Positions 1 through 52,880 of a stretch of DNA of 52,880 bases are shown here, piece by piece. Source of the stretch: an uncultured Candidatus Berkelbacteria bacterium (GTDB taxonomy: Bacteria; Patescibacteriota; UBA1384; CAJBMM01); assembly GCA_903954185.1 (NCBI GenBank), contig CAJBMM010000008.1, positions 1 to 52,880 on the forward strand. Reading direction: 5' to 3'. Within the stretch, counting starts at the first letter, position 1; each line of letters opens with the position of its first letter. Position numbers and translations under genes: made by a program. The notes under the pieces were generated by a model that was not told the DNA's origin, ran no database searches, and saw nothing but the letters and a program-made list of their open reading frames with translations.

Positions 1-94
1 ACTGGTCTTTAGCTCCCAGATGAGCAATGTTGGATATGTATTTCATGAGCCGAGTATACCCATGAAATCCAAAGTTTAAATAGATCTGTTGCAT
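1..94 (-). CDS. 5' part of an unidentified small gene, cut by the window edge
   Basis: An open frame starts at ATG 94-92 and runs off the window edge after 31 codons without a stop. It begins MQQIYLNFGFHGYTRLMKY. An AAGGAG Shine-Dalgarno lies just upstream with a short 4-nt spacer. The Shine-Dalgarno and the ATG both lie in a strong hairpin (92-124). No family is recognised from 31 residues. It follows the secreted orphan at 181-1209 on the same strand. Confidence is moderate because only the start is visible. Confidence 0.5.
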   Translation of the reverse strand, partial: MQQIYLNFGFHGYTRLMKYISNIAHLGAKDQ

Positions 95-124
95 ACTGCT
101 CCTTATTCCTTGGAGTCCAGTATG
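92..124 (-). promoter_or_regulatory. Hairpin hiding the Shine-Dalgarno and start codon of the edge gene
   Basis: On the minus strand CATACTG (124-118) pairs with CAGTATG (98-92), and CTCC (115-112) pairs with GGAG (102-99). There is a 2-nt bulge and a 9-nt loop. GGAG is the ribosome site and the last ATG is the start codon, so both are base-paired. This is what a translational switch or RNA thermometer looks like, but function is inferred from pairing only. Confidence 0.5.
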
Positions 125-180
125 TTAATGAACTTTTGCAATCTCTAAACTTCTACTACGTTAGAATACACTTGATCATT

Positions 181-1209
181 CTAGAAAACTGTGTGGAAAG
201 ATGCACTTACATTTAATTCGCTCTTGTTAAAGTATAATGCCGCATCTACGTTGTTAGTACTATATGTTTTGTAAATACCCCTTTGAGCTATTGATAGTAA
301 TTGATTAACAAGGCTCGAAAGCTGAGTGATTTTTTGATAATCAGTATCACTTATGTTTGCCTGTTTTTTAAAATATGCCAGTAGTACCGGCGTCAATGTA
401 CCAGAATCAACCTTGAAACTGACCGAATCATACATCGCTGGTTGCAAAGAACCTGATGTATAAAAACTATTTTGGTTTGGCGAATAACATAAATTTAGCC
501 TTGCACTCAACGACGCTTGTTGCCCCACTAGACTGTATTTATATGTACTTGTAAAAGAAATCATCACTCCGCTATTTAACCAAAGCTTTTTTCCGATGTC
601 CGAATTAATAAACGCGCTAGAATCCACGGCAAACACGGCTTGTTGCTTATTGCCCAAATCTAAAGCAGATCCATAACCCCCAAAATCTTTTTTATAATAC
701 GTTAAATTGCCTACCCCGTATTTAATGTTGTCTAGAAACTGCTGAGTGGCAGATCGATATTGTAAATCGTAGGGTTTAACTGCGTAATATATTAAATCAC
801 TCTTACTCTTTAAATATGCATTTAATACGTTTGTAGGGTCGTCCATCTTAACCTGACCAGTAGCTGTATCGACATAAATATGAACGTTGTTTTTTAAAAT
901 AGATACTGGGTCATCAGAATTAATGATACCCCCAATTTGTTTTGGTAAATTTGTCGATGCGTCGGTTGACGTTTGCTGCCAACTTGCCAACAAACTTTGC
1001 GTTGACGTATTAATGATATTAGACACATCTTGCGCTACATTCTTCTGGGTGCAAGATGCGCCCCCACTTCCGCTAGGGCTACCATCTGCGGTCACGCTAA
1101 CACCGCTACTATCTTGACCATAAAAATGCTCATATCCGAAAATAGATAGAGCCGCGATTGCTAATATAACGATAATAGTGACTGCGAATTTATATTTATT
1201 TATTGCCAC
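181..1209 (-). CDS. Secreted or membrane-anchored orphan protein, 342 aa
   Basis: Family not recognised. The GTG start at 1209 is chosen because GGAGG lies 4 nt upstream; the overlapping ATG is out of frame and stops after three codons. Residues about 8-26 form one hydrophobic segment behind a short basic N-terminus (signal anchor), followed by a Gly/Ser-rich linker with one Cys (about 40-53). The remaining roughly 290 residues are polar, rich in Ser, Tyr and Asn, and presumably extracytoplasmic. No catalytic motif is visible. It probably follows clpP on the same strand without sharing its transcript. It could be a cell-surface protein. Confidence 0.75.
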   Translation of the reverse strand: MAINKYKFAVTIIVILAIAALSIFGYEHFYGQDSSGVSVTADGSPSGSGGASCTQKNVAQDVSNIINTSTQSLLASWQQTSTDASTNLPKQIGGIINSDDPVSILKNNVHIYVDTATGQVKMDDPTNVLNAYLKSKSDLIYYAVKPYDLQYRSATQQFLDNIKYGVGNLTYYKKDFGGYGSALDLGNKQQAVFAVDSSAFINSDIGKKLWLNSGVMISFTSTYKYSLVGQQASLSARLNLCYSPNQNSFYTSGSLQPAMYDSVSFKVDSGTLTPVLLAYFKKQANISDTDYQKITQLSSLVNQLLSIAQRGIYKTYSTNNVDAALYFNKSELNVSASFHTVF

Positions 1210-1345
1210 ATACCCTCCAATATATCAAGCATAACTCAACTTCAAAACATCATCAATACACACAATTGAAGACATCAATATTTATATCTAAAAAGCTTAG
1301 AAATTTTACGAATGATTAATTAACGGCGAACAATGACGTATTCGC

Positions 1346-1362
1346 ATAATGCATGGCATTAT
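1346..1362 (-). terminator. Weak hairpin after clpP
   Basis: ATAATGC and GCATTAT form a 7-bp stem with a 3-nt loop, 10 nt past the clpP stop. There is no clear U-tract, so this is a possible weak terminator or 3' mRNA hairpin only. The rest of 1210-1371 shows nothing else. Confidence 0.3.
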
Positions 1363-1371
1363 TACTCGTTG

Positions 1372-1956
1372 TTATCGCCTTACGATAACATCGTCAATAA
1401 TACCGTAGGCCTTGGCTTCATCGGAGGTCATATAATAATCACGTTCGGTATCAGCTGAAATCTTTTTTAAGTCTTGTCCAGTATTCTCGGATAATATTTT
1501 ATCCAATTTTTCGCGAGTTCGCAGAATCTCTTTGGCAGCAATATCAATTTCCGTGGCCTGGCCCTCTGCCCCGCCCATTACTTGGTGAATCAAAATTTTA
1601 CTGTTTTGCAACGAGAACCGCTTGCCTTTTGTACCACCAGCCAGTAAAAATGCACCCATAGAAGCGGCCATGCCAACACAGACTGTCGAAACATCGGGTT
1701 TCACAAATCGCATAGTATCGTAAATAGCTAGTCCAGCAGTAACCGAACCTCCTGGGCTATTGATATATAATTGAATATCTTTCTTTGGATCTTCCGAATC
1801 TAAAAACAATAGTTGCGCAATAACCAAATTTGCCACCACGTCATCTATTGGACCACCCAAAAAGATAATGCGTTCTTTTAACAAACGTGAGTAAATATCA
1901 TATGCACGCTCACCATATTGTGATTTTTCAATAACTGTTGGAACAAGGTAAGACAT
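1372..1956 (-). CDS. clpP: ATP-dependent Clp protease proteolytic subunit ClpP
   Basis: This is the serine peptidase core of the Clp machine (family S14), a cytoplasmic tetradecamer that degrades substrates unfolded by ClpX or ClpC. At 194 aa it has the family length. The triad is visible: S99 in [11 protein letters not shown]124 in LIHQVMGG and D173 in [11 protein letters not shown]. The oxyanion/substrate strand motif INSPGGSV is at 66-73. An AAAGG Shine-Dalgarno precedes the ATG. It lies directly downstream of trigger factor, the classic tig-clpP order, but no clpX follows here. Identification is secure. Confidence 0.97.
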
Positions 1957-2016
1957 AATTTTCCTTTCTATTTCACTGTATCTACCTTAATTAGAGTAGA
2001 TTAGTTTCAAGATATT

Positions 2017-2110
2017 AGTTAAAAGTGAAAAGTTTAGAGTTTAAAGTTATGGAAAATTATTTATAAACTATATTCCAACACTTTCCACTTTTCACTCTTA
2101 ACTTTTAACT
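2017..2110. repeat. Heptad repeat pair between tig and clpP
   Basis: The left arm 2017-2044 reads as successive 7-mers AGTTAAA-AGTGAAA-AGTTTAG. The right arm 2087-2110 reads ACTTTTC-ACTCTTA-ACTTTTA-ACT. The arms are imperfect inverted copies, so RNA from either strand can fold. The right arm runs into the tig stop codon (2109-2111). Confidence 0.7.
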
Positions 2111-3278
2111 ACTTTGTGGCACTTTCGAGCATTTTCTCTAATACTTTACTTATTGCATCTTTATCATCGGGCTTCACATCCATATCTTTCATCACTTCGC
2201 CCAACGCTAATCCCACAGTCACGTTTTTACTAGCCTGATCGCGCATCTCTTGTTTTACTTCTTCTGCAGTTTTTTTCTGTTTTTCTAAAAACATTGCTAA
2301 TTTTAACTCATCAAGTCCAAGTCTTTTTTTCATATTTTCAAATAATCGACTTACCTCTTCATCTACCATAGATTTTGGAAGAGTTACTTTGGTTCTTTTG
2401 GCCAACTCTGACAAAACCATATCCTCATCTTTGCGTTTGGACTCGGTTTCACCCTCTCGGCTTAATTCTTCCTCAATTGCACGCTCAAAATCAGCAAATG
2501 TATCTTTGCCAAATAATTTAGCAAAATTATCATCGGCTTCTGGAAGCTCAATTTCGCGATGATTTTCGAGCGTAATTTTAAATTTAGCTTTCTTTTTGGC
2601 TAAATCTTTAGCATGGTAATCTTTCGGAAAATTTATTTCAAACTCTTTATCTTCACCAACTTTCATACCTACAATATTTTCTTCAAACCCCGGGATCATA
2701 GTATTTTCGCCAACCACTAACGGATGGCTTTTGCTTGCCATGTCTTCCCGTAACACACCCCCCACGCTGCCTTCAAAAGAAATAGAGGCAAAATCGCCAG
2801 GTTTTACAGGCCCTTTAGGTTCATTAAACTTTGCTCTTTCTTTACGCAACTGCTGTGTAACCTTTGCCACCGCATCAGATGTGACTTTTTCTATTACGTT
2901 CTTCTTAATGCGAATATTCTTCCAGTCTTTTACGGTTACTTCTGGTAAAACATCTACACTTGCCACAAACTCAAGCCCATTGTCTATCGATTTGACTTCT
3001 ACTTCTGGTTTAGAAACAGGATGTAACTTTTGCTCTATGATAGCCTGGTAGTAAAAATTTGGTATTGATTCTTCTACAGCTTCTGCCTTAACGGCTTCCT
3101 CACCAATATTTCGCAATGCAATATCTGCAGGCACTTTACCAGGGCGGAATCCGGGTAATTTGATTTTTTGCGATAAAGTAATTAATGCTTTGTCGTAATA
3201 TTCTTTAAATTCGTCTGGAGTAGTTTTTATAGTTATTTTTACTCTCGACTCAGGTAATTTTTCTAATTTAGAATCCAT
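2109..3278 (-). CDS. tig: Trigger factor, ribosome-associated chaperone
   Basis: It binds the ribosome exit tunnel and shields nascent chains, and it also carries an FKBP-type prolyl isomerase domain. The ribosome-binding signature GFRPGKVP lies near residue 45. The PPIase domain is about 145-235, followed by a helical, charged C-terminal chaperone domain. The start is placed at ATG 3278: AAAGGA sits 6 nt upstream, whereas the ATG five codons earlier overlaps that Shine-Dalgarno and has none of its own. That gives about 389 aa, slightly shorter than the E. coli protein (432 aa). It is probably co-expressed with clpP downstream, though a repeat block separates them. Confidence 0.95.
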   Translation of the reverse strand: MDSKLEKLPESRVKITIKTTPDEFKEYYDKALITLSQKIKLPGFRPGKVPADIALRNIGEEAVKAEAVEESIPNFYYQAIIEQKLHPVSKPEVEVKSIDNGLEFVASVDVLPEVTVKDWKNIRIKKNVIEKVTSDAVAKVTQQLRKERAKFNEPKGPVKPGDFASISFEGSVGGVLREDMASKSHPLVVGENTMIPGFEENIVGMKVGEDKEFEINFPKDYHAKDLAKKKAKFKITLENHREIELPEADDNFAKLFGKDTFADFERAIEEELSREGETESKRKDEDMVLSELAKRTKVTLPKSMVDEEVSRLFENMKKRLGLDELKLAMFLEKQKKTAEEVKQEMRDQASKNVTVGLALGEVMKDMDVKPDDKDAISKVLEKMLESATK

Positions 3279-3366
3279 TAATAATCCTTTCATCGTTACT
3301 TAAACACGACTTACTTTAGCAGATTTTAGATTATTTTGATAGACATTACATGAAATTTTCAAGTAT

Positions 3367-3480
3367 CAATTTCCAATTTTCAAATAAAACTCAATTTTCA
3401 TTTATTCAATAAACCATTGGCGCTTTAGTAATTCATTCATTGGGTATTATTTGAAAAGTGAGATTTGAGATTTGAAAATT
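3367..3480. repeat. Inverted heptad repeats upstream of tig
   Basis: CAATTTC-CAATTTT-CAAATAA (3367-3387) faces TTGAAAA-GTGAGAT-TTGAGAT-TTGAAAA (3451-3478) in inverted orientation. They enclose about 60 bp of unannotated sequence. No gene is seen in 3279-3501. Confidence 0.65.
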
Positions 3481-3501
3481 ACCACCCCCTAATCCCCCTT
3501 T

Positions 3502-3888
3502 TTACAGAATGACCCAAGACCGGCGATCTTTTTTATGATATGGCAGATCAGATATTACACGTTGTGGATGAATTAGAAAAATTAATGTAGCATATTTAGC
3601 GTTAGCATGCGCCAACCAAAATTGTTCATCCATTTTTATTTTTGAGCCATACTTATACTTAATCTTTGTTATTTCAGAGACATCTAAGTTTTGAAAGTAG
3701 AGAATATTTTCTACCTCCGCCTGCCCAACAACTCCACCCGATGATTGTTTCAGCAATATCATATCTCCACTCATAACTTTGCGATAAGGTATGGCAGCAG
3801 ACTGTGAAAGGCGAATATCAATAGTCTTCTTACCCTTAAGGATCTTCTCAATTGCATCCCCAACAAAAATAGCTAAGTGTGTAGACAT
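3502..3888 (-). CDS. ASCH-domain protein
   Basis: At 128 aa it has the size of stand-alone ASCH proteins, a beta-barrel fold related to PUA that is predicted to bind RNA. Seen: KKTIDIRLSQ near residue 20-29 (the basic ASCH strand), GDMILLKQSSG and VVGQAEV (the core barrel strands). An AGGTGAGG Shine-Dalgarno precedes the ATG. The target RNA or role is unknown; ASCH proteins are linked to translation or base-modified RNA. It stands alone between the tig and pgk units. The fold assignment is by motif pattern only. Confidence 0.7.
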   Translation of the reverse strand: MSTHLAIFVGDAIEKILKGKKTIDIRLSQSAAIPYRKVMSGDMILLKQSSGGVVGQAEVENILYFQNLDVSEITKIKYKYGSKIKMDEQFWLAHANAKYATLIFLIHPQRVISDLPYHKKDRRSWVIL

Positions 3889-3943
3889 TTTGTTACCTCA
3901 CCTTTGGTCTACCGTAAATAAGCACTTTGGTCAAGCGCTAGAG

Positions 3944-3981
3944 AGCTTTCTATAAGCTAAAAGCTAACAGCTATAAGCTCA
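3944..3981. repeat. AGCT-type heptad repeat after pgk
   Basis: AAGCTAA-AAGCTAA-CAGCTAT-AAGCTCA (3954-3981) follows GCTTTCTAT. It lies 3 nt past the pgk stop codon. The AGCT cores are self-complementary, so it can fold. A near-identical block lies at 10281-10372. Confidence 0.65.
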
Positions 3982-3984
3982 CAT

Positions 3985-5094
3985 TTAATATCCTAATGCT
4001 TTTAGCGCAGGTAGTTCTTTGCCAGCTAAAAACTCGAGGGCAGCGCCACCGCCTGTGGAAATAAATGACATCTTTTTAGCTAAATTATGATTGTCTAGCA
4101 CTCCAACCGTATCGCCGCCAGCCACCACTCGGGTTGCATCTTTTAACCTAGCTAAATATTTACCAAGCGCTACAGTTCCAATTTCAAACCTAATATCGTC
4201 TGTTTTTCCTAAACATCCATTCCAAAATACAGTTTGTGCTCCATCTAAATAATGTTCAAAATTTTTGACTGTTTCGGGTCCAATATCCACTATTGCCCCA
4301 TCATTCCATATATGATCAACAGGCAATTGAATCTTTTCACCAAATTTTTCTAAAATATATCTAGCTTTTTTCAATAAATCATCTTCTACTAATGAACCCT
4401 TAACATGCTCACCTCTAGATTTTAGGAATGTATTAGCCACAGCGCCACCAACTAATATTTTATTAACTTTTTGAGAAACATTTTCAATAATTGGCAGCTT
4501 ATCCTCTATCTTTGCCCCACCAATTATATAAACACAAGGTTTTTGTGGATCGTCGCGTAAAAGTTCTAAATGTTTCACTTCATCCAATACCTTATAACCA
4601 GCTACGCTCTCCATATGGCGCGATACTCCAACCGTCGATGCATGTGCGCGATGTGCCGTAGCAAACGCTTCAAAAACAAAAGAATCGTAAGCACTGGTAA
4701 AAGCGCTGACTAAATTGGCATTGTTTTCTTCCTCGCGCTCATCAAACCGGATATTTTCCAGCAGATATATATGGTTGCCAATTTTATACGCAGGTAAATC
4801 GATTAAAAAGTTTTTAATCTTTTGCACCGACTGCGTAAGACCAAGAACATAAGCTAAATATTCTGCTACCAAGACAAAAGTTAAATGCGGATCTATGCCA
4901 TCAGGTTTTCCCCTATGAGCAATTAACAGTATTTCGCTTGCGTCATCGGCGATTATCTTTTTTATCGTTTTAAGTGCAGCATCAATTCTATTAGTATCTT
5001 CTATGCTGCCATCTAACCTCACGGGTATGTCAAAATCGCACCGAATTAATACCCTTTTACCTTGGTAATTTATACTATCAATTGAACGAAGCAT
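3985..5094 (-). CDS. pgk: Phosphoglycerate kinase, divergent short form
   Basis: It converts 1,3-bisphosphoglycerate plus ADP to 3-phosphoglycerate plus ATP in cytoplasmic glycolysis. It has 369 aa against about 390-400 usually. Conserved: RCDFDIPV at 18-25, the Arg in NRIDAAL, LLENIRFDEREEE, TAHRAHASTVG, GGAKIEDKL and STGGGAALEF. Changed: the usual SHLGRP is AHRGKP (Arg to Lys), NDAFG is FEAFA, and the nucleotide-loop GP(M/P)G is GCLG. The ATG shares one base with the tpiA stop (TAATG), so the two are translationally coupled. It is probably active because the main triose-binding arginines remain. Confidence 0.94.
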   Translation of the reverse strand: MLRSIDSINYQGKRVLIRCDFDIPVRLDGSIEDTNRIDAALKTIKKIIADDASEILLIAHRGKPDGIDPHLTFVLVAEYLAYVLGLTQSVQKIKNFLIDLPAYKIGNHIYLLENIRFDEREEENNANLVSAFTSAYDSFVFEAFATAHRAHASTVGVSRHMESVAGYKVLDEVKHLELLRDDPQKPCVYIIGGAKIEDKLPIIENVSQKVNKILVGGAVANTFLKSRGEHVKGSLVEDDLLKKARYILEKFGEKIQLPVDHIWNDGAIVDIGPETVKNFEHYLDGAQTVFWNGCLGKTDDIRFEIGTVALGKYLARLKDATRVVAGGDTVGVLDNHNLAKKMSFISTGGGAALEFLAGKELPALKALGY

Positions 5095-5831
5095 TATTCA
5101 CCCCGAGCTTTTTTACAGATCCCTACAAAATTATTTGCATTCAAACTAGATCCACCAATAAGTACGCCATCAATCGATTTTTGAGATATGTAGTTATCCA
5201 CAGTTAGAGAGGTTACACTACCTCCGTAAAGCACTGGCGTTTCTTTGCCGACCTCTTTCTTGATTAGTTCGCACACCTCATTTGCATACTCTCCAGAGGC
5301 TATATCGCCTTGGGTTGCAGTGCTAATAGACCATACCGGTTCATAGGCAACCACTATTTTGGCCAATTCGTCTTTTGTCACGCCTTCTAAACATTCGATT
5401 AAATCTTTTAGTATCTTTTTTTGGCTATTTTCACTTTTTTGTTTTTCACCTACACATAATATTGGCGTTAAATTGTACCGCAAGCAAGCATGTACCTTTT
5501 CATTGATAAATTCATTGTTCTCCCCAAAATGCTCGCGACGCTCGGAGTGACCGACGATTATATAGCTACAAAGTTCTTGTAACATACTAACCGATATTTC
5601 ACCCGTAAATGGCCCATCTTTCTCAGGATAGCAATTTTGTGCGCCTAGCTTTATACGAGGATCAGAAATCTCTAAAATTGAGGCCACTTCTTGTAGCCAA
5701 ATAAACGGTGGACAAAGTACCACATCTACACCATTAAACTCATGCAATTGATTACGCACCATAGTAGCTAATACGCTCGCATCAGATATGCCAGTATTCA
5801 TTTTCCAATTAGCTACAACGAGCGGTTGCAT
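5094..5831 (-). CDS. tpiA: Triosephosphate isomerase
   Basis: It interconverts dihydroxyacetone phosphate and glyceraldehyde 3-phosphate. At 245 aa it has the normal TIM-barrel length. Catalytic residues present: N8 and K10 in VANWKMN, H95 in VGHSERR, E164 in AYEPVW. The phosphate loops YGGSV and LIGGSSL are also present. Oddity: phosphate-gripping loop 6, normally AIGTGK after EPVW, reads SISTAT, so its glycines are gone. A strong GGAGG Shine-Dalgarno lies 7 nt before the ATG. It is first in a two-gene operon with pgk. Confidence 0.95.
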   Translation of the reverse strand: MQPLVVANWKMNTGISDASVLATMVRNQLHEFNGVDVVLCPPFIWLQEVASILEISDPRIKLGAQNCYPEKDGPFTGEISVSMLQELCSYIIVGHSERREHFGENNEFINEKVHACLRYNLTPILCVGEKQKSENSQKKILKDLIECLEGVTKDELAKIVVAYEPVWSISTATQGDIASGEYANEVCELIKKEVGKETPVLYGGSVTSLTVDNYISQKSIDGVLIGGSSLNANNFVGICKKARGE

Positions 5832-5902
5832 TTTTATCCTCCAAATTACATTATATCATCAAGTTACCAAAAAACGGAACTCACTCTCAACAATGTTTGC
5901 TA

Positions 5903-6979
5903 TTATTTAGTGTTAATCGAGTCAATTATTGTTTTTGCTAACAATGTGCTATTATGACAGAGCAAATTATTGTCATCAACGACACACGCATGGATAATCT
6001 TTACGCCACAAATTAATTTGCATTTTGTGAATAATTGGACCACGGAACCCAATTCGCCTTCTTTAATGTTTGGCGTTCTAACTTTCTTTGTGTTCACTAA
6101 ACAATAGTCGATTCTTGGAATCACTTTTTTGACAGCATTAATATGGTTTTCAACGCCATACCCTTCAGTTTCACCTCGTTCTGTAGAAATATTGCAAACG
6201 TAAATTATTTTGGCTCGGGTTCGCTTTAGCGATGAAGCCATACCTTTCACTAGTAAGGGCGGAATAACGCTGGTGTATAAACTGCCTGGGCCAAGAACAA
6301 TAATATCTGCATCTTCTATGGCGGTCTTAACTGGCACATAAATATTGGCCGTCTTAGTTAAAGATATTTTGCGTATGGAATCTGTATGACCTCGCTCACT
6401 TATCTGTGTTTCCCCCTCTACCATCACGCCAGAATCCATTTGACCGATAATGTGCACTTTATCCAACGTGACTGGCAATACACATCCCACTATTTGCAAT
6501 ATCTCGCTCAAACGCATTATTGCTTTGTCAAAACCATTTTCCATATCACTTAAGGCCACCATTAATAAATTACCCAAGGAATGACCATTCAAACCTCGGC
6601 CTTTTTTAAACCGATATGTTAGTAAATCAACAAGCAAATCTTCTTTTGGCGATAGTGCGCAAATACATTTTCTGATATCACCAGGGGGTAAGCTATCAAA
6701 AGCCTTTCGGATGAAGCCACTAGATTGCCCATTATCCGTTACTGCTACAACTGCTGTAATATTCGGCGTAAAAAATCTCAGGCCTCGCAATAAAGCTGAT
6801 AAACCTGTGCCGCCCCCAATAGCCACTACTCTAGGATAATTCTGTTTACAATATTTTGCATCTGTAGGGCTATATTTTAATAGTTGCCACCATTTAGAAA
6901 AATAATTTTTCTTAGCTTTGTTTGATTTTTTGAGCAATTTTTCTCCCTGCCAAATCTGCAATTTCATCTTCGTTAGCAT
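5903..6979 (-). CDS. yvcK: YvcK/CofD-like protein
   Basis: It belongs to the YvcK (gluconeogenesis factor) branch of the CofD superfamily. In Firmicutes this protein binds UDP-GlcNAc and influences cell-wall synthesis and morphology; that role is taken from the family. Seen: VVAIGGGTGLSALLRGL around 52-68, VTDNGQSSGF, LPPGDIRKC, LNGHSLGN and VLGPGSLYTSV. It has 358 aa, with a basic N-terminal extension of about 45 residues. No in-frame ATG exists between Met5 and the core, so translation begins inside uvrC with a 68-nt overlap. It is likely coupled to uvrC. Confidence 0.88.
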   Translation of the reverse strand: MLTKMKLQIWQGEKLLKKSNKAKKNYFSKWWQLLKYSPTDAKYCKQNYPRVVAIGGGTGLSALLRGLRFFTPNITAVVAVTDNGQSSGFIRKAFDSLPPGDIRKCICALSPKEDLLVDLLTYRFKKGRGLNGHSLGNLLMVALSDMENGFDKAIMRLSEILQIVGCVLPVTLDKVHIIGQMDSGVMVEGETQISERGHTDSIRKISLTKTANIYVPVKTAIEDADIIVLGPGSLYTSVIPPLLVKGMASSLKRTRAKIIYVCNISTERGETEGYGVENHINAVKKVIPRIDYCLVNTKKVRTPNIKEGELGSVVQLFTKCKLICGVKIIHACVVDDNNLLCHNSTLLAKTIIDSINTK

Positions 6980-8267
6980 TTTTCACCCGCAGGTAAGATC
7001 CGAAATGCCGCAAAAGCTTTTGATTAGTTTTTTCACCAATACCTTTAATTTGCAGAAGCTCTGGAGATAAAAGCTTTTTAGATCTTCTAGCTCTATGAAA
7101 TTCTATCGCAAATCTATGCGCCTCATCTCTTATGGCCCTAAGCAAAGATAAATCCCTAAAACCTATATCATTTATAAAAGTAAGGTCTTCTCTCTTGCGT
7201 TTCGGGCCCTTTGCCATACCAATTAAAGGTATTATATAACTATTATTTACTAATACCGTTTGTATGGCATTTATTTGACCCTTACCGCCATCGATTAGCA
7301 TAATATCTGGCAATTCCCACTCTCTGTGTTTTAAACGGCGCTCCACAGCATCCACAAGCATTGCAACATCGTTTGGCCCTACAATTTTTTTAATGATAAA
7401 TTTTCGATAGAGTGATTTTTTTGGCTTGCCATCTATAAATACCACCATCGAAACAACAGGCTCCTTACCCGAGGTATTCGAAACATCATATCCTTCTATT
7501 CGGTGAGGAATAGTTTCATTTTTCAACGTTTTTATTTGTAGTTTTTCCTCAGTAATGTTTGCGGTATTTTTTAAATGCTGCAACGCTAAATACTTATCAC
7601 GAATAACTGAAGCTTCTTCATATTTTTTTCGCTTCGAAAGTTTTTCCATCTCAGCTTTAAGTGAGCGAATGACCGATTCTTTTTTACCTTCTAGTAACGC
7701 AATAATATGATTTGTATTCGCATTAAATAATTTATCTTTATCTACTTTTACGTATCGTTCTTTATTGCGACTAATTGCTAACTGTTCGTTTCGATAGGGA
7801 AAAACTAAACGCATAAACTTAAGCGCAGTATTCAAGCTACGGCTAGACGTATATGGTCCAAAATATTTTATTTTAGGCCGATCAAACATAATCTCATTTT
7901 TATGAACAACTTCAATATTAACTACCTTGTTTGCATCGCGAATAATTCTTACAAAATAGTAGCCTTTGTCGTCTTTTAGTTTGATATTGTATTTGGGCAG
8001 ATAATGTTTGATGTAGTTGGCTTCTAGAATAAGCGCTTCCATCTCCGAATCACACTTTTCAAAATCTATTTTGCAAATTAGCCCAACCATCTTTTCTATT
8101 AATGGACCACGCGCTAATTCTTTAGACCAATAAGACCTTACACGGTCACGTAGTGATGTGGCTTTTCCCACATACATAACTTCGCCACTTGCGTCTTTAA
8201 AAAAATAGACGCCAGGACATTTAGGTAATTTTTGAATTTGATTTTGAATTATATCACTCATTTGCAT
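6912..8267 (-). CDS. uvrC: Excinuclease ABC subunit C, shortened
   Basis: It makes the dual incision in nucleotide excision repair with UvrA and UvrB. Domains in order: GIY-YIG nuclease (PGVYFF at 18-23, YVGKA at 32-36), a UvrB-binding coiled-coil around 200-235, an RNase-H-like nuclease (Asp in EGYDVSN, Asp in MLIDGGKGQ, His in RDEAHRF), and one helix-hairpin-helix (QIKGIGEKT). It has 451 aa against about 600. The segment after FPYR lacks the usual cysteine cluster thought to hold Fe-S, and the tandem HhH is reduced. There is no Shine-Dalgarno; a TATAAT box (8278-8283) lies only 10 nt before the ATG, so the leader is very short. Confidence 0.93.
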   Translation of the reverse strand: MQMSDIIQNQIQKLPKCPGVYFFKDASGEVMYVGKATSLRDRVRSYWSKELARGPLIEKMVGLICKIDFEKCDSEMEALILEANYIKHYLPKYNIKLKDDKGYYFVRIIRDANKVVNIEVVHKNEIMFDRPKIKYFGPYTSSRSLNTALKFMRLVFPYRNEQLAISRNKERYVKVDKDKLFNANTNHIIALLEGKKESVIRSLKAEMEKLSKRKKYEEASVIRDKYLALQHLKNTANITEEKLQIKTLKNETIPHRIEGYDVSNTSGKEPVVSMVVFIDGKPKKSLYRKFIIKKIVGPNDVAMLVDAVERRLKHREWELPDIMLIDGGKGQINAIQTVLVNNSYIIPLIGMAKGPKRKREDLTFINDIGFRDLSLLRAIRDEAHRFAIEFHRARRSKKLLSPELLQIKGIGEKTNQKLLRHFGSYLRVKNANEDEIADLAGRKIAQKIKQS

Positions 8268-8314
8268 AGTAGGAATGATTATATACGATTCATTTTAAGA
8301 AACCAATATAAAAC

Positions 8315-8338
8315 AACAAAGCCCCGAGGGGCTTTGTT
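8315..8338 (-). terminator. Terminator of the 54-aa mini-gene
   Basis: AACAAAGCCCC (8315-8325) pairs perfectly with GGGGCTTTGTT (8328-8338). It overlaps the stop codon of the mini-gene and is followed on the minus strand by GTTTTAT. It is symmetric, so it may also work on the other strand. Confidence 0.85.
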
Positions 8339-8501
8339 AGCCATCGGGACCATACGGCCTGGGATAAGTGTCCCAATAGCCAGAACCTTCAACAGAACCA
8401 AGCCACCTTGCCCGTAACACAACCCAAAATAGAGTTGCGATCAAAACTACAGCTAACAACAACAGGCATAGCACGGAAAATACTGCTCGCATTGAACTCA
8501 T
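8337..8501 (-). CDS. 54-aa single-pass membrane mini-protein (orphan)
   Basis: Family not recognised. ATG 8501 has GAGGT upstream and the frame ends at TAA 8339-8337. Residues 5-29 are strongly hydrophobic (AVFSVLCLLLLAVVLIATLF and on), followed by the basic RARW and a short Tyr/Pro/Gly tail ending YPRPYGPDG. That suggests an N-in, C-out single-pass membrane peptide. It has its own promoter (8531-8559) and a perfect terminator at its stop. Codon use (CTG, CGG, AGG, CCC) is visibly GC-richer than uvrC or proS. It is one of five such genes here. Confidence 0.72.
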   Translation of the reverse strand: MSSMRAVFSVLCLLLLAVVLIATLFWVVLRARWLGSVEGSGYWDTYPRPYGPDG

Positions 8502-8530
8502 TGCATGACCTCGGACGTCAGGATACTCAA

Positions 8531-8559
8531 ATCGTATGCTTCTGTAATTTAATTGTCAA
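8531..8559 (-). promoter_or_regulatory. Promoter of the 54-aa mini-gene
   Basis: TTGACA (8559-8554), a 17-nt spacer and TACGAT (8536-8531) on the minus strand. The predicted start is about 8524, giving a 20-25 nt leader that holds the Shine-Dalgarno. Confidence 0.75.
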
Positions 8560-8571
8560 TCTTATATTTAT

Positions 8572-8598
8572 ACGACAAAGCCCCAGCGGCATTGTCGT
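8572..8598 (-). terminator. Hairpin terminating the 127-aa mini-gene
   Basis: ACGACAA (8572-8578) pairs with TTGTCGT (8592-8598), and GCC (8580-8582) with GGC (8588-8590), with one mismatch. The stem shares GGGGCTTTGT with the next terminator at 8315-8338. The U-tract is poor (ATAAATAT). Confidence 0.6.
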
Positions 8599-8619
8599 GC
8601 CCGCCAGGGCAAACCCCCC

Positions 8620-9003
8620 TTACTCACCGTCATCTTCGCCGCATCGTGGCAACGGACCGTCGCCCCTCATCGGCCTAGCTGCAGCATTCGCTTCTGCTCG
8701 GCCGATCTCGCGCCCCGCCCAGAAACACGCTTCACTGAGGGCAATAACAAGTCCAATAATCGCGTCGCTGTCTGCCACGCCCTGCCCATAAAGACTGCGG
8801 CATGCTTGGAGAAGCTGGTGGCTACCTGCTGCAACAACTGCACAACCAGTTTTGCCATCTGGGCGCACAACTTTGCTATCTTTCAGTTGTTGTGTAATCA
8901 CGTTCCATGGAACCCTCGCACCGGTGAAGGTAAGTACCAACTCAGCTGGATTACCCACAACCGTTAGCGAAATGCCATCCCCAGACGTCCCAATCGTAAT
9001 CAT
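8620..9003 (-). CDS. 127-aa orphan mini-protein, GC-rich
   Basis: Family not recognised. The ATG has GAGGTGACGT upstream, and a TTGACA-17-TAGTAT promoter lies 30-58 nt before it. The N-terminal half alternates hydrophobic and polar residues (ISLTVVGNPAELVLTFTG, probably beta). Residues about 60-105 look helical (HQLLQACRSL, AIIGLVIALSEACFWAGREI), and the tail is Gly/Asp/Pro-rich and polar. There is no signal peptide. Base composition is much richer in G+C than the flanking uvrC and proS. It is followed by its own hairpin and then by the 54-aa mini-gene in the same direction. Confidence 0.7.
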   Translation of the reverse strand: MITIGTSGDGISLTVVGNPAELVLTFTGARVPWNVITQQLKDSKVVRPDGKTGCAVVAAGSHQLLQACRSLYGQGVADSDAIIGLVIALSEACFWAGREIGRAEANAAARPMRGDGPLPRCGEDDGE

Positions 9004-9032
9004 ACGTCACCTCGCGCAGAGTAGATGGACAA

Positions 9033-9061
9033 ATACTATAATAATGAGTAATTTATGTCAA
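9033..9061 (-). promoter_or_regulatory. Promoter of the 127-aa mini-gene
   Basis: TTGACA (9061-9056), a 17-nt spacer and TAGTAT (9038-9033). The -35 box lies inside the last codons of proS. Confidence 0.75.
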
Positions 9062-10279
9062 TTTATTTTTGAGATCTGTTAATTTAACTAGTCCACCGTT
9101 TAGTTCTACACTCTCTCTTTCTAAAGTTCTAGAGCTAATAATTATACGCATTGGGGCGCCAATTAAATCGGCATCGGCAAACTTAGTACCAGCGGATTCG
9201 TCACGGTCATCGTATAAAATGTCAGAAGCAGCGGGCAATTCATGAATTGCCCCTACAATTTCATTATACATATCTTGACCCAAATCCTGGCCGAGTTCGA
9301 TGAGGTGGATTTTATATGGTGCAACAGATTTTGGCCAGTTAATTTTACTTTTTTCTATATCCCCATAAACCTCGGCAATAGTGCCAATTAAGCGTGTAAT
9401 GCCAATACCATAGCTTGCGCCCAAAACATCTATGCGCTCCCCGCTTTTATTAGTTACCGCAGCATTTAGCGGTGCCGAATATTTGTTATCAAATCTAAAG
9501 ATGTTGCCAACTTCTATTGCCGATCGTTTATCAATTACTCCCTCGCAAAATTGTAAAAATTCTGGATCATTTTCGTTCACCAGTTCTTTATTCCAAGCTC
9601 TATCGCCTAATTGATTTAAATAAATTTCATCTTCACCGCTTTCGGCTAAAACCTGAAATTCGTGTGAACGATATTTGGTAAATACCCCGCCAGAAGCATC
9701 AGTATAAATGGCATTTAAGCCCACGCGCGCAAAAATTCGCATATACGCATCTTTTACTTGTAAGTAATAATCTGCAATATCTTCATCGGTTAAGTGAAAA
9801 CTATATAAATCCTTCATCATAAATTCGCGGCCGCGCAATAGCCCAGATTTTGCCCGTGGCTCATTTCTAAACTTGGTTTGCATTTGATAAATTGCTACAG
9901 GCATTTGTTTATAGGAGTTGTAAAAATGGCTAAAAAGCTCTGTTGCTACTTCTTCGTGAGTTGGCCCAAGACCAACAGATTCATCTTTAATATCGTACAT
10001 TACATCTTTAATAATTTCGCGACGGCCAGTTGCTTCCCAAAGCTGATGTGGCTGCATTACAGGCATTAAAACCTCAGATGTGTGCGGTAACTTATTTAGT
10101 TCTTCGCGAATGATATTTTTAATTTTTTCGGCCATTCTAAAGGCCAACGGCAACAGGGTGTAAACCCCCGCCATTTCTTTATCGATATACCCGCCGCGCG
10201 TAAGAAGTATGGCATTTTTGCTAACTTCTTCTTTAGATATATCTCGCCTAGTTGACCCAAATAGTTGTGATTGCTTCAT
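9053..10279 (-). CDS. proS: Prolyl-tRNA synthetase without editing insert
   Basis: A class II synthetase charging tRNA-Pro. Seen: RGGYIDKEMAGVYTLLPLA near the N-terminus, motif 2 around FRNEPRAKSGLLRGREF, motif 3 GASYGIGITRLIG, and the anticodon-binding domain from about 310 (YDDRDESAGTKFADADLIG). It has 408 aa; bacterial-type ProRS is usually about 570 because of an INS editing domain of roughly 180 aa. Here motif 2 runs to motif 3 with only a short linker, so INS is absent, as in some alphaproteobacterial and mitochondrial enzymes. Mis-charged Ala-tRNA-Pro must be cleared otherwise or tolerated. Confidence 0.95.
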   Translation of the reverse strand: MKQSQLFGSTRRDISKEEVSKNAILLTRGGYIDKEMAGVYTLLPLAFRMAEKIKNIIREELNKLPHTSEVLMPVMQPHQLWEATGRREIIKDVMYDIKDESVGLGPTHEEVATELFSHFYNSYKQMPVAIYQMQTKFRNEPRAKSGLLRGREFMMKDLYSFHLTDEDIADYYLQVKDAYMRIFARVGLNAIYTDASGGVFTKYRSHEFQVLAESGEDEIYLNQLGDRAWNKELVNENDPEFLQFCEGVIDKRSAIEVGNIFRFDNKYSAPLNAAVTNKSGERIDVLGASYGIGITRLIGTIAEVYGDIEKSKINWPKSVAPYKIHLIELGQDLGQDMYNEIVGAIHELPAASDILYDDRDESAGTKFADADLIGAPMRIIISSRTLERESVELNGGLVKLTDLKNKLT

Positions 10280-10280
10280 G

Positions 10281-10372
10281 ATTAGCTTTCTAGCTTTCTA
10301 GCTTTCTAGCTTTTAGAAGATAGAATTAAATATTCCATATACCCTAAAAGCTAATAGCTATAAGCTATAACC
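10281..10372. repeat. AGCTTTCT tandem and AGCT heptads between proS and rseP
   Basis: Three to four copies of the 8-mer AGCTTTCT lie at 10283-10316. They are followed by AAAGCTA-ATAGCTA-TAAGCTA-TAACCTC at 10345-10372. The second part nearly matches the block after pgk (3954-3981). It abuts the rseP stop. Confidence 0.7.
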
Positions 10373-11440
10373 TCATTTTATTAGCTTTAATATATCACGA
10401 TATGTGACGATTGCGAACATACCCATTAAGATAAAAAATCCAACAGTGTGGGCAATTTGTTCAAATTGTAAAGTAATATATTTTCCCTTAAATATCTTTT
10501 TTAAAAACACAAACAACACTCTTCCGCCATCTAGTGCAGGGAATGGAATTAAATTAAATATAGCTATAGCTAACGATAGTTGAGCGGTTACAAATAGTAC
10601 GTAAACCCAACCAAGTGCCACAAACTGTGCCACCACCCCATAAATGCCAACAGGGCCAGAAACGGAGTCGGCGCTAACTTCTGTACTTCCTATACCAAAT
10701 ATTCCTCCAAAAAATTGTATATACCCCCAAATAACCCGCCCAATTTCTTGAATTGCCACCACGGGAGCATTGTATGCACTCACCGAAATATCAGATAACG
10801 AAAAAGTGCTGGTTGCAACTCCTAATGGGGCGTCGCCGTCTGATAGCTTAATGTTTTTTTCAATAGTGTTGCCGTTGCGACGAATATTTAACTTAATACT
10901 AGAGTCTTTCTTATCTTGAGTGGCAGAATGCAATGTGGCACCATCAGAAATATTCAAATTATCTATCTTAGTTATAGCATCGCCAGTTTTAATACCAGCC
11001 TCTGCAGCGGGAGTGTTTTCTAGCACGGCAGAAACAAACACTGCCCCATCTCCACGAACACTCTTGGGTAAGATAATAATTACAGTCAATATAACCCAAG
11101 ATAAAATTAGGTTCATTACAATTCCCGCTAACAATATCGATGCTCTAACTCGAGCTTTTTTATTTACAAATGAACCCGCTTCCTTATCACCGCCGTCCTC
11201 TCCTTTTAGTTTGACATAGCCGCCAAGAGGCAATAAATTAATTGCGTATCTTGTTTCACCGCGTTTCCATGCAAATATTTTTGGTGGAAAACCAAAAGCA
11301 AACTCTTCAACCACTACGCCTGTGCGTTTGGCAACTAAAAAATGTCCAAGTTCATGCACAAAGACAATTAGGCCAAAGATTAGAATAAAAACTAAAATTG
11401 TAATAATAATCATTGCATAATCCGCAACCAAATTAAGCAA
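10373..11440 (-). CDS. rseP: RseP-like site-2 membrane metalloprotease
   Basis: M50 family intramembrane zinc protease that cuts membrane-bound regulators or signal-peptide remnants. Seen: the zinc motif HELGH in the first membrane helix, a PDZ domain around residues 115-200 (NTPAAEAGIKTGDAI), the C-terminal NLIPFPALDGGRVLF motif and a last membrane helix. It has 355 aa from a TTG at 11440. ATG 11413 (MIIITILVF) is an equally good start with no better ribosome site. It lies between frr and proS in one direction, a common bacterial arrangement. Confidence 0.92.
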   Translation of the reverse strand: MLNLVADYAMIIITILVFILIFGLIVFVHELGHFLVAKRTGVVVEEFAFGFPPKIFAWKRGETRYAINLLPLGGYVKLKGEDGGDKEAGSFVNKKARVRASILLAGIVMNLILSWVILTVIIILPKSVRGDGAVFVSAVLENTPAAEAGIKTGDAITKIDNLNISDGATLHSATQDKKDSSIKLNIRRNGNTIEKNIKLSDGDAPLGVATSTFSLSDISVSAYNAPVVAIQEIGRVIWGYIQFFGGIFGIGSTEVSADSVSGPVGIYGVVAQFVALGWVYVLFVTAQLSLAIAIFNLIPFPALDGGRVLFVFLKKIFKGKYITLQFEQIAHTVGFFILMGMFAIVTYRDILKLIK

Positions 11441-11499
11441 GACGTGTAAATTATGATAATAATAACTCCCAAAACATAATAATCGGTGCTTAATACTTT

Positions 11500-12057
11500 T
11501 TACAAAACCGATAAATCTGTTTCTTTTTGTTTAACAATCTTTTCTATCTCGCCATTAAATTCTTCTATCGCCTTATTGAACAAATCTTCTGCATGATATT
11601 TTTCGTCTTCCGTTACTTCACCATTCTTAAAACCTGTCTGAATTTTATCCCAAGCTTCTTTACGAATATTTCGTAAAGAGACACGCGATTCTTCGCCAAT
11701 TTTGTGCAATAGTTTAACCAATTCATTTCTGCGTTCGGTCGTTAAAGGGGGCATGGCAATACGAACTGACTTGCCATCATTAGTTGGATTAAATCCTAGG
11801 CCAGATTCGCGTATCGCCTGCTCTACATCTTTTACAGCCTTTGGATCCCAAGGTTGAATCACTATCAAAGTTGGTTCTGGTATTAGAATAGTTGCCAATT
11901 GCTTTAGTGGAGATTTAGCTCCATAATAATTTACAATGACATCCTCTACTACTGCTGCGTTTGCCCTACCAGTACGGATTGCCTTCAATTCCTCGGATAA
12001 ATGCACGATAACCTTTTTCATATCTACTTTTATCTGCGATAATATATCTTGTAACAT
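11500..12057 (-). CDS. frr: Ribosome recycling factor
   Basis: It splits post-termination ribosomes together with EF-G. At 185 aa it is the standard length for the three-helix-bundle plus beta-alpha-beta family. Conserved stretches: RTGRANAAVVEDVIVNYYG near 28-46, PLKQLATI, PWDPKAVKDVEQAI, and the ERRNELVKLLHKIGEESRVS helix. AAAGGAG lies 5 nt before the ATG. It is divergent from the DUF2207-like gene, with only 19 nt between them. Confidence 0.96.
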   Translation of the reverse strand: MLQDILSQIKVDMKKVIVHLSEELKAIRTGRANAAVVEDVIVNYYGAKSPLKQLATILIPEPTLIVIQPWDPKAVKDVEQAIRESGLGFNPTNDGKSVRIAMPPLTTERRNELVKLLHKIGEESRVSLRNIRKEAWDKIQTGFKNGEVTEDEKYHAEDLFNKAIEEFNGEIEKIVKQKETDLSVL

Positions 12058-12091
12058 AATTCTCCTTTAATATTAATTGAAGCGTATCAAA

Positions 12092-13477
12092 ATGATTAAA
12101 CTAACTCAACACCTACTCTCATTATTATTACTGCTATTTTTAATATTATGTTTCAAACAACCTGTTTTGGCAGCTGATATTAATTTAGTTATCGATTCTA
12201 ACGGAAAAATTACCGATCAATATGACTCAAAAGTAATAGGTGAACTATATAGAGGATGGAGAGAAAACGTACTTTTTGCATCTCTTAGTCAGGAGAGTGC
12301 TTTGCGCTACAATTTCACCGTATCCGTTATTGGAAATGAGGTAGACTTAGTTAAAATTAATCCAACACTTTATGCTGTTCATGGAGCAATAGCAAATGAG
12401 ATTAGTAGCGACGCACAAGAGAAAGTGTGGGAAGTTACGGCATCGCCCGGAAGTCAAATAACTTTAGTCGCTCAAGTACCATATGGAATATTTAACGATT
12501 CATTTTTTTGGAAGATGATGGCAATTTTGGCTATGCTTCCAGACAAAATTTGGCTAATACTCTCAATTCTCATCCCCATAATTGTATTTATTTTATTTCT
12601 TGCTAAACAACGAGCTAACAGAGGTACTCGCACCAAAAACTCCATTATTCATCCAGAAATTTTAGATGTATCTCCCACTGCCCTCACAGTACTGGTCAAG
12701 GGATTTGTATCTAAGCGCGCAAGCGCGGCTACGCTGGTAGATTTAGCCCAGCGCGGCCATGTACAAATGCTAATTAGAAACACCAAAATCATTTTGTATA
12801 AAAAAGTTGGGCGAGACAAGCTTAGAGAGCATGAAAAGGCTATTTTAGAAAGATGGTTTAAAACTGACTGGAATTCAAGAGGCGAGGATTTAAATTTAGA
12901 AATTAAAACACAAGTTATAAACGAACGCAGCAAAATAGCTAATATGCTTATTTATAAAGAAATAAATACATACAGCTGGTTTAAAACGTCGCCTCTTATA
13001 ACGCATTGGAAAATATTAATTAGCAGTTTTTTTGCCACAATTATTGTGTCGGTATTCTTTTTTTCAATATTTATTTTGCTTCCTTCCGCCAATCCGCTAT
13101 TGTGGTTTTCGACCAGCTTGCTTTTTAGTATTGGTGTAATTTATGCTTGGGAACCAAGCATTGCAATATTGTCGCCAAAAGGCAAGGAGGCGCGAACAAT
13201 GTTAAACGAAACTCGCGCGGCATTAACGGCTCCTACTAAAATTCGCATGGCTCCAAACGACCAAGCAGCATGGGAGCATTATTTAGCAATATCAATTGTT
13301 TTAGGAGTTACGCCAGAATGGCTTTATCGCTGGAGTGATACGCCTTTCCAGCAACCATCATGGCTACTAACCACAGAGCCTCTAAGAGATTTTGAAGACT
13401 TTCAAAGACATTTGGCTCCTATTCTCTCCGTCGCATCAGAAAGCATTCGAGATACTATTCTACCAGCATACGTATAA
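12092..13477 (+). CDS. DUF2207-like secreted membrane protein
   Basis: Predicted membrane protein resembling the C-terminal half of DUF2207. Seen: a signal peptide ending FKQPVLAA, an extracytoplasmic domain, a membrane helix around 150-172 (IWLILSILIPIIVFILFLA), then a cytoplasmic region with ASAATLVDLAQRGHVQMLI and EHEKAILERWF, typical of DUF2207. Two more helices lie near 315-360 and a Trp-rich end (SIVLGVTPEWLYRW). The start is uncertain: ATG 12092 is given, TTG 12077 is in frame, and neither has a Shine-Dalgarno. DUF2207 has no established biochemical role. Confidence 0.75.
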   Translation: MIKLTQHLLSLLLLLFLILCFKQPVLAADINLVIDSNGKITDQYDSKVIGELYRGWRENVLFASLSQESALRYNFTVSVIGNEVDLVKINPTLYAVHGAIANEISSDAQEKVWEVTASPGSQITLVAQVPYGIFNDSFFWKMMAILAMLPDKIWLILSILIPIIVFILFLAKQRANRGTRTKNSIIHPEILDVSPTALTVLVKGFVSKRASAATLVDLAQRGHVQMLIRNTKIILYKKVGRDKLREHEKAILERWFKTDWNSRGEDLNLEIKTQVINERSKIANMLIYKEINTYSWFKTSPLITHWKILISSFFATIIVSVFFFSIFILLPSANPLLWFSTSLLFSIGVIYAWEPSIAILSPKGKEARTMLNETRAALTAPTKIRMAPNDQAAWEHYLAISIVLGVTPEWLYRWSDTPFQQPSWLLTTEPLRDFEDFQRHLAPILSVASESIRDTILPAYV

Positions 13478-13517
13478 AAAATAATGTAAAGTGCAAAATC
13501 GCGAAAGCTGACCCTTT

Positions 13518-13620
13518 CAAGTTGTCATTCCTGTCCACCTCGGCAGTTATCCACGAACAAGACAGACGCAAGTCATTCGACTGCATAAGAGACCCTTACG
13601 GGCGGGAATCTACATAATTA
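13518..13620. repeat. REP-like element
   Basis: It opens GTCATTCCTG and closes GGAATCTACATAATTA (13605-13620), with GTCATTCGA inside. The same opening, inner word and 16-mer ending recur at 47904-48013. It lies downstream of two convergent genes, in 13478-13699, which holds no gene. Confidence 0.7.
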
Positions 13621-13655
13621 AGTGGAAAACTATTTTATAATTATATTTTCCAACA

Positions 13656-13686
13656 TTGAAAATTGAAAATTGGATATTGAAAATTG
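13656..13686. repeat. TTGAAAA heptad repeat next to lepB
   Basis: TTGAAAA-TTGAAAA-TTGGATA-TTGAAAA-TTG, an exact 7-nt period with one varied unit. It lies 13 nt past the lepB stop. Confidence 0.7.
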
Positions 13687-13699
13687 TTTCGCTAACCGG

Positions 13700-14224
13700 C
13701 TAATCACGGTAACCAATTACCTCTCCATACAAATTTGATTCTGGAACATAGCCAAAATAACGCGAGTCGTTACTAATATTTCTGTTGTCGCCCAGTACCA
13801 AATATTTATCTGCTGGCACCTGCATCGAAACATCTACTACCCCGTTCTCAGTGAGTGTTCCAGGTAACAAATAATTCTCATTTAAAACTTCGCCATTACG
13901 CGTTACTACGCCATTCTCAATTAAGATAACATCACCCGGTAATCCAATAACACGTTTTACATACCAGCTATTCAGCGGATCTCCAGGAAATTTTAGTATA
14001 GCAATGTCACCTCTATCCCAACCTTTAAAGTTATTACTACCTAAATCTACTGCCACCCATTGCCCATCTCGTAATGTAGGATCCATACTATGCCCGTCAA
14101 CGCGAATAACGGTGATTACGCTGCGCATTAGTATTAAGATAATAATAACCGCAAAAAACAATCCTTTACCAAACCACATAATCCACGACACCGATCGCGC
14201 CCATTTTTCTAACGTATTGTTCAT
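13700..14224 (-). CDS. lepB: Signal peptidase I
   Basis: Membrane serine-lysine protease (S26A) that removes signal peptides after Sec export. Seen: one membrane helix at about 19-40, the nucleophile S46 in DGHSMDPTL, the general base K90 in WYVKRVIGLPGD, and box E VLGDNRNISNDSRYFG. At 174 aa it is typical of small Gram-positive-type SipS. There is no Shine-Dalgarno. An extended -10 (TGA-TATAGT) ends 6 nt before the ATG, so the mRNA is probably leaderless. Confidence 0.95.
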   Translation of the reverse strand: MNNTLEKWARSVSWIMWFGKGLFFAVIIILILMRSVITVIRVDGHSMDPTLRDGQWVAVDLGSNNFKGWDRGDIAILKFPGDPLNSWYVKRVIGLPGDVILIENGVVTRNGEVLNENYLLPGTLTENGVVDVSMQVPADKYLVLGDNRNISNDSRYFGYVPESNLYGEVIGYRD

Positions 14225-14239
14225 ATTATAACTATATCA
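14225..14239 (-). promoter_or_regulatory. Leaderless-type promoter of lepB
   Basis: On the minus strand TGA (14239-14237) precedes TATAGT (14236-14231). Six nt then separate it from ATG 14224. The expected start site falls on or next to the start codon. Confidence 0.55.
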
Positions 14240-14277
14240 CGGTAATTGCTTTAGATGAATTACTCCAAAATAAAAAT

Positions 14278-14307
14278 TTGACTTGGTCTAATTTGATGCT
14301 CTATAAT
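14278..14307 (+). promoter_or_regulatory. Promoter driving the candidate ncRNA
   Basis: TTGACT (14278-14283), an 18-nt spacer and TATAAT (14302-14307). It points away from lepB into a region without a supported ORF. Confidence 0.6.
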
Positions 14308-14313
14308 TATAAT

Positions 14314-14476
14314 CGTAATGAGTGCGAGCTTGATGCTTATGCTGATAACTCTCCGAGAGCGATCACTCGTAATGCTCCCCAAGTCTATTTGGGGATTGGT
14401 AAAAGGTCGCGTAGCCGTAGATGTTATCGCGACCTTTGAATTTATTTAAAAAAAACACCCCTCACGAGGTGTCTTT
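14314..14476 (+). ncRNA. Candidate structured small RNA between lepB and tsf
   Basis: About 160 nt run from a good promoter to a terminator. Hairpins seen: GAGTG with CACTC enclosing CTCT-CCG-AGAG; CCCCAA-GTCTA-TTGGGG; and a 10-bp stem AAAGGTCGCG with CGCGACCTTT. A 43-codon frame from ATG 14318 has no Shine-Dalgarno and is not favoured. It does not match what I know of 4.5S, 6S, tmRNA or RNase P RNA. Existence is inferred from promoter, folding and terminator. Confidence 0.45.
14455..14472. terminator. Bidirectional terminator between tsf and the ncRNA
   Basis: ACACCCC and GAGGTGT form a 7-bp stem (one G-U) with a TCAC loop. It is followed by CTTTTATT on the plus strand and by eight T residues on the minus strand, so it ends both tsf and the candidate RNA. 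Confidence 0.85.
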
Positions 14477-14498
14477 TATTATTAATTTGCCTAATTAT

Positions 14499-14957
14499 CT
14501 AATCTCTTACGCCTAATTCTACTCTAGAAAATTTTCCAACCTTAATATTCTCACCAGTTTTGCCCACAACATCGGTAATTAAATCTTTAATGTTTTTAGA
14601 AGAGTCTTTAATAAATGGCTGCGCTAATAAATCTTCTAAACTCTTAGGATCCATAGAGGCGACTTGCATCACCAAATCTTTAGCCAGCTCTTTAAAAGAA
14701 TCTGTTTTAGCTACAAAATCTGTTTCACAGTTTAATTCTAAAATTGCGCCAATTCTTCCACCGTGACTATACGTTACTACCAAACCTTGAGTTGTTTCTC
14801 TTTCGGCACGTTTTTCGGCAACTGCAACACCTTTTTTCTGTAACAATTCTAAAGCTTTATTCTCATCACCAGATGCTTCTTCTAAAGCCTTTTTTAAATC
14901 CATAACACCCATACCAGTTCGTTCACGTAACATTTGAATTTTTTCTAAATTATCCAT
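14499..14957 (-). CDS. tsf: Elongation factor Ts, short form
   Basis: Guanine-nucleotide exchange factor for EF-Tu. Seen: the N-terminal UBA-like region (LRERTGMGVMDLKKALEEA) and the core signature CETDFVAKTDSF at about 77-88 with its TDFV contact motif. It has 152 aa against 283 in E. coli; the second core subdomain and the coiled-coil are absent, and the chain ends soon after the first core subdomain. The Shine-Dalgarno AGAGGAA lies within the end of rpsB. The rpsB-tsf operon has a 1-nt gap. Confidence 0.95.
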   Translation of the reverse strand: MDNLEKIQMLRERTGMGVMDLKKALEEASGDENKALELLQKKGVAVAEKRAERETTQGLVVTYSHGGRIGAILELNCETDFVAKTDSFKELAKDLVMQVASMDPKSLEDLLAQPFIKDSSKNIKDLITDVVGKTGENIKVGKFSRVELGVRD

Positions 14958-14958
14958 A

Positions 14959-15795
14959 CTATTCCTCTGTAATTACTTTTTCTGGCTCATCTTTAGCTTC
15001 AACTGTTTCCTCAGAAGTTACACCGTCTTGCGATATTTTATGCAAAGTTTTAGTCTTTTTTGGCTCAATAACTTCTGCTTTATTCACAGGGACAACTAAA
15101 TTCTTCTGATAATCTTGTCGGGCTTCGCTAATTGTTTTAGCAAAAATATCTAATAACATATGTAGCGATTTTACAGAATTATCGTTAGCAGGAATTACAT
15201 AATCGACACCTTTTGGGTTAGTGTCCGTATCCACAAGCGCAACCACTGGAATACCTAATTTATTCGCTTCAGTAATTGCAATATTCTCTTTATCAGCGTT
15301 AGCAATTAATAATACATCAGGAAGCTTATTTAAGCTTCTAACACCTTCTAAAAATACTACTTGTTTTGCCATTTTTTCTTCTTTTTGAAGCTTTTCTTTT
15401 TTAGTTAGCTGAGTCCACAAACCTTCACTAACAGCTTTTTCCATTTCACCTAATGCTTTTAGATTCTTTTTTAAAACACCAAAATTTGTTAGCCAACCGC
15501 CAAACCAACGTTGTACCACAAATGGCATACCAGCCTTTGATGCAGCTTCTTTAACAAGTTCTCGTGCCTGAGGATTGGTGCCAACAAATAGAACTGTTTT
15601 ACCATGACTAACTTGTTCCACAACAAATTTTAAAGCACTATCTAAACCATCTCTTGTTTTTTCGAGATTGATAATATGAACATTTTGTCTCTTGCCGTAG
15701 ATATACGGCTTCATTTTTGGATGCCATCTTGAAGCAGAGTGACCAAAGTGGACACCGTTCTCGAGCATTTCACGTAGTGATGGTAAATCTGACAT
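14959..15795 (-). CDS. rpsB: 30S ribosomal protein S2
   Basis: Small-subunit protein S2. At 278 aa it is slightly long owing to an acidic/basic C-terminal tail from about 235. Signatures: MLENGVHFGHSASRWHPKMK near the N-terminus, LFVGTNPQARELVKEAA, RWFGGWLTNF and PDVLLIANADKENIAITEA. AAGGAG precedes the ATG. First gene of the rpsB-tsf operon, transcribed from the promoter at 15844-15872. Confidence 0.97.
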   Translation of the reverse strand: MSDLPSLREMLENGVHFGHSASRWHPKMKPYIYGKRQNVHIINLEKTRDGLDSALKFVVEQVSHGKTVLFVGTNPQARELVKEAASKAGMPFVVQRWFGGWLTNFGVLKKNLKALGEMEKAVSEGLWTQLTKKEKLQKEEKMAKQVVFLEGVRSLNKLPDVLLIANADKENIAITEANKLGIPVVALVDTDTNPKGVDYVIPANDNSVKSLHMLLDIFAKTISEARQDYQKNLVVPVNKAEVIEPKKTKTLHKISQDGVTSEETVEAKDEPEKVITEE

Positions 15796-15843
15796 TAAAC
15801 TCCTTGTAATGTAATGAGATTAAATATTATTTAGACTTATCTA

Positions 15844-15872
15844 GTTGTACCACAAAATGCGATTGTTTACAA
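15844..15872 (-). promoter_or_regulatory. rpsB-tsf promoter
   Basis: TTGTAA (15872-15867), a 17-nt spacer and TACAAC (15849-15844) preceded by TGG (extended -10). The leader is about 45 nt. Confidence 0.5.
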
Positions 15873-15932
15873 CTGCACAAACTGTACTTACCTGGGCGAC
15901 ATAAGTGTCTTAAGAAACCGCGTCATTAGGAC

Positions 15933-15961
15933 TTGGCAATCTGACATTTTTATGCTACAAT
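15933..15961 (+). promoter_or_regulatory. rpmE promoter, leaderless type
   Basis: TTGGCA (15933-15938), a 17-nt spacer and an extended -10 TGC-TACAAT (15956-15961). Only 7 nt then separate it from ATG 15969, so transcription should start at or next to the start codon. Confidence 0.7.
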
Positions 15962-15968
15962 ACTTCAT

Positions 15969-16265
15969 ATGAAACAAAATATTCACCCACAATACTTCCA
16001 AGCTAAAGTTACCTGCGCCTGCGGCAATGCTTTTGTGGTTGGCTCAACCATGCAAGAAATTAAGGTAGAAATTTGCAATAAATGTCACCCATTCTTCACT
16101 GGAACTCAGAAATTCATTGATACTGCTGGTCGCGTAGATAGATTTAAAGCCAGAGCAGAGAGGGCTGAACTTAAAAAAATGACTCCTATAAGCCCAACGG
16201 TCTCCATCGAGCCAGTTGAAACTGTTGAAAAGCCTAATAAAGCTAAAAAAACCAAAGAAGACTAA
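15969..16265 (+). CDS. rpmE: 50S ribosomal protein L31, zinc-binding form
   Basis: Large-subunit protein L31. It starts [10 protein letters not shown], the normal family N-terminus, so the ATG is right even though no Shine-Dalgarno exists. Four zinc cysteines are present: C16, C18, C36 and C39 (the C+ form). The family core ends near residue 70. A tail of about 28 residues follows, containing [15 protein letters not shown] and a Lys-rich end. The DNA of that tail resembles a degenerate copy of the TCGAGCCTGTCGAAAC word common in REP-like repeats. It heads rpmE-prfA-prmC. Confidence 0.95.
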
Positions 16266-16316
16266 CAAACTTAGTGCTATACTTATTTTAAGGTTAACTT
16301 AAAGTGGTGTTTAATT

Positions 16317-17393
16317 ATGGAAATTAATTTTACTCAATTAGTCGATCCTTTAATCAAACGCAGAGATGAAATAGAAGCAAAGCTCTCTTTGTCTTTTGAT
16401 GCTTTTGATCAGCAAAGTAATGTTTCTCTCTCTGGTGAACTTAAAGAGTTGAATCAAATAATATCTCATTACCAAAAATATATTGCCTTAAAGACAAAAG
16501 TAGATCAGGCTCAAGCCATTTTATCTCAAGAAACAGACGCAGACCTTGTGGCAATGGCACAAGAAGAAATTTCTGAAAGCGCAGATGAATTAGAAAAAAC
16601 TCATCACGCGCTACTCGTTTCATTCATCCCACAAGACCATCACGATAAAGGCAACACTATTTTAGAAATTCGCTCGGGCACGGGTGGTGACGAAGCAGAG
16701 CTTTTTGCTAGCGATATATTTAAGATGTACTCAAAATATGCCGAAAAAAAGGGTTGGGCAGTCAACACTATAGATTCAAGTATCACTCCGCTTGGGGGTA
16801 TTAAAGAAATTGTTTTCCAAATTTCTGGTTATGGTGTTTATGGCCAACTAAAATACGAAAGTGGTGTACATCGAGTACAACGCATTCCAACTACCGAAAA
16901 ATCGGGCCGCATTCACACCTCTGCTGCTACAGTTGCAGTATTACCAGAAGCAATAGAAACAGAAATTAACATCGAAGCTAAAGATTTGCGCATTGATGTT
17001 TATCGCTCAAGTGGGAACGGAGGCCAATCTGTTAATACCACCGATTCTGCAGTGCGCATTACCCACATACCTAGCGGGTTAGTTGTAACATGCCAAGACG
17101 AAAAAAGTCAGCTAAAAAATCGCGATAAAGCTATGAAAGTACTCAGATCGAGATTATTAGTGCTAGAAGAAGAAAAAACCGCTAAAGAGCGAGGAGATAT
17201 GCGCCGTTTGCAAATTGGCAGTGGCGATAGAAGCGAAAAGGTTAGAACTTATAACTTCCCTCAGGATCGAATAACTGACCATCGAATCAACGAGTCTTGG
17301 CACAATATGGTTTCGATACTTGATGGAAATCTAGACCCTGTTGTTTCTAGCTTAATTAATGCTGATCAACAAGCAAAATTAGCAAATTTATAA
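16317..17393 (+). CDS. prfA: Peptide chain release factor 1
   Basis: It reads UAA and UAG and triggers peptide release. Seen: GGQ at 235-237 ([18 protein letters not shown]), the codon-recognition PxT-type motif as P191-T192-T193 in [14 protein letters not shown], and [14 protein letters not shown]. At 358 aa it is full length. No strong Shine-Dalgarno (AAAGTGG, distant). An extended -10 (TGCTATACT) near 16275 may give it its own promoter. It is followed by its methylase gene prmC. Confidence 0.97.
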
Positions 17394-17411
17394 TAAATAA
17401 CTTCCATAATT

Positions 17412-17439
17412 TTGCATTTTGCACTTTGCATTTTGCACT
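17412..17439 (+). repeat. TTGCATT/TTGCACT heptad repeat before prmC
   Basis: TTGCATT-TTGCACT-TTGCATT-TTGCACT, four exact heptads alternating in pairs. It begins 18 nt past the prfA stop and ends 10 nt before the prmC ATG. Confidence 0.8.
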
Positions 17440-17449
17440 CTTCAAATTT

Positions 17450-18319
17450 ATGAATATTCAAATGTGGATTTCACAATCTAAACTAAAGACCTCTGATGCA
17501 GTTGATCTGCTTTTTTTTGCATTTTCTCCAAAAACTACCCTCGATTCCAAAAGTTGGGTTTTGGCCAATAACGAAATGCAGCTCTCTGCATCAAAGCTAG
17601 CTAAACTCAATAAATTATGCCTCAGACGCCAAAATAATGAACCAATACAATATATTTTAGGCTATACAGAATTTGGTGAGCTCAAATTAAAAGTTAACAA
17701 GCAAGTTCTTATCCCCCGCCAAGAAACACTCGAACTCGTCAATTTAGTCATCACATATATAAAAGATACCTACAACCTACAACCCACAACCTACAACCTG
17801 TCCATTGCGGACATAGGAACCGGTTCTGGTGCTGCCGCAATCTCAATCGCAAAGTTTGCGCTTAATCATCACTTGCCCATCAAGGTAATAGCAACGGATA
17901 TTAGCGAAGAAGCATTGAATGTTGCTAGAAGTAACTCTTCCGCGATCCTTTTAGACAAATTAGACCAATCTGTCCAATTTGAATTGTTAATAGGAAATCT
18001 TCTCCATTCCATAGACGAACCCATAGATATCATCGTAGCCAATCTGCCCTATATTCCAAAAAAAGAAATTGATAAACTTGATAGTTCAGTTAAAAATTTC
18101 GAACCCTATCTAGCGCTTGATGGAGGCGAAAATGGCCTCGATTTAATTTATGAGCTTATTAAACAAGCCGAAACAAAATTAAATCCCAAAGGAAAAATTT
18201 TCCTCGAAATTTGGGATGGCCACAGCAAAAAAGATTTTGCCCAATTTACAAATTTTTACGTTAAAATACTTGCAGATTCATTTGGCAAAACCCGCTTCGC
18301 TATTCTAACAAAATCTTAG
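17450..18319 (+). CDS. prmC: Release factor glutamine methyltransferase
   Basis: It methylates the Gln of the release-factor GGQ motif using S-adenosylmethionine. Seen: PRQETLELVN (the PRPDTE region), SAM motif I IADIGTGSGAAAISIA, and VANLPYIP in place of the common NPPY, a variant I believe is frequent outside Proteobacteria. ATG 17450 is given; ATG 17462 is possible, and an in-frame TTG at 17426 lies within a repeat. A heptad tandem repeat (17769-17796) is translated in frame as TYNLQPTTYNL just before motif I. Its end overlaps the convergent htrA by 4 nt. Confidence 0.92.
   Translation: MNIQMWISQSKLKTSDAVDLLFFAFSPKTTLDSKSWVLANNEMQLSASKLAKLNKLCLRRQNNEPIQYILGYTEFGELKLKVNKQVLIPRQETLELVNLVITYIKDTYNLQPTTYNLSIADIGTGSGAAAISIAKFALNHHLPIKVIATDISEEALNVARSNSSAILLDKLDQSVQFELLIGNLLHSIDEPIDIIVANLPYIPKKEIDKLDSSVKNFEPYLALDGGENGLDLIYELIKQAETKLNPKGKIFLEIWDGHSKKDFAQFTNFYVKILADSFGKTRFAILTKS
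17769..17796 (+). repeat. CCTACAA heptad repeat inside prmC
   Basis: CCTACAA-CCTACAA-CCCACAA-CCTACAA, read in frame in the loop before SAM motif I. It is the same 7-nt architecture as the intergenic blocks. Confidence 0.8.
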
Positions 18320-19503
18320 CGCTTGTATTCTTGCAAAGTTACATCTGTAGCTTGCTCTTTGCCGTCACGATAATAGGTCACTTTTATCTTGTCACCAACT
18401 TTATATTGCTGGATTATTCCTGCCAAACTATGACTCTTGTCGATATTTTGGTCATCAATTTTTGTAATAACGTCACCATCTTTTAAGCCAGCTTTATCGG
18501 CAGACCCGCCAGATATGACCGCTGGAGCATTATTTGAGCCGCCACGAATATACGCACCGCTTTCAATTGATAATTTATTGTCATTCGCAATTTGTGAATC
18601 TAATGCAACATATCTTATGCCTAGAGCAGGTCTAATAATATGGCCTGTCTGAATAACACTATCAATTGCTGGTTTTAACACATTAATAGGTATGGCAAAA
18701 CCAACGCTTTGGGCTGAGGTTGAAGTGGCGGTATTTACTCCAATAACTTTACCCAATAGGTTAAGAAGCGGGCCACCAGAGTTTCCTGGATTTATTGCGG
18801 CATCAGTCTGAATAAGCCCTTCTAAGCTCTCTGAGGCAGTACCACTTGCGTCACTAGCAGTGATAGATCTTTCTTTTGCAGAAACAACTCCTACCGTAAC
18901 GGAATTTTGAAATTCGGCTAATGCGTTTCCGATAGCCATAACCCATTGCCCAATTTGTAGCTCATCCGAATCGCCAAAATCCACAGGTTTTAAATTCGAT
19001 GCTTCAATTTTCAAAACCGCAAAGTCGAATATAGGATCTATATCTTTAATTTTAGCCGAATATTTTTTGCCGTCGTTTAAAATTACCGTGTAATTCGAAT
19101 TTTGTTCTTGAACAACATGGGCATTAGTTGCAATTAAACCATCTGCAGAAATGACAAAACCCGTCCCACCACCTTTTTGTTGATATACCTGACCAAAAAA
19201 GTCTGAGTAGTTTGTGCTTGTATCAATAGATACCACCGACGGATTGGCAGATTTAGCCACATCTATAAATGCAGAGTTCTCCTCTAATGTCACCTTTTGC
19301 TTGACAGGCAAAGTCAAACTCCCATCATTCTTCGTTAAACTTGTGCCCGAAAGATAATAGACAGAACCGACACCGCCAACTCCCCCCATTACTAAACTAA
19401 ATATAATTGTAAAAACAATTAACGATCGGCTAACCACTAATTTATTTGGTCCAATTTCATTTGTATTATTCTCAATCATATTTTCTTGCGAATTTGAATC
19501 CAT
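18316..19503 (-). CDS. htrA: HtrA/DegP-like serine protease, membrane-anchored
   Basis: Envelope quality-control protease. Seen: a membrane anchor at about 26-51, a trypsin-like domain with H129 (ATNAHVV), D160 (FDFAVLKI) and S242 (GNSGGPLL), then one PDZ domain at about 285-390 (SADKAGLKDGDVITKID). At 395 aa it has the single-PDZ DegS/HtrA layout. AGGAGG lies 6 nt before the ATG. Convergent with prmC. Confidence 0.95.
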   Translation of the reverse strand: MDSNSQENMIENNTNEIGPNKLVVSRSLIVFTIIFSLVMGGVGGVGSVYYLSGTSLTKNDGSLTLPVKQKVTLEENSAFIDVAKSANPSVVSIDTSTNYSDFFGQVYQQKGGGTGFVISADGLIATNAHVVQEQNSNYTVILNDGKKYSAKIKDIDPIFDFAVLKIEASNLKPVDFGDSDELQIGQWVMAIGNALAEFQNSVTVGVVSAKERSITASDASGTASESLEGLIQTDAAINPGNSGGPLLNLLGKVIGVNTATSTSAQSVGFAIPINVLKPAIDSVIQTGHIIRPALGIRYVALDSQIANDNKLSIESGAYIRGGSNNAPAVISGGSADKAGLKDGDVITKIDDQNIDKSHSLAGIIQQYKVGDKIKVTYYRDGKEQATDVTLQEYKR

Positions 19504-19514
19504 TTAGCCTCCTG

Positions 19515-19808
19515 CTACTTTTCATCTGGTTTTTTCGTTTTTTCCGATTTATTATCGTTCATCATAGCTCCTACATATCCTGCAGCTTTACCAATTAGAG
19601 ATACAATTCCGTTTACAACTGGTGCTACCCCCTCAGTTGTGGCAGTTTCCACTACATCTGCAACATTATCTACTCGCTTACTTGTGCGTTCAACATTTTT
19701 CATTACCCTTGTTGCTTGATTCAAAGCAATACAAAGATAAATCGTAATTGCCACAAATCCCAAGATTAAGATTAAATAAAGAATTCCTAATAATATGTCA
19801 TTATTCAT
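19515..19808 (-). CDS. Small single-pass membrane protein (DUF948-like)
   Basis: 97 aa: one membrane helix at about 5-29, an amphipathic helix with heptad-like spacing (NQATRVMKNVERTSKRVDNV), a short second hydrophobic stretch and a Lys-rich tail. It resembles DUF948-type proteins in layout, but the match is not certain. The ATG follows the mscS stop directly (TAAATG), with AGAGGGT as Shine-Dalgarno inside mscS, so it belongs to the mscS transcript. htrA follows 11 nt later. Confidence 0.65.
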   Translation of the reverse strand: MNNDILLGILYLILILGFVAITIYLCIALNQATRVMKNVERTSKRVDNVADVVETATTEGVAPVVNGIVSLIGKAAGYVGAMMNDNKSEKTKKPDEK

Positions 19809-20378
19809 TTACACCCTCTTTCTAATTATTCTATTTTTTAGCTTAGAAATAACTGAGCCTCGATCGGGCTTATCGATGATTTGCCATTTGTCTTTATCAA
19901 CGAGTGAATTTGGTAAAACAATCAAACGATTATCCTCGGTACGAATTCTCGTCTTCCTAAAATCAATGGTTTCAATCAAGCCCTCGATATCGCCTACTTT
20001 TACTTTATAACCAACATCAAAATCGGGATCTTTTGCCAAAAATAACCCCGATAATATGTCTGAAACAAGGGTATTCGCCCCGTTTGCTATTGCTAAACCA
20101 ATTATCAATAGGGAGCCAGAGAGTGTTACAGCTACCTGATTTAAGCCAAGCTGCCGAAGAATATCAGCCAATAAAATAATCCACAGCACAATACTGCACA
20201 GTGATTTCAATATTTGCGCTAATGCGCGCGGAACATGGACCACTTTTAGCCCATTTGTTAACAAAGTCAATACAACATAAATTATTATTGCCCCAATTAA
20301 CAGAGAAAATATTATCTCAGGTATCTTTGGAGCGTAGGCTATAATATCATTGCCAATTTTCGTTAAACCAAAATCCAT
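19809..20378 (-). CDS. Small MscS-family mechanosensitive channel
   Basis: 189 aa. Three hydrophobic segments (about 19-43, 55-75 and 78-98) precede the family signature ANGANTLVSDILSGLFL (the pore-lining helix and its continuation) and the beta domain VGYKVKVGDIEGLIETIDFRKTRIRT with VLPNS. It lacks the larger C-terminal cytoplasmic cage of E. coli MscS (286 aa) and ends in a basic tail. Likely an osmotic release valve. No Shine-Dalgarno; see the promoter at 20379-20393. Confidence 0.88.
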   Translation of the reverse strand: MDFGLTKIGNDIIAYAPKIPEIIFSLLIGAIIIYVVLTLLTNGLKVVHVPRALAQILKSLCSIVLWIILLADILRQLGLNQVAVTLSGSLLIIGLAIANGANTLVSDILSGLFLAKDPDFDVGYKVKVGDIEGLIETIDFRKTRIRTEDNRLIVLPNSLVDKDKWQIIDKPDRGSVISKLKNRIIRKRV

Positions 20379-20393
20379 AGTATTATTGTAACA
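20379..20393 (-). promoter_or_regulatory. Leaderless-type promoter of the mscS unit
   Basis: TGT (20393-20391) followed by TACAAT (20390-20385), then 6 nt to ATG 20378. The -35 region is weak, as expected for an extended -10 promoter. Confidence 0.55.
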
Positions 20394-20416
20394 TAATTTT
20401 GGCTAAAACTCGATAA

Positions 20417-21862
20417 TTATTGGTCTAAATGCGACTTTAACTTTTCATTTACAATTTGTGGATTGGCAACACCTTTAGATTTTGCCATTGCTTGACCCAC
20501 TAAGAACCCGAGCACTTTAACATCACCAGCTTTATACTGTTCAACCGCTTTAATACTTTGTAATAGAACTTCTTTTACGATAGCGTCTATATCTACAGCA
20601 GTTGAAATTTCTCCATGTTTTTTAAGATCAATTATGGTTATTTTGCCAGTCATTAAAGATTCTAAATTTGTCTTGATTAGTTGTTGCGTTATTTTACCGT
20701 CATCTTTAAGTTTAACAATTTCAATCAGATCATCTGATGTTAACTTCAAATCCGAAAATAACAATCCTTTTTCATTTACGATGCGCAATAAGTCGCCGAA
20801 TAGTAAAGATTTCGCAGTTTCATTATCCTTTGTAACTTTGGTTAGCACTCCTACCACCAATTCCTGAAAATTTATGTCCCCGACGCATTGATTCGCCTGC
20901 GTAACAGTTAAAGAAAAATCAGATTGCAACCTACTAGATATAACTTGCGGCAACTCAGGCATCTGTTTTTTTAGATTCTCATCAGAAAATTCTTCGACTA
21001 TTAGTCTGCAAATTGGTGGTAAATCTGGATCTGGCATGTAGCGATAATCTTGGCTATCTTCTTTGTTGCGTTGGCTTAAGGTTACACCTTTTGCATCGTC
21101 CCAGCCTCTAGTTTCTTGAACAATTTCTTCACCTTTTTCTAGTAATAATTCCTGTCGAGAAATTTCATGGTTTAATGCTCGCTCAACCATACGAAATGAA
21201 TTCAAGTTTTTCACTTCTACTTTTTTACCCAATTTCATCTCCCCGACAGACCGCAAAGATACGTTTGCGTCACAGCGCATGTGACCTTTCTCCATATCTG
21301 CGTCAGAAACACCCAAATGTCTCACTAAAATTTGCAGCTCCTTTAACATTAATTTAGCTTCAGTAGGAGTTTTGATAACTGGCTCTGTTACCATTTCGAT
21401 TAACGGCGTTCCGCACCTATTTAAATCCACAAAAGAATAACCGCCTTTGCCGTGCAACAATTTGCCAGCATCCTCTTCTAAATGTAAATGATGCAAGGCT
21501 ACGCTAAACTGACCTCCATCCTGTCCTGCTGCTACTCTAATTTCGCCCCCAAGCGCTGGAGGATTAGTTGACGAGGTTATCTGATAGCCTTTTGGCAAAT
21601 CTGGATAAAAATAGTTTTTTCGTTCAAAATTCCAGTTATCAGATATTTTTGCCCCTACAGCTCTGGCAAAAAGCAACGTCTTAAAAACGGCTTGTTTATT
21701 TGTTACTGGCAGCGTTCCAGGCATGCCAAAACATACTGGACATACCACGCTATTTGGCTCGTTATCATTGGCCAAGTTTGAACATCCGCAAAACATTTTG
21801 GTTTTTGTGTTTAATTGAATGTGAACTTCCAATCCAATAACTGGCTCATATTTTATCGACAT
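20417..21862 (-). CDS. gatB: Asp/Glu-tRNA amidotransferase subunit B
   Basis: GatB of the GatCAB complex phosphorylates and amidates Glu-tRNA-Gln and/or Asp-tRNA-Asn. Seen: YEPVIGLEVHIQLNTKTKMF, the zinc-site cysteines in FCGCSNLAN and CPVCFGMPG, FYPDLPKGYQI, DLNRCGTPLIE and DYRYMPDPDLPP, then the helical and YqeY-like tail. The third-codon ATG (21862) is chosen because GGAG lies 6 nt before it; the first ATG touches the GGAG. It is about 481 aa and lies downstream of gatCA, separated by the cyclophilin and the HEPN-like gene. Confidence 0.96.
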   Translation of the reverse strand: MSIKYEPVIGLEVHIQLNTKTKMFCGCSNLANDNEPNSVVCPVCFGMPGTLPVTNKQAVFKTLLFARAVGAKISDNWNFERKNYFYPDLPKGYQITSSTNPPALGGEIRVAAGQDGGQFSVALHHLHLEEDAGKLLHGKGGYSFVDLNRCGTPLIEMVTEPVIKTPTEAKLMLKELQILVRHLGVSDADMEKGHMRCDANVSLRSVGEMKLGKKVEVKNLNSFRMVERALNHEISRQELLLEKGEEIVQETRGWDDAKGVTLSQRNKEDSQDYRYMPDPDLPPICRLIVEEFSDENLKKQMPELPQVISSRLQSDFSLTVTQANQCVGDINFQELVVGVLTKVTKDNETAKSLLFGDLLRIVNEKGLLFSDLKLTSDDLIEIVKLKDDGKITQQLIKTNLESLMTGKITIIDLKKHGEISTAVDIDAIVKEVLLQSIKAVEQYKAGDVKVLGFLVGQAMAKSKGVANPQIVNEKLKSHLDQ

Positions 21863-21904
21863 CTTCATCTCCGTACCATTTAGCTTAGCTAGAAACTATC
21901 TAAC

Positions 21905-22369
21905 TTAAAGCGCATTTAACACTTTTAAACCTTTTTTAAATCCACTAATTGCATCACGCGCTTCCCAGCTCATCACTTCCGTTTCCATCTCATGAACTAA
22001 CTTATTCCGCACTTTATGCGCACGCCACACCATATCATATGAATCGCGATCCATTAATTTTTCGGCTGCTTTTAAACGATCTGCAAAAGATTCTCCACTG
22101 GCAACTTTTCTTTTCAGAACATAATCAAATAACTTGTCTGCCTCGGTTACGGCGTGACGAAAATTGGTGGATCCGGAGGTGGACATTAATTGTTCAATTT
22201 CTTGCCACTGACTGTTTACTAAACTCAAATCTAACGTTGAACGATTGACCGAATTCCCCTTATCATCTTTAGTCCAAAAATAATATGGTAATTTAACTAT
22301 TGCCCAAAGTGTTTTAAGCAACACTAACATAACATCAACTAATATATTATTGGAGCGTTTTCGCGCCAT
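21905..22369 (-). CDS. Membrane-tethered protein with a HEPN-like RNKLVH motif
   Basis: 154 aa, not firmly recognised. A basic start, a membrane or membrane-skimming segment at about 11-32 (VMLVLLKTLWAIVKLPYYFW), then an all-helical soluble part. Near residue 120 it reads HKVRNKLVHE, matching the R-x4-H signature of HEPN domains, some of which are RNases; other helices fit (AVTEADKLFDYVLKR). The ATG directly abuts the cyclophilin stop (TAAATG), so it is translationally coupled. Calling it an RNase would go beyond the evidence. Confidence 0.7.
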   Translation of the reverse strand: MARKRSNNILVDVMLVLLKTLWAIVKLPYYFWTKDDKGNSVNRSTLDLSLVNSQWQEIEQLMSTSGSTNFRHAVTEADKLFDYVLKRKVASGESFADRLKAAEKLMDRDSYDMVWRAHKVRNKLVHEMETEVMSWEARDAISGFKKGLKVLNAL

Positions 22370-23032
22370 TTATTTAACCTCTACCAAATTCATTTTATCG
22401 CCTTTGGCAATATTTTTTACCACATCCATACCGCTTGTTACTTGCCCAAATATGGTATAGCTGGCTGGTAAGTTTGGCTGATCTGCAAGGGTAATAAAAA
22501 ACTGGCTTCCATTAGTATTTGGCCCAGAGTTGGCCATCGCCACAGTACCCTCTACATATCCTTTTTGATAGATTGGCGAACCAGCATTTATCTCATCGAC
22601 AAATGTGCCTCCCCAGGCGCTTTCGCCACCCGTTCCATCACCTTTAGGATCTCCGCCTTGAATTACAAAACCAGCTTCAACTCTATGAAAACTGAGGCCG
22701 TTATAATATCCCCGTGAAGCAAGGCGAATAAAGTTTTCACTTGTTTTTGGAGCTGCATCTTTTTCAAAAGAAAATACAATATCGCCCTTATCTGTTTTTA
22801 TTGTTGCCTGTTTTGCTGTCTGAATCAACAAATCCTCCGATCCTAGTTTCTTAATATTTTTTTGATACCAATAACTACTTGTTAAAAATGGGTAACCGAT
22901 TACCATAACAAATGCTGTGGCCGCCACCCAAAATTGCCAATGCATAAAAAAGTGCCAGTTAAATAAATGCTTATTAGGGTCAAATTTATCTTGATCTTTT
23001 TTTTGTCTTTTTTCTTGTGCTCTTTTCCCCAA
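22370..23032 (-). CDS. Membrane-anchored cyclophilin-type prolyl isomerase
   Basis: 220 aa. A very basic N-terminus, one membrane helix at about 34-52, then a bacterial cyclophilin domain (LASRGYYNGLSFHRVEAGFVI, QGGDPKGDGTGG, GTVAMANSGPNTNGSQFFI, TIFGQVTSGMDVV). The catalytic Arg in FHRV and the FFI core are present. It should fold extracytoplasmic proteins. The start is TTG 23032, 6-7 nt after AAAGGAG. It lies between gatA and gatB. Confidence 0.93.
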   Translation of the reverse strand: MGKRAQEKRQKKDQDKFDPNKHLFNWHFFMHWQFWVAATAFVMVIGYPFLTSSYWYQKNIKKLGSEDLLIQTAKQATIKTDKGDIVFSFEKDAAPKTSENFIRLASRGYYNGLSFHRVEAGFVIQGGDPKGDGTGGESAWGGTFVDEINAGSPIYQKGYVEGTVAMANSGPNTNGSQFFITLADQPNLPASYTIFGQVTSGMDVVKNIAKGDKMNLVEVK

Positions 23033-23101
23033 AATTTTCTCCTTTCAGTCTACGAATTATGAATCTGGAATATTTAATATATTAAAAATTGATATTCCAC
23101 A

Positions 23102-23136
23102 ATTTTAATTTTGTATTTTTGATTTTGCATTAATTT
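23102..23136. repeat. Heptad repeat forming the gatA 3' end
   Basis: ATTTTAA-TTTTGTA-TTTTTGA-TTTTGCA-TTAATTT on the plus strand. It contains the gatA stop codon and encodes the tail KINAKSKIQN. The lysS 3' end carries the same words. Confidence 0.7.
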
Positions 23137-24580
23137 TGTGCCACTCGGTTGATACCTCAAAGGCCGATGCCACCTTAAATAGCTTCTCTTCATCAAAATG
23201 ATTAGCAATTATCTGCATACCAATTGGCAAGCCTTGTTCAAATCCGCATGGAACAGAAATACCGCACAAATTTGCTACGTTTACGGGCACTACCAGTAAA
23301 TCTGCCATCCACAATTTTAGTGAGTCATTTAAGTCCTCATTGGTTTTAAAAGGCATAGTTGGAGAAACCGGCCCAACCATTACGTCTACTTCTTTAAACT
23401 TTTCACTAAATTGAGCCTTAATCATGCGCTGCACTTTACGTGCCCGATTATAGTATTGATCGTAAAAACCAGCCGAAAGTGCAAATGACCCAAGCATAAT
23501 TCTTCTTTTTGCCTCATTACCAAATTTTTGACGCGATTTATAATACACCTCAATAAGATTATCCACGTTTGCGTCTTCGTTTGCAGAAACACCATATTTA
23601 ATTCCATCGTATCGCTCTAAATTGGTAGAAACTTCAGAAGGGACGATCACCATATATGTTGCCAATGATTCTTCTGCCAACGGAACAGAAATATCGATTA
23701 TTTCTGCCCCTAATTTTTCAAATTGCCGGATTGCTGCATTAACTGCCTCGCGAATCTTAACATCAACGGCCTCACCCATAAATTCTTTCACTACACCTAT
23801 CTTCATGCCCTTAATATCTTTGCCAATTGCCGCCACATAATTTGGCACCGGAATTTTGTATGAAGTACTATCGCCCGTATCTGGTTCTGCTAATATTCGT
23901 AGTAATTCGGCCGCATCGGCTACAGATCTGGTAAAGGTTCCAACCTGGTCAAGTGATGACGCCATGGCAATTACGCCATTTCTCGATACTCTGCCATATG
24001 TTGGCCGCAAACCAACTGTATTAGTCCAAGATGCAGGCAAACGAATGCTTCCGCCAGTATCGGTACCTAAAGAAAATATGCTCTGGTCGGCCGCTACAGA
24101 GGCTGCCGATCCGCCAGAAGATCCGCCAACAACTCTGCTAGTATCCCAGGGGTTTTTTGTCATGTTATATGCCGAATATGCGGTTGTAGTTCCCATCGCA
24201 AATTCGTCTAAATTAGTTTTGCCCACAATTACCGCGCCCGCATCTTTTAGCAACCTAGTTACATGGGCATCGTATGGAGGAATAAAATTATCCAACATCT
24301 TAGAAGCCGCCGTGGTACGCACTCCAGCAGTGCAAATCACATCTTTCAAACTTCCAGGTATACCATCGATATTGCTTTTTAATTCTCCTCGACTTCGTCT
24401 TTCATCGCTCTCTTTCGCCGAATTCAAAGCCTTATCTTCTGTAATCGTTAAAAAGGCATTAACTTCTGCATTTTTTTGCTTGATATTTTTAATACAATGC
24501 TGAGTAAGCTCGGCAGATGATACTTTCTTCTCATTTAAAAGTTGGGCCGCTTCGTTAATTGTTAAATAATCTAGTTCCAT
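23105..24580 (-). CDS. gatA: Asp/Glu-tRNA amidotransferase subunit A
   Basis: The amidase subunit that frees ammonia from glutamine for GatB. Amidase-signature triad: K79 (PGSLKDV), cis-S154 (GGSSGGSAA) and S178 (TDTGGSIRLP), the same numbers I recall for S. aureus GatA. At 491 aa it has the family length. Its start codon shares one base with the gatC stop (TAATG). The last residues, KINAKSKIQN, are encoded by a heptad repeat and match a stretch of the LysS tail. Confidence 0.97.
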   Translation of the reverse strand: MELDYLTINEAAQLLNEKKVSSAELTQHCIKNIKQKNAEVNAFLTITEDKALNSAKESDERRSRGELKSNIDGIPGSLKDVICTAGVRTTAASKMLDNFIPPYDAHVTRLLKDAGAVIVGKTNLDEFAMGTTTAYSAYNMTKNPWDTSRVVGGSSGGSAASVAADQSIFSLGTDTGGSIRLPASWTNTVGLRPTYGRVSRNGVIAMASSLDQVGTFTRSVADAAELLRILAEPDTGDSTSYKIPVPNYVAAIGKDIKGMKIGVVKEFMGEAVDVKIREAVNAAIRQFEKLGAEIIDISVPLAEESLATYMVIVPSEVSTNLERYDGIKYGVSANEDANVDNLIEVYYKSRQKFGNEAKRRIMLGSFALSAGFYDQYYNRARKVQRMIKAQFSEKFKEVDVMVGPVSPTMPFKTNEDLNDSLKLWMADLLVVPVNVANLCGISVPCGFEQGLPIGMQIIANHFDEEKLFKVASAFEVSTEWHKINAKSKIQN

Positions 24581-24861
24581 TACAACACCTGCTTAACTTT
24601 AATTAATCCATCCTCAGACATTGGGCAGTTTTTTAGCAATACATCGCGCATATTGTTATTAATTACTTCGTCTTCGCGAAAAACATTAACGAGTCCGTTA
24701 ACTTGTTCAGCGAAGTCATTTAGTTTAATTTGCTGTAGATGATCGACATATTTAAGCACGTTAGAAAGCTCACCCAAATACTTATCTATCTCATTTTCTG
24801 CGATTTCTATGCGGGCTAATTTGGCAACATGTACAACGGTTGTAGAATTTATGTTTGACAT
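24580..24861 (-). CDS. gatC: Asp/Glu-tRNA amidotransferase subunit C
   Basis: 93 aa, normal for GatC, the small helper that wraps around GatA at the GatB interface. Seen: VVHVAKLARIEIAENEIDKY near the N-terminus, LSNVLKYVDHLQQI, and FREDEVI, the family pattern. First gene of gatC-gatA-cyclophilin-HEPN-like-gatB. No Shine-Dalgarno; a consensus-like promoter places the transcript start at the ATG. Confidence 0.94.
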   Translation of the reverse strand: MSNINSTTVVHVAKLARIEIAENEIDKYLGELSNVLKYVDHLQQIKLNDFAEQVNGLVNVFREDEVINNNMRDVLLKNCPMSEDGLIKVKQVL

Positions 24862-24867
24862 AGGTTC

Positions 24868-24896
24868 ACATTAGCAAAAAACTCGCCCAACCTCAA
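24868..24896 (-). promoter_or_regulatory. gatC promoter, leaderless type
   Basis: TTGAGG (24896-24891), a 17-nt spacer and an extended -10 TGC-TAATGT (24873-24868), then 6 nt to ATG 24861. It is back to back with the mini-gene promoter at 24902. Confidence 0.65.
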
Positions 24897-24901
24897 TTGC
24901 A

Positions 24902-24930
24902 TTGACATTCATTATCACTAGTAGTATAAT
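24902..24930 (+). promoter_or_regulatory. Perfect consensus promoter of the 58-aa mini-gene
   Basis: TTGACA (24902-24907), exactly 17 nt, TATAAT (24925-24930). It is the best sigma-70-type promoter in the window. The leader is about 42 nt. Confidence 0.88.
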
Positions 24931-24978
24931 TTTCATATCCCAATCTGCCCGAAGATATCGGGTTCAAAGGAGCACGGT

Positions 24979-25155
24979 ATGCTACAACGGTTTGGCCAGC
25001 GTTGCCGGCGCGAGGTGCGAAACAAGCACCACGAGGCTCCTCCAGCAAAGAGGATTGCCGCCATGCTGCGGGATGCTGCTAAGGCATCCCAGTCTGCCAA
25101 GCTTGTTGCCCGCGGCGACAGGCAGCACGGCGTCAACGCAACGCCAGAGCCGTAA
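24979..25155 (+). CDS. 58-aa basic orphan mini-protein, GC-rich
   Basis: Family not recognised. AAAGGAG lies 7 nt before ATG 24979 and the frame ends at TAA 25153-25155. It is highly basic with an Arg/Lys/His-rich first half (QRCRRE, KHHE) and an Ala-rich helix-like middle (RIAAMLRDAAKASQSAKLVA), ending TPEP. It has no membrane segment or signal. It may bind nucleic acid, which is only suggested by charge. A perfect promoter lies upstream and two hairpins downstream. It is much GC-richer than its neighbours gatC and the HD gene. Confidence 0.7.
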   Translation: MLQRFGQRCRREVRNKHHEAPPAKRIAAMLRDAAKASQSAKLVARGDRQHGVNATPEP

Positions 25156-25185
25156 CGGCGCTTTTCCGGAATGCTATAAGATCGA

Positions 25186-25209
25186 GCGGCGGGTCTGCAC
25201 ACCCGCCGC
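25186..25209 (+). terminator. GC-rich hairpin after the 58-aa gene
   Basis: GCGGCGGGT (25186-25194) pairs with ACCCGCCGC (25201-25209) around a 6-nt loop. There is no U-tract directly after; it probably acts with the next hairpin. Confidence 0.55.
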
Positions 25210-25239
25210 CCGCCCACATTATCCTATCAAAATAATTTT

Positions 25240-25260
25240 ATCCCACGTTTGGGATTTTTT
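25240..25260 (+). terminator. Intrinsic terminator of the 58-aa gene
   Basis: ATCCCA (25240-25245) pairs with TGGGAT (25250-25255) around a CGTT loop, followed by a run of T. Confidence 0.85.
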
Positions 25261-25261
25261 G

Positions 25262-25291
25262 TTGCTAATATATTTTATTTATGATTATATA
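25262..25291 (+). promoter_or_regulatory. Probable promoter of the 59-aa mini-gene
   Basis: TTGCTA (25262-25267), an 18-nt spacer and TATATA (25286-25291), directly after the preceding terminator. Weaker than the first. Confidence 0.5.
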
Positions 25292-25335
25292 TGCTTAAAC
25301 CGCAACCCATCGCGGCAACCACACTGGAGGAAAGC

Positions 25336-25515
25336 ATGTCCCTCGAGTACGTACGCGACCTCTTCCCCTTGCCGGCCGATTCGTACCTCAAGATCAGTGC
25401 TGGTATCCTGAACCCCTTCGGGTTCGATTGGTACAAGGCGTGGGTCATACTCCTGAAGCGCTTTGAGCTGATGAGGCGCTGGGAGGAGATGATAGCTGTA
25501 AAGGGGCTCGCGTGA
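25336..25515 (+). CDS. 59-aa orphan mini-protein, GC-rich
   Basis: Family not recognised. ATG 25336 is chosen over an in-frame ATG 15 codons earlier because GGAGG lies 7 nt before it. It is rich in aromatic and basic residues, with two probable amphipathic helices (YVRDLFPL and AWVILLKRFELMRRWEEM) around a Pro/Gly turn. It ends with TGA. Own promoter, strong Shine-Dalgarno and a strong GC terminator. It is tandem with the 58-aa gene but separated by a terminator, so it is independently transcribed. Confidence 0.72.
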   Translation: MSLEYVRDLFPLPADSYLKISAGILNPFGFDWYKAWVILLKRFELMRRWEEMIAVKGLA

Positions 25516-25561
25516 AGAGGCACATCCTCTGCCTGCCGGGCGGGTTCCGGCACACAAAATC

Positions 25562-25585
25562 GGGGGCGGCCGCGGCACCGCCCCC
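25562..25585 (+). terminator. Terminator of the 59-aa gene
   Basis: GGGGGCGG (25562-25569) pairs with CCGCCCCC (25578-25585) around an 8-nt loop, followed by ACTTACTTT. It also separates the gene from the convergent HD gene. Confidence 0.8.
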
Positions 25586-25598
25586 ACTTACTTTAACT

Positions 25599-26212
25599 TT
25601 ATATATCCCACGGGATATTATTTTTTATAAATTCCTTCTTTAATTCAATCTTAACTGATTTAAGTAAGCCCCTCAATTCTGGAATTTCTTCAACCACGCT
25701 ATTGGCATAATTTGGTATATCATAAGCATGATTACAGTTTTTAAGCCCAACTAAAGTCATATGGCTCATTGCCTCTATTTTATCCAAAGCCAAAACCAAA
25801 ATTGCTTCTTTTGATTTTTTAAATTCAAACTCTTCCCATAAACTCCGCACCATTTTACCCAAATTAACTCCAAGATCTGCTTCTATCTTAAGTATGGCGG
25901 CAATTTCACCGTTTTGTTTATCTGCGCCAGAAACTATGCCCTGTCGCACCAAAACAGAATCTATATCATCTGTAATTGCCTCTACTAAATCGTGCACCAT
26001 AGCAATTTTGATAGCTTTAAGAACATCTAATTGCAAATTTAGATCTTCGCAAACTACCATAACCATAAATGCAACACGCCACGAATGTTCTGCTACCGAT
26101 TCTTTTTCAATATCATCGGCCGCATTTTTATATCGCACCACGCTCTTCAATTGTTCGCTTAGTCTAAAAGCTTCAAACAAATTATTTGCGTTGTAATGTT
26201 TTGCATTTGCCA

Positions 26213-26213
<1 letters not shown>
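25599..26213 (-). CDS. HD-domain phosphohydrolase (YfbR/HDDC2-like)
   Basis: 204 aa. HD-superfamily metal ligands are visible: AEHSWRVAFM (first His), MVHDLVEAITDDID (the HD pair plus the EAI-DDI motif of the 5'-deoxynucleotidase branch), and a later Asp in LALDKIEAM. Members hydrolyse deoxynucleoside monophosphates, which suits nucleotide clean-up; the substrate is inferred. The ATG overlaps the ligA stop by one base (TAATG), so it is translationally coupled. Confidence 0.85.
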
Positions 26214-28775
<2,562 letters not shown>

Positions 28776-28779
<4 letters not shown>

Positions 28780-29651
28780 GCCATTGATCGCAGTTTTTTA
28801 ATGCGATCTGCAACTGGTGGATGAGTTGAGAATAAACTATTTAACCATCCCTGCCTATCTTTTAGCGGATTTTCGATATATAACATAGCAGTCGCCTTGT
28901 TTGCAGCTTCTAGTGGTTCTTTGTCGACCGAAATCTTTTCTAAAGCCGAAGCCAATCCTTCTGGATATCTAGTTAATAAAGCCCCAGAAGCATCGGCTAA
29001 ATATTCACGCTTGCGCGATACAGCTAATTGCATAAGCGATGCAACTATTGGTGTAAGGATTGCCAAAACAATGCCAATCAGCATAATTATTTGCCCAGAG
29101 TTGTTGCGATCGTCACGCCCGCGAAACCAAAGTGACCTAAGAAAAAAATCGGAGAGCATGGCAATAGCACCAGCTAAAATCATTACCACGGTCATGACCA
29201 AAATATCTCGGTTACCGATGTGTGATAATTCATGAGCAATTACACCCTCTAACTCGGTTTTATTTAGCTTTTCTAATATGCCAGATGTTACAGCCAGCGA
29301 GGCATGTTGCGGATCGCGCCCTGTTGCAAAAGCATTTGGTGCAGAATCTGGAATAATATAAATTTTAGGCATTGGTAGCCCTGCCGTAATGCATAAATTT
29401 TCGACGATATGGAATAATTGTTCGTTTTGATTATGTTTGATTTCTTGTGCTTGGCTTATAGCTAAAGCAATCGAATCGCCATGATAGTAGCTAATGTAAG
29501 CTTGAATAAGGCTTATACCCACAGCCAATACCAAATATAAATTATTATTAAAAGCCAAGCTTAAAACCCACCCCAAACCAAGCATGATGGCAAAAAATAC
29601 CGCCATAATCAGAACTGTTTTGTGCCTATTTGAATCTATTTGCTTATACAT
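28776..29651 (-). CDS. htpX: HtpX-type membrane zinc metalloprotease
   Basis: M48 protease that degrades damaged membrane proteins. Seen: two N-terminal membrane helices (about 12-50), the zinc motif HELSH in GVIAHELSHIGNRDIL, the downstream glutamate in REYLADASGA, two more membrane helices in between, and FSTHPPVADRIKKL at the end. At 291 aa it is full length. It ends with TGA. It follows lemA, a pairing seen in many bacteria. Confidence 0.95.
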
Positions 29652-29711
29652 ACCTAACCAACCAACTTTCTGGCGTAATAATACAATAATATCCTGAGAA
29701 TTTGCTAATAA

Positions 29712-30260
29712 TTAAAATTTAACAGCTACAGGTTCTTTTTCTGCTTCTGTTTTTGTTTCAAATAGCTCTTTTTTCATGAATTTAAACATATTGGCTACTA
29801 CATTAGACGGAAATGTTTGAATACTTATATTAAGATCGCGCACATTAGCATTGTAAAATCTACGAGCCGCTTCAATCTTATCTTCTGTATCAGTAAGCTC
29901 ATCTTGTAATTTCGTAAAGTTCTCGCTTGCTTTTAAATCTGGATAGCTTTCTGCAACTGCAAATAAACTTTTTAATGTATCGGTAAGCATCCCCTCAGAT
30001 TTAGCTCTATCGTCCAAGCTTGTTGCCCCCATGGCGGCGGTTCTAGCTTGCGTAACTTTTTCAAAGACTTCTTTTTCGTGTTTAGCATATCCTTTAACAG
30101 TTTCGACTAAATTTGGTATTAAATCGTAGCGACGTTTTGTTTGTACATCAATATCACTCCACGCTTCTTCTGTTCGTGTTCTAAGTGTAATTAATTTATT
30201 ATAAACGCCGACAAACCATAATACTATTACTACTATTATTACTAATGGAATCCACATCAT
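29712..30260 (-). CDS. lemA: LemA family protein
   Basis: 182 aa, family length. One N-terminal membrane helix (about 3-20, WIPLVIIVVIVLWFVGVYN), then the LemA helical domain with RTEEAWSDIDVQTKRRYDLIPNLVE and YNANVRDLNISIQTFPSNVVA. AAGGAG lies 5 nt before the ATG. The biochemical role of LemA is not settled; it often accompanies HtpX, as here. Confidence 0.94.
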   Translation of the reverse strand: MMWIPLVIIVVIVLWFVGVYNKLITLRTRTEEAWSDIDVQTKRRYDLIPNLVETVKGYAKHEKEVFEKVTQARTAAMGATSLDDRAKSEGMLTDTLKSLFAVAESYPDLKASENFTKLQDELTDTEDKIEAARRFYNANVRDLNISIQTFPSNVVANMFKFMKKELFETKTEAEKEPVAVKF

Positions 30261-30316
30261 TTTTTCTCCTTAGGTTTTATTTGATTAATTTACGCTCGAT
30301 TTTTGCTGATGTCAAA

Positions 30317-31831
30317 TTAATTAGCCAAGGAAGAAGTGCTGGAACTTGGCGTCGGTGCAGCTGATGCTGTAACTTTATATAAGAAAACCGCACCTATCTG
30401 CATCCCCTCTGGGTCGGTAATATCATCTAATACTGCCGTCAACTCATAGTCTTTACCATCAGACTTATAACCATAATAATGAGTACTAAACGGATCTGCT
30501 GGCATAATATCAAGATACAATGGGACAAGCGATTTACTTAACGCAGAAGTAGCCGTACTCAAATTCTCAATTACCGGTGAAATGGGATAACTAGACCGAT
30601 CAGAATAGTATTTTGCCAATGCCTGCTGAATTTTTATAATATCCGACTTTCGAAGCTCATCACTTGTTTTTGTTTCAGTGCCTGTATCGGCTAGCACGCT
30701 TGGCACTTCAATCTTTTCAATAGATGAGTTTGCATTCGCTTCGATGCTTATTTTTTTTGCATTATTACCGGATTGAGTTAAAGAAAGCATAAATTTTTGT
30801 ACAATATGTGATTTACGAGAAATCCATATATCCACGATCCCGCTCGCGTCATTCCAATCTGAAAGTGATGGATATTCTAACAATAGCGACAAGTCAGACG
30901 AAGTGATGTCGGCTTTATAGTGATAGGCGTCACCAGTATTCAATTTTTCACGCCCAACATAAACCGATCGCGATACCATGCTAACAAGTAAATCTTTAAC
31001 TTTTACAGCATTTAATAATGAAGTCTGGGAAGATGTTCCCCAATCTAAGCTGTTCTCGCTACCGGCTGTGGCATGACCCTCATAAATAATTCCATCTACA
31101 CCTCTATACTCAGTAACTACATGGTTGTCACCAAAAACTGATTGATAATTAAATAAAAAGTTTTTGCTATCAGCGGAAAAATTATAACTTCCAGAAGCGA
31201 TGAAAGGATCAGAAGATGCAATATCGTTACTCACGTTAGCAACGCTACCCCAACCATTTATATTTCCTATATAATGAACGCTCAAAACACTTTGTTGTGC
31301 AGTACTTAGCTGCGAAGATGCGGAACTTGGGACAGAAGACAGCCCGCCCCAAAGTGAAGACAGTGGTAACTTAGACATTTTTGCGCTAATTCCAGATGCA
31401 TATAACCCTTGATCATCAGCATAAATTGCACCGACAAAAACTAATACTAACAGCACAATTACCAGTACAATTAATGCAATTAACTTTCCCCAAATAGATT
31501 TTTTTGGCACTGGCATTAAAGAATTATTTTGCTCAGACGAAACTTGTGCTACAGAATTATCGCTATTATTAGATAAAGCTGAGGTTGGCGGACTAGTAAA
31601 GACAGTGGAATTTGCGACAGGTGGCTGAGCTACAGGCAAACTAGGCTGAGCATTAGTAGGAATAACCACATGATTAACCTGAGGCGTACTTGGTTTTACT
31701 AATTCTGGTTTCAGCGGTTGTTCGTGAAATTCGGGCTTAACTTCAACTATTGTTTCCTCTGGCATAACCCAAGTAGGCTCACCGCTATCAGTCACACCTA
31801 TAGAACTAGCCTTAATATCATCTAAAGCCAC
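30317..31831 (-). CDS. Membrane protein with a pilin-like C-terminal domain
   Basis: 504 aa, family not recognised as a whole. Residues 1-110 are Pro/Ser/Val-rich and cytoplasmic, one membrane helix lies at about 114-136 (LIALIVLVIVLLVLVFVGAI), and a long Ser-rich extracellular region follows. From about 390 to 475 the pattern is that of the C-terminal half of type II pseudopilins: IIKIQQALAKYYSDRSSYP ... YLDIMPADPF ... YYGYKSDGKDYELTA. It lacks the pilin N-terminal processing motif, so it is probably not assembled as a pilin. GTG start with GGAGG 6 nt upstream. Confidence 0.75.
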   Translation of the reverse strand: MALDDIKASSIGVTDSGEPTWVMPEETIVEVKPEFHEQPLKPELVKPSTPQVNHVVIPTNAQPSLPVAQPPVANSTVFTSPPTSALSNNSDNSVAQVSSEQNNSLMPVPKKSIWGKLIALIVLVIVLLVLVFVGAIYADDQGLYASGISAKMSKLPLSSLWGGLSSVPSSASSQLSTAQQSVLSVHYIGNINGWGSVANVSNDIASSDPFIASGSYNFSADSKNFLFNYQSVFGDNHVVTEYRGVDGIIYEGHATAGSENSLDWGTSSQTSLLNAVKVKDLLVSMVSRSVYVGREKLNTGDAYHYKADITSSDLSLLLEYPSLSDWNDASGIVDIWISRKSHIVQKFMLSLTQSGNNAKKISIEANANSSIEKIEVPSVLADTGTETKTSDELRKSDIIKIQQALAKYYSDRSSYPISPVIENLSTATSALSKSLVPLYLDIMPADPFSTHYYGYKSDGKDYELTAVLDDITDPEGMQIGAVFLYKVTASAAPTPSSSTSSLAN

Positions 31832-31863
31832 TTTTCCCCTCCATTTATATTATTATAGCTCTG

Positions 31864-32295
31864 TTATGGTTTTGCTACAACGCAAAGCTTGATAATCGCC
31901 TTTACACCACTACCTAATTCAATCTGAATAGAATAATTACCAAGCTCTTTTATCGCCTTCGTTAGAATAATCTTGGTTTTATCTACACCTATTAAGCCAG
32001 ACAAATCACTTTTTGTAATACTACCGTACATCTTATTACCGCTGCCCACTTTTACCGAGATATTAAATTCTTTGCCATTTAAACTTTGAGCGTGCTCTTT
32101 GATTTTATCTAATTGTAATTCTTTATTTTTTAAATCGTGCCTCTTGGTCGCAATAACGTTTTTTGCCGATTTACTATTAACAGGGGCCGCTAATTTTTGC
32201 GGAATTAGATAATTTAATGCGTATCCGTCTTTTACTATTACGTCTTCTCCGATTTTACCGATAGATTTTACATCTTTTAATAAAGTAACCTTCAT
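31864..32295 (-). CDS. rplI: 50S ribosomal protein L9
   Basis: Binds 23S rRNA at the L1 stalk base. The N-terminal signature MKVTLLKDVKSIGKIGEDVIVKDGYALNYLIP is normal, followed by the connecting helix and the C-terminal domain. 143 aa from ATG 32295, which has AAAGG 5 nt upstream; the GTG one codon earlier is too close to it. Confidence 0.95.
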   Translation of the reverse strand: MKVTLLKDVKSIGKIGEDVIVKDGYALNYLIPQKLAAPVNSKSAKNVIATKRHDLKNKELQLDKIKEHAQSLNGKEFNISVKVGSGNKMYGSITKSDLSGLIGVDKTKIILTKAIKELGNYSIQIELGSGVKAIIKLCVVAKP

Positions 32296-32306
32296 CACAA
32301 CCTTTG

Positions 32307-33509
32307 CTATTTTGACAAAATTTCTATTGCTTTATCCAACTGAGAATCTTTACCAGCGCTTAAATCTGCCGCAGACATCTTAACTTCTATGTCTGGCTTA
32401 ATACCTTCACCATTTATTTGGCGTCCAGAAGGGGTTAACCACTTAGCAATTGTAACTTTTAGCATTGCGCCGCCAGGAAGGTTCTCGACGTTCTGCACGC
32501 TTCCTTTACCAAAAGTTTTCTCGCCTATCAATTTTGCACGACCTCTGTCTTGTATCGCGCCAGCAACAATTTCGGACGCAGAGGCAGACCCTCCATCTAC
32601 CAATACTACCATTGGCGTACTGGGGAAAATAGGATCTGAAGTGGTATACAAGTCTTTCTTCTGACCGCTTTTCTCTTGCTCAGAAACAACAACCCCAGAT
32701 GAAATAAACTGGCTAGCAATTTGCTGAGCACCGTCTAAATAACCCCCTGGATTACTTCGCAAATCTAGAATAATGCCTGTAATGTTTTTTGATTTCAAAT
32801 CATTTAATGCAACTTTAACAGCCTCGGGAGTATCTTGGCTAAATTGCGTAATACGAACATAACCAATATTTCCATTTTTTACTTCGTATTTAACCGATTT
32901 TATGGTAATTGTATCTCTTTTAATTTCTAATTCTTTAAATTCGCTAGAGCCTTTGGGCAATATCGTAAGCTTTACAGTTGTGTCTTTCGTACCTCTAATT
33001 TTTGACACAGCATCATTTATCGACATACCAGACGAATCCTTGCCATCAATCTTAACAATAATATCTCCACTTTTTAAACCAGATTTTTGAGCTGGCGTAC
33101 CATCTAACGGAGCAATCACAGTTAAAACTTCTTCTTTTATGCCAATCTCAATTCCAATACCCGAAAACTCACCCGTCACGTCCTCATCAAAGCGTTTCGC
33201 TTCCGTTGGATTCATAAACACTGTATAAGGATCTCCTAAACCATTCACCATCCCCTTTACCGAACTATAAAAGAGATCTTGATCGTTGACGGTGCCTACA
33301 TAATCTCGATGAACCCTATTCCAAACATCCCAATACAAACTAAAATCGACAGAATCTTGTTTAGATCCGCCAAATCTAATTGACGTTATCTGTTGACCTA
33401 ACCACCCACCGCTAATACTTGCCGCGGTACCAAAACCTAATAAGTAAGTACCAAAAAATGCAAGCGTAACCATAATAGTGATAAAAAACTTTCTTCGCCT
33501 GACATTCAT
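32307..33509 (-). CDS. ctpA: Carboxyl-terminal processing protease
   Basis: Extracytoplasmic S41 protease with one membrane anchor at about 9-30. PDZ domain at about 113-190 (DGTPAQKSGLKSGDIIVKIDG), catalytic S310 in GGSASASEIVAG and K335 in GEKTFGKGSVQ, with the 25-residue spacing of B. subtilis CtpB. 400 aa. GAGGAG precedes the ATG. It follows ftsEX in the same direction, as in many bacteria where cell-wall hydrolases and proteases cluster. Confidence 0.95.
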   Translation of the reverse strand: MNVRRRKFFITIMVTLAFFGTYLLGFGTAASISGGWLGQQITSIRFGGSKQDSVDFSLYWDVWNRVHRDYVGTVNDQDLFYSSVKGMVNGLGDPYTVFMNPTEAKRFDEDVTGEFSGIGIEIGIKEEVLTVIAPLDGTPAQKSGLKSGDIIVKIDGKDSSGMSINDAVSKIRGTKDTTVKLTILPKGSSEFKELEIKRDTITIKSVKYEVKNGNIGYVRITQFSQDTPEAVKVALNDLKSKNITGIILDLRSNPGGYLDGAQQIASQFISSGVVVSEQEKSGQKKDLYTTSDPIFPSTPMVVLVDGGSASASEIVAGAIQDRGRAKLIGEKTFGKGSVQNVENLPGGAMLKVTIAKWLTPSGRQINGEGIKPDIEVKMSAADLSAGKDSQLDKAIEILSK

Positions 33510-33563
33510 ACGAACTCCTCATTTATATAAATTAAGATAACTTAAATTTAAGATTATTTCTAG

Positions 33564-34469
33564 CTACTTTAAATGTTTTTTGATAGCAAGGTAACTACAG
33601 AACCCGCCTACCAATACCGACACTAATAATTCAATTCCAATTATTTTGCTTAAATTAGCTATAAAAAAATGACTAAAATCAAAGCTATTACTATCAATGT
33701 ATTTCGTAATAAATGGCGAAGCGCTTTTTACACCAATAAACAAAAGCACAGTTGATAATACTGCAGCTATTAAACCATAAAGCACCCCTTCAAAAATAAG
33801 GGGGAATTTAATATACCAACCAGTAGCCCCAACCAATTGCATTATCTCAATCTCAGTTTTTCGCATAAAGATTGTTAAACGGATAGTATTATAAATAACC
33901 AACACGGCAATTAAGATAAATAACCCACTCAATACCCAACCCGCTCTTTCAACAAAATGCGTCATTGATATATATCTGTCGATGGAACTCTTGCTTTCCT
34001 CATAGCTAACTTTCGTCACTATTACATTGTATTGTGATTGGTTGATCGCCGAAGCTATAGACTCCAAAGAAGATGGATCGTTTGCCTTTATTACGATACT
34101 ACGCGGAATACTTCCTCCGTGACCCAAATCTAGAAGTCTAATGATAACAGGGCGTGGTTTAGAGGCTTCTCTAAATTGTGCTAAAGCTTCTTCTTTAGAA
34201 GTAAAGCGAACCTCTTTCACATCGGGCATAGCCCCAATTTCATTCTGTAACCCTTGTATCTGAATATCTGTTGCCTCATCTTTTATAAAAACGGCAATAT
34301 CAATTTTTTCCTGCAGTATTTTTGTAGTTTGATTAACGGATAAACTTAGCAAAGTAAACATTGCCATTGTTACAATTGTTAAAGTCATCATAAAAGTAGC
34401 TGCCAAAGACAACCAGCGATTTCGCCAAAAATCTACTAAACCAATTTTCAACCCTCTAATTATCGCCAT
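33564..34469 (-). CDS. ftsX: Cell-division ABC transporter permease FtsX
   Basis: 301 aa. First membrane helix at about 20-45, a large extracytoplasmic loop (ILQEKIDIAVFIKDEATDIQI) and three C-terminal helices with VIYNTIRLTIFMRKTEIEIMQLVGAT, the FtsX/MacB permease signature. With FtsE it couples cytoplasmic ATP hydrolysis to wall-hydrolase activation at the septum (family knowledge). It is downstream of ftsE with a 47-nt gap. Confidence 0.95.
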   Translation of the reverse strand: MAIIRGLKIGLVDFWRNRWLSLAATFMMTLTIVTMAMFTLLSLSVNQTTKILQEKIDIAVFIKDEATDIQIQGLQNEIGAMPDVKEVRFTSKEEALAQFREASKPRPVIIRLLDLGHGGSIPRSIVIKANDPSSLESIASAINQSQYNVIVTKVSYEESKSSIDRYISMTHFVERAGWVLSGLFILIAVLVIYNTIRLTIFMRKTEIEIMQLVGATGWYIKFPLIFEGVLYGLIAAVLSTVLLFIGVKSASPFITKYIDSNSFDFSHFFIANLSKIIGIELLVSVLVGGFCSYLAIKKHLK

Positions 34470-34516
34470 TTTAAAACATTTCCGTTATTCTTCGTTCCGC
34501 ATTTTGAATTAATCAT

Positions 34517-35194
34517 TTATAACACGTACTTCCCTTTAACTTGGTCTGCTACTATTTTGCCATCTCTTAAAGTAATTACTCTCTTTTTTAAAGCGTCTAC
34601 AACTTCTTTGTCATGAGTAGCTAGCAATACAATCGTGCCACTTTTATTAATTTTAAAGAGTAGTTCGATTATTTCCCAAGTATTTATTGGATCTAAATTC
34701 CCTGAAGGCTCATCGGCAATTAATAACTTTGGCTGGTGTACCAATGCTCTAGCAATCGAAACCCGCTGCTGCTCTCCGCCCGATAATTCATCGGGCATAC
34801 TTTTACCTTTGTCTTTCAAGCCCACCATTTCGAGTATCTCTGGCACTTTGGCTAATACCTCGGGACCCGATGTATCGCTAACTTCTAACGCAAAAGCCAC
34901 GTTTTCGGCCACTGTTTTATGAGGTAATAATTTATAATCCTGAAATACCACCCCAATTTTACGACGGTAAAAAGGCAGTTCCCGTGAAGAAAGTGTGGTT
35001 ATGTCGCGACCAGCAACAACTATTTGACCACCAGTTGGTTTTTCTTCTGCAATCAGTAATTTAATTAGAGTCGACTTCCCCGAGCCAGATGGCCCCACCA
35101 AAGTAACAAATTCACCGCGATCGATAAAAAAACTCACGTCGTTAATTGCTGAGTGTGTACCATATTTTTTACTGACATGAATAAATTCGATCAA
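34517..35194 (-). CDS. ftsE: Cell-division ATP-binding protein FtsE
   Basis: 225 aa ABC ATPase. Walker A GPSGSGKST (34-42), Q-loop VFQDYKLLPHKT, signature LSGGEQQR, Walker B LLIADEPSGNLD, and the switch His in LLATHDKE. The start is TTG 35194 with GGAG 9 nt upstream. It forms the FtsEX complex with the next gene. Confidence 0.96.
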   Translation of the reverse strand: MIEFIHVSKKYGTHSAINDVSFFIDRGEFVTLVGPSGSGKSTLIKLLIAEEKPTGGQIVVAGRDITTLSSRELPFYRRKIGVVFQDYKLLPHKTVAENVAFALEVSDTSGPEVLAKVPEILEMVGLKDKGKSMPDELSGGEQQRVSIARALVHQPKLLIADEPSGNLDPINTWEIIELLFKINKSGTIVLLATHDKEVVDALKKRVITLRDGKIVADQVKGKYVL

Positions 35195-35254
35195 TCTAGT
35201 CTTCTCCTATTTACTATCTTAGCACCTGTTAGGCAATGACTCAAACTTACAAAT

Positions 35255-35281
35255 TAGAACAAAGAACAAAGATCATAGAGC
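35255..35281. repeat. Heptad repeat, left of the four-helix-bundle gene
   Basis: AGAACAA-AGAACAA-AGATCAT-AGAGCAT. It is an inverted relative of the block at 35740-35805. Together they flank the four-helix-bundle gene. Confidence 0.7.
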
Positions 35282-35286
35282 ATGTA

Positions 35287-35613
35287 CTATTTGTTATTAT
35301 GCGTGATGCGCCAAAGAATAGCCCCTATTTCATCGGCCATCTTTAGTACTTCATTCGCTTCTTCATTGTTAATAAATCCTTCGACTTGGCAAAACTCAAT
35401 TAAGTATTTTGACTCCTGAAGAGAGCCGTACGCAATGCTCATATAGTTTTTATTTGTTTTACCTTGTTCTCTAGCGTACCCTTCAATGAAGTTCAGAACT
35501 ACTGACAAGGTCGCCCTTTTAAGTTGAGAAGTAGTCCCAAAAATTTCTTCTTTAGGAAAATGTTTTGTTAGTCTATACACAAAATGTACATAAGAATCCA
35601 TTTTTTCTTTCAC
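35287..35613 (-). CDS. Four-helix-bundle protein (S23/IVP-like)
   Basis: About 108 aa. It matches the S23 (23S rRNA intervening-sequence) four-helix-bundle family: YRLTKHFPKEEIFGTTSQLKRATLSVVLNFIEGYAR, then a third and fourth helix. The typical first helix (a DLxVWQ-type start) seems truncated or divergent. The start is uncertain: GTG 35613 lacks a Shine-Dalgarno, while GGAGG lies farther up near 35640 in front of an in-frame ATC, so the protein may be longer. Family proteins form pentamers and have no settled role. Flanked by inverted heptad repeats, possibly a mobile module. Confidence 0.75.
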   Translation of the reverse strand: MKEKMDSYVHFVYRLTKHFPKEEIFGTTSQLKRATLSVVLNFIEGYAREQGKTNKNYMSIAYGSLQESKYLIEFCQVEGFINNEEANEVLKMADEIGAILWRITHNNK

Positions 35614-35739
35614 AGAAATGAATGTTTTACTCTTTTCGATATATTCCTCCAGTCCTTAATCACAACTCTAGCTATGATGACGATTTACTACTCACCTTTC
35701 TTGGTCAAGTTAACTTTAATCAATATTCACACAAAGTCT

Positions 35740-35805
35740 TCTGATCTCTGCTCTCTGTTCTTTGTTCTATGTTCTTTGTTCTATGTTCTTTGTTCTATGT
35801 TCTTA
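35740..35805. repeat. TGTTCTT/TGTTCTA heptad array after trxB
   Basis: TGTTCTT-TGTTCTA repeated three times (35756-35797) plus partial units, with more divergent heptads before it (CTGATCT-CTGCTCT). It includes the trxB stop codon (35803-35805). Confidence 0.82.
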
Positions 35806-36714
35806 GTCTAAATAACGTTCGACGTCAATTGCCGCTTTGCATCCAGCGCCGGCAGCGGTAATAGCTTGGCGGTATTTGAAATCCGATACATCTCCTGCAA
35901 CGTAAACACCTACAACACTTGTTTCAGTCTCATTTTTTGCCACAATATAACCGCCCTTACCTAATTCTATTTGATCTTTAAATAATTCTGTGTTGGGAGT
36001 GTGCCCAATGGCTACAAACACTCCGTCAATATTTTTTTCCTCATTTGCATTCGTAGATCTATTCTTCAAAGTCACCGACTCTAATTTTTCCTCGCCGTTG
36101 AATTTAACAATTTCACTGTTAAATATTATCGATATTTTGGGATTATCAATCGCTCTTTTTTGCATTACTTTACTTGCATTTAATTCCGCATCGCGATGAA
36201 CAACAGTTACACTATTGGCAAATTTTGTTAAAAATGTGGCTTCTTCCATAGCCGAATCACCACCACCAACCACTATTACATCTTTACCCTTAAAAAAGAA
36301 CCCGTCACATGTGGCGCAAGCAGAAATACCTTTACCTTTTAGTTTTTCTTCGCCTTCAACACCCAACCAGCGAGCAGATGCGCCAGTTGCGATTATTATT
36401 GATCTTGCAGAGTACACACTATCAGGGGTAGTTACACTAAAAGGCACATTACCCAAATTTACCGAGGACACTTCGGCATTAATAAAATTTGCCCCAAAGC
36501 GCTTAGCTTGTTTTTCCATATTCTGCATTAGCTCTGGGCCCATTATGCCATCGCTAAATCCTGGAAAATTCTCGACTTCAGTGGTCCAAGTCAGTTGCCC
36601 GCCTGGCACACTGCCAGCAATAACCGCGGTTTTTAAATCTGCACGCGCAGTATAAATGGCTGCCGTAAGCCCAGCTGGGCCCGATCCAATAATTAATACA
36701 TCATATTTATCCAT
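35803..36714 (-). CDS. trxB: Thioredoxin-disulfide reductase
   Basis: FAD/NADPH enzyme that reduces thioredoxin. FAD motif GSGPAGLTAAIYTARA, redox-active CATC pair in SACATCDGFFF, NADPH motif GGGDSAMEEA, and C-terminal GVYVAGDVSDFKYRQAITA. 303 aa from ATG 36714, which has AAAAGGAG 4-5 nt upstream; an in-frame ATG ten codons earlier overlaps that region. A normal low-molecular-weight TrxR length. The stop codon lies in a heptad array. Confidence 0.96.
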   Translation of the reverse strand: MDKYDVLIIGSGPAGLTAAIYTARADLKTAVIAGSVPGGQLTWTTEVENFPGFSDGIMGPELMQNMEKQAKRFGANFINAEVSSVNLGNVPFSVTTPDSVYSARSIIIATGASARWLGVEGEEKLKGKGISACATCDGFFFKGKDVIVVGGGDSAMEEATFLTKFANSVTVVHRDAELNASKVMQKRAIDNPKISIIFNSEIVKFNGEEKLESVTLKNRSTNANEEKNIDGVFVAIGHTPNTELFKDQIELGKGGYIVAKNETETSVVGVYVAGDVSDFKYRQAITAAGAGCKAAIDVERYLD

Positions 36715-36834
36715 AGTGCTCCTTTTCGGTCTTAAGCTTAGCATATTTTTTTAGATTGAATAAGAGCTGAAAGTAGTATATCTTTTAATACAGAACTTAA
36801 TTACTGGTTTAACAATTGCTTAAACCCCATAATT

Positions 36835-36860
36835 GCCATTCCTGCGAAAGCAGGAATGGC
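36835..36860. repeat. Perfect GAAA-capped palindrome between divergent genes
   Basis: GCCATTCCTGC-GAAA-GCAGGAATGGC, an 11-bp perfect stem. It carries the CATTCCTG word of the REP-like family. It lies upstream of both flanking genes, so it is not a plain terminator; it would be a 5' leader hairpin for the coiled-coil gene. Confidence 0.7.
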
Positions 36861-36892
36861 AGAATTAAAAAACATTTAGATGAAAGGAACAC

Positions 36893-37282
36893 ATGGACAT
36901 AGAACAAATAAAACGAAGAATAGAAATTATCGATAAATTACAAAAACAAATTAAAGACGCCAAGGCAATGTTAGCCGATGCATTAGAAAACGATAGCGAA
37001 TACCAAAAAGTAGCCGAAGAAGCTAAAGTGGCAAATAGCAAAAAGAAGCAGCTAAAAGACGAAGTCTTCAATGTTTCTGGCAATAAACAGATCGTTAACG
37101 AGATAAAAGAAAATAGCGAAGAGATTGTTACCTTAAAAGAAATTTTGTCCGAAGAATTGATAGAGTACCGCGAGCAAAACAAGACCGAAACCATAGAAGA
37201 TATTGACGGCAAATTGCGCTACTTCAAGCTCTCAGTTAAGCTGGTAAACAAGCAAGGAGAATTTGATAATCAGCAACAATAA
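36893..37282 (+). CDS. Coiled-coil orphan protein
   Basis: 129 aa, highly charged and almost entirely helical with heptad-type spacing (IKRRIEIIDKLQKQIKDAKAM, then AKVANSKKKQLKDEV), and a short beta-like end (GKLRYFKLSVKLVNKQGEF). AAAGG lies 5-6 nt before the ATG. It has no signal or membrane helix. It is divergent from trxB and convergent with the ACT gene. Function unknown. Confidence 0.75.
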   Translation: MDIEQIKRRIEIIDKLQKQIKDAKAMLADALENDSEYQKVAEEAKVANSKKKQLKDEVFNVSGNKQIVNEIKENSEEIVTLKEILSEELIEYREQNKTETIEDIDGKLRYFKLSVKLVNKQGEFDNQQQ

Positions 37283-37290
37283 TTAAGTTA

Positions 37291-37707
37291 TTATTTTTTT
37301 ACATCTTGCGTGGGCTCTTGTCGCAATCCAAGTTCTAACAGTGCCTTTAGCGCGTCTTCACGTTTGTCACTTCGCACTAAAATATAGTCTTTCGAAAACG
37401 TAGAAACAATTAAAATATTCATTCCTTTAGATGCAATTACTTTCGTAATTTCCGCAAGAAACCCAACACAGTAGAATGGGACTAATACGTTAAGCGCAAT
37501 TAAAGAATATTCATCTTTATTCTTTGCTTCAAAGTCCAAGCCATCAATATGGCTTTTTTCTAACACGACTGTTATCTCGTCATTATCTACAGTGAGAGCA
37601 AAAAATTTTACGTCAATAGGTATTTTATTTGTTTTGGCATAGATATAAGACCCAGAGTAAGCTTCGAATGTACTCGAACTAATTATCTTTTGTAAATTAT
37701 ATTGCAT
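37291..37707 (-). CDS. ACT-domain protein (CASTOR/ACT_7-like)
   Basis: 138 aa. N-terminal strand region (YSGSYIYAKTNKIPIDVKFFALTVDNDEITVVLE), then an ACT domain with LIALNVLVPFYCVGFLAEITKVIASKGMNILIVSTFSKDYILV, the amino-acid-sensing pattern. Overlaps the ITPase gene by 11 nt. Likely ligand-responsive; ligand and partner unknown. Confidence 0.8.
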   Translation of the reverse strand: MQYNLQKIISSSTFEAYSGSYIYAKTNKIPIDVKFFALTVDNDEITVVLEKSHIDGLDFEAKNKDEYSLIALNVLVPFYCVGFLAEITKVIASKGMNILIVSTFSKDYILVRSDKREDALKALLELGLRQEPTQDVKK

Positions 37708-38245
37708 GTAAATAATCCGCCAACTTTTCTATTGCTTCTTTGCGCATGGTTGATAGGTCCATTTCTGATTGAGTCATCTCTGCGCGGGTTTTATTATAAC
37801 CATGGGGAATAAATACTGCATCCCAGCCAAAGCCATCTTTTCCCCGCGGCTCGCGGCTTATTAAACCTGCTTTTGACCCCGTGAATGTTTTAACCCCATC
37901 ATTGTCACAATATCCAAATACAACTTCTGTAACTGCATTTCGCGTAGCACTCACATCGGTAAATCGACAAATACCCTCGTTGCCGATACTTTCAAAAAAC
38001 CACTTAACCAATGGGCCGGGCAAACCACCCATTCCTTCGATGGTTAAAGATGCATCTTCTACTATCACTGGTTTTTTAACTAGCTCAAATGCTTTCTTTG
38101 CTTTATCGATTACAATTTCTTCCAAATTAAGCGATTGGATTTCGTCAATATCCAATTTTTTGTGCTCTATTTCTATACCAAGCTGCCTACTTAAATAATC
38201 AGTCTTTGCGGAATTGCCAGTTACAAAATATATCTTAACCACCAT
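37697..38245 (-). CDS. Non-canonical purine NTP pyrophosphatase (RdgB/HAM1)
   Basis: 182 aa. It hydrolyses ITP, dITP or XTP to keep them out of nucleic acids. Seen: FVTGNSAKTDYL at the N-terminus, VIVEDASLTIE, GLPGPLVKWFF, and SREPRGKDGFGWDAVFIP with EMDLSTMRKEA, the HAM1 set. Overlaps the upstream gene by 11 nt and the ACT gene by 11 nt, one transcript of three. Confidence 0.92.
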   Translation of the reverse strand: MVVKIYFVTGNSAKTDYLSRQLGIEIEHKKLDIDEIQSLNLEEIVIDKAKKAFELVKKPVIVEDASLTIEGMGGLPGPLVKWFFESIGNEGICRFTDVSATRNAVTEVVFGYCDNDGVKTFTGSKAGLISREPRGKDGFGWDAVFIPHGYNKTRAEMTQSEMDLSTMRKEAIEKLADYLHAI

Positions 38246-38576
38246 GACGTTTTTCTCTATCTAATTCATATCTGTTATTAAAATTTGAATCTGTTTTTAT
38301 GCGATAAAAATGCCACACCAGGTCTGTAGGCGAGCAAACAACAAGCAACCTTAGCTCCGAATTCCAATGGAACGAGCCCTTGCTCCCTTGTACAAATTTA
38401 AGGGTCATTCGTAAATACTCTGCAATATGCTTTATATCAGGATCAGTCGAATCAACCAGATCACTCCAAGCAATTTCAGATTCGGTGTCGGTATTTTCTA
38501 AGATAAGCCCCTGTGAAGTTAATTCCACCGGTGATACTTGTAGTTCTTTTTGACTCTGCATTCCCTCATTTTTCAT
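38235..38576 (-). CDS. Unidentified 113-aa protein
   Basis: Family not recognised. Mostly polar, with hydrophobic strands LRLLVVCSPTDLVWHFYRI near 76-94 and a WSDLVDSTDPDIKHIAEYLR helix around 37-56; no membrane segment. It starts the three-gene unit with the ITPase and the ACT protein (overlap of 11 nt). The ATG has only a weak AAGAG upstream. Confidence 0.6.
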   Translation of the reverse strand: MKNEGMQSQKELQVSPVELTSQGLILENTDTESEIAWSDLVDSTDPDIKHIAEYLRMTLKFVQGSKGSFHWNSELRLLVVCSPTDLVWHFYRIKTDSNFNNRYELDREKRHGG

Positions 38577-38638
38577 ATCAACTCTTGCTTTCTTATCATA
38601 TATACAGACAACGGCACATAATATTGCTTATATATAAA

Positions 38639-39114
38639 CTAGTTAATATTTTTACTTAAATGTTTCTTGAGCAGACTAACTTCATCCCTTGTCTGTGAAT
38701 GCAGGGGGCTTGGAAGTTTATCAAGTGAAAACCAACCAATTTCATCAATTTTCTCTGGTTCATTATTTTTAACTTTTGTGGGATCTACCAAAACCCAATG
38801 TACATTTTTATCCAGTGGGTTGTTTGCCCCCTGTGTACTCGCAACACATTATCGGTTGTAATATATTAAATTTCGATTGGCACCACGCCATATTCTTCTT
38901 CAACCTCACGTTTTACGGTTTCTTCGAACGTTTCGCCAAATTCCATAGACCCGCCACCACAATCCCAACAGCCCTGCTCATCGCGACAATTTTTACTACG
39001 ACAATGCATTAACACCCGATTATCTTTATCGTGGCACCAAAACGCACAAGTTACACCAATAAAATCAAGGCCTCATTTACTATCATGAATTGAGTTTGTA
39101 GCTTTATTTTCCAT
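38639..39114 (-). pseudogene. Broken NUDIX hydrolase
   Basis: Reading the minus strand gives a clear NUDIX: FIGVTCAFWCHDKDNRV, the Nudix box GGSMEFGETFEETVKREVEE plus EYGV, then YITTDNVLRVHRGQTTHW, and after a frame change WVLVDPTKVKNNEPEKIDEI and the SPLHSQTRDEV end, stop at 38639. Three lesions are seen: in-frame TGA at codon 14, in-frame TAA after VPIEI, and a frameshift between THW and the next strand. The putative ATG lies inside the secA end. All family parts remain, so decay is recent. Confidence 0.85.
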
Positions 39115-41857
39115 GGCATTTTTTATACTTTTTACCGCTACCACACGGACATAAATCATTACGGCCAACTTTTTGACCAGCTGGCGATTTTGTATCGCGA
39201 TGCGACGCTTCTTCAGACATCATTTGCTGCACTTTAGATTCTTTTGCTGCTACCTTTTTAGCTTTAAACTCTTCAAATCCTCCGCCACTCTCTTCTTCTT
39301 TGGCACCCTTTAAAATCACTTTTTCTTTAACTTGTGGCTGAGCAGCTACTTCTACACGAAAGATAGATTCGATAACCATGTTATCTACCGCTTCTAATAG
39401 GCGCTGAAACATTAGGTAGGCTTCTTGTTTGTAAGCAACCAAAGGATCGTACTGACCATACCCTCTTAACCCAATTCCATCCCTCAAGCGGTCCATGGCG
39501 GTTAAATGGTCTACCCACATCATATCTATGGCACGCAGATGTACAGCCCTCTCTAGCATTCGCATTACATCTACACCAATTCCTGCTTCTTTTTCATCGT
39601 AGAGTTTTTGCACAAATTCACTCATGGCCTGAAATTCTGGCTTTACATCTGCCAACTTTACACCTAAATATCTTTGCACTTCATCTTTAGCCTTACCCAT
39701 ATCACCATCTCCATCTATGTATGAGTTAAGAATTAAACGAATCTTTTCGTCAATCTTAGCCAACGCTTGATTCTTAAGATATTTATTATTTACATCTTGT
39801 TCTGATAATTTGAGAATTCGACGGCGACGGCGATAAATTACTTCACGATGCTTGTTCATCACGTCGTCATATTCAACCAAATGCTTGCGAATATCAAAAT
39901 TATGGCCCTCTACTTTTTTTTGCGCGCCCTCAATAGCGCGACTAATCATCTTGTGTTCGATTGGCTGATCTTCAGGCAATTTTAATGCAGTCATAATATT
40001 TTTCATGCGATCGCCACCAAAAATACGCATCAAATCATCTTCCATTGACACATAAAACTGGGTCGATCCTGCATCGCCCTGACGCGCAGTTCTACCACGC
40101 AATTGATTATCTATGCGACGAGATTCATGGCGCTCGGTGCCAATAACATGCAAACCACCCAACTCTGCCACACCATCACCCAATTTAATATCTGTTCCAC
40201 GTCCTGCCATGTTAGTGGCCACTGTTACTGCACCGCGTTGACCAGCTTTTAGCACCACATGAGCTTCTTTTTCGTGATTTTTTGCATTCAATAACTCGTG
40301 TTTTACACCCGCACGCTTTAAAATTTGTGACAAATATTCGTTTTTTTCAATCGAGATAGTTCCGATTAATACTGGCTGTCCTTTTTTATTACATTCAACC
40401 ACATCTCTCACAACGGCATCAAATTTGCCCTTTTCGGACTTATAAATTTGATCTGGATCATCTTGACGTTGATTTACCTTATTAGTCGGAACCTCTACAA
40501 CTTCTAGTTTGTAAATCTTATGAAATTCCTCGGCTTCGGTAGCTGCTGTACCAGTCATACCTGCCAATTTTTGATAAAGTCTAAATAAATTTTGAAAAGA
40601 TATTGTAGCCAGTGTTAAAGATTCCCGCTGAACCTCCACTCCTTCTTTTGCTTCTATAGCTTGATGCAGACCTTCCGAATACCGGCGGCCAGGCATAAGT
40701 CGGCCAGTAAACTCATCAACAATAATAACTTCTCCGTCTTTTACAACATAATCTTTATCTTTTTGAAAAAGTGCTCGGGCTTTTAAAGCTTCTTCTAAAT
40801 AATGAACTAAATCCATGCCTTGTTCGTAAATATTTTTAACCCCAAGTAGGGTTTCCATTTTAGTTATACCCTCATCGGTCAAAGTCACGGCTTTCATTTT
40901 TTCGTCAACCGCATAATCTTTTTCTACTTCTAATTTCGGTACTAATTTGGCAAATCTTTGATATTCTGATGCCGATTCCTCTGCAGGAGCAGAAATTATT
41001 AACGGAGTTCTTGCCTCGTCAATTAAGATAGAATCTACCTCGTCAACAATGGCATAATGCAATTCTCGCTGTACTAGTTGAGTTGGATCTTGGGCCATAT
41101 TATCACGTAAAAAATCAAAGCCAAACTCATTATTCGTACCATAGGTAATATCGGCCGCATAAGCTTCTTTGCGAGTAACTGGCACTAAAGGCGAATCGTC
41201 AGAAGTGTATACCAAACCCTCTTCTTCGGCACTAGCTTGATTCTCTTTATCCAACTTTTTCTTGGCTGCAATATCATATATCAACGATTCTTCATGCCCA
41301 ATTGCCGCAACAGATAACCCTAAATAATCGTAAACCTTACCCATCCAAGAGGCATCACGTTTTGATAAATAATCGTTAACTGTTATAACATGCACCCCTT
41401 TGCCAGTTAGCGCGTTAAGAGTTACCGAAAGCGTAGCTACTAATGTCTTGCCCTCGCCTGTGCGCATTTCGGCGATTTTTCCTTGATGCATAATAATGGC
41501 ACCCATCATTTGCACATCAAAATGACGCTCCCCGATGGTTTTTTGCGCAGCCAATCTTACTAAAGCAAAAACTTCTGGCAAAAAACGTCTTAAAGACTCA
41601 TCCTCCACCTTTCTAACATGCTCTTTTTGCCATTTTTCCAAATCTTCTTCAGTCGCTTGCTCACCGCTCAAAACATCTTTAGAGGTAAGATCGGCAATTT
41701 CTTTTTGAATTTCTGCCTTAATTTCGGCAATCCGCGCCCGCACTTGCTCTTTGGTTAAACCTTTTAAAGTTTCTTCCAAACTATTAATATCATCCACCAA
41801 TGGGCGAATTTTATTAATCTCTTTTAAATTTAAATCCCCGAATAATCCAAATATCAT
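39104..41857 (-). CDS. secA: Preprotein translocase ATPase SecA
   Basis: Motor that drives secreted proteins through SecYEG. Seen: Walker A MRTGEGKTLVATL near 100, DEAD box VDEVDSILIDEARTPLI, NMAGRGTDIKLGDGV, RRIDNQLRGRTARQGD, and the C-terminal zinc finger CPCGSGKKYKKCHG. 917 aa. Compared with E. coli, about 30 extra residues (KKKLDKENQASAEEEG, then DDSPLVPVTR) stand before the conserved AYAADITYGTNNEFGFD. No strong Shine-Dalgarno (AAGTGAG). Upstream (41888-42034) lies a REP-like cluster. Confidence 0.97.
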   Translation of the reverse strand: MIFGLFGDLNLKEINKIRPLVDDINSLEETLKGLTKEQVRARIAEIKAEIQKEIADLTSKDVLSGEQATEEDLEKWQKEHVRKVEDESLRRFLPEVFALVRLAAQKTIGERHFDVQMMGAIIMHQGKIAEMRTGEGKTLVATLSVTLNALTGKGVHVITVNDYLSKRDASWMGKVYDYLGLSVAAIGHEESLIYDIAAKKKLDKENQASAEEEGLVYTSDDSPLVPVTRKEAYAADITYGTNNEFGFDFLRDNMAQDPTQLVQRELHYAIVDEVDSILIDEARTPLIISAPAEESASEYQRFAKLVPKLEVEKDYAVDEKMKAVTLTDEGITKMETLLGVKNIYEQGMDLVHYLEEALKARALFQKDKDYVVKDGEVIIVDEFTGRLMPGRRYSEGLHQAIEAKEGVEVQRESLTLATISFQNLFRLYQKLAGMTGTAATEAEEFHKIYKLEVVEVPTNKVNQRQDDPDQIYKSEKGKFDAVVRDVVECNKKGQPVLIGTISIEKNEYLSQILKRAGVKHELLNAKNHEKEAHVVLKAGQRGAVTVATNMAGRGTDIKLGDGVAELGGLHVIGTERHESRRIDNQLRGRTARQGDAGSTQFYVSMEDDLMRIFGGDRMKNIMTALKLPEDQPIEHKMISRAIEGAQKKVEGHNFDIRKHLVEYDDVMNKHREVIYRRRRRILKLSEQDVNNKYLKNQALAKIDEKIRLILNSYIDGDGDMGKAKDEVQRYLGVKLADVKPEFQAMSEFVQKLYDEKEAGIGVDVMRMLERAVHLRAIDMMWVDHLTAMDRLRDGIGLRGYGQYDPLVAYKQEAYLMFQRLLEAVDNMVIESIFRVEVAAQPQVKEKVILKGAKEEESGGGFEEFKAKKVAAKESKVQQMMSEEASHRDTKSPAGQKVGRNDLCPCGSGKKYKKCHGK

Positions 41858-41887
41858 ATAAACTCACTTTTTATTTTTAAATTTTTG

Positions 41888-42034
41888 TCATCCTGAGCCC
41901 CGCGAAGGATCTCTTTAGGCTTGTCATCTCGAGTATGGCGAGAGATCCCGTCAGCTTCGGTCAAAGCGAGATCTCTCACCCCGCTTAGCGAGGTATTCGA
42001 GACGCTTTGCGTTTCGCCGAGCTCGAAATGACAT
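41888..42034. repeat. Cluster of REP-like palindromes upstream of secA
   Basis: TGTCATCCTGAG with CGAAGGATCTC, then TGTCATCTCGAG with GAGAGATCCCG and GCGAGATCTCTC, then CGAGCTCGAAATGACA in inverse. Several short stems nest. The 41858-42164 gap (307 nt) otherwise holds only the mini-gene promoter. Confidence 0.7.
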
Positions 42035-42074
42035 CCAATAAATTAAAGTGTACCCACCTCAGCGTCTGTATTAC

Positions 42075-42102
42075 TTGACTTTATGCTTTATTAAAGTATA
42101 AT
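42075..42102 (+). promoter_or_regulatory. Promoter of the 95-aa mini-gene
   Basis: TTGACT (42075-42080), a 16-nt spacer and TATAAT (42097-42102), about 55 nt before the start codon. Confidence 0.78.
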
Positions 42103-42164
42103 TCCAATCAGCTGCTAGCCTTAAGAATACACTACTCGGAACTTCGCTTCAAGGAGGAGCGCTC

Positions 42165-42452
42165 ATGCGCATAATAGGCATTGAAAATGGATGCGATGTC
42201 AACTACGACGTATCATCCATCGCTACACTTTGCTGGCATGATAATCCAAGACTCGATGGAATATGGGAGGCGTTCTACTCTGGCGTCTTTGCCTTTACCG
42301 CGGGATGCAAAATCTGGCTGGCCACGTTCCAAGGCCACTATGGCGATGAAGCACGCGAGCCAGCCACACGCCTAGTCGCAGCCATCACTGCGGCAGCAGC
42401 GAATGGAGACAAGTTTTTCGATGTTGATGCTTGGAAAAGGGAGAACCGCTAG
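42165..42452 (+). CDS. 95-aa orphan mini-protein, GC-rich
   Basis: Family not recognised. AAGGAGGAG lies 6 nt before the ATG. Two possible strands (MRIIGIENG, YDVSSIATLCW), a middle with aromatic residues (GIWEAFYSGVFAFTAGCKIW), an Ala-rich helix (ATRLVAAITAAAANG) and a charged end (DAWKRENR). Three Cys (10, 23 and 48). No signal peptide. Own promoter and a 12-bp terminator; GC-rich compared with secA and serS. Confidence 0.72.
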   Translation: MRIIGIENGCDVNYDVSSIATLCWHDNPRLDGIWEAFYSGVFAFTAGCKIWLATFQGHYGDEAREPATRLVAAITAAAANGDKFFDVDAWKRENR

Positions 42453-42475
42453 CCAAAAGCGAGTCATCTGCTACG

Positions 42476-42503
42476 GGCGTCGGGAGCATCCGCTTCCGGC
42501 GCC
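42476..42503 (+). terminator. Terminator of the 95-aa mini-gene
   Basis: GGCGTCGGGAGC pairs with GCTTCCGGCGCC (two G-U pairs) around ATCC, followed by TTCGACTTTTATTTT. It sits just before the end of the convergent serS. Confidence 0.85.
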
Positions 42504-42511
42504 TTCGACTT

Positions 42512-43762
42512 TTATTTTATAAGATCAAAGCCACAATATGGCACAAGCACTTTAGGGATGACAATCGAGCCATCTTTATTTTGATTATTTTCTAAAATAG
42601 CTATTAATGGCCGCTCAGAAAACACAGTTCCGTTAATCGTAGCAACAAACTTTGTTCCTGCAGAGCTGCGATATTTAATGTTCATACGCCTAGACTGAAA
42701 CTCGGTGCAATTACTGCAACTATGTGTTTCACGATACTCATTTTGACCAGCCATCCATGCCTCTATATCCCACTTTTTGGCTGCCGAAGCACCTAAATCA
42801 CCCACGCAAATATCTACCACCCTATATGGTATTTCTAATTTTTGCATTAATTCTTCTTCTATTTGACGAATAAATAAGTGCTCTTCTTCAGCCTTTTCGG
42901 GTTCAACAAAACTAAACATCTCTAGTTTTTGAAATTGATGCATTCTAATCATGCCTTTAACATCTTTACCGTAGCTTCCGGCTTCGCGTCTAAAACAGCT
43001 AGAATATCCCACATAACGTAACGGTAATTTATCAGCATTTATGGTTTGATTGGCATGAAGCGCTAAAAGTGGCTGCTCGGCCGTTCCTGCCAAATATAAA
43101 TCATCTTGCGTGTGATATATTTCATCTTCGCCTTGTTGCAGATAGCCAGCCGCTTCCATCACTTCTTTTTTCAACAATATTGGCGGTAGCACTGGCACAA
43201 AACCCTTTTTTACCACCTCATCTAAGCCAAAACGCATCAACGCAAAATCTAGTATCGCTAATTTATTTTTTAAATAAACAAAGCGCGATCCAGAAGCAGC
43301 AGACGCGGCATCAAAATCGATTAAGTCGTGTAATTTCGCTAATTCTATATGATCTTTAGGGATAAAATCTAACTTTTTAACGTCACCTTTCTCATATATA
43401 GTTTTATTATTTTTATCCGATGCACCATCGATAACATCATCTAAGGGTAAATTGGGCAATTGCATTATAGCTTTGCGCAAATCTGCATCCATCTCTTCTA
43501 AACGTGGCTTAATTTTATCCACTTCGGCCCCAACTTGCGAAGCCTCGGTGACTAAGTCCAACTTTTTTTGACCAAACTCTTTAGAAATTTCTTTGGATAA
43601 CAAATTTAATCGAGATTGAAATGCTTCACACTCAGTTTGCAATGCTCTTTTTTGCTTATCTAATCTTTTTACTTCATCAATTGATTCGGGATTAACACCT
43701 TTTCTAGCAATGCGTCTTTTTACATCCTCGGTATTGTTACGAATTAGTTCTATATCAATCAT
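42512..43762 (-). CDS. serS: Seryl-tRNA synthetase
   Basis: Class II synthetase, 416 aa. N-terminal coiled-coil arm at about 28-100 (KRALQTECEAFQSRLNLLSK). Motif 2 YSSCFRREAGSYGKDVKGMI with HQFQKLEMFSF, and motif 3 near the C-terminus (NGTVFSERPLIAILE). The tRNA arm is of normal length. Lies downstream of lysS with a heptad repeat before its start; there is no clear Shine-Dalgarno. Confidence 0.96.
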   Translation of the reverse strand: MIDIELIRNNTEDVKRRIARKGVNPESIDEVKRLDKQKRALQTECEAFQSRLNLLSKEISKEFGQKKLDLVTEASQVGAEVDKIKPRLEEMDADLRKAIMQLPNLPLDDVIDGASDKNNKTIYEKGDVKKLDFIPKDHIELAKLHDLIDFDAASAASGSRFVYLKNKLAILDFALMRFGLDEVVKKGFVPVLPPILLKKEVMEAAGYLQQGEDEIYHTQDDLYLAGTAEQPLLALHANQTINADKLPLRYVGYSSCFRREAGSYGKDVKGMIRMHQFQKLEMFSFVEPEKAEEEHLFIRQIEEELMQKLEIPYRVVDICVGDLGASAAKKWDIEAWMAGQNEYRETHSCSNCTEFQSRRMNIKYRSSAGTKFVATINGTVFSERPLIAILENNQNKDGSIVIPKVLVPYCGFDLIK

Positions 43763-43776
43763 GGTAAGCCTAGTCG

Positions 43777-43797
43777 TTAGTTATTAGTTATTAGTAA
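43777..43797. repeat. TTAGTTA heptad repeat before serS
   Basis: TTAGTTA-TTAGTTA-TTAGTAA, exact 7-nt period, 15 nt upstream of the serS start codon. Confidence 0.7.
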
Positions 43798-43828
43798 ATA
43801 GCCAATCTGATTTATAACCAGATATTCC

Positions 43829-43880
43829 TTAATTTTGCACCTGTAGTGAGCCTGTCGAACCTATTTTGGATTTTGCATTC
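43829..43880. repeat. Composite repeat forming the lysS 3' end
   Basis: Heptads ATTTTGG-ATTTTGC (43863-43876) lie beside AGTGAGCCTGTCGAAC (43845-43860), then TTTTGCAC up to the stop. It encodes the LysS tail. Confidence 0.65.
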
Positions 43881-45379
43881 ACGTCCCTCATATAAGGAAA
43901 CAGTATTACTTCTCTTAAGGTATTAGAATCGGTTAACAGCGCGGTAAGTCTGTCTATTCCCATTCCAAAACCAGCAGTTGGTGGCATGCCATACTCTAAT
44001 GCGCGGATGAAATCTGCGTCATACGGCTGTGCCTCGTCGTCACCTTTTTCTTTAAGTTTTGCCTGATTTTCGAATCGTTCTTTCTGATCAACTGGGTCGT
44101 TTAGTTCAGAGAATGCATTGCAAAGTTCAAAATCTGAGGCAACCACCAGCTGGAATCGCTGCACGGTTTTATCATCCTTCTTTTTGGCGAGCGGTGAAAG
44201 CTCTACAGGATGATCTATCATAAATATCGGCTGAATTATTTTGCTTCGCACCTTGGCTTTATAAAGATAATCACAAAGTTTACCAAAACCAGCCGATGGC
44301 GGAAAATCTATTTTTAAATCTTTTAATTTTGTTTTTAGGCTGGCTTCATCTTCTTTATAAATATCGATTCCACTTTGCTCCAGTACTAAATCCCTAAAGG
44401 AGATGCGTGGAATTTTAGGCCCAAAATCTATTGTGTGCTCACCATATTTAAACGATGTCTTACCATGCACAGCCTTAACCACAATTCGTAACATTTCTTC
44501 GGTAAAATCCATCAGTTTTTGATAGTCATAATAGGCAACGTAAAACTCCAAATTAGTGAATTCAGGGTTATGCGAGTGATCTACACCCTCGTTTCTAAAA
44601 CACTTGGCAAACTCATAAACACGCTCAAAACCGCCGACAATTAAGCGCTTATGATAAAGCTCAGGAGCAATTCGCATAAATACTTCGCTATCGTATGCAT
44701 TGTAATGCGTGACAAACGGCTTTGCGGTAGCACCACCAGCAATTTGTTGCAATATTGGTGTTTCTACCTCCATAAAATCGTTTTGCTCTAAAAATTGTCT
44801 AATTGTTGCAACAATCCGCGTACGAGTTCTAAAAATCTCTTTGACTTCTGGATTGGCGATTAAATCGGCATATCGCTCACGATAACGCTTTTCTGTATCT
44901 TCTAGCCCACTCCATTTATCTGGTAAAGGCCGCAAAGATTTGGTCAAAAACTCAAAGCTATCTACATGTAATGTTAATTCACCGCGTTTAGTTAAAAATA
45001 AGCGCCCAGTAACCTCTATAAAATCACCTAAATCGAATAGCTCCCAAGCATTATATTTTTCTTTTAGCTGCGATTCTTGCGCCAAAAGCTGCATTTTGCC
45101 AAACCCGTCTTGAATATCGGCAAAAGTAGCCCCGCCATGAGCACGTAGCGCGACTATTCTACCCGCAATAATTATCGAAGCCGATTTTTTACTGGGCAAT
45201 CCGGGCTCTTCGGCCCATTCATTAGCATTGGCATCCCAAAGCTCGCGCGCATCGGCAGAAGTCATACTACGATGCGATACCGAAGCAAATGGGTTGTAGC
45301 CCGCCTTTTTAAGATCGTTTAAATGCTTAAAACGAGCTTCTATTAAATCGTTTTCACTTAATTTTGTGTCTTTTTCCAT
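43829..45379 (-). CDS. lysS: Lysyl-tRNA synthetase (class II)
   Basis: 516 aa. OB-fold anticodon domain from about 67 (IIIAGRIVALRAHGGATFADI), motif 2 FRNEGVDHSHNPEFTNLEFYV, motif 3 GMPPTAGFGMGIDRLTALL. The C-terminal family end is followed by NAKSKIGSTGSLQVQN. That tail is repeat-derived: NAKSKI is shared with GatA and GSTGSLQ is encoded by GTTCGACAGGCTCACTACAG, a REP-like word. AGAGGA precedes the ATG. serS lies downstream. Confidence 0.96.
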   Translation of the reverse strand: MEKDTKLSENDLIEARFKHLNDLKKAGYNPFASVSHRSMTSADARELWDANANEWAEEPGLPSKKSASIIIAGRIVALRAHGGATFADIQDGFGKMQLLAQESQLKEKYNAWELFDLGDFIEVTGRLFLTKRGELTLHVDSFEFLTKSLRPLPDKWSGLEDTEKRYRERYADLIANPEVKEIFRTRTRIVATIRQFLEQNDFMEVETPILQQIAGGATAKPFVTHYNAYDSEVFMRIAPELYHKRLIVGGFERVYEFAKCFRNEGVDHSHNPEFTNLEFYVAYYDYQKLMDFTEEMLRIVVKAVHGKTSFKYGEHTIDFGPKIPRISFRDLVLEQSGIDIYKEDEASLKTKLKDLKIDFPPSAGFGKLCDYLYKAKVRSKIIQPIFMIDHPVELSPLAKKKDDKTVQRFQLVVASDFELCNAFSELNDPVDQKERFENQAKLKEKGDDEAQPYDADFIRALEYGMPPTAGFGMGIDRLTALLTDSNTLREVILFPYMRDVNAKSKIGSTGSLQVQN

Positions 45380-45409
45380 ATTATCCTCTTAGGTGAATAT
45401 ACTAAAAAC

Positions 45410-45445
45410 TCCTCCGCTAAACAAGAACAAGCATATTGCGGAGGA
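45410..45445 (-). terminator. greA terminator
   Basis: TCCTCCGC (45410-45417) pairs with GCGGAGGA (45438-45445) around a 20-nt loop. On the minus strand GTTTTT follows. It separates greA from lysS. Confidence 0.75.
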
Positions 45446-45454
45446 ATTTCTCGA

Positions 45455-45916
45455 CTAATTGAGAGATATAATTTTATATTCAATTTTACCCGATGGAGTT
45501 TCTACCAAAACTTTGTCACCGACATTTTTGCCTAAGAAAGCTTTACCGGTTGGACTATCTATCGATATTTTACCTTTAATAGGGTTTGCCTCAGTTGCGC
45601 CAACAATTTGATAAGTTTCTTCACCACCATCTACTACAACGGTCACAGTACAACCCAAATCTACACCAGATTTGCTGCCTTTTTGTCTTTGAGCAACTTT
45701 AGCCATACGCAAAACTTCTTCTACTTCTTGAATTCTTCCTTCAACAAAAGCTTGTTCATTTTTAGCATCCTCGTATTCACTATTTTCAGACAAATCACCG
45801 AAATCTTTCGCATCTTGAATACGTTTAACGACTTCCTTGCGTCTGCCTTTTAACTCGGCTAGTTCCGCATGAAGCTTATCTAATCCTTCTTGAGTAAGAT
45901 ATAGTGCACCAGCCAT
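45455..45916 (-). CDS. greA: Transcription elongation factor GreA
   Basis: Rescues arrested RNA polymerase by stimulating transcript cleavage. 153 aa: N-terminal coiled-coil (LTQEGLDKLHAELAELKGRR with DAKDFGDLSENSEYEDAKNEQ, where the acidic tip lies) and the C-terminal FKBP-like domain (GCTVTVVVDGGEETYQIVG, GKAFLGKNVGDKVLVETP). ATG 45916 is chosen: AAAGG is 5 nt upstream, while an ATG 15 codons earlier gives a non-family N-terminus. Divergent from pyrG. Confidence 0.96.
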   Translation of the reverse strand: MAGALYLTQEGLDKLHAELAELKGRRKEVVKRIQDAKDFGDLSENSEYEDAKNEQAFVEGRIQEVEEVLRMAKVAQRQKGSKSGVDLGCTVTVVVDGGEETYQIVGATEANPIKGKISIDSPTGKAFLGKNVGDKVLVETPSGKIEYKIISLN

Positions 45917-46229
45917 ATATACCTTTCGTTTCTTAATTATTGTGAATAAAAAAACCGTCACCGGCGTAATGAATTAAATTGTATTGTAATCCGTTTAAAT
46001 TTTAATCTAAAGTTACCTACATTGTCAATATACTTATGTATATTTTGAAAAGTATAGAAAGATTGTTGACCGGCGCCGCATTTTTGTTAAACTAACTTCT
46101 GAAATGGTAACTGTTGTTTTTAAATTAATAAATCTGTTTATGACATTTCGCATACCGTAATTCTATAAACAATTTGACGTCACGGTATCTATTAAAATTA
46201 CATCTTAATTGAAAAACTCGGAGGTAATT
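45917..46229 (+). promoter_or_regulatory. greA-pyrG divergent region with a pyrG promoter
   Basis: 313 nt with no gene. TTGACC (46066-46071), a 16-nt spacer and TAAACT (46088-46093) give a pyrG leader of about 130 nt. In the leader ATACCGT (46152-46158) can pair with ACGGTAT (46182-46188). No clear attenuator U-tract or pyrG-type GGG start is seen. Confidence 0.45.
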
Positions 46230-47873
46230 GTGTCGAAAAAATACATTTTTGTAGCAGGCGGTGTAATGAGTGGTGTTGGTAAGGGCACGGCCGCTGCCTC
46301 TATCGCCAAGATATTGCAACATAAAGGGTACGAAATTACGGCTGTCAAAATTGACCCCTATATTAATATTGATGCTGGCACAATGAACCCAGTCGAACAC
46401 GGCGAGGTATTTGTTACCAACGATGGTGACGAAACTGATCAAGATGTAGGATCTTACGAGCGTTTTCTCGAGCGCCCTATACCATCGGGTAATTATATGA
46501 CTACTGGACGAGTTTATTTAAGCGTAATTAACCGCGAGAGGGCACTGAAATATAACGGAAAGTGTGTCGAAGTTGTTCCACATGTACCACAAGAGGTTAT
46601 CGACCGCATTAAAAAAGCTGCGACTGCCAATAAAGCAGATATTACTATTATCGAAATCGGTGGAACTGTTGGGGAGTATCAAAATATTTTATTTTTAGAA
46701 GCTGCCCGCATGATGAAGCTAGCTAACCCCAAAGATGTTTTGACGATACTGGTAAGCTACCTACCCATTCCAAAAAGTGTTGGCGAGATGAAAAGTAAAC
46801 CTACTCAATACGCATCCAGAACACTAAATGAAACGGGGCTACAAGCAGACTTTATTCTTGCACGATCAGAAGAGCCTGTTGACGAACCCCGCCGTCGCAA
46901 ACTTAGCGTATTTTGTAATATAGATCCCGGATCTGTGATATCATCACCAGATGTTTCAAGTATATATCTGGTTCCAGCATTATATGAAGAGCAACATTTA
47001 GGCGAGAAAATTCTTAAAAAATTGCACCTTAAACCAAAAAAAGATGAGATGACAGATTGGATAAATTGGGCTAATCAAATACAAACTTACAATACAGAAG
47101 TTAAAATTGGCATCATCGGCAAATATTTTTCGACAGGGAGTTTTGTCTTATCTGACGTATATATTTCTGTAATTGAGGCAATAAAACACGCCGCCTGGGC
47201 AAACAATCGCAAGCCAGTGCTAACATGGCTCAATTCCGAAGATTACGAGCAAGATCCAAAAAAGGTTAAGGAATTATCTAACTTTGATGGAATTGTTATT
47301 CCAGGTGGATTTGGTAATCGCGGGGTAGAAGGAAAGATCTCTGCGATTAAATATATTCGAGAAAATAAAATTCCATATTTAGGATTATGTTATGGAATGC
47401 AGTTAGCAACAGTGGAATTTGCTCGTCATGTTGCTGGAATGAAAGATGCCAATACTACCGAAATAAACCCTAAGACTACCCATCCGGTTATTCATATAAT
47501 GCCCGAACAAGAAAAGAAGCTTTTAGCCTTAGACTATGGCGGCACAATGCGTCTTGGCGCCTACCCCTGCATACTAAAAGAAGGTACAAAATCATGCGAT
47601 GCTTATTCCCCCATGCTCCATGCTTCATGCTCCATGCTTCATGTCTCAGAGCGTCATCGTCATCGATACGAATTCAATAATCAGTATCGCGAAGAGTTAG
47701 AAAAAGCTGGGTTAATAATTGCTGGCACTTCTCCAGATGGTAAGATTGTTGAGATTATTGAGTTAAAAAATCATCCGTTCTTTGTAGCCAGTCAGTTTCA
47801 CCCCGAATTTCAATCTTGGCCACAAACTCCCCATCCCCTATTTCGCGATTTCATAAAAGCCGCCATTAAATAA
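46230..47873 (+). CDS. pyrG: CTP synthase
   Basis: Makes CTP from UTP, ATP and glutamine. GTG 46230 is the start (CGGAGG 5 nt upstream); an in-frame TTG 21 nt earlier has none. Synthetase domain: KYIFVAGGVMSGVGKGTAAAS, KIDPYINIDAGTM. Glutaminase domain: GGFGNRGVEGK, the nucleophile Cys in LGLCYGMQLA, and the His-Glu pair in QFHPEFQSWP. 547 aa. Before the conserved SERHRHRYEFN lies an insertion of about ten residues encoded by five CATGCTC/CATGCTT heptads. Confidence 0.96.
   Translation: MSKKYIFVAGGVMSGVGKGTAAASIAKILQHKGYEITAVKIDPYINIDAGTMNPVEHGEVFVTNDGDETDQDVGSYERFLERPIPSGNYMTTGRVYLSVINRERALKYNGKCVEVVPHVPQEVIDRIKKAATANKADITIIEIGGTVGEYQNILFLEAARMMKLANPKDVLTILVSYLPIPKSVGEMKSKPTQYASRTLNETGLQADFILARSEEPVDEPRRRKLSVFCNIDPGSVISSPDVSSIYLVPALYEEQHLGEKILKKLHLKPKKDEMTDWINWANQIQTYNTEVKIGIIGKYFSTGSFVLSDVYISVIEAIKHAAWANNRKPVLTWLNSEDYEQDPKKVKELSNFDGIVIPGGFGNRGVEGKISAIKYIRENKIPYLGLCYGMQLATVEFARHVAGMKDANTTEINPKTTHPVIHIMPEQEKKLLALDYGGTMRLGAYPCILKEGTKSCDAYSPMLHASCSMLHVSERHRHRYEFNNQYREELEKAGLIIAGTSPDGKIVEIIELKNHPFFVASQFHPEFQSWPQTPHPLFRDFIKAAIK
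47612..47646 (+). repeat. CATGCTC/CATGCTT heptad array inside pyrG
   Basis: CATGCTC-CATGCTT-CATGCTC-CATGCTT-CATGTCT, five units, translated in frame as PMLHASCSMLHVS. The two-unit alternation copies the pattern of the trxB and prmC arrays. Confidence 0.85.
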
Positions 47874-47903
47874 TTCTCAAATTATTTTGACAGCAATCTC
47901 AGG

Positions 47904-48013
47904 CGTGTCATTCCTGCGCAGGTCATTCGAATACACCAAAGAACCTGATCCTGTCGAACGTGCAGGAATCTACATAATTACGAACAATGGATACCCACCT
48001 TCGCAGGTATGAC
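47904..48013. repeat. REP-like element between pyrG and dut
   Basis: Opens TGTCATTCCTGCGCAGG, carries GTCATTCGA and CCTGTCGAACGTGCAGGAATC, ends with GGAATCTACATAATTA at 47965-47980, followed by a second short palindrome. Shares the opening, inner word and 16-mer with 13518-13620. Confidence 0.75.
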
Positions 48014-48019
48014 AATTTG

Positions 48020-48454
48020 CTATTTCCCCGTAGAACCAATTCCCCCGCGGCTATTTTGCTTGATTTCACTCACATTTAGCTCTTTCCAAGTAACATGATC
48101 TACTTTAATAAAGTAGCCTTGCACTAATCTTTGCCCCTTCTCAATTTTAACAACCTTGTCAGTAACGTTTTTAGCGATAATTTTTAACTCGTCTTCTGGC
48201 CCACAGTAATCTTCGTCAAATATTCCAAAGGAATTTGGCAAAGCTATACCGCTTTTGCCAATACTTGAGCGCGGGGCCATAATAAGTGCATGACCAGGAG
48301 GTGTTTGCAACACAAGGCCAGTTGATAAATACTTAGTTTCTCCAGGCCCAATTTCTGTTTCGTCTGCACAGGCAATATCAAAACAAGCCGCACCGCCCGT
48401 CTTATATTCTGGCAGTGATACATCTTCTCTAATTCTCGTTATTCCAACTTCCAT
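48020..48454 (-). CDS. dut: dUTP pyrophosphatase
   Basis: 144 aa trimeric dUTPase: dUTP to dUMP and PPi, keeping uracil out of DNA. Motifs: 1 in AACFDIACADE, 2 APRSSIGKSGI, 3 NSFGIFDEDYCGPEDELK, 4 RLVQGYF and 5 SRGGIGSTGK (the P-loop-like tail). AAGGAG precedes the ATG by 5 nt. Separated from mrdA by a heptad block. Confidence 0.94.
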   Translation of the reverse strand: MEVGITRIREDVSLPEYKTGGAACFDIACADETEIGPGETKYLSTGLVLQTPPGHALIMAPRSSIGKSGIALPNSFGIFDEDYCGPEDELKIIAKNVTDKVVKIEKGQRLVQGYFIKVDHVTWKELNVSEIKQNSRGGIGSTGK

Positions 48455-48468
48455 TTTTACTCCTTTTT

Positions 48469-48537
48469 TAGGTGATTAGGTTATGAGGTGACTAGCTATT
48501 AGCTGTCCCCCTAATCACCTCATAACCTCATCGCCTA
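48469..48537. repeat. Heptad repeat between mrdA and dut
   Basis: TAGGTGA-TTAGGTT-ATGAGGT-GACTAGC (48469-48496) and CCTAATC-ACCTCAT-AACCTCA-TCGCCTA (48510-48537), which are partly inverted copies. The last unit carries the mrdA stop codon (48535-48537). Confidence 0.75.
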
Positions 48538-50469
48538 CTTTACTAAGTCGGGACTAAAATATTGCTCTAAGATTGCTTTTGCAATTGGCATTGCAGTAGT
48601 GTGCCCCTCATTCTCTTGGGAACCCTTTTCACCCAATACAACCAAAGCGATTGTTGGGTTATTATATGGCGCAAAGCATTCAAACCATGAATGTAAATAT
48701 TCATTTCCGGCACCAAGCTGTGCTGTTCCTGTTTTTCCCGCTACCTCGATGGGCAAAGTATTCAACAGTCTGCCAGAACCGTTTGTAATAGTTTGGCGCA
48801 TTCCTTCTCGGACAATTCTAACAATATTATTATCAATAAAATCTTGTTTAATCACTTTTGGCTCAACGGTTCGCAAGGTTTCGCCGCTCTCGCTTGTTAT
48901 ACGGCTAACAAAATGTGGTTGGTACATTACTCCTCCGTTCGCAACCGAAGATAAAGCGCTTACAAGTTGTAAAGGCGTAACTAGTAAATCTCCTTGTCCG
49001 ATAGCAAAGTGATATGTATCGCCAATATACCATGGCTCTTTAGTGTAATTCTTCTTCCATTTTTCATTCGGAACCAAACCCGCAACCTCCGCTGGAATAT
49101 CCACACCTGTCTTTTTCCCAAACCCAAATAGCTCTAGTCCAGCTGCCAAACGAGCCACCCCTAATCCCGATATTTTATCATAGCCACCACCCGCCGCATA
49201 GAAAAATATATCATTAGAATTTGCAATTGCAGTTTTAACATCAACATTACTGATAAAACTTTTTTGCCAATTCGGAAATTTCCATTGACCAATGGTAATT
49301 TCTGGAGGAGTATCAATAACCGTAGTCTCCGTAATCACGCCTTCTTCAAGGCCAGCAATAGCTACAAATGGTTTTATTGTAGATCCAGAAGGATACGCAC
49401 CTTGAGTTATTCGATTAAACATCGGCTTGCTAGGATCATTGATCAAATTGTTATAATCTTCTGCGGATATTCCACCAGAAAATAAATTGTTATCGTATGC
49501 AGGCATAGAAACAGCGCCAATTATTCCCCCATCTCTTGGGTCCATCGCAATAGCAACTCCAGATTTTAATCCAGCCTTCTCTAACCCCACCGAAAGTTCA
49601 TTAAACATAATATTTTGAAGTTTTAGATCTAATTTTAAAACCAAGTTATCTCCATTAACAGCCGCTTGAGCATGATCCGATGTAACTCTAAGAACTTTCC
49701 CCTTACTATCTACTAGCGCCTGATCTATCCCATCTACCCCTCGCAATTCTTTATCATAACTCAATTCTAGACCGCTCTTTCCCACATAGTCGTCGCTTAA
49801 GTACTGATTGGTAGCGATATCTGCCTGATTTACTTTTCCGATGTATCCAAGAATATGAGACAGCCCATTAGTTGGGCTATTATATTGCCGAATTGTAACT
49901 ACCCCAACCTCAACTCCAGGCATTTCCTTCAATTTTTCTGTCAAAATTAGGGCGTCATCACGCTTGATATCCGATTTTACAATAATATTTTGAGAAGCGA
50001 AAAAATAGTTACTCTCAATCTGCTTGATCAAATTTTGTCGTGCCAGATCATCCAAACCTAAAATTGAGGCTATATTACTAATCATAGCTTCACGATCTAA
50101 TTTCTTTTTAGGAACAAAACTTGAGTCTAGAGTAATGTTAAATGTGGCGTTATTGCGTGTTAACCATACCCCTCTAGCGTCTAGGATATTGCCACGCCGC
50201 GGCTGAATAATAATTTGACGCATCGAATTGGTTTTGGCAATTAAAGCGTTGTCGCGGCCCTTCACAATCTGTATTTGAAACAGCCTAACAGCAATAACCA
50301 CGAGAAAAACCGCAATGATAAAAATAAATATTTTTATATTTACGGATTGCGCAGAGGAATATAGCGTCGGAGAGTTGGCTTCTTCGGGGTCGCAATAACT
50401 GTAATTAATGTCCTCAGATCGGTCTAGTATTTCATTACTGTTGTTTTCATAACTATCAAATATGCTCAT
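48535..50469 (-). CDS. mrdA: Penicillin-binding protein 2 (elongation transpeptidase)
   Basis: Class B PBP that cross-links peptidoglycan in the elongasome. 644 aa from ATG 50469, which has AAAAGGT 6-7 nt upstream and lies 4 nt after mreD; an in-frame ATG 33 codons earlier lies inside mreD. Membrane helix at about 45-66, PBP dimerisation domain, then transpeptidase: S363-T-I-K366 (SxxK), S418-N-D420 (SxN/D-type) and KTGT in VAGKTGTAQLG. Last gene of mreBCD-mrdA. Confidence 0.95.
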   Translation of the reverse strand: MSIFDSYENNSNEILDRSEDINYSYCDPEEANSPTLYSSAQSVNIKIFIFIIAVFLVVIAVRLFQIQIVKGRDNALIAKTNSMRQIIIQPRRGNILDARGVWLTRNNATFNITLDSSFVPKKKLDREAMISNIASILGLDDLARQNLIKQIESNYFFASQNIIVKSDIKRDDALILTEKLKEMPGVEVGVVTIRQYNSPTNGLSHILGYIGKVNQADIATNQYLSDDYVGKSGLELSYDKELRGVDGIDQALVDSKGKVLRVTSDHAQAAVNGDNLVLKLDLKLQNIMFNELSVGLEKAGLKSGVAIAMDPRDGGIIGAVSMPAYDNNLFSGGISAEDYNNLINDPSKPMFNRITQGAYPSGSTIKPFVAIAGLEEGVITETTVIDTPPEITIGQWKFPNWQKSFISNVDVKTAIANSNDIFFYAAGGGYDKISGLGVARLAAGLELFGFGKKTGVDIPAEVAGLVPNEKWKKNYTKEPWYIGDTYHFAIGQGDLLVTPLQLVSALSSVANGGVMYQPHFVSRITSESGETLRTVEPKVIKQDFIDNNIVRIVREGMRQTITNGSGRLLNTLPIEVAGKTGTAQLGAGNEYLHSWFECFAPYNNPTIALVVLGEKGSQENEGHTTAMPIAKAILEQYFSPDLVK

Positions 50470-50473
50470 TTTT

Positions 50474-50974
50474 CTACCTTTTAATTTTGAGCTCTCGATT
50501 TTGCCAATAGCCATATGCTCTAACTGATAATATATATAGTATTGAAATGATGGTAGCAAACATTGCACTCACAAAAAGATGGTCAATATTCGCCGATACG
50601 GTTGATTTAAACATAAGTAAAGAGAGACTATTGTAAATGATATCGACACTAACTACAACAAATATTAGCGCCAAAGACCCAAAAGAATTGAAATACCGTT
50701 TTTTAATTAAATAAACAATCGCGCTCAAGATAATTATAACTGCAGAAGATAAACCAAGCCGTGCGTAAGAAAATAGATCTAACATAAACCCTACGACAAG
50801 ACTGTTTATAATTATTCTATTTATTTGCACAGTCTCAACTAAATATATGCTAAAAATTGCCAAGACAATATTTGGAGAAATTCCAAAAATGCGCAAATTA
50901 GAAAATAAAGCAATCTGCGCTACCGCAATTAAAAACCAAATAAATATTAGTAATAAATTTTTACGATTATTCAT
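50474..50974 (-). CDS. mreD: Rod-shape membrane protein MreD
   Basis: 166 aa, at least four to five membrane helices (about 6-25, 30-50, 57-80, 88-118 and 130-152) with little else, as in the family. Recognised from position between mreC and mrdA and from LRIFGISPNIVLAIFSIYLVE-type N-terminal pattern. It overlaps mreC by 8 nt. Confidence 0.88.
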   Translation of the reverse strand: MNNRKNLLLIFIWFLIAVAQIALFSNLRIFGISPNIVLAIFSIYLVETVQINRIIINSLVVGFMLDLFSYARLGLSSAVIIILSAIVYLIKKRYFNSFGSLALIFVVVSVDIIYNSLSLLMFKSTVSANIDHLFVSAMFATIISILYILSVRAYGYWQNRELKIKR

Positions 50975-51749
50975 TAATTTCTATAAAAACCAAATCGGCT
51001 CTGCTTATATTCGCAGCCGGTTTTATGCTAACCCGTTGAAATACTTCATTTTTTTGCGATATTACTCGGTCTACAGTACCAACAGTTAATCCTTGTCGCA
51101 TTTCTCCTCCTAAACCGCTCGTAATAATCATTTCTCCTTCGGTTGCCGCAACATCTTGCGGAATAAATTCAACCACCAATCCTCTTATACCACCTCTTAA
51201 AATTGAAAAAGTACGACTATTCTGCAATTGCACTTGCGTGACTGCGTTGCTACTAGTAATAAGTTCAACATCTGATGAATCTTTGCCAACATTGATAATT
51301 TTTCCCATTAGCGCCCCGCCAGATGTTACGGGTTGGCCAACCGCTAGTCCGTCATTGCTTCCTTTATCAATTGTAATAATATCCTGAAATACAAAAGCAC
51401 TGCGCGAAATAATTCTTGCCCCAACAAGCTTACGCTTAGAAAGCGCACCCGAGATATTTAATTCATTCCTTAATAATTCATTCTCATGGGCAACCTCTTT
51501 TAAATTACTATTTTCTACCAGCAATCTTGTCACCTCTGCAGAAAGTTGGTCATTCTCTTTTGGTAATGAATTAATGTTGGCACTAATGATTGAAAAACGT
51601 CTAACAATTCCGCTTTGTTGGTATAAAATTGCTAAGACTGGCGAGATTGCATTTTTAACCGTAGATCTAATTGTATTTGTAACTGAAAAAGGTATGGTAA
51701 AAAGCACTACCACAACCATCGTATAAATTAAGATAGTACGCCTATTCAT
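50967..51749 (-). CDS. mreC: Rod-shape-determining protein MreC
   Basis: 260 aa: one membrane helix at about 7-24, a coiled-coil at about 60-95 (LPKENDQLSAEVTRLLVENS), then the beta-barrel region with LVGARIISRSAFVFQDIITI and KGSNDGLAVGQPVTS, the MreC signature. Links MreB to the periplasmic synthesis enzymes. Operon mreB-mreC-mreD-mrdA. Confidence 0.95.
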   Translation of the reverse strand: MNRRTILIYTMVVVVLFTIPFSVTNTIRSTVKNAISPVLAILYQQSGIVRRFSIISANINSLPKENDQLSAEVTRLLVENSNLKEVAHENELLRNELNISGALSKRKLVGARIISRSAFVFQDIITIDKGSNDGLAVGQPVTSGGALMGKIINVGKDSSDVELITSSNAVTQVQLQNSRTFSILRGGIRGLVVEFIPQDVAATEGEMIITSGLGGEMRQGLTVGTVDRVISQKNEVFQRVSIKPAANISRADLVFIEINE

Positions 51750-51768
51750 TACTTTTCCTAAATTTTAA

Positions 51769-52812
51769 TTACCTAGCTGTTGGTAGCAATACTTCTTTCA
51801 AACTGTCGATATCTTCTAAAACCACCCCGGTTCCGCGCACCACACAAGTTAGTGGATCGTCTGCAATATGCACCAAAGTATGCGTCTCTTCTGCAATCAA
51901 TTTATCCAATCCTCGCAAAAGCGCACCCCCACCAGCCAACACAATCCCCCTCTCCATAATATCGGCAAGTAATTCCGGAGGCGTTTCTTCCATGGTGGCT
52001 CTAATGCTTTCAACAATCGTTTTAATTGATTTCTCCATCGCTTTACGTATTTGCTCATCACCCACGACTATCTCTTTGGGTAACCCGCTAACTAAATCTC
52101 TACCCCTAAAAGGAGCGTGTAAATGTTCATTTAATGGAGATGCACTACCAATGGCAATTTTAACATCCTCTGCGGTTTTTTCGCCTAGTAATAAATTAAA
52201 TTGATCTCTGGCATACTGAATAATATCTTGGTTCAACTCGTCCCCAGCAACACGTAATGATCTAGATGCAACGATACCACCCAAGCTCATCACTGCCACT
52301 TCGGTAGTGCCTCCACCAATATCTACAATCATGCTTCCCGACGGTTCGTGAATTGGCAACCTAGCGCCAATAGCAGCAGCCACAGGTTCTTCTATTAAAT
52401 ACACTTCTCTTGCCCCAGCATTTAGGGCACCTTCTTCTACGGCACGCCTTTCTACTTCTGTCACTCCATATGGTATCCCAATGACAACACGCGGGCGCGA
52501 GAACAACGATAGCCTGCCACTCCGTACTTTATCGATAAAGTACCTTAACATTGCCTCTGTTACCTCAAAATCAGAAATAACCCCATCTACTAATGGCCTG
52601 ATAGCAACAATATGGCTTGGAGTCCTTCCAACCATACGTTTTGCTTCATTGCCAATTGCCAATACTTTTTTAGTACGTTCGTTAATTGCCACAACCGATG
52701 GTTCTTGTATCACAATCCCCTTACCACCAACATAAACTAAAGTATTAGCAGTACCTAAATCAATACCAACATCGTGCGCAAATAAACTTGTAAATGGATT
52801 GGCTAACTTCAT
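51769..52812 (-). CDS. mreB: Rod-shape-determining actin homologue MreB
   Basis: 347 aa. Actin-fold ATP-binding motifs: phosphate 1 VGIDLGTANTLVY, connect 1 ERRAVEEGALNAGA, phosphate 2 IVDIGGGTTEVAVMSLGG, adenosine GIVLAGGGALLRGLD. Polymerises under the membrane and guides lateral wall synthesis. AAGGA lies 4 nt before the ATG. First of the four-gene operon; its presence implies a rod-like or shape-controlled cell. Confidence 0.97.
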   Translation of the reverse strand: MKLANPFTSLFAHDVGIDLGTANTLVYVGGKGIVIQEPSVVAINERTKKVLAIGNEAKRMVGRTPSHIVAIRPLVDGVISDFEVTEAMLRYFIDKVRSGRLSLFSRPRVVIGIPYGVTEVERRAVEEGALNAGAREVYLIEEPVAAAIGARLPIHEPSGSMIVDIGGGTTEVAVMSLGGIVASRSLRVAGDELNQDIIQYARDQFNLLLGEKTAEDVKIAIGSASPLNEHLHAPFRGRDLVSGLPKEIVVGDEQIRKAMEKSIKTIVESIRATMEETPPELLADIMERGIVLAGGGALLRGLDKLIAEETHTLVHIADDPLTCVVRGTGVVLEDIDSLKEVLLPTAR

Positions 52813-52846
52813 AAAATCCTTAATAAATAAAGACTGTCTGGCGATG

Positions 52847-52855
52847 AGTATATCA
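52847..52855 (-). promoter_or_regulatory. Probable mreB operon promoter
   Basis: Extended -10: TGA (52855-52853) followed by TATACT (52852-52847). No good -35 in the last 25 nt. The leader is about 30 nt and carries the Shine-Dalgarno. Confidence 0.45.
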
Positions 52856-52880
52856 CCTCGGGCAGAAATATAAAACTGCT

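Follow-up and report, generated by a model that had tools for sequence, protein, structure and literature searches.

Two GC-rich mini-genes between gatC and an HD-domain gene belong to a genome-wide set of self-contained, probably acquired single-gene units in a Candidatus Berkelbacteria bacterium

The window analysed here, a stretch of 52,880 nucleotides, makes up contig C8 in its entirety. It belongs to an uncultured Candidatus Berkelbacteria genome (998,031 bases in 43 contigs, 97% complete, genome-wide GC content 36.4%), of which every contig was read and in which genes were called with a simple script. At the locus, gatC (24580-24861, minus strand; Pfam GatC, 1e-14) and an HD-domain gene (25599-26213, minus strand; Pfam HD_3, 3e-31) flank two short open reading frames, P1 and P2, both on the strand opposite to the two flanking genes. 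The standard genetic code applies, and an alternative one was ruled out, as host genes use TGA as an ordinary stop. Among the named genomes scanned, GatA (window 23105-24580) was most similar to that of Nitrospirae (50%, vs. 45% for Saccharibacteria).

P1 is preceded by a promoter matching the consensus at all 12 positions (TTGACA-17-TATAAT, 24902-24930, plus strand), a perfect arrangement found six times in the genome compared to about 0.4 expected, and by a Shine-Dalgarno site (AAAGGAG, 24966-24972) that ends 6 nt before the start codon. The frame itself (24979-25155, plus strand) runs for 58 codons from the ATG at 24979 to the stop at 25155 and would encode a strongly basic orphan product (pI 11.5). 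Downstream of it lie a GC-rich hairpin with a 9 bp stem (25186-25209) and a U-tailed intrinsic terminator (25240-25261), in which ATCCCACGTTTGGGAT (hairpin at 25240-25255) is followed by a T run. Thus, each element of the anatomy attributed to P1 in the preliminary description (perfect promoter, AAAGGAG, a 58-codon basic frame and two hairpins) was located by its coordinates.

The same description had placed another promoter ahead of P2. The promoter-like sequence read directly at this point (TTGCTA-17-TTATAT, 25262-25290, plus strand) is degenerate and weak and was absent from the list produced by the consensus promoter scan, so this part of the claim is weak, whereas the GGAGG site, the 59-codon frame and the GC-rich terminator are confirmed. 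The Shine-Dalgarno site (GGAGG, 25326-25330, plus strand) lies 5 nt before the ATG at 25336 of an orphan frame that extends to the stop at 25515, and the product is predicted with moderate confidence as a small protein of three helices (pLDDT 77). A strong GC-rich terminator hairpin (25561-25586) can be read on both strands and could serve P2 as well as the convergent HD gene, and a second hairpin with a T run for P2 (25603-25627, plus strand; hairpin at 25603-25618) overlaps the HD gene at its 3' end. With GC contents of 63% for P1 and 57% for P2, the two genes are atypical for a genome of 36%, and the local GC content of the locus (0.53-0.66) exceeds that of its flanks (0.32-0.38), as had been claimed from visual impression.

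Three further units of this kind had been proposed at 8315-9061 and 42075-42503 of the window, and all of them are present. On the minus strand, P3 (8620-9003) encodes an orphan of 127 aa with a poorly predicted structure (pLDDT 54), has its promoter at 9033-9061 and ends in a GC-rich terminator, and P4 (8337-8501), with a promoter at 8531-8559 (TTGACA-17-TACGAT) and a terminator at 8317-8336, encodes an orphan of 54 aa with one hydrophobic segment. On the plus strand, P5 (42165-42452) encodes an orphan of 95 aa and is provided with a promoter (TTGACT-16-TATAAT, 42075-42102), a Shine-Dalgarno site (AAGGAGG, 42151-42157) and a terminator hairpin (42475-42504).

None of the five products matched a domain in Pfam, PHROGs, NCBIfam or PADLOC. 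The search for homologs in relatives that had been called for returned nothing from 379 other genomes of the phylum, in a run that recovered the self-matches of four of the five products (that of P4 was missed); a separate concatenated search was also negative, but recovered only two of six self-matches and is correspondingly weak. Neither viral contigs, searched with four of the five products, nor phage and plasmid records yielded relatives, and a phage or plasmid origin of the units of the window was rejected on these grounds. When the products were compared by tblastn with their own genome, each found itself only, revealing neither paralogs nor mutual similarity. Therefore, P1-P5 are not a single small-protein family, and the idea of a dispersed small-protein system finds no support in the sequences, which show no kinship, nor in the genome-wide set described below, which mixes small orphans with full-size enzymes. 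Genes for type I toxin-antitoxin systems and for small secreted proteins likewise have short frames with strong promoters and terminators of their own, but P1-P5 matched no family, and no antisense RNA or partner was identified.

Recurrence of the design at other loci, which the preliminary description had named as support for a family, was confirmed. A simple Shine-Dalgarno-based scan for frames with a GC content of at least 49% (range 49-65%) listed about 47 non-overlapping units genome-wide, some doubtful ORFs included, with a median of 141 codons, and 33 of the 47 are solitary, without another unit within 1.5 kb. Both the GC content and the GC3 of genes are bimodally distributed in this genome, a two-component model having a far better BIC than one component, and the units make up the second GC mode. 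Consensus promoters were more frequent before units than before host genes (5/52 vs. 7/684, p = 8e-4), as were six-base Shine-Dalgarno sites (16/32 vs. 100/509, p = 2e-4). In the leaders, only these promoter and Shine-Dalgarno words were enriched, plus a weak TTTACAT, when a motif common to the units was sought. A minority of the unit products have known folds; the larger ones match ordinary families such as adenylosuccinate lyase (PurB, C37:28459), radical SAM (C17:19432), ECF sigma (C28:4499) and DHDPS-like (C27:17026) proteins, and one is a prepilin with an H-X9-DG tail. What is shared is the design, and its uniformity, although real, is no more than any autonomous transcription unit would show. 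The wide spread of GC3 among the units (0.45-0.82) indicates that they have no single source.

With the units aligned on the promoter, their GC content changes with position. Upstream of the promoter it equals the background and within the promoter it is 0.24; the leader reaches 0.46, the coding sequence 0.55 and the stretch right after the stop 0.54, whereas beyond about 120 nt past the stop it is back at background (0.39). For host genes that have comparable promoters, the GC content is 0.33 in leaders and 0.39 in coding parts. Thus, GC steps up after the promoter and down after the terminator, so that the raised GC follows the predicted transcript. Retroposition of mRNA was weighed, as the GC step adjoins the predicted transcript start, and was rejected because the units have promoters.

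The distribution of the units was compared with parts of two related genomes, 361 kb of G001, which belongs to the same family and is the closest in a comparison set whose other members are of the same class, and 400 kb of G009. Genes of the high-GC class are nearly missing from these sequences, and when only genes of 150 codons or more were counted, 1 of the 29 GC-rich ones had a homolog in G001 compared to 222 of the 560 host genes. At three unit sites, the gap between the same flanking genes was much shorter in relatives, with 1234 nt here vs. 60 nt on contig C28, 635 nt vs. 54 or 62 nt on C31 and 1365 nt vs. 62 nt on C34. As judged from this near-absence and from the three sites, which belong to units other than P1 and P2, the units appear to be young in this lineage. 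For the P1-P2 site itself, the G001 contig stops short inside gatA, and in G009 other genes occupy the interval between gatC and ligA, so that the gap is at least variable there. The distinct composition, the near-absence from relatives and the three gaps of about 60 nt all support the earlier suggestion of acquired cassettes.

Taken together, these data point, with a probability of about 0.68, to P1 and P2 belonging to a set of about 47 single genes acquired by this lineage from GC-richer organisms and retained as self-sufficient intergenic units. We infer the donors, the route, the trimming, the expression and the function as follows. Foreign DNA would be taken up, probably by natural transformation through competence (ComEC), integrated via illegitimate recombination and then pared down by deletion bias to a functional minimum, which would be the reason why the raised GC is bounded by promoter and terminator. 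A ComEC gene is present in the genome, and Com-dependent natural transformation has been demonstrated in Saccharibacteria (PMC10633639). The unit promoters are AT-rich and host-like in look, and so may not have arrived with the genes. Each unit would be transcribed from a sigma70-type promoter and translated from a strong Shine-Dalgarno site, with an intrinsic terminator closing the transcript, and equipped in this way it could function irrespective of site and strand, leaving its housekeeping neighbours undisturbed. The products would be lineage-specific accessory proteins. The mixture of small orphans with ordinary enzymes fits independent single-gene acquisition better than a single element.

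Transfer of single genes has been reported in Patescibacteria, with up to 13% of genome length attributed to HGT (PMC12455944, Gios et al. 2025). In that study, as here, foreign genes occur singly in patescibacterial genomes that are streamlined, but most of its events had other Patescibacteria as their source and were detected through similarity, whereas the present units are much GC-richer than their host, mostly orphans and laid out as self-contained stretches from promoter to terminator.

That the units are instead old lineage-specific genes, not foreign, in which selection for RNA stability or expression maintains the high GC, seems unlikely. It would account for a raised GC that reaches beyond the codons over the whole predicted transcript, leader and terminator included, and for promoters that resemble those of the host; nevertheless, GC3 values as high as 0.8, the presence of recognisable widespread enzymes among the units, their near-absence from a genome of the same family and the empty sites all argue against it.

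A mobile system not recognised so far, be it integron-like, transposon-like or phage-borne, that carries one transcription unit per move was also considered, as the units have a uniform promoter-ORF-terminator design and single-gene size and are inserted in intergenic gaps on either strand. We regard it as improbable. Integron cassettes are likewise small single genes that differ in origin and are for the most part unknown, but they mostly lack a promoter and form arrays, whereas the units are dispersed. The genome has a single Pfam phage-integrase match (PF00589), as would be expected for a housekeeping Xer protein, and no further tyrosine recombinase domain was found, which speaks against a system of the integron type; no recombination-site sequence shared by the units, nor any sequence common to their edges, was seen. 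Phage morons, single genes with their own promoter and terminator and a deviant composition that lie between unrelated genes, resemble the units in the autonomous promoter, the one ORF and the terminator, although the promoter of P2 is weak; morons, however, sit in phage genomes, whereas the units of the window have housekeeping genes as neighbours (gatC, HD, uvrC, proS, secA and serS), and no phage or plasmid relatives of them were found in the records searched. The inserted stretches on C28, C31 and C34 also contain dispersed repeats, but a link to these abundant repeats was discarded, since with gap length matched they were not enriched at unit sites (53% vs. 60%).

It is similarly improbable that the P1-P2 region encodes structured small RNAs, with the frames being chance ORFs in GC-rich DNA. 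The hairpins at the locus are strong, and antisense frames of 92-100 codons are also open in this DNA. To score coding capacity, a codon model trained on the long GC-rich genes of this genome was applied to all six frames, and the annotated frame was the best of the six for P1, P2, P3 and P5. The score of P1 was modest (0.12 bits/codon) and that of P2 higher (0.34 bits/codon), all other frames being lower in each case. Codon usage thus supports the P1 and P2 frames as coding, as do the GC3 of 0.8 in P2 and the good Shine-Dalgarno sites at correct spacing. A known RNA family was ruled out as an explanation by the absence of any Rfam match in the window.

Finally, an unrecognised mechanism that places whole single transcription units, complete from promoter to terminator, in the intergenic gaps of this lineage, sampling the genes of GC-rich neighbours one by one, is very improbable.

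Reduced, host-dependent bacteria are commonly regarded as gene losers. If the acquisition of single genes from GC-richer organisms is confirmed, a reduced genome would have recently gained dozens of single, independently expressed foreign genes, providing a natural set of one-gene acquisitions in which to study the retention and expression of foreign genes, along with a catalogue of lineage-specific proteins, which may play a part in host interaction.

Several other features were observed along the way. A GC-rich gene on contig C39 (12706-13680, locus L030) resembles a retron-type reverse transcriptase, as judged by eye from its sequence. In the window, a stretch at 14278-14500 (plus strand), opposite in strand to lepB and tsf, carries a promoter (TTGACT-18-TATAAT) followed by a hairpin-rich segment that has a terminator, together with an ATG frame of 43 codons without a Shine-Dalgarno site, and may be a small RNA or another mini-gene. 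On contig C9 (7548-7830, locus L009), a consensus promoter is followed by structured and seemingly non-coding sequence with a terminator, which makes this locus a small RNA candidate. Dispersed intergenic repeats are abundant genome-wide, all kinds together covering about 84 kb, and include palindromic (GTCATTCCTGCGCAGGCAGGAATC, GTCATCCTCGA..TCGAGGATCC) and tandem-like (AATGCAAAATGCAGAATGCA) kinds; those of the window lie at 2017-2106, 17387-17437, 27798-27860, 41922-42033, 43822-43879, 47599-47643 and 47906-48015. A 140-base sequence is common to window positions 1-140 and the ends of contigs C33, C37, C40, C41 and C42, and probably represents the border of a repeated element at which the assembly broke.
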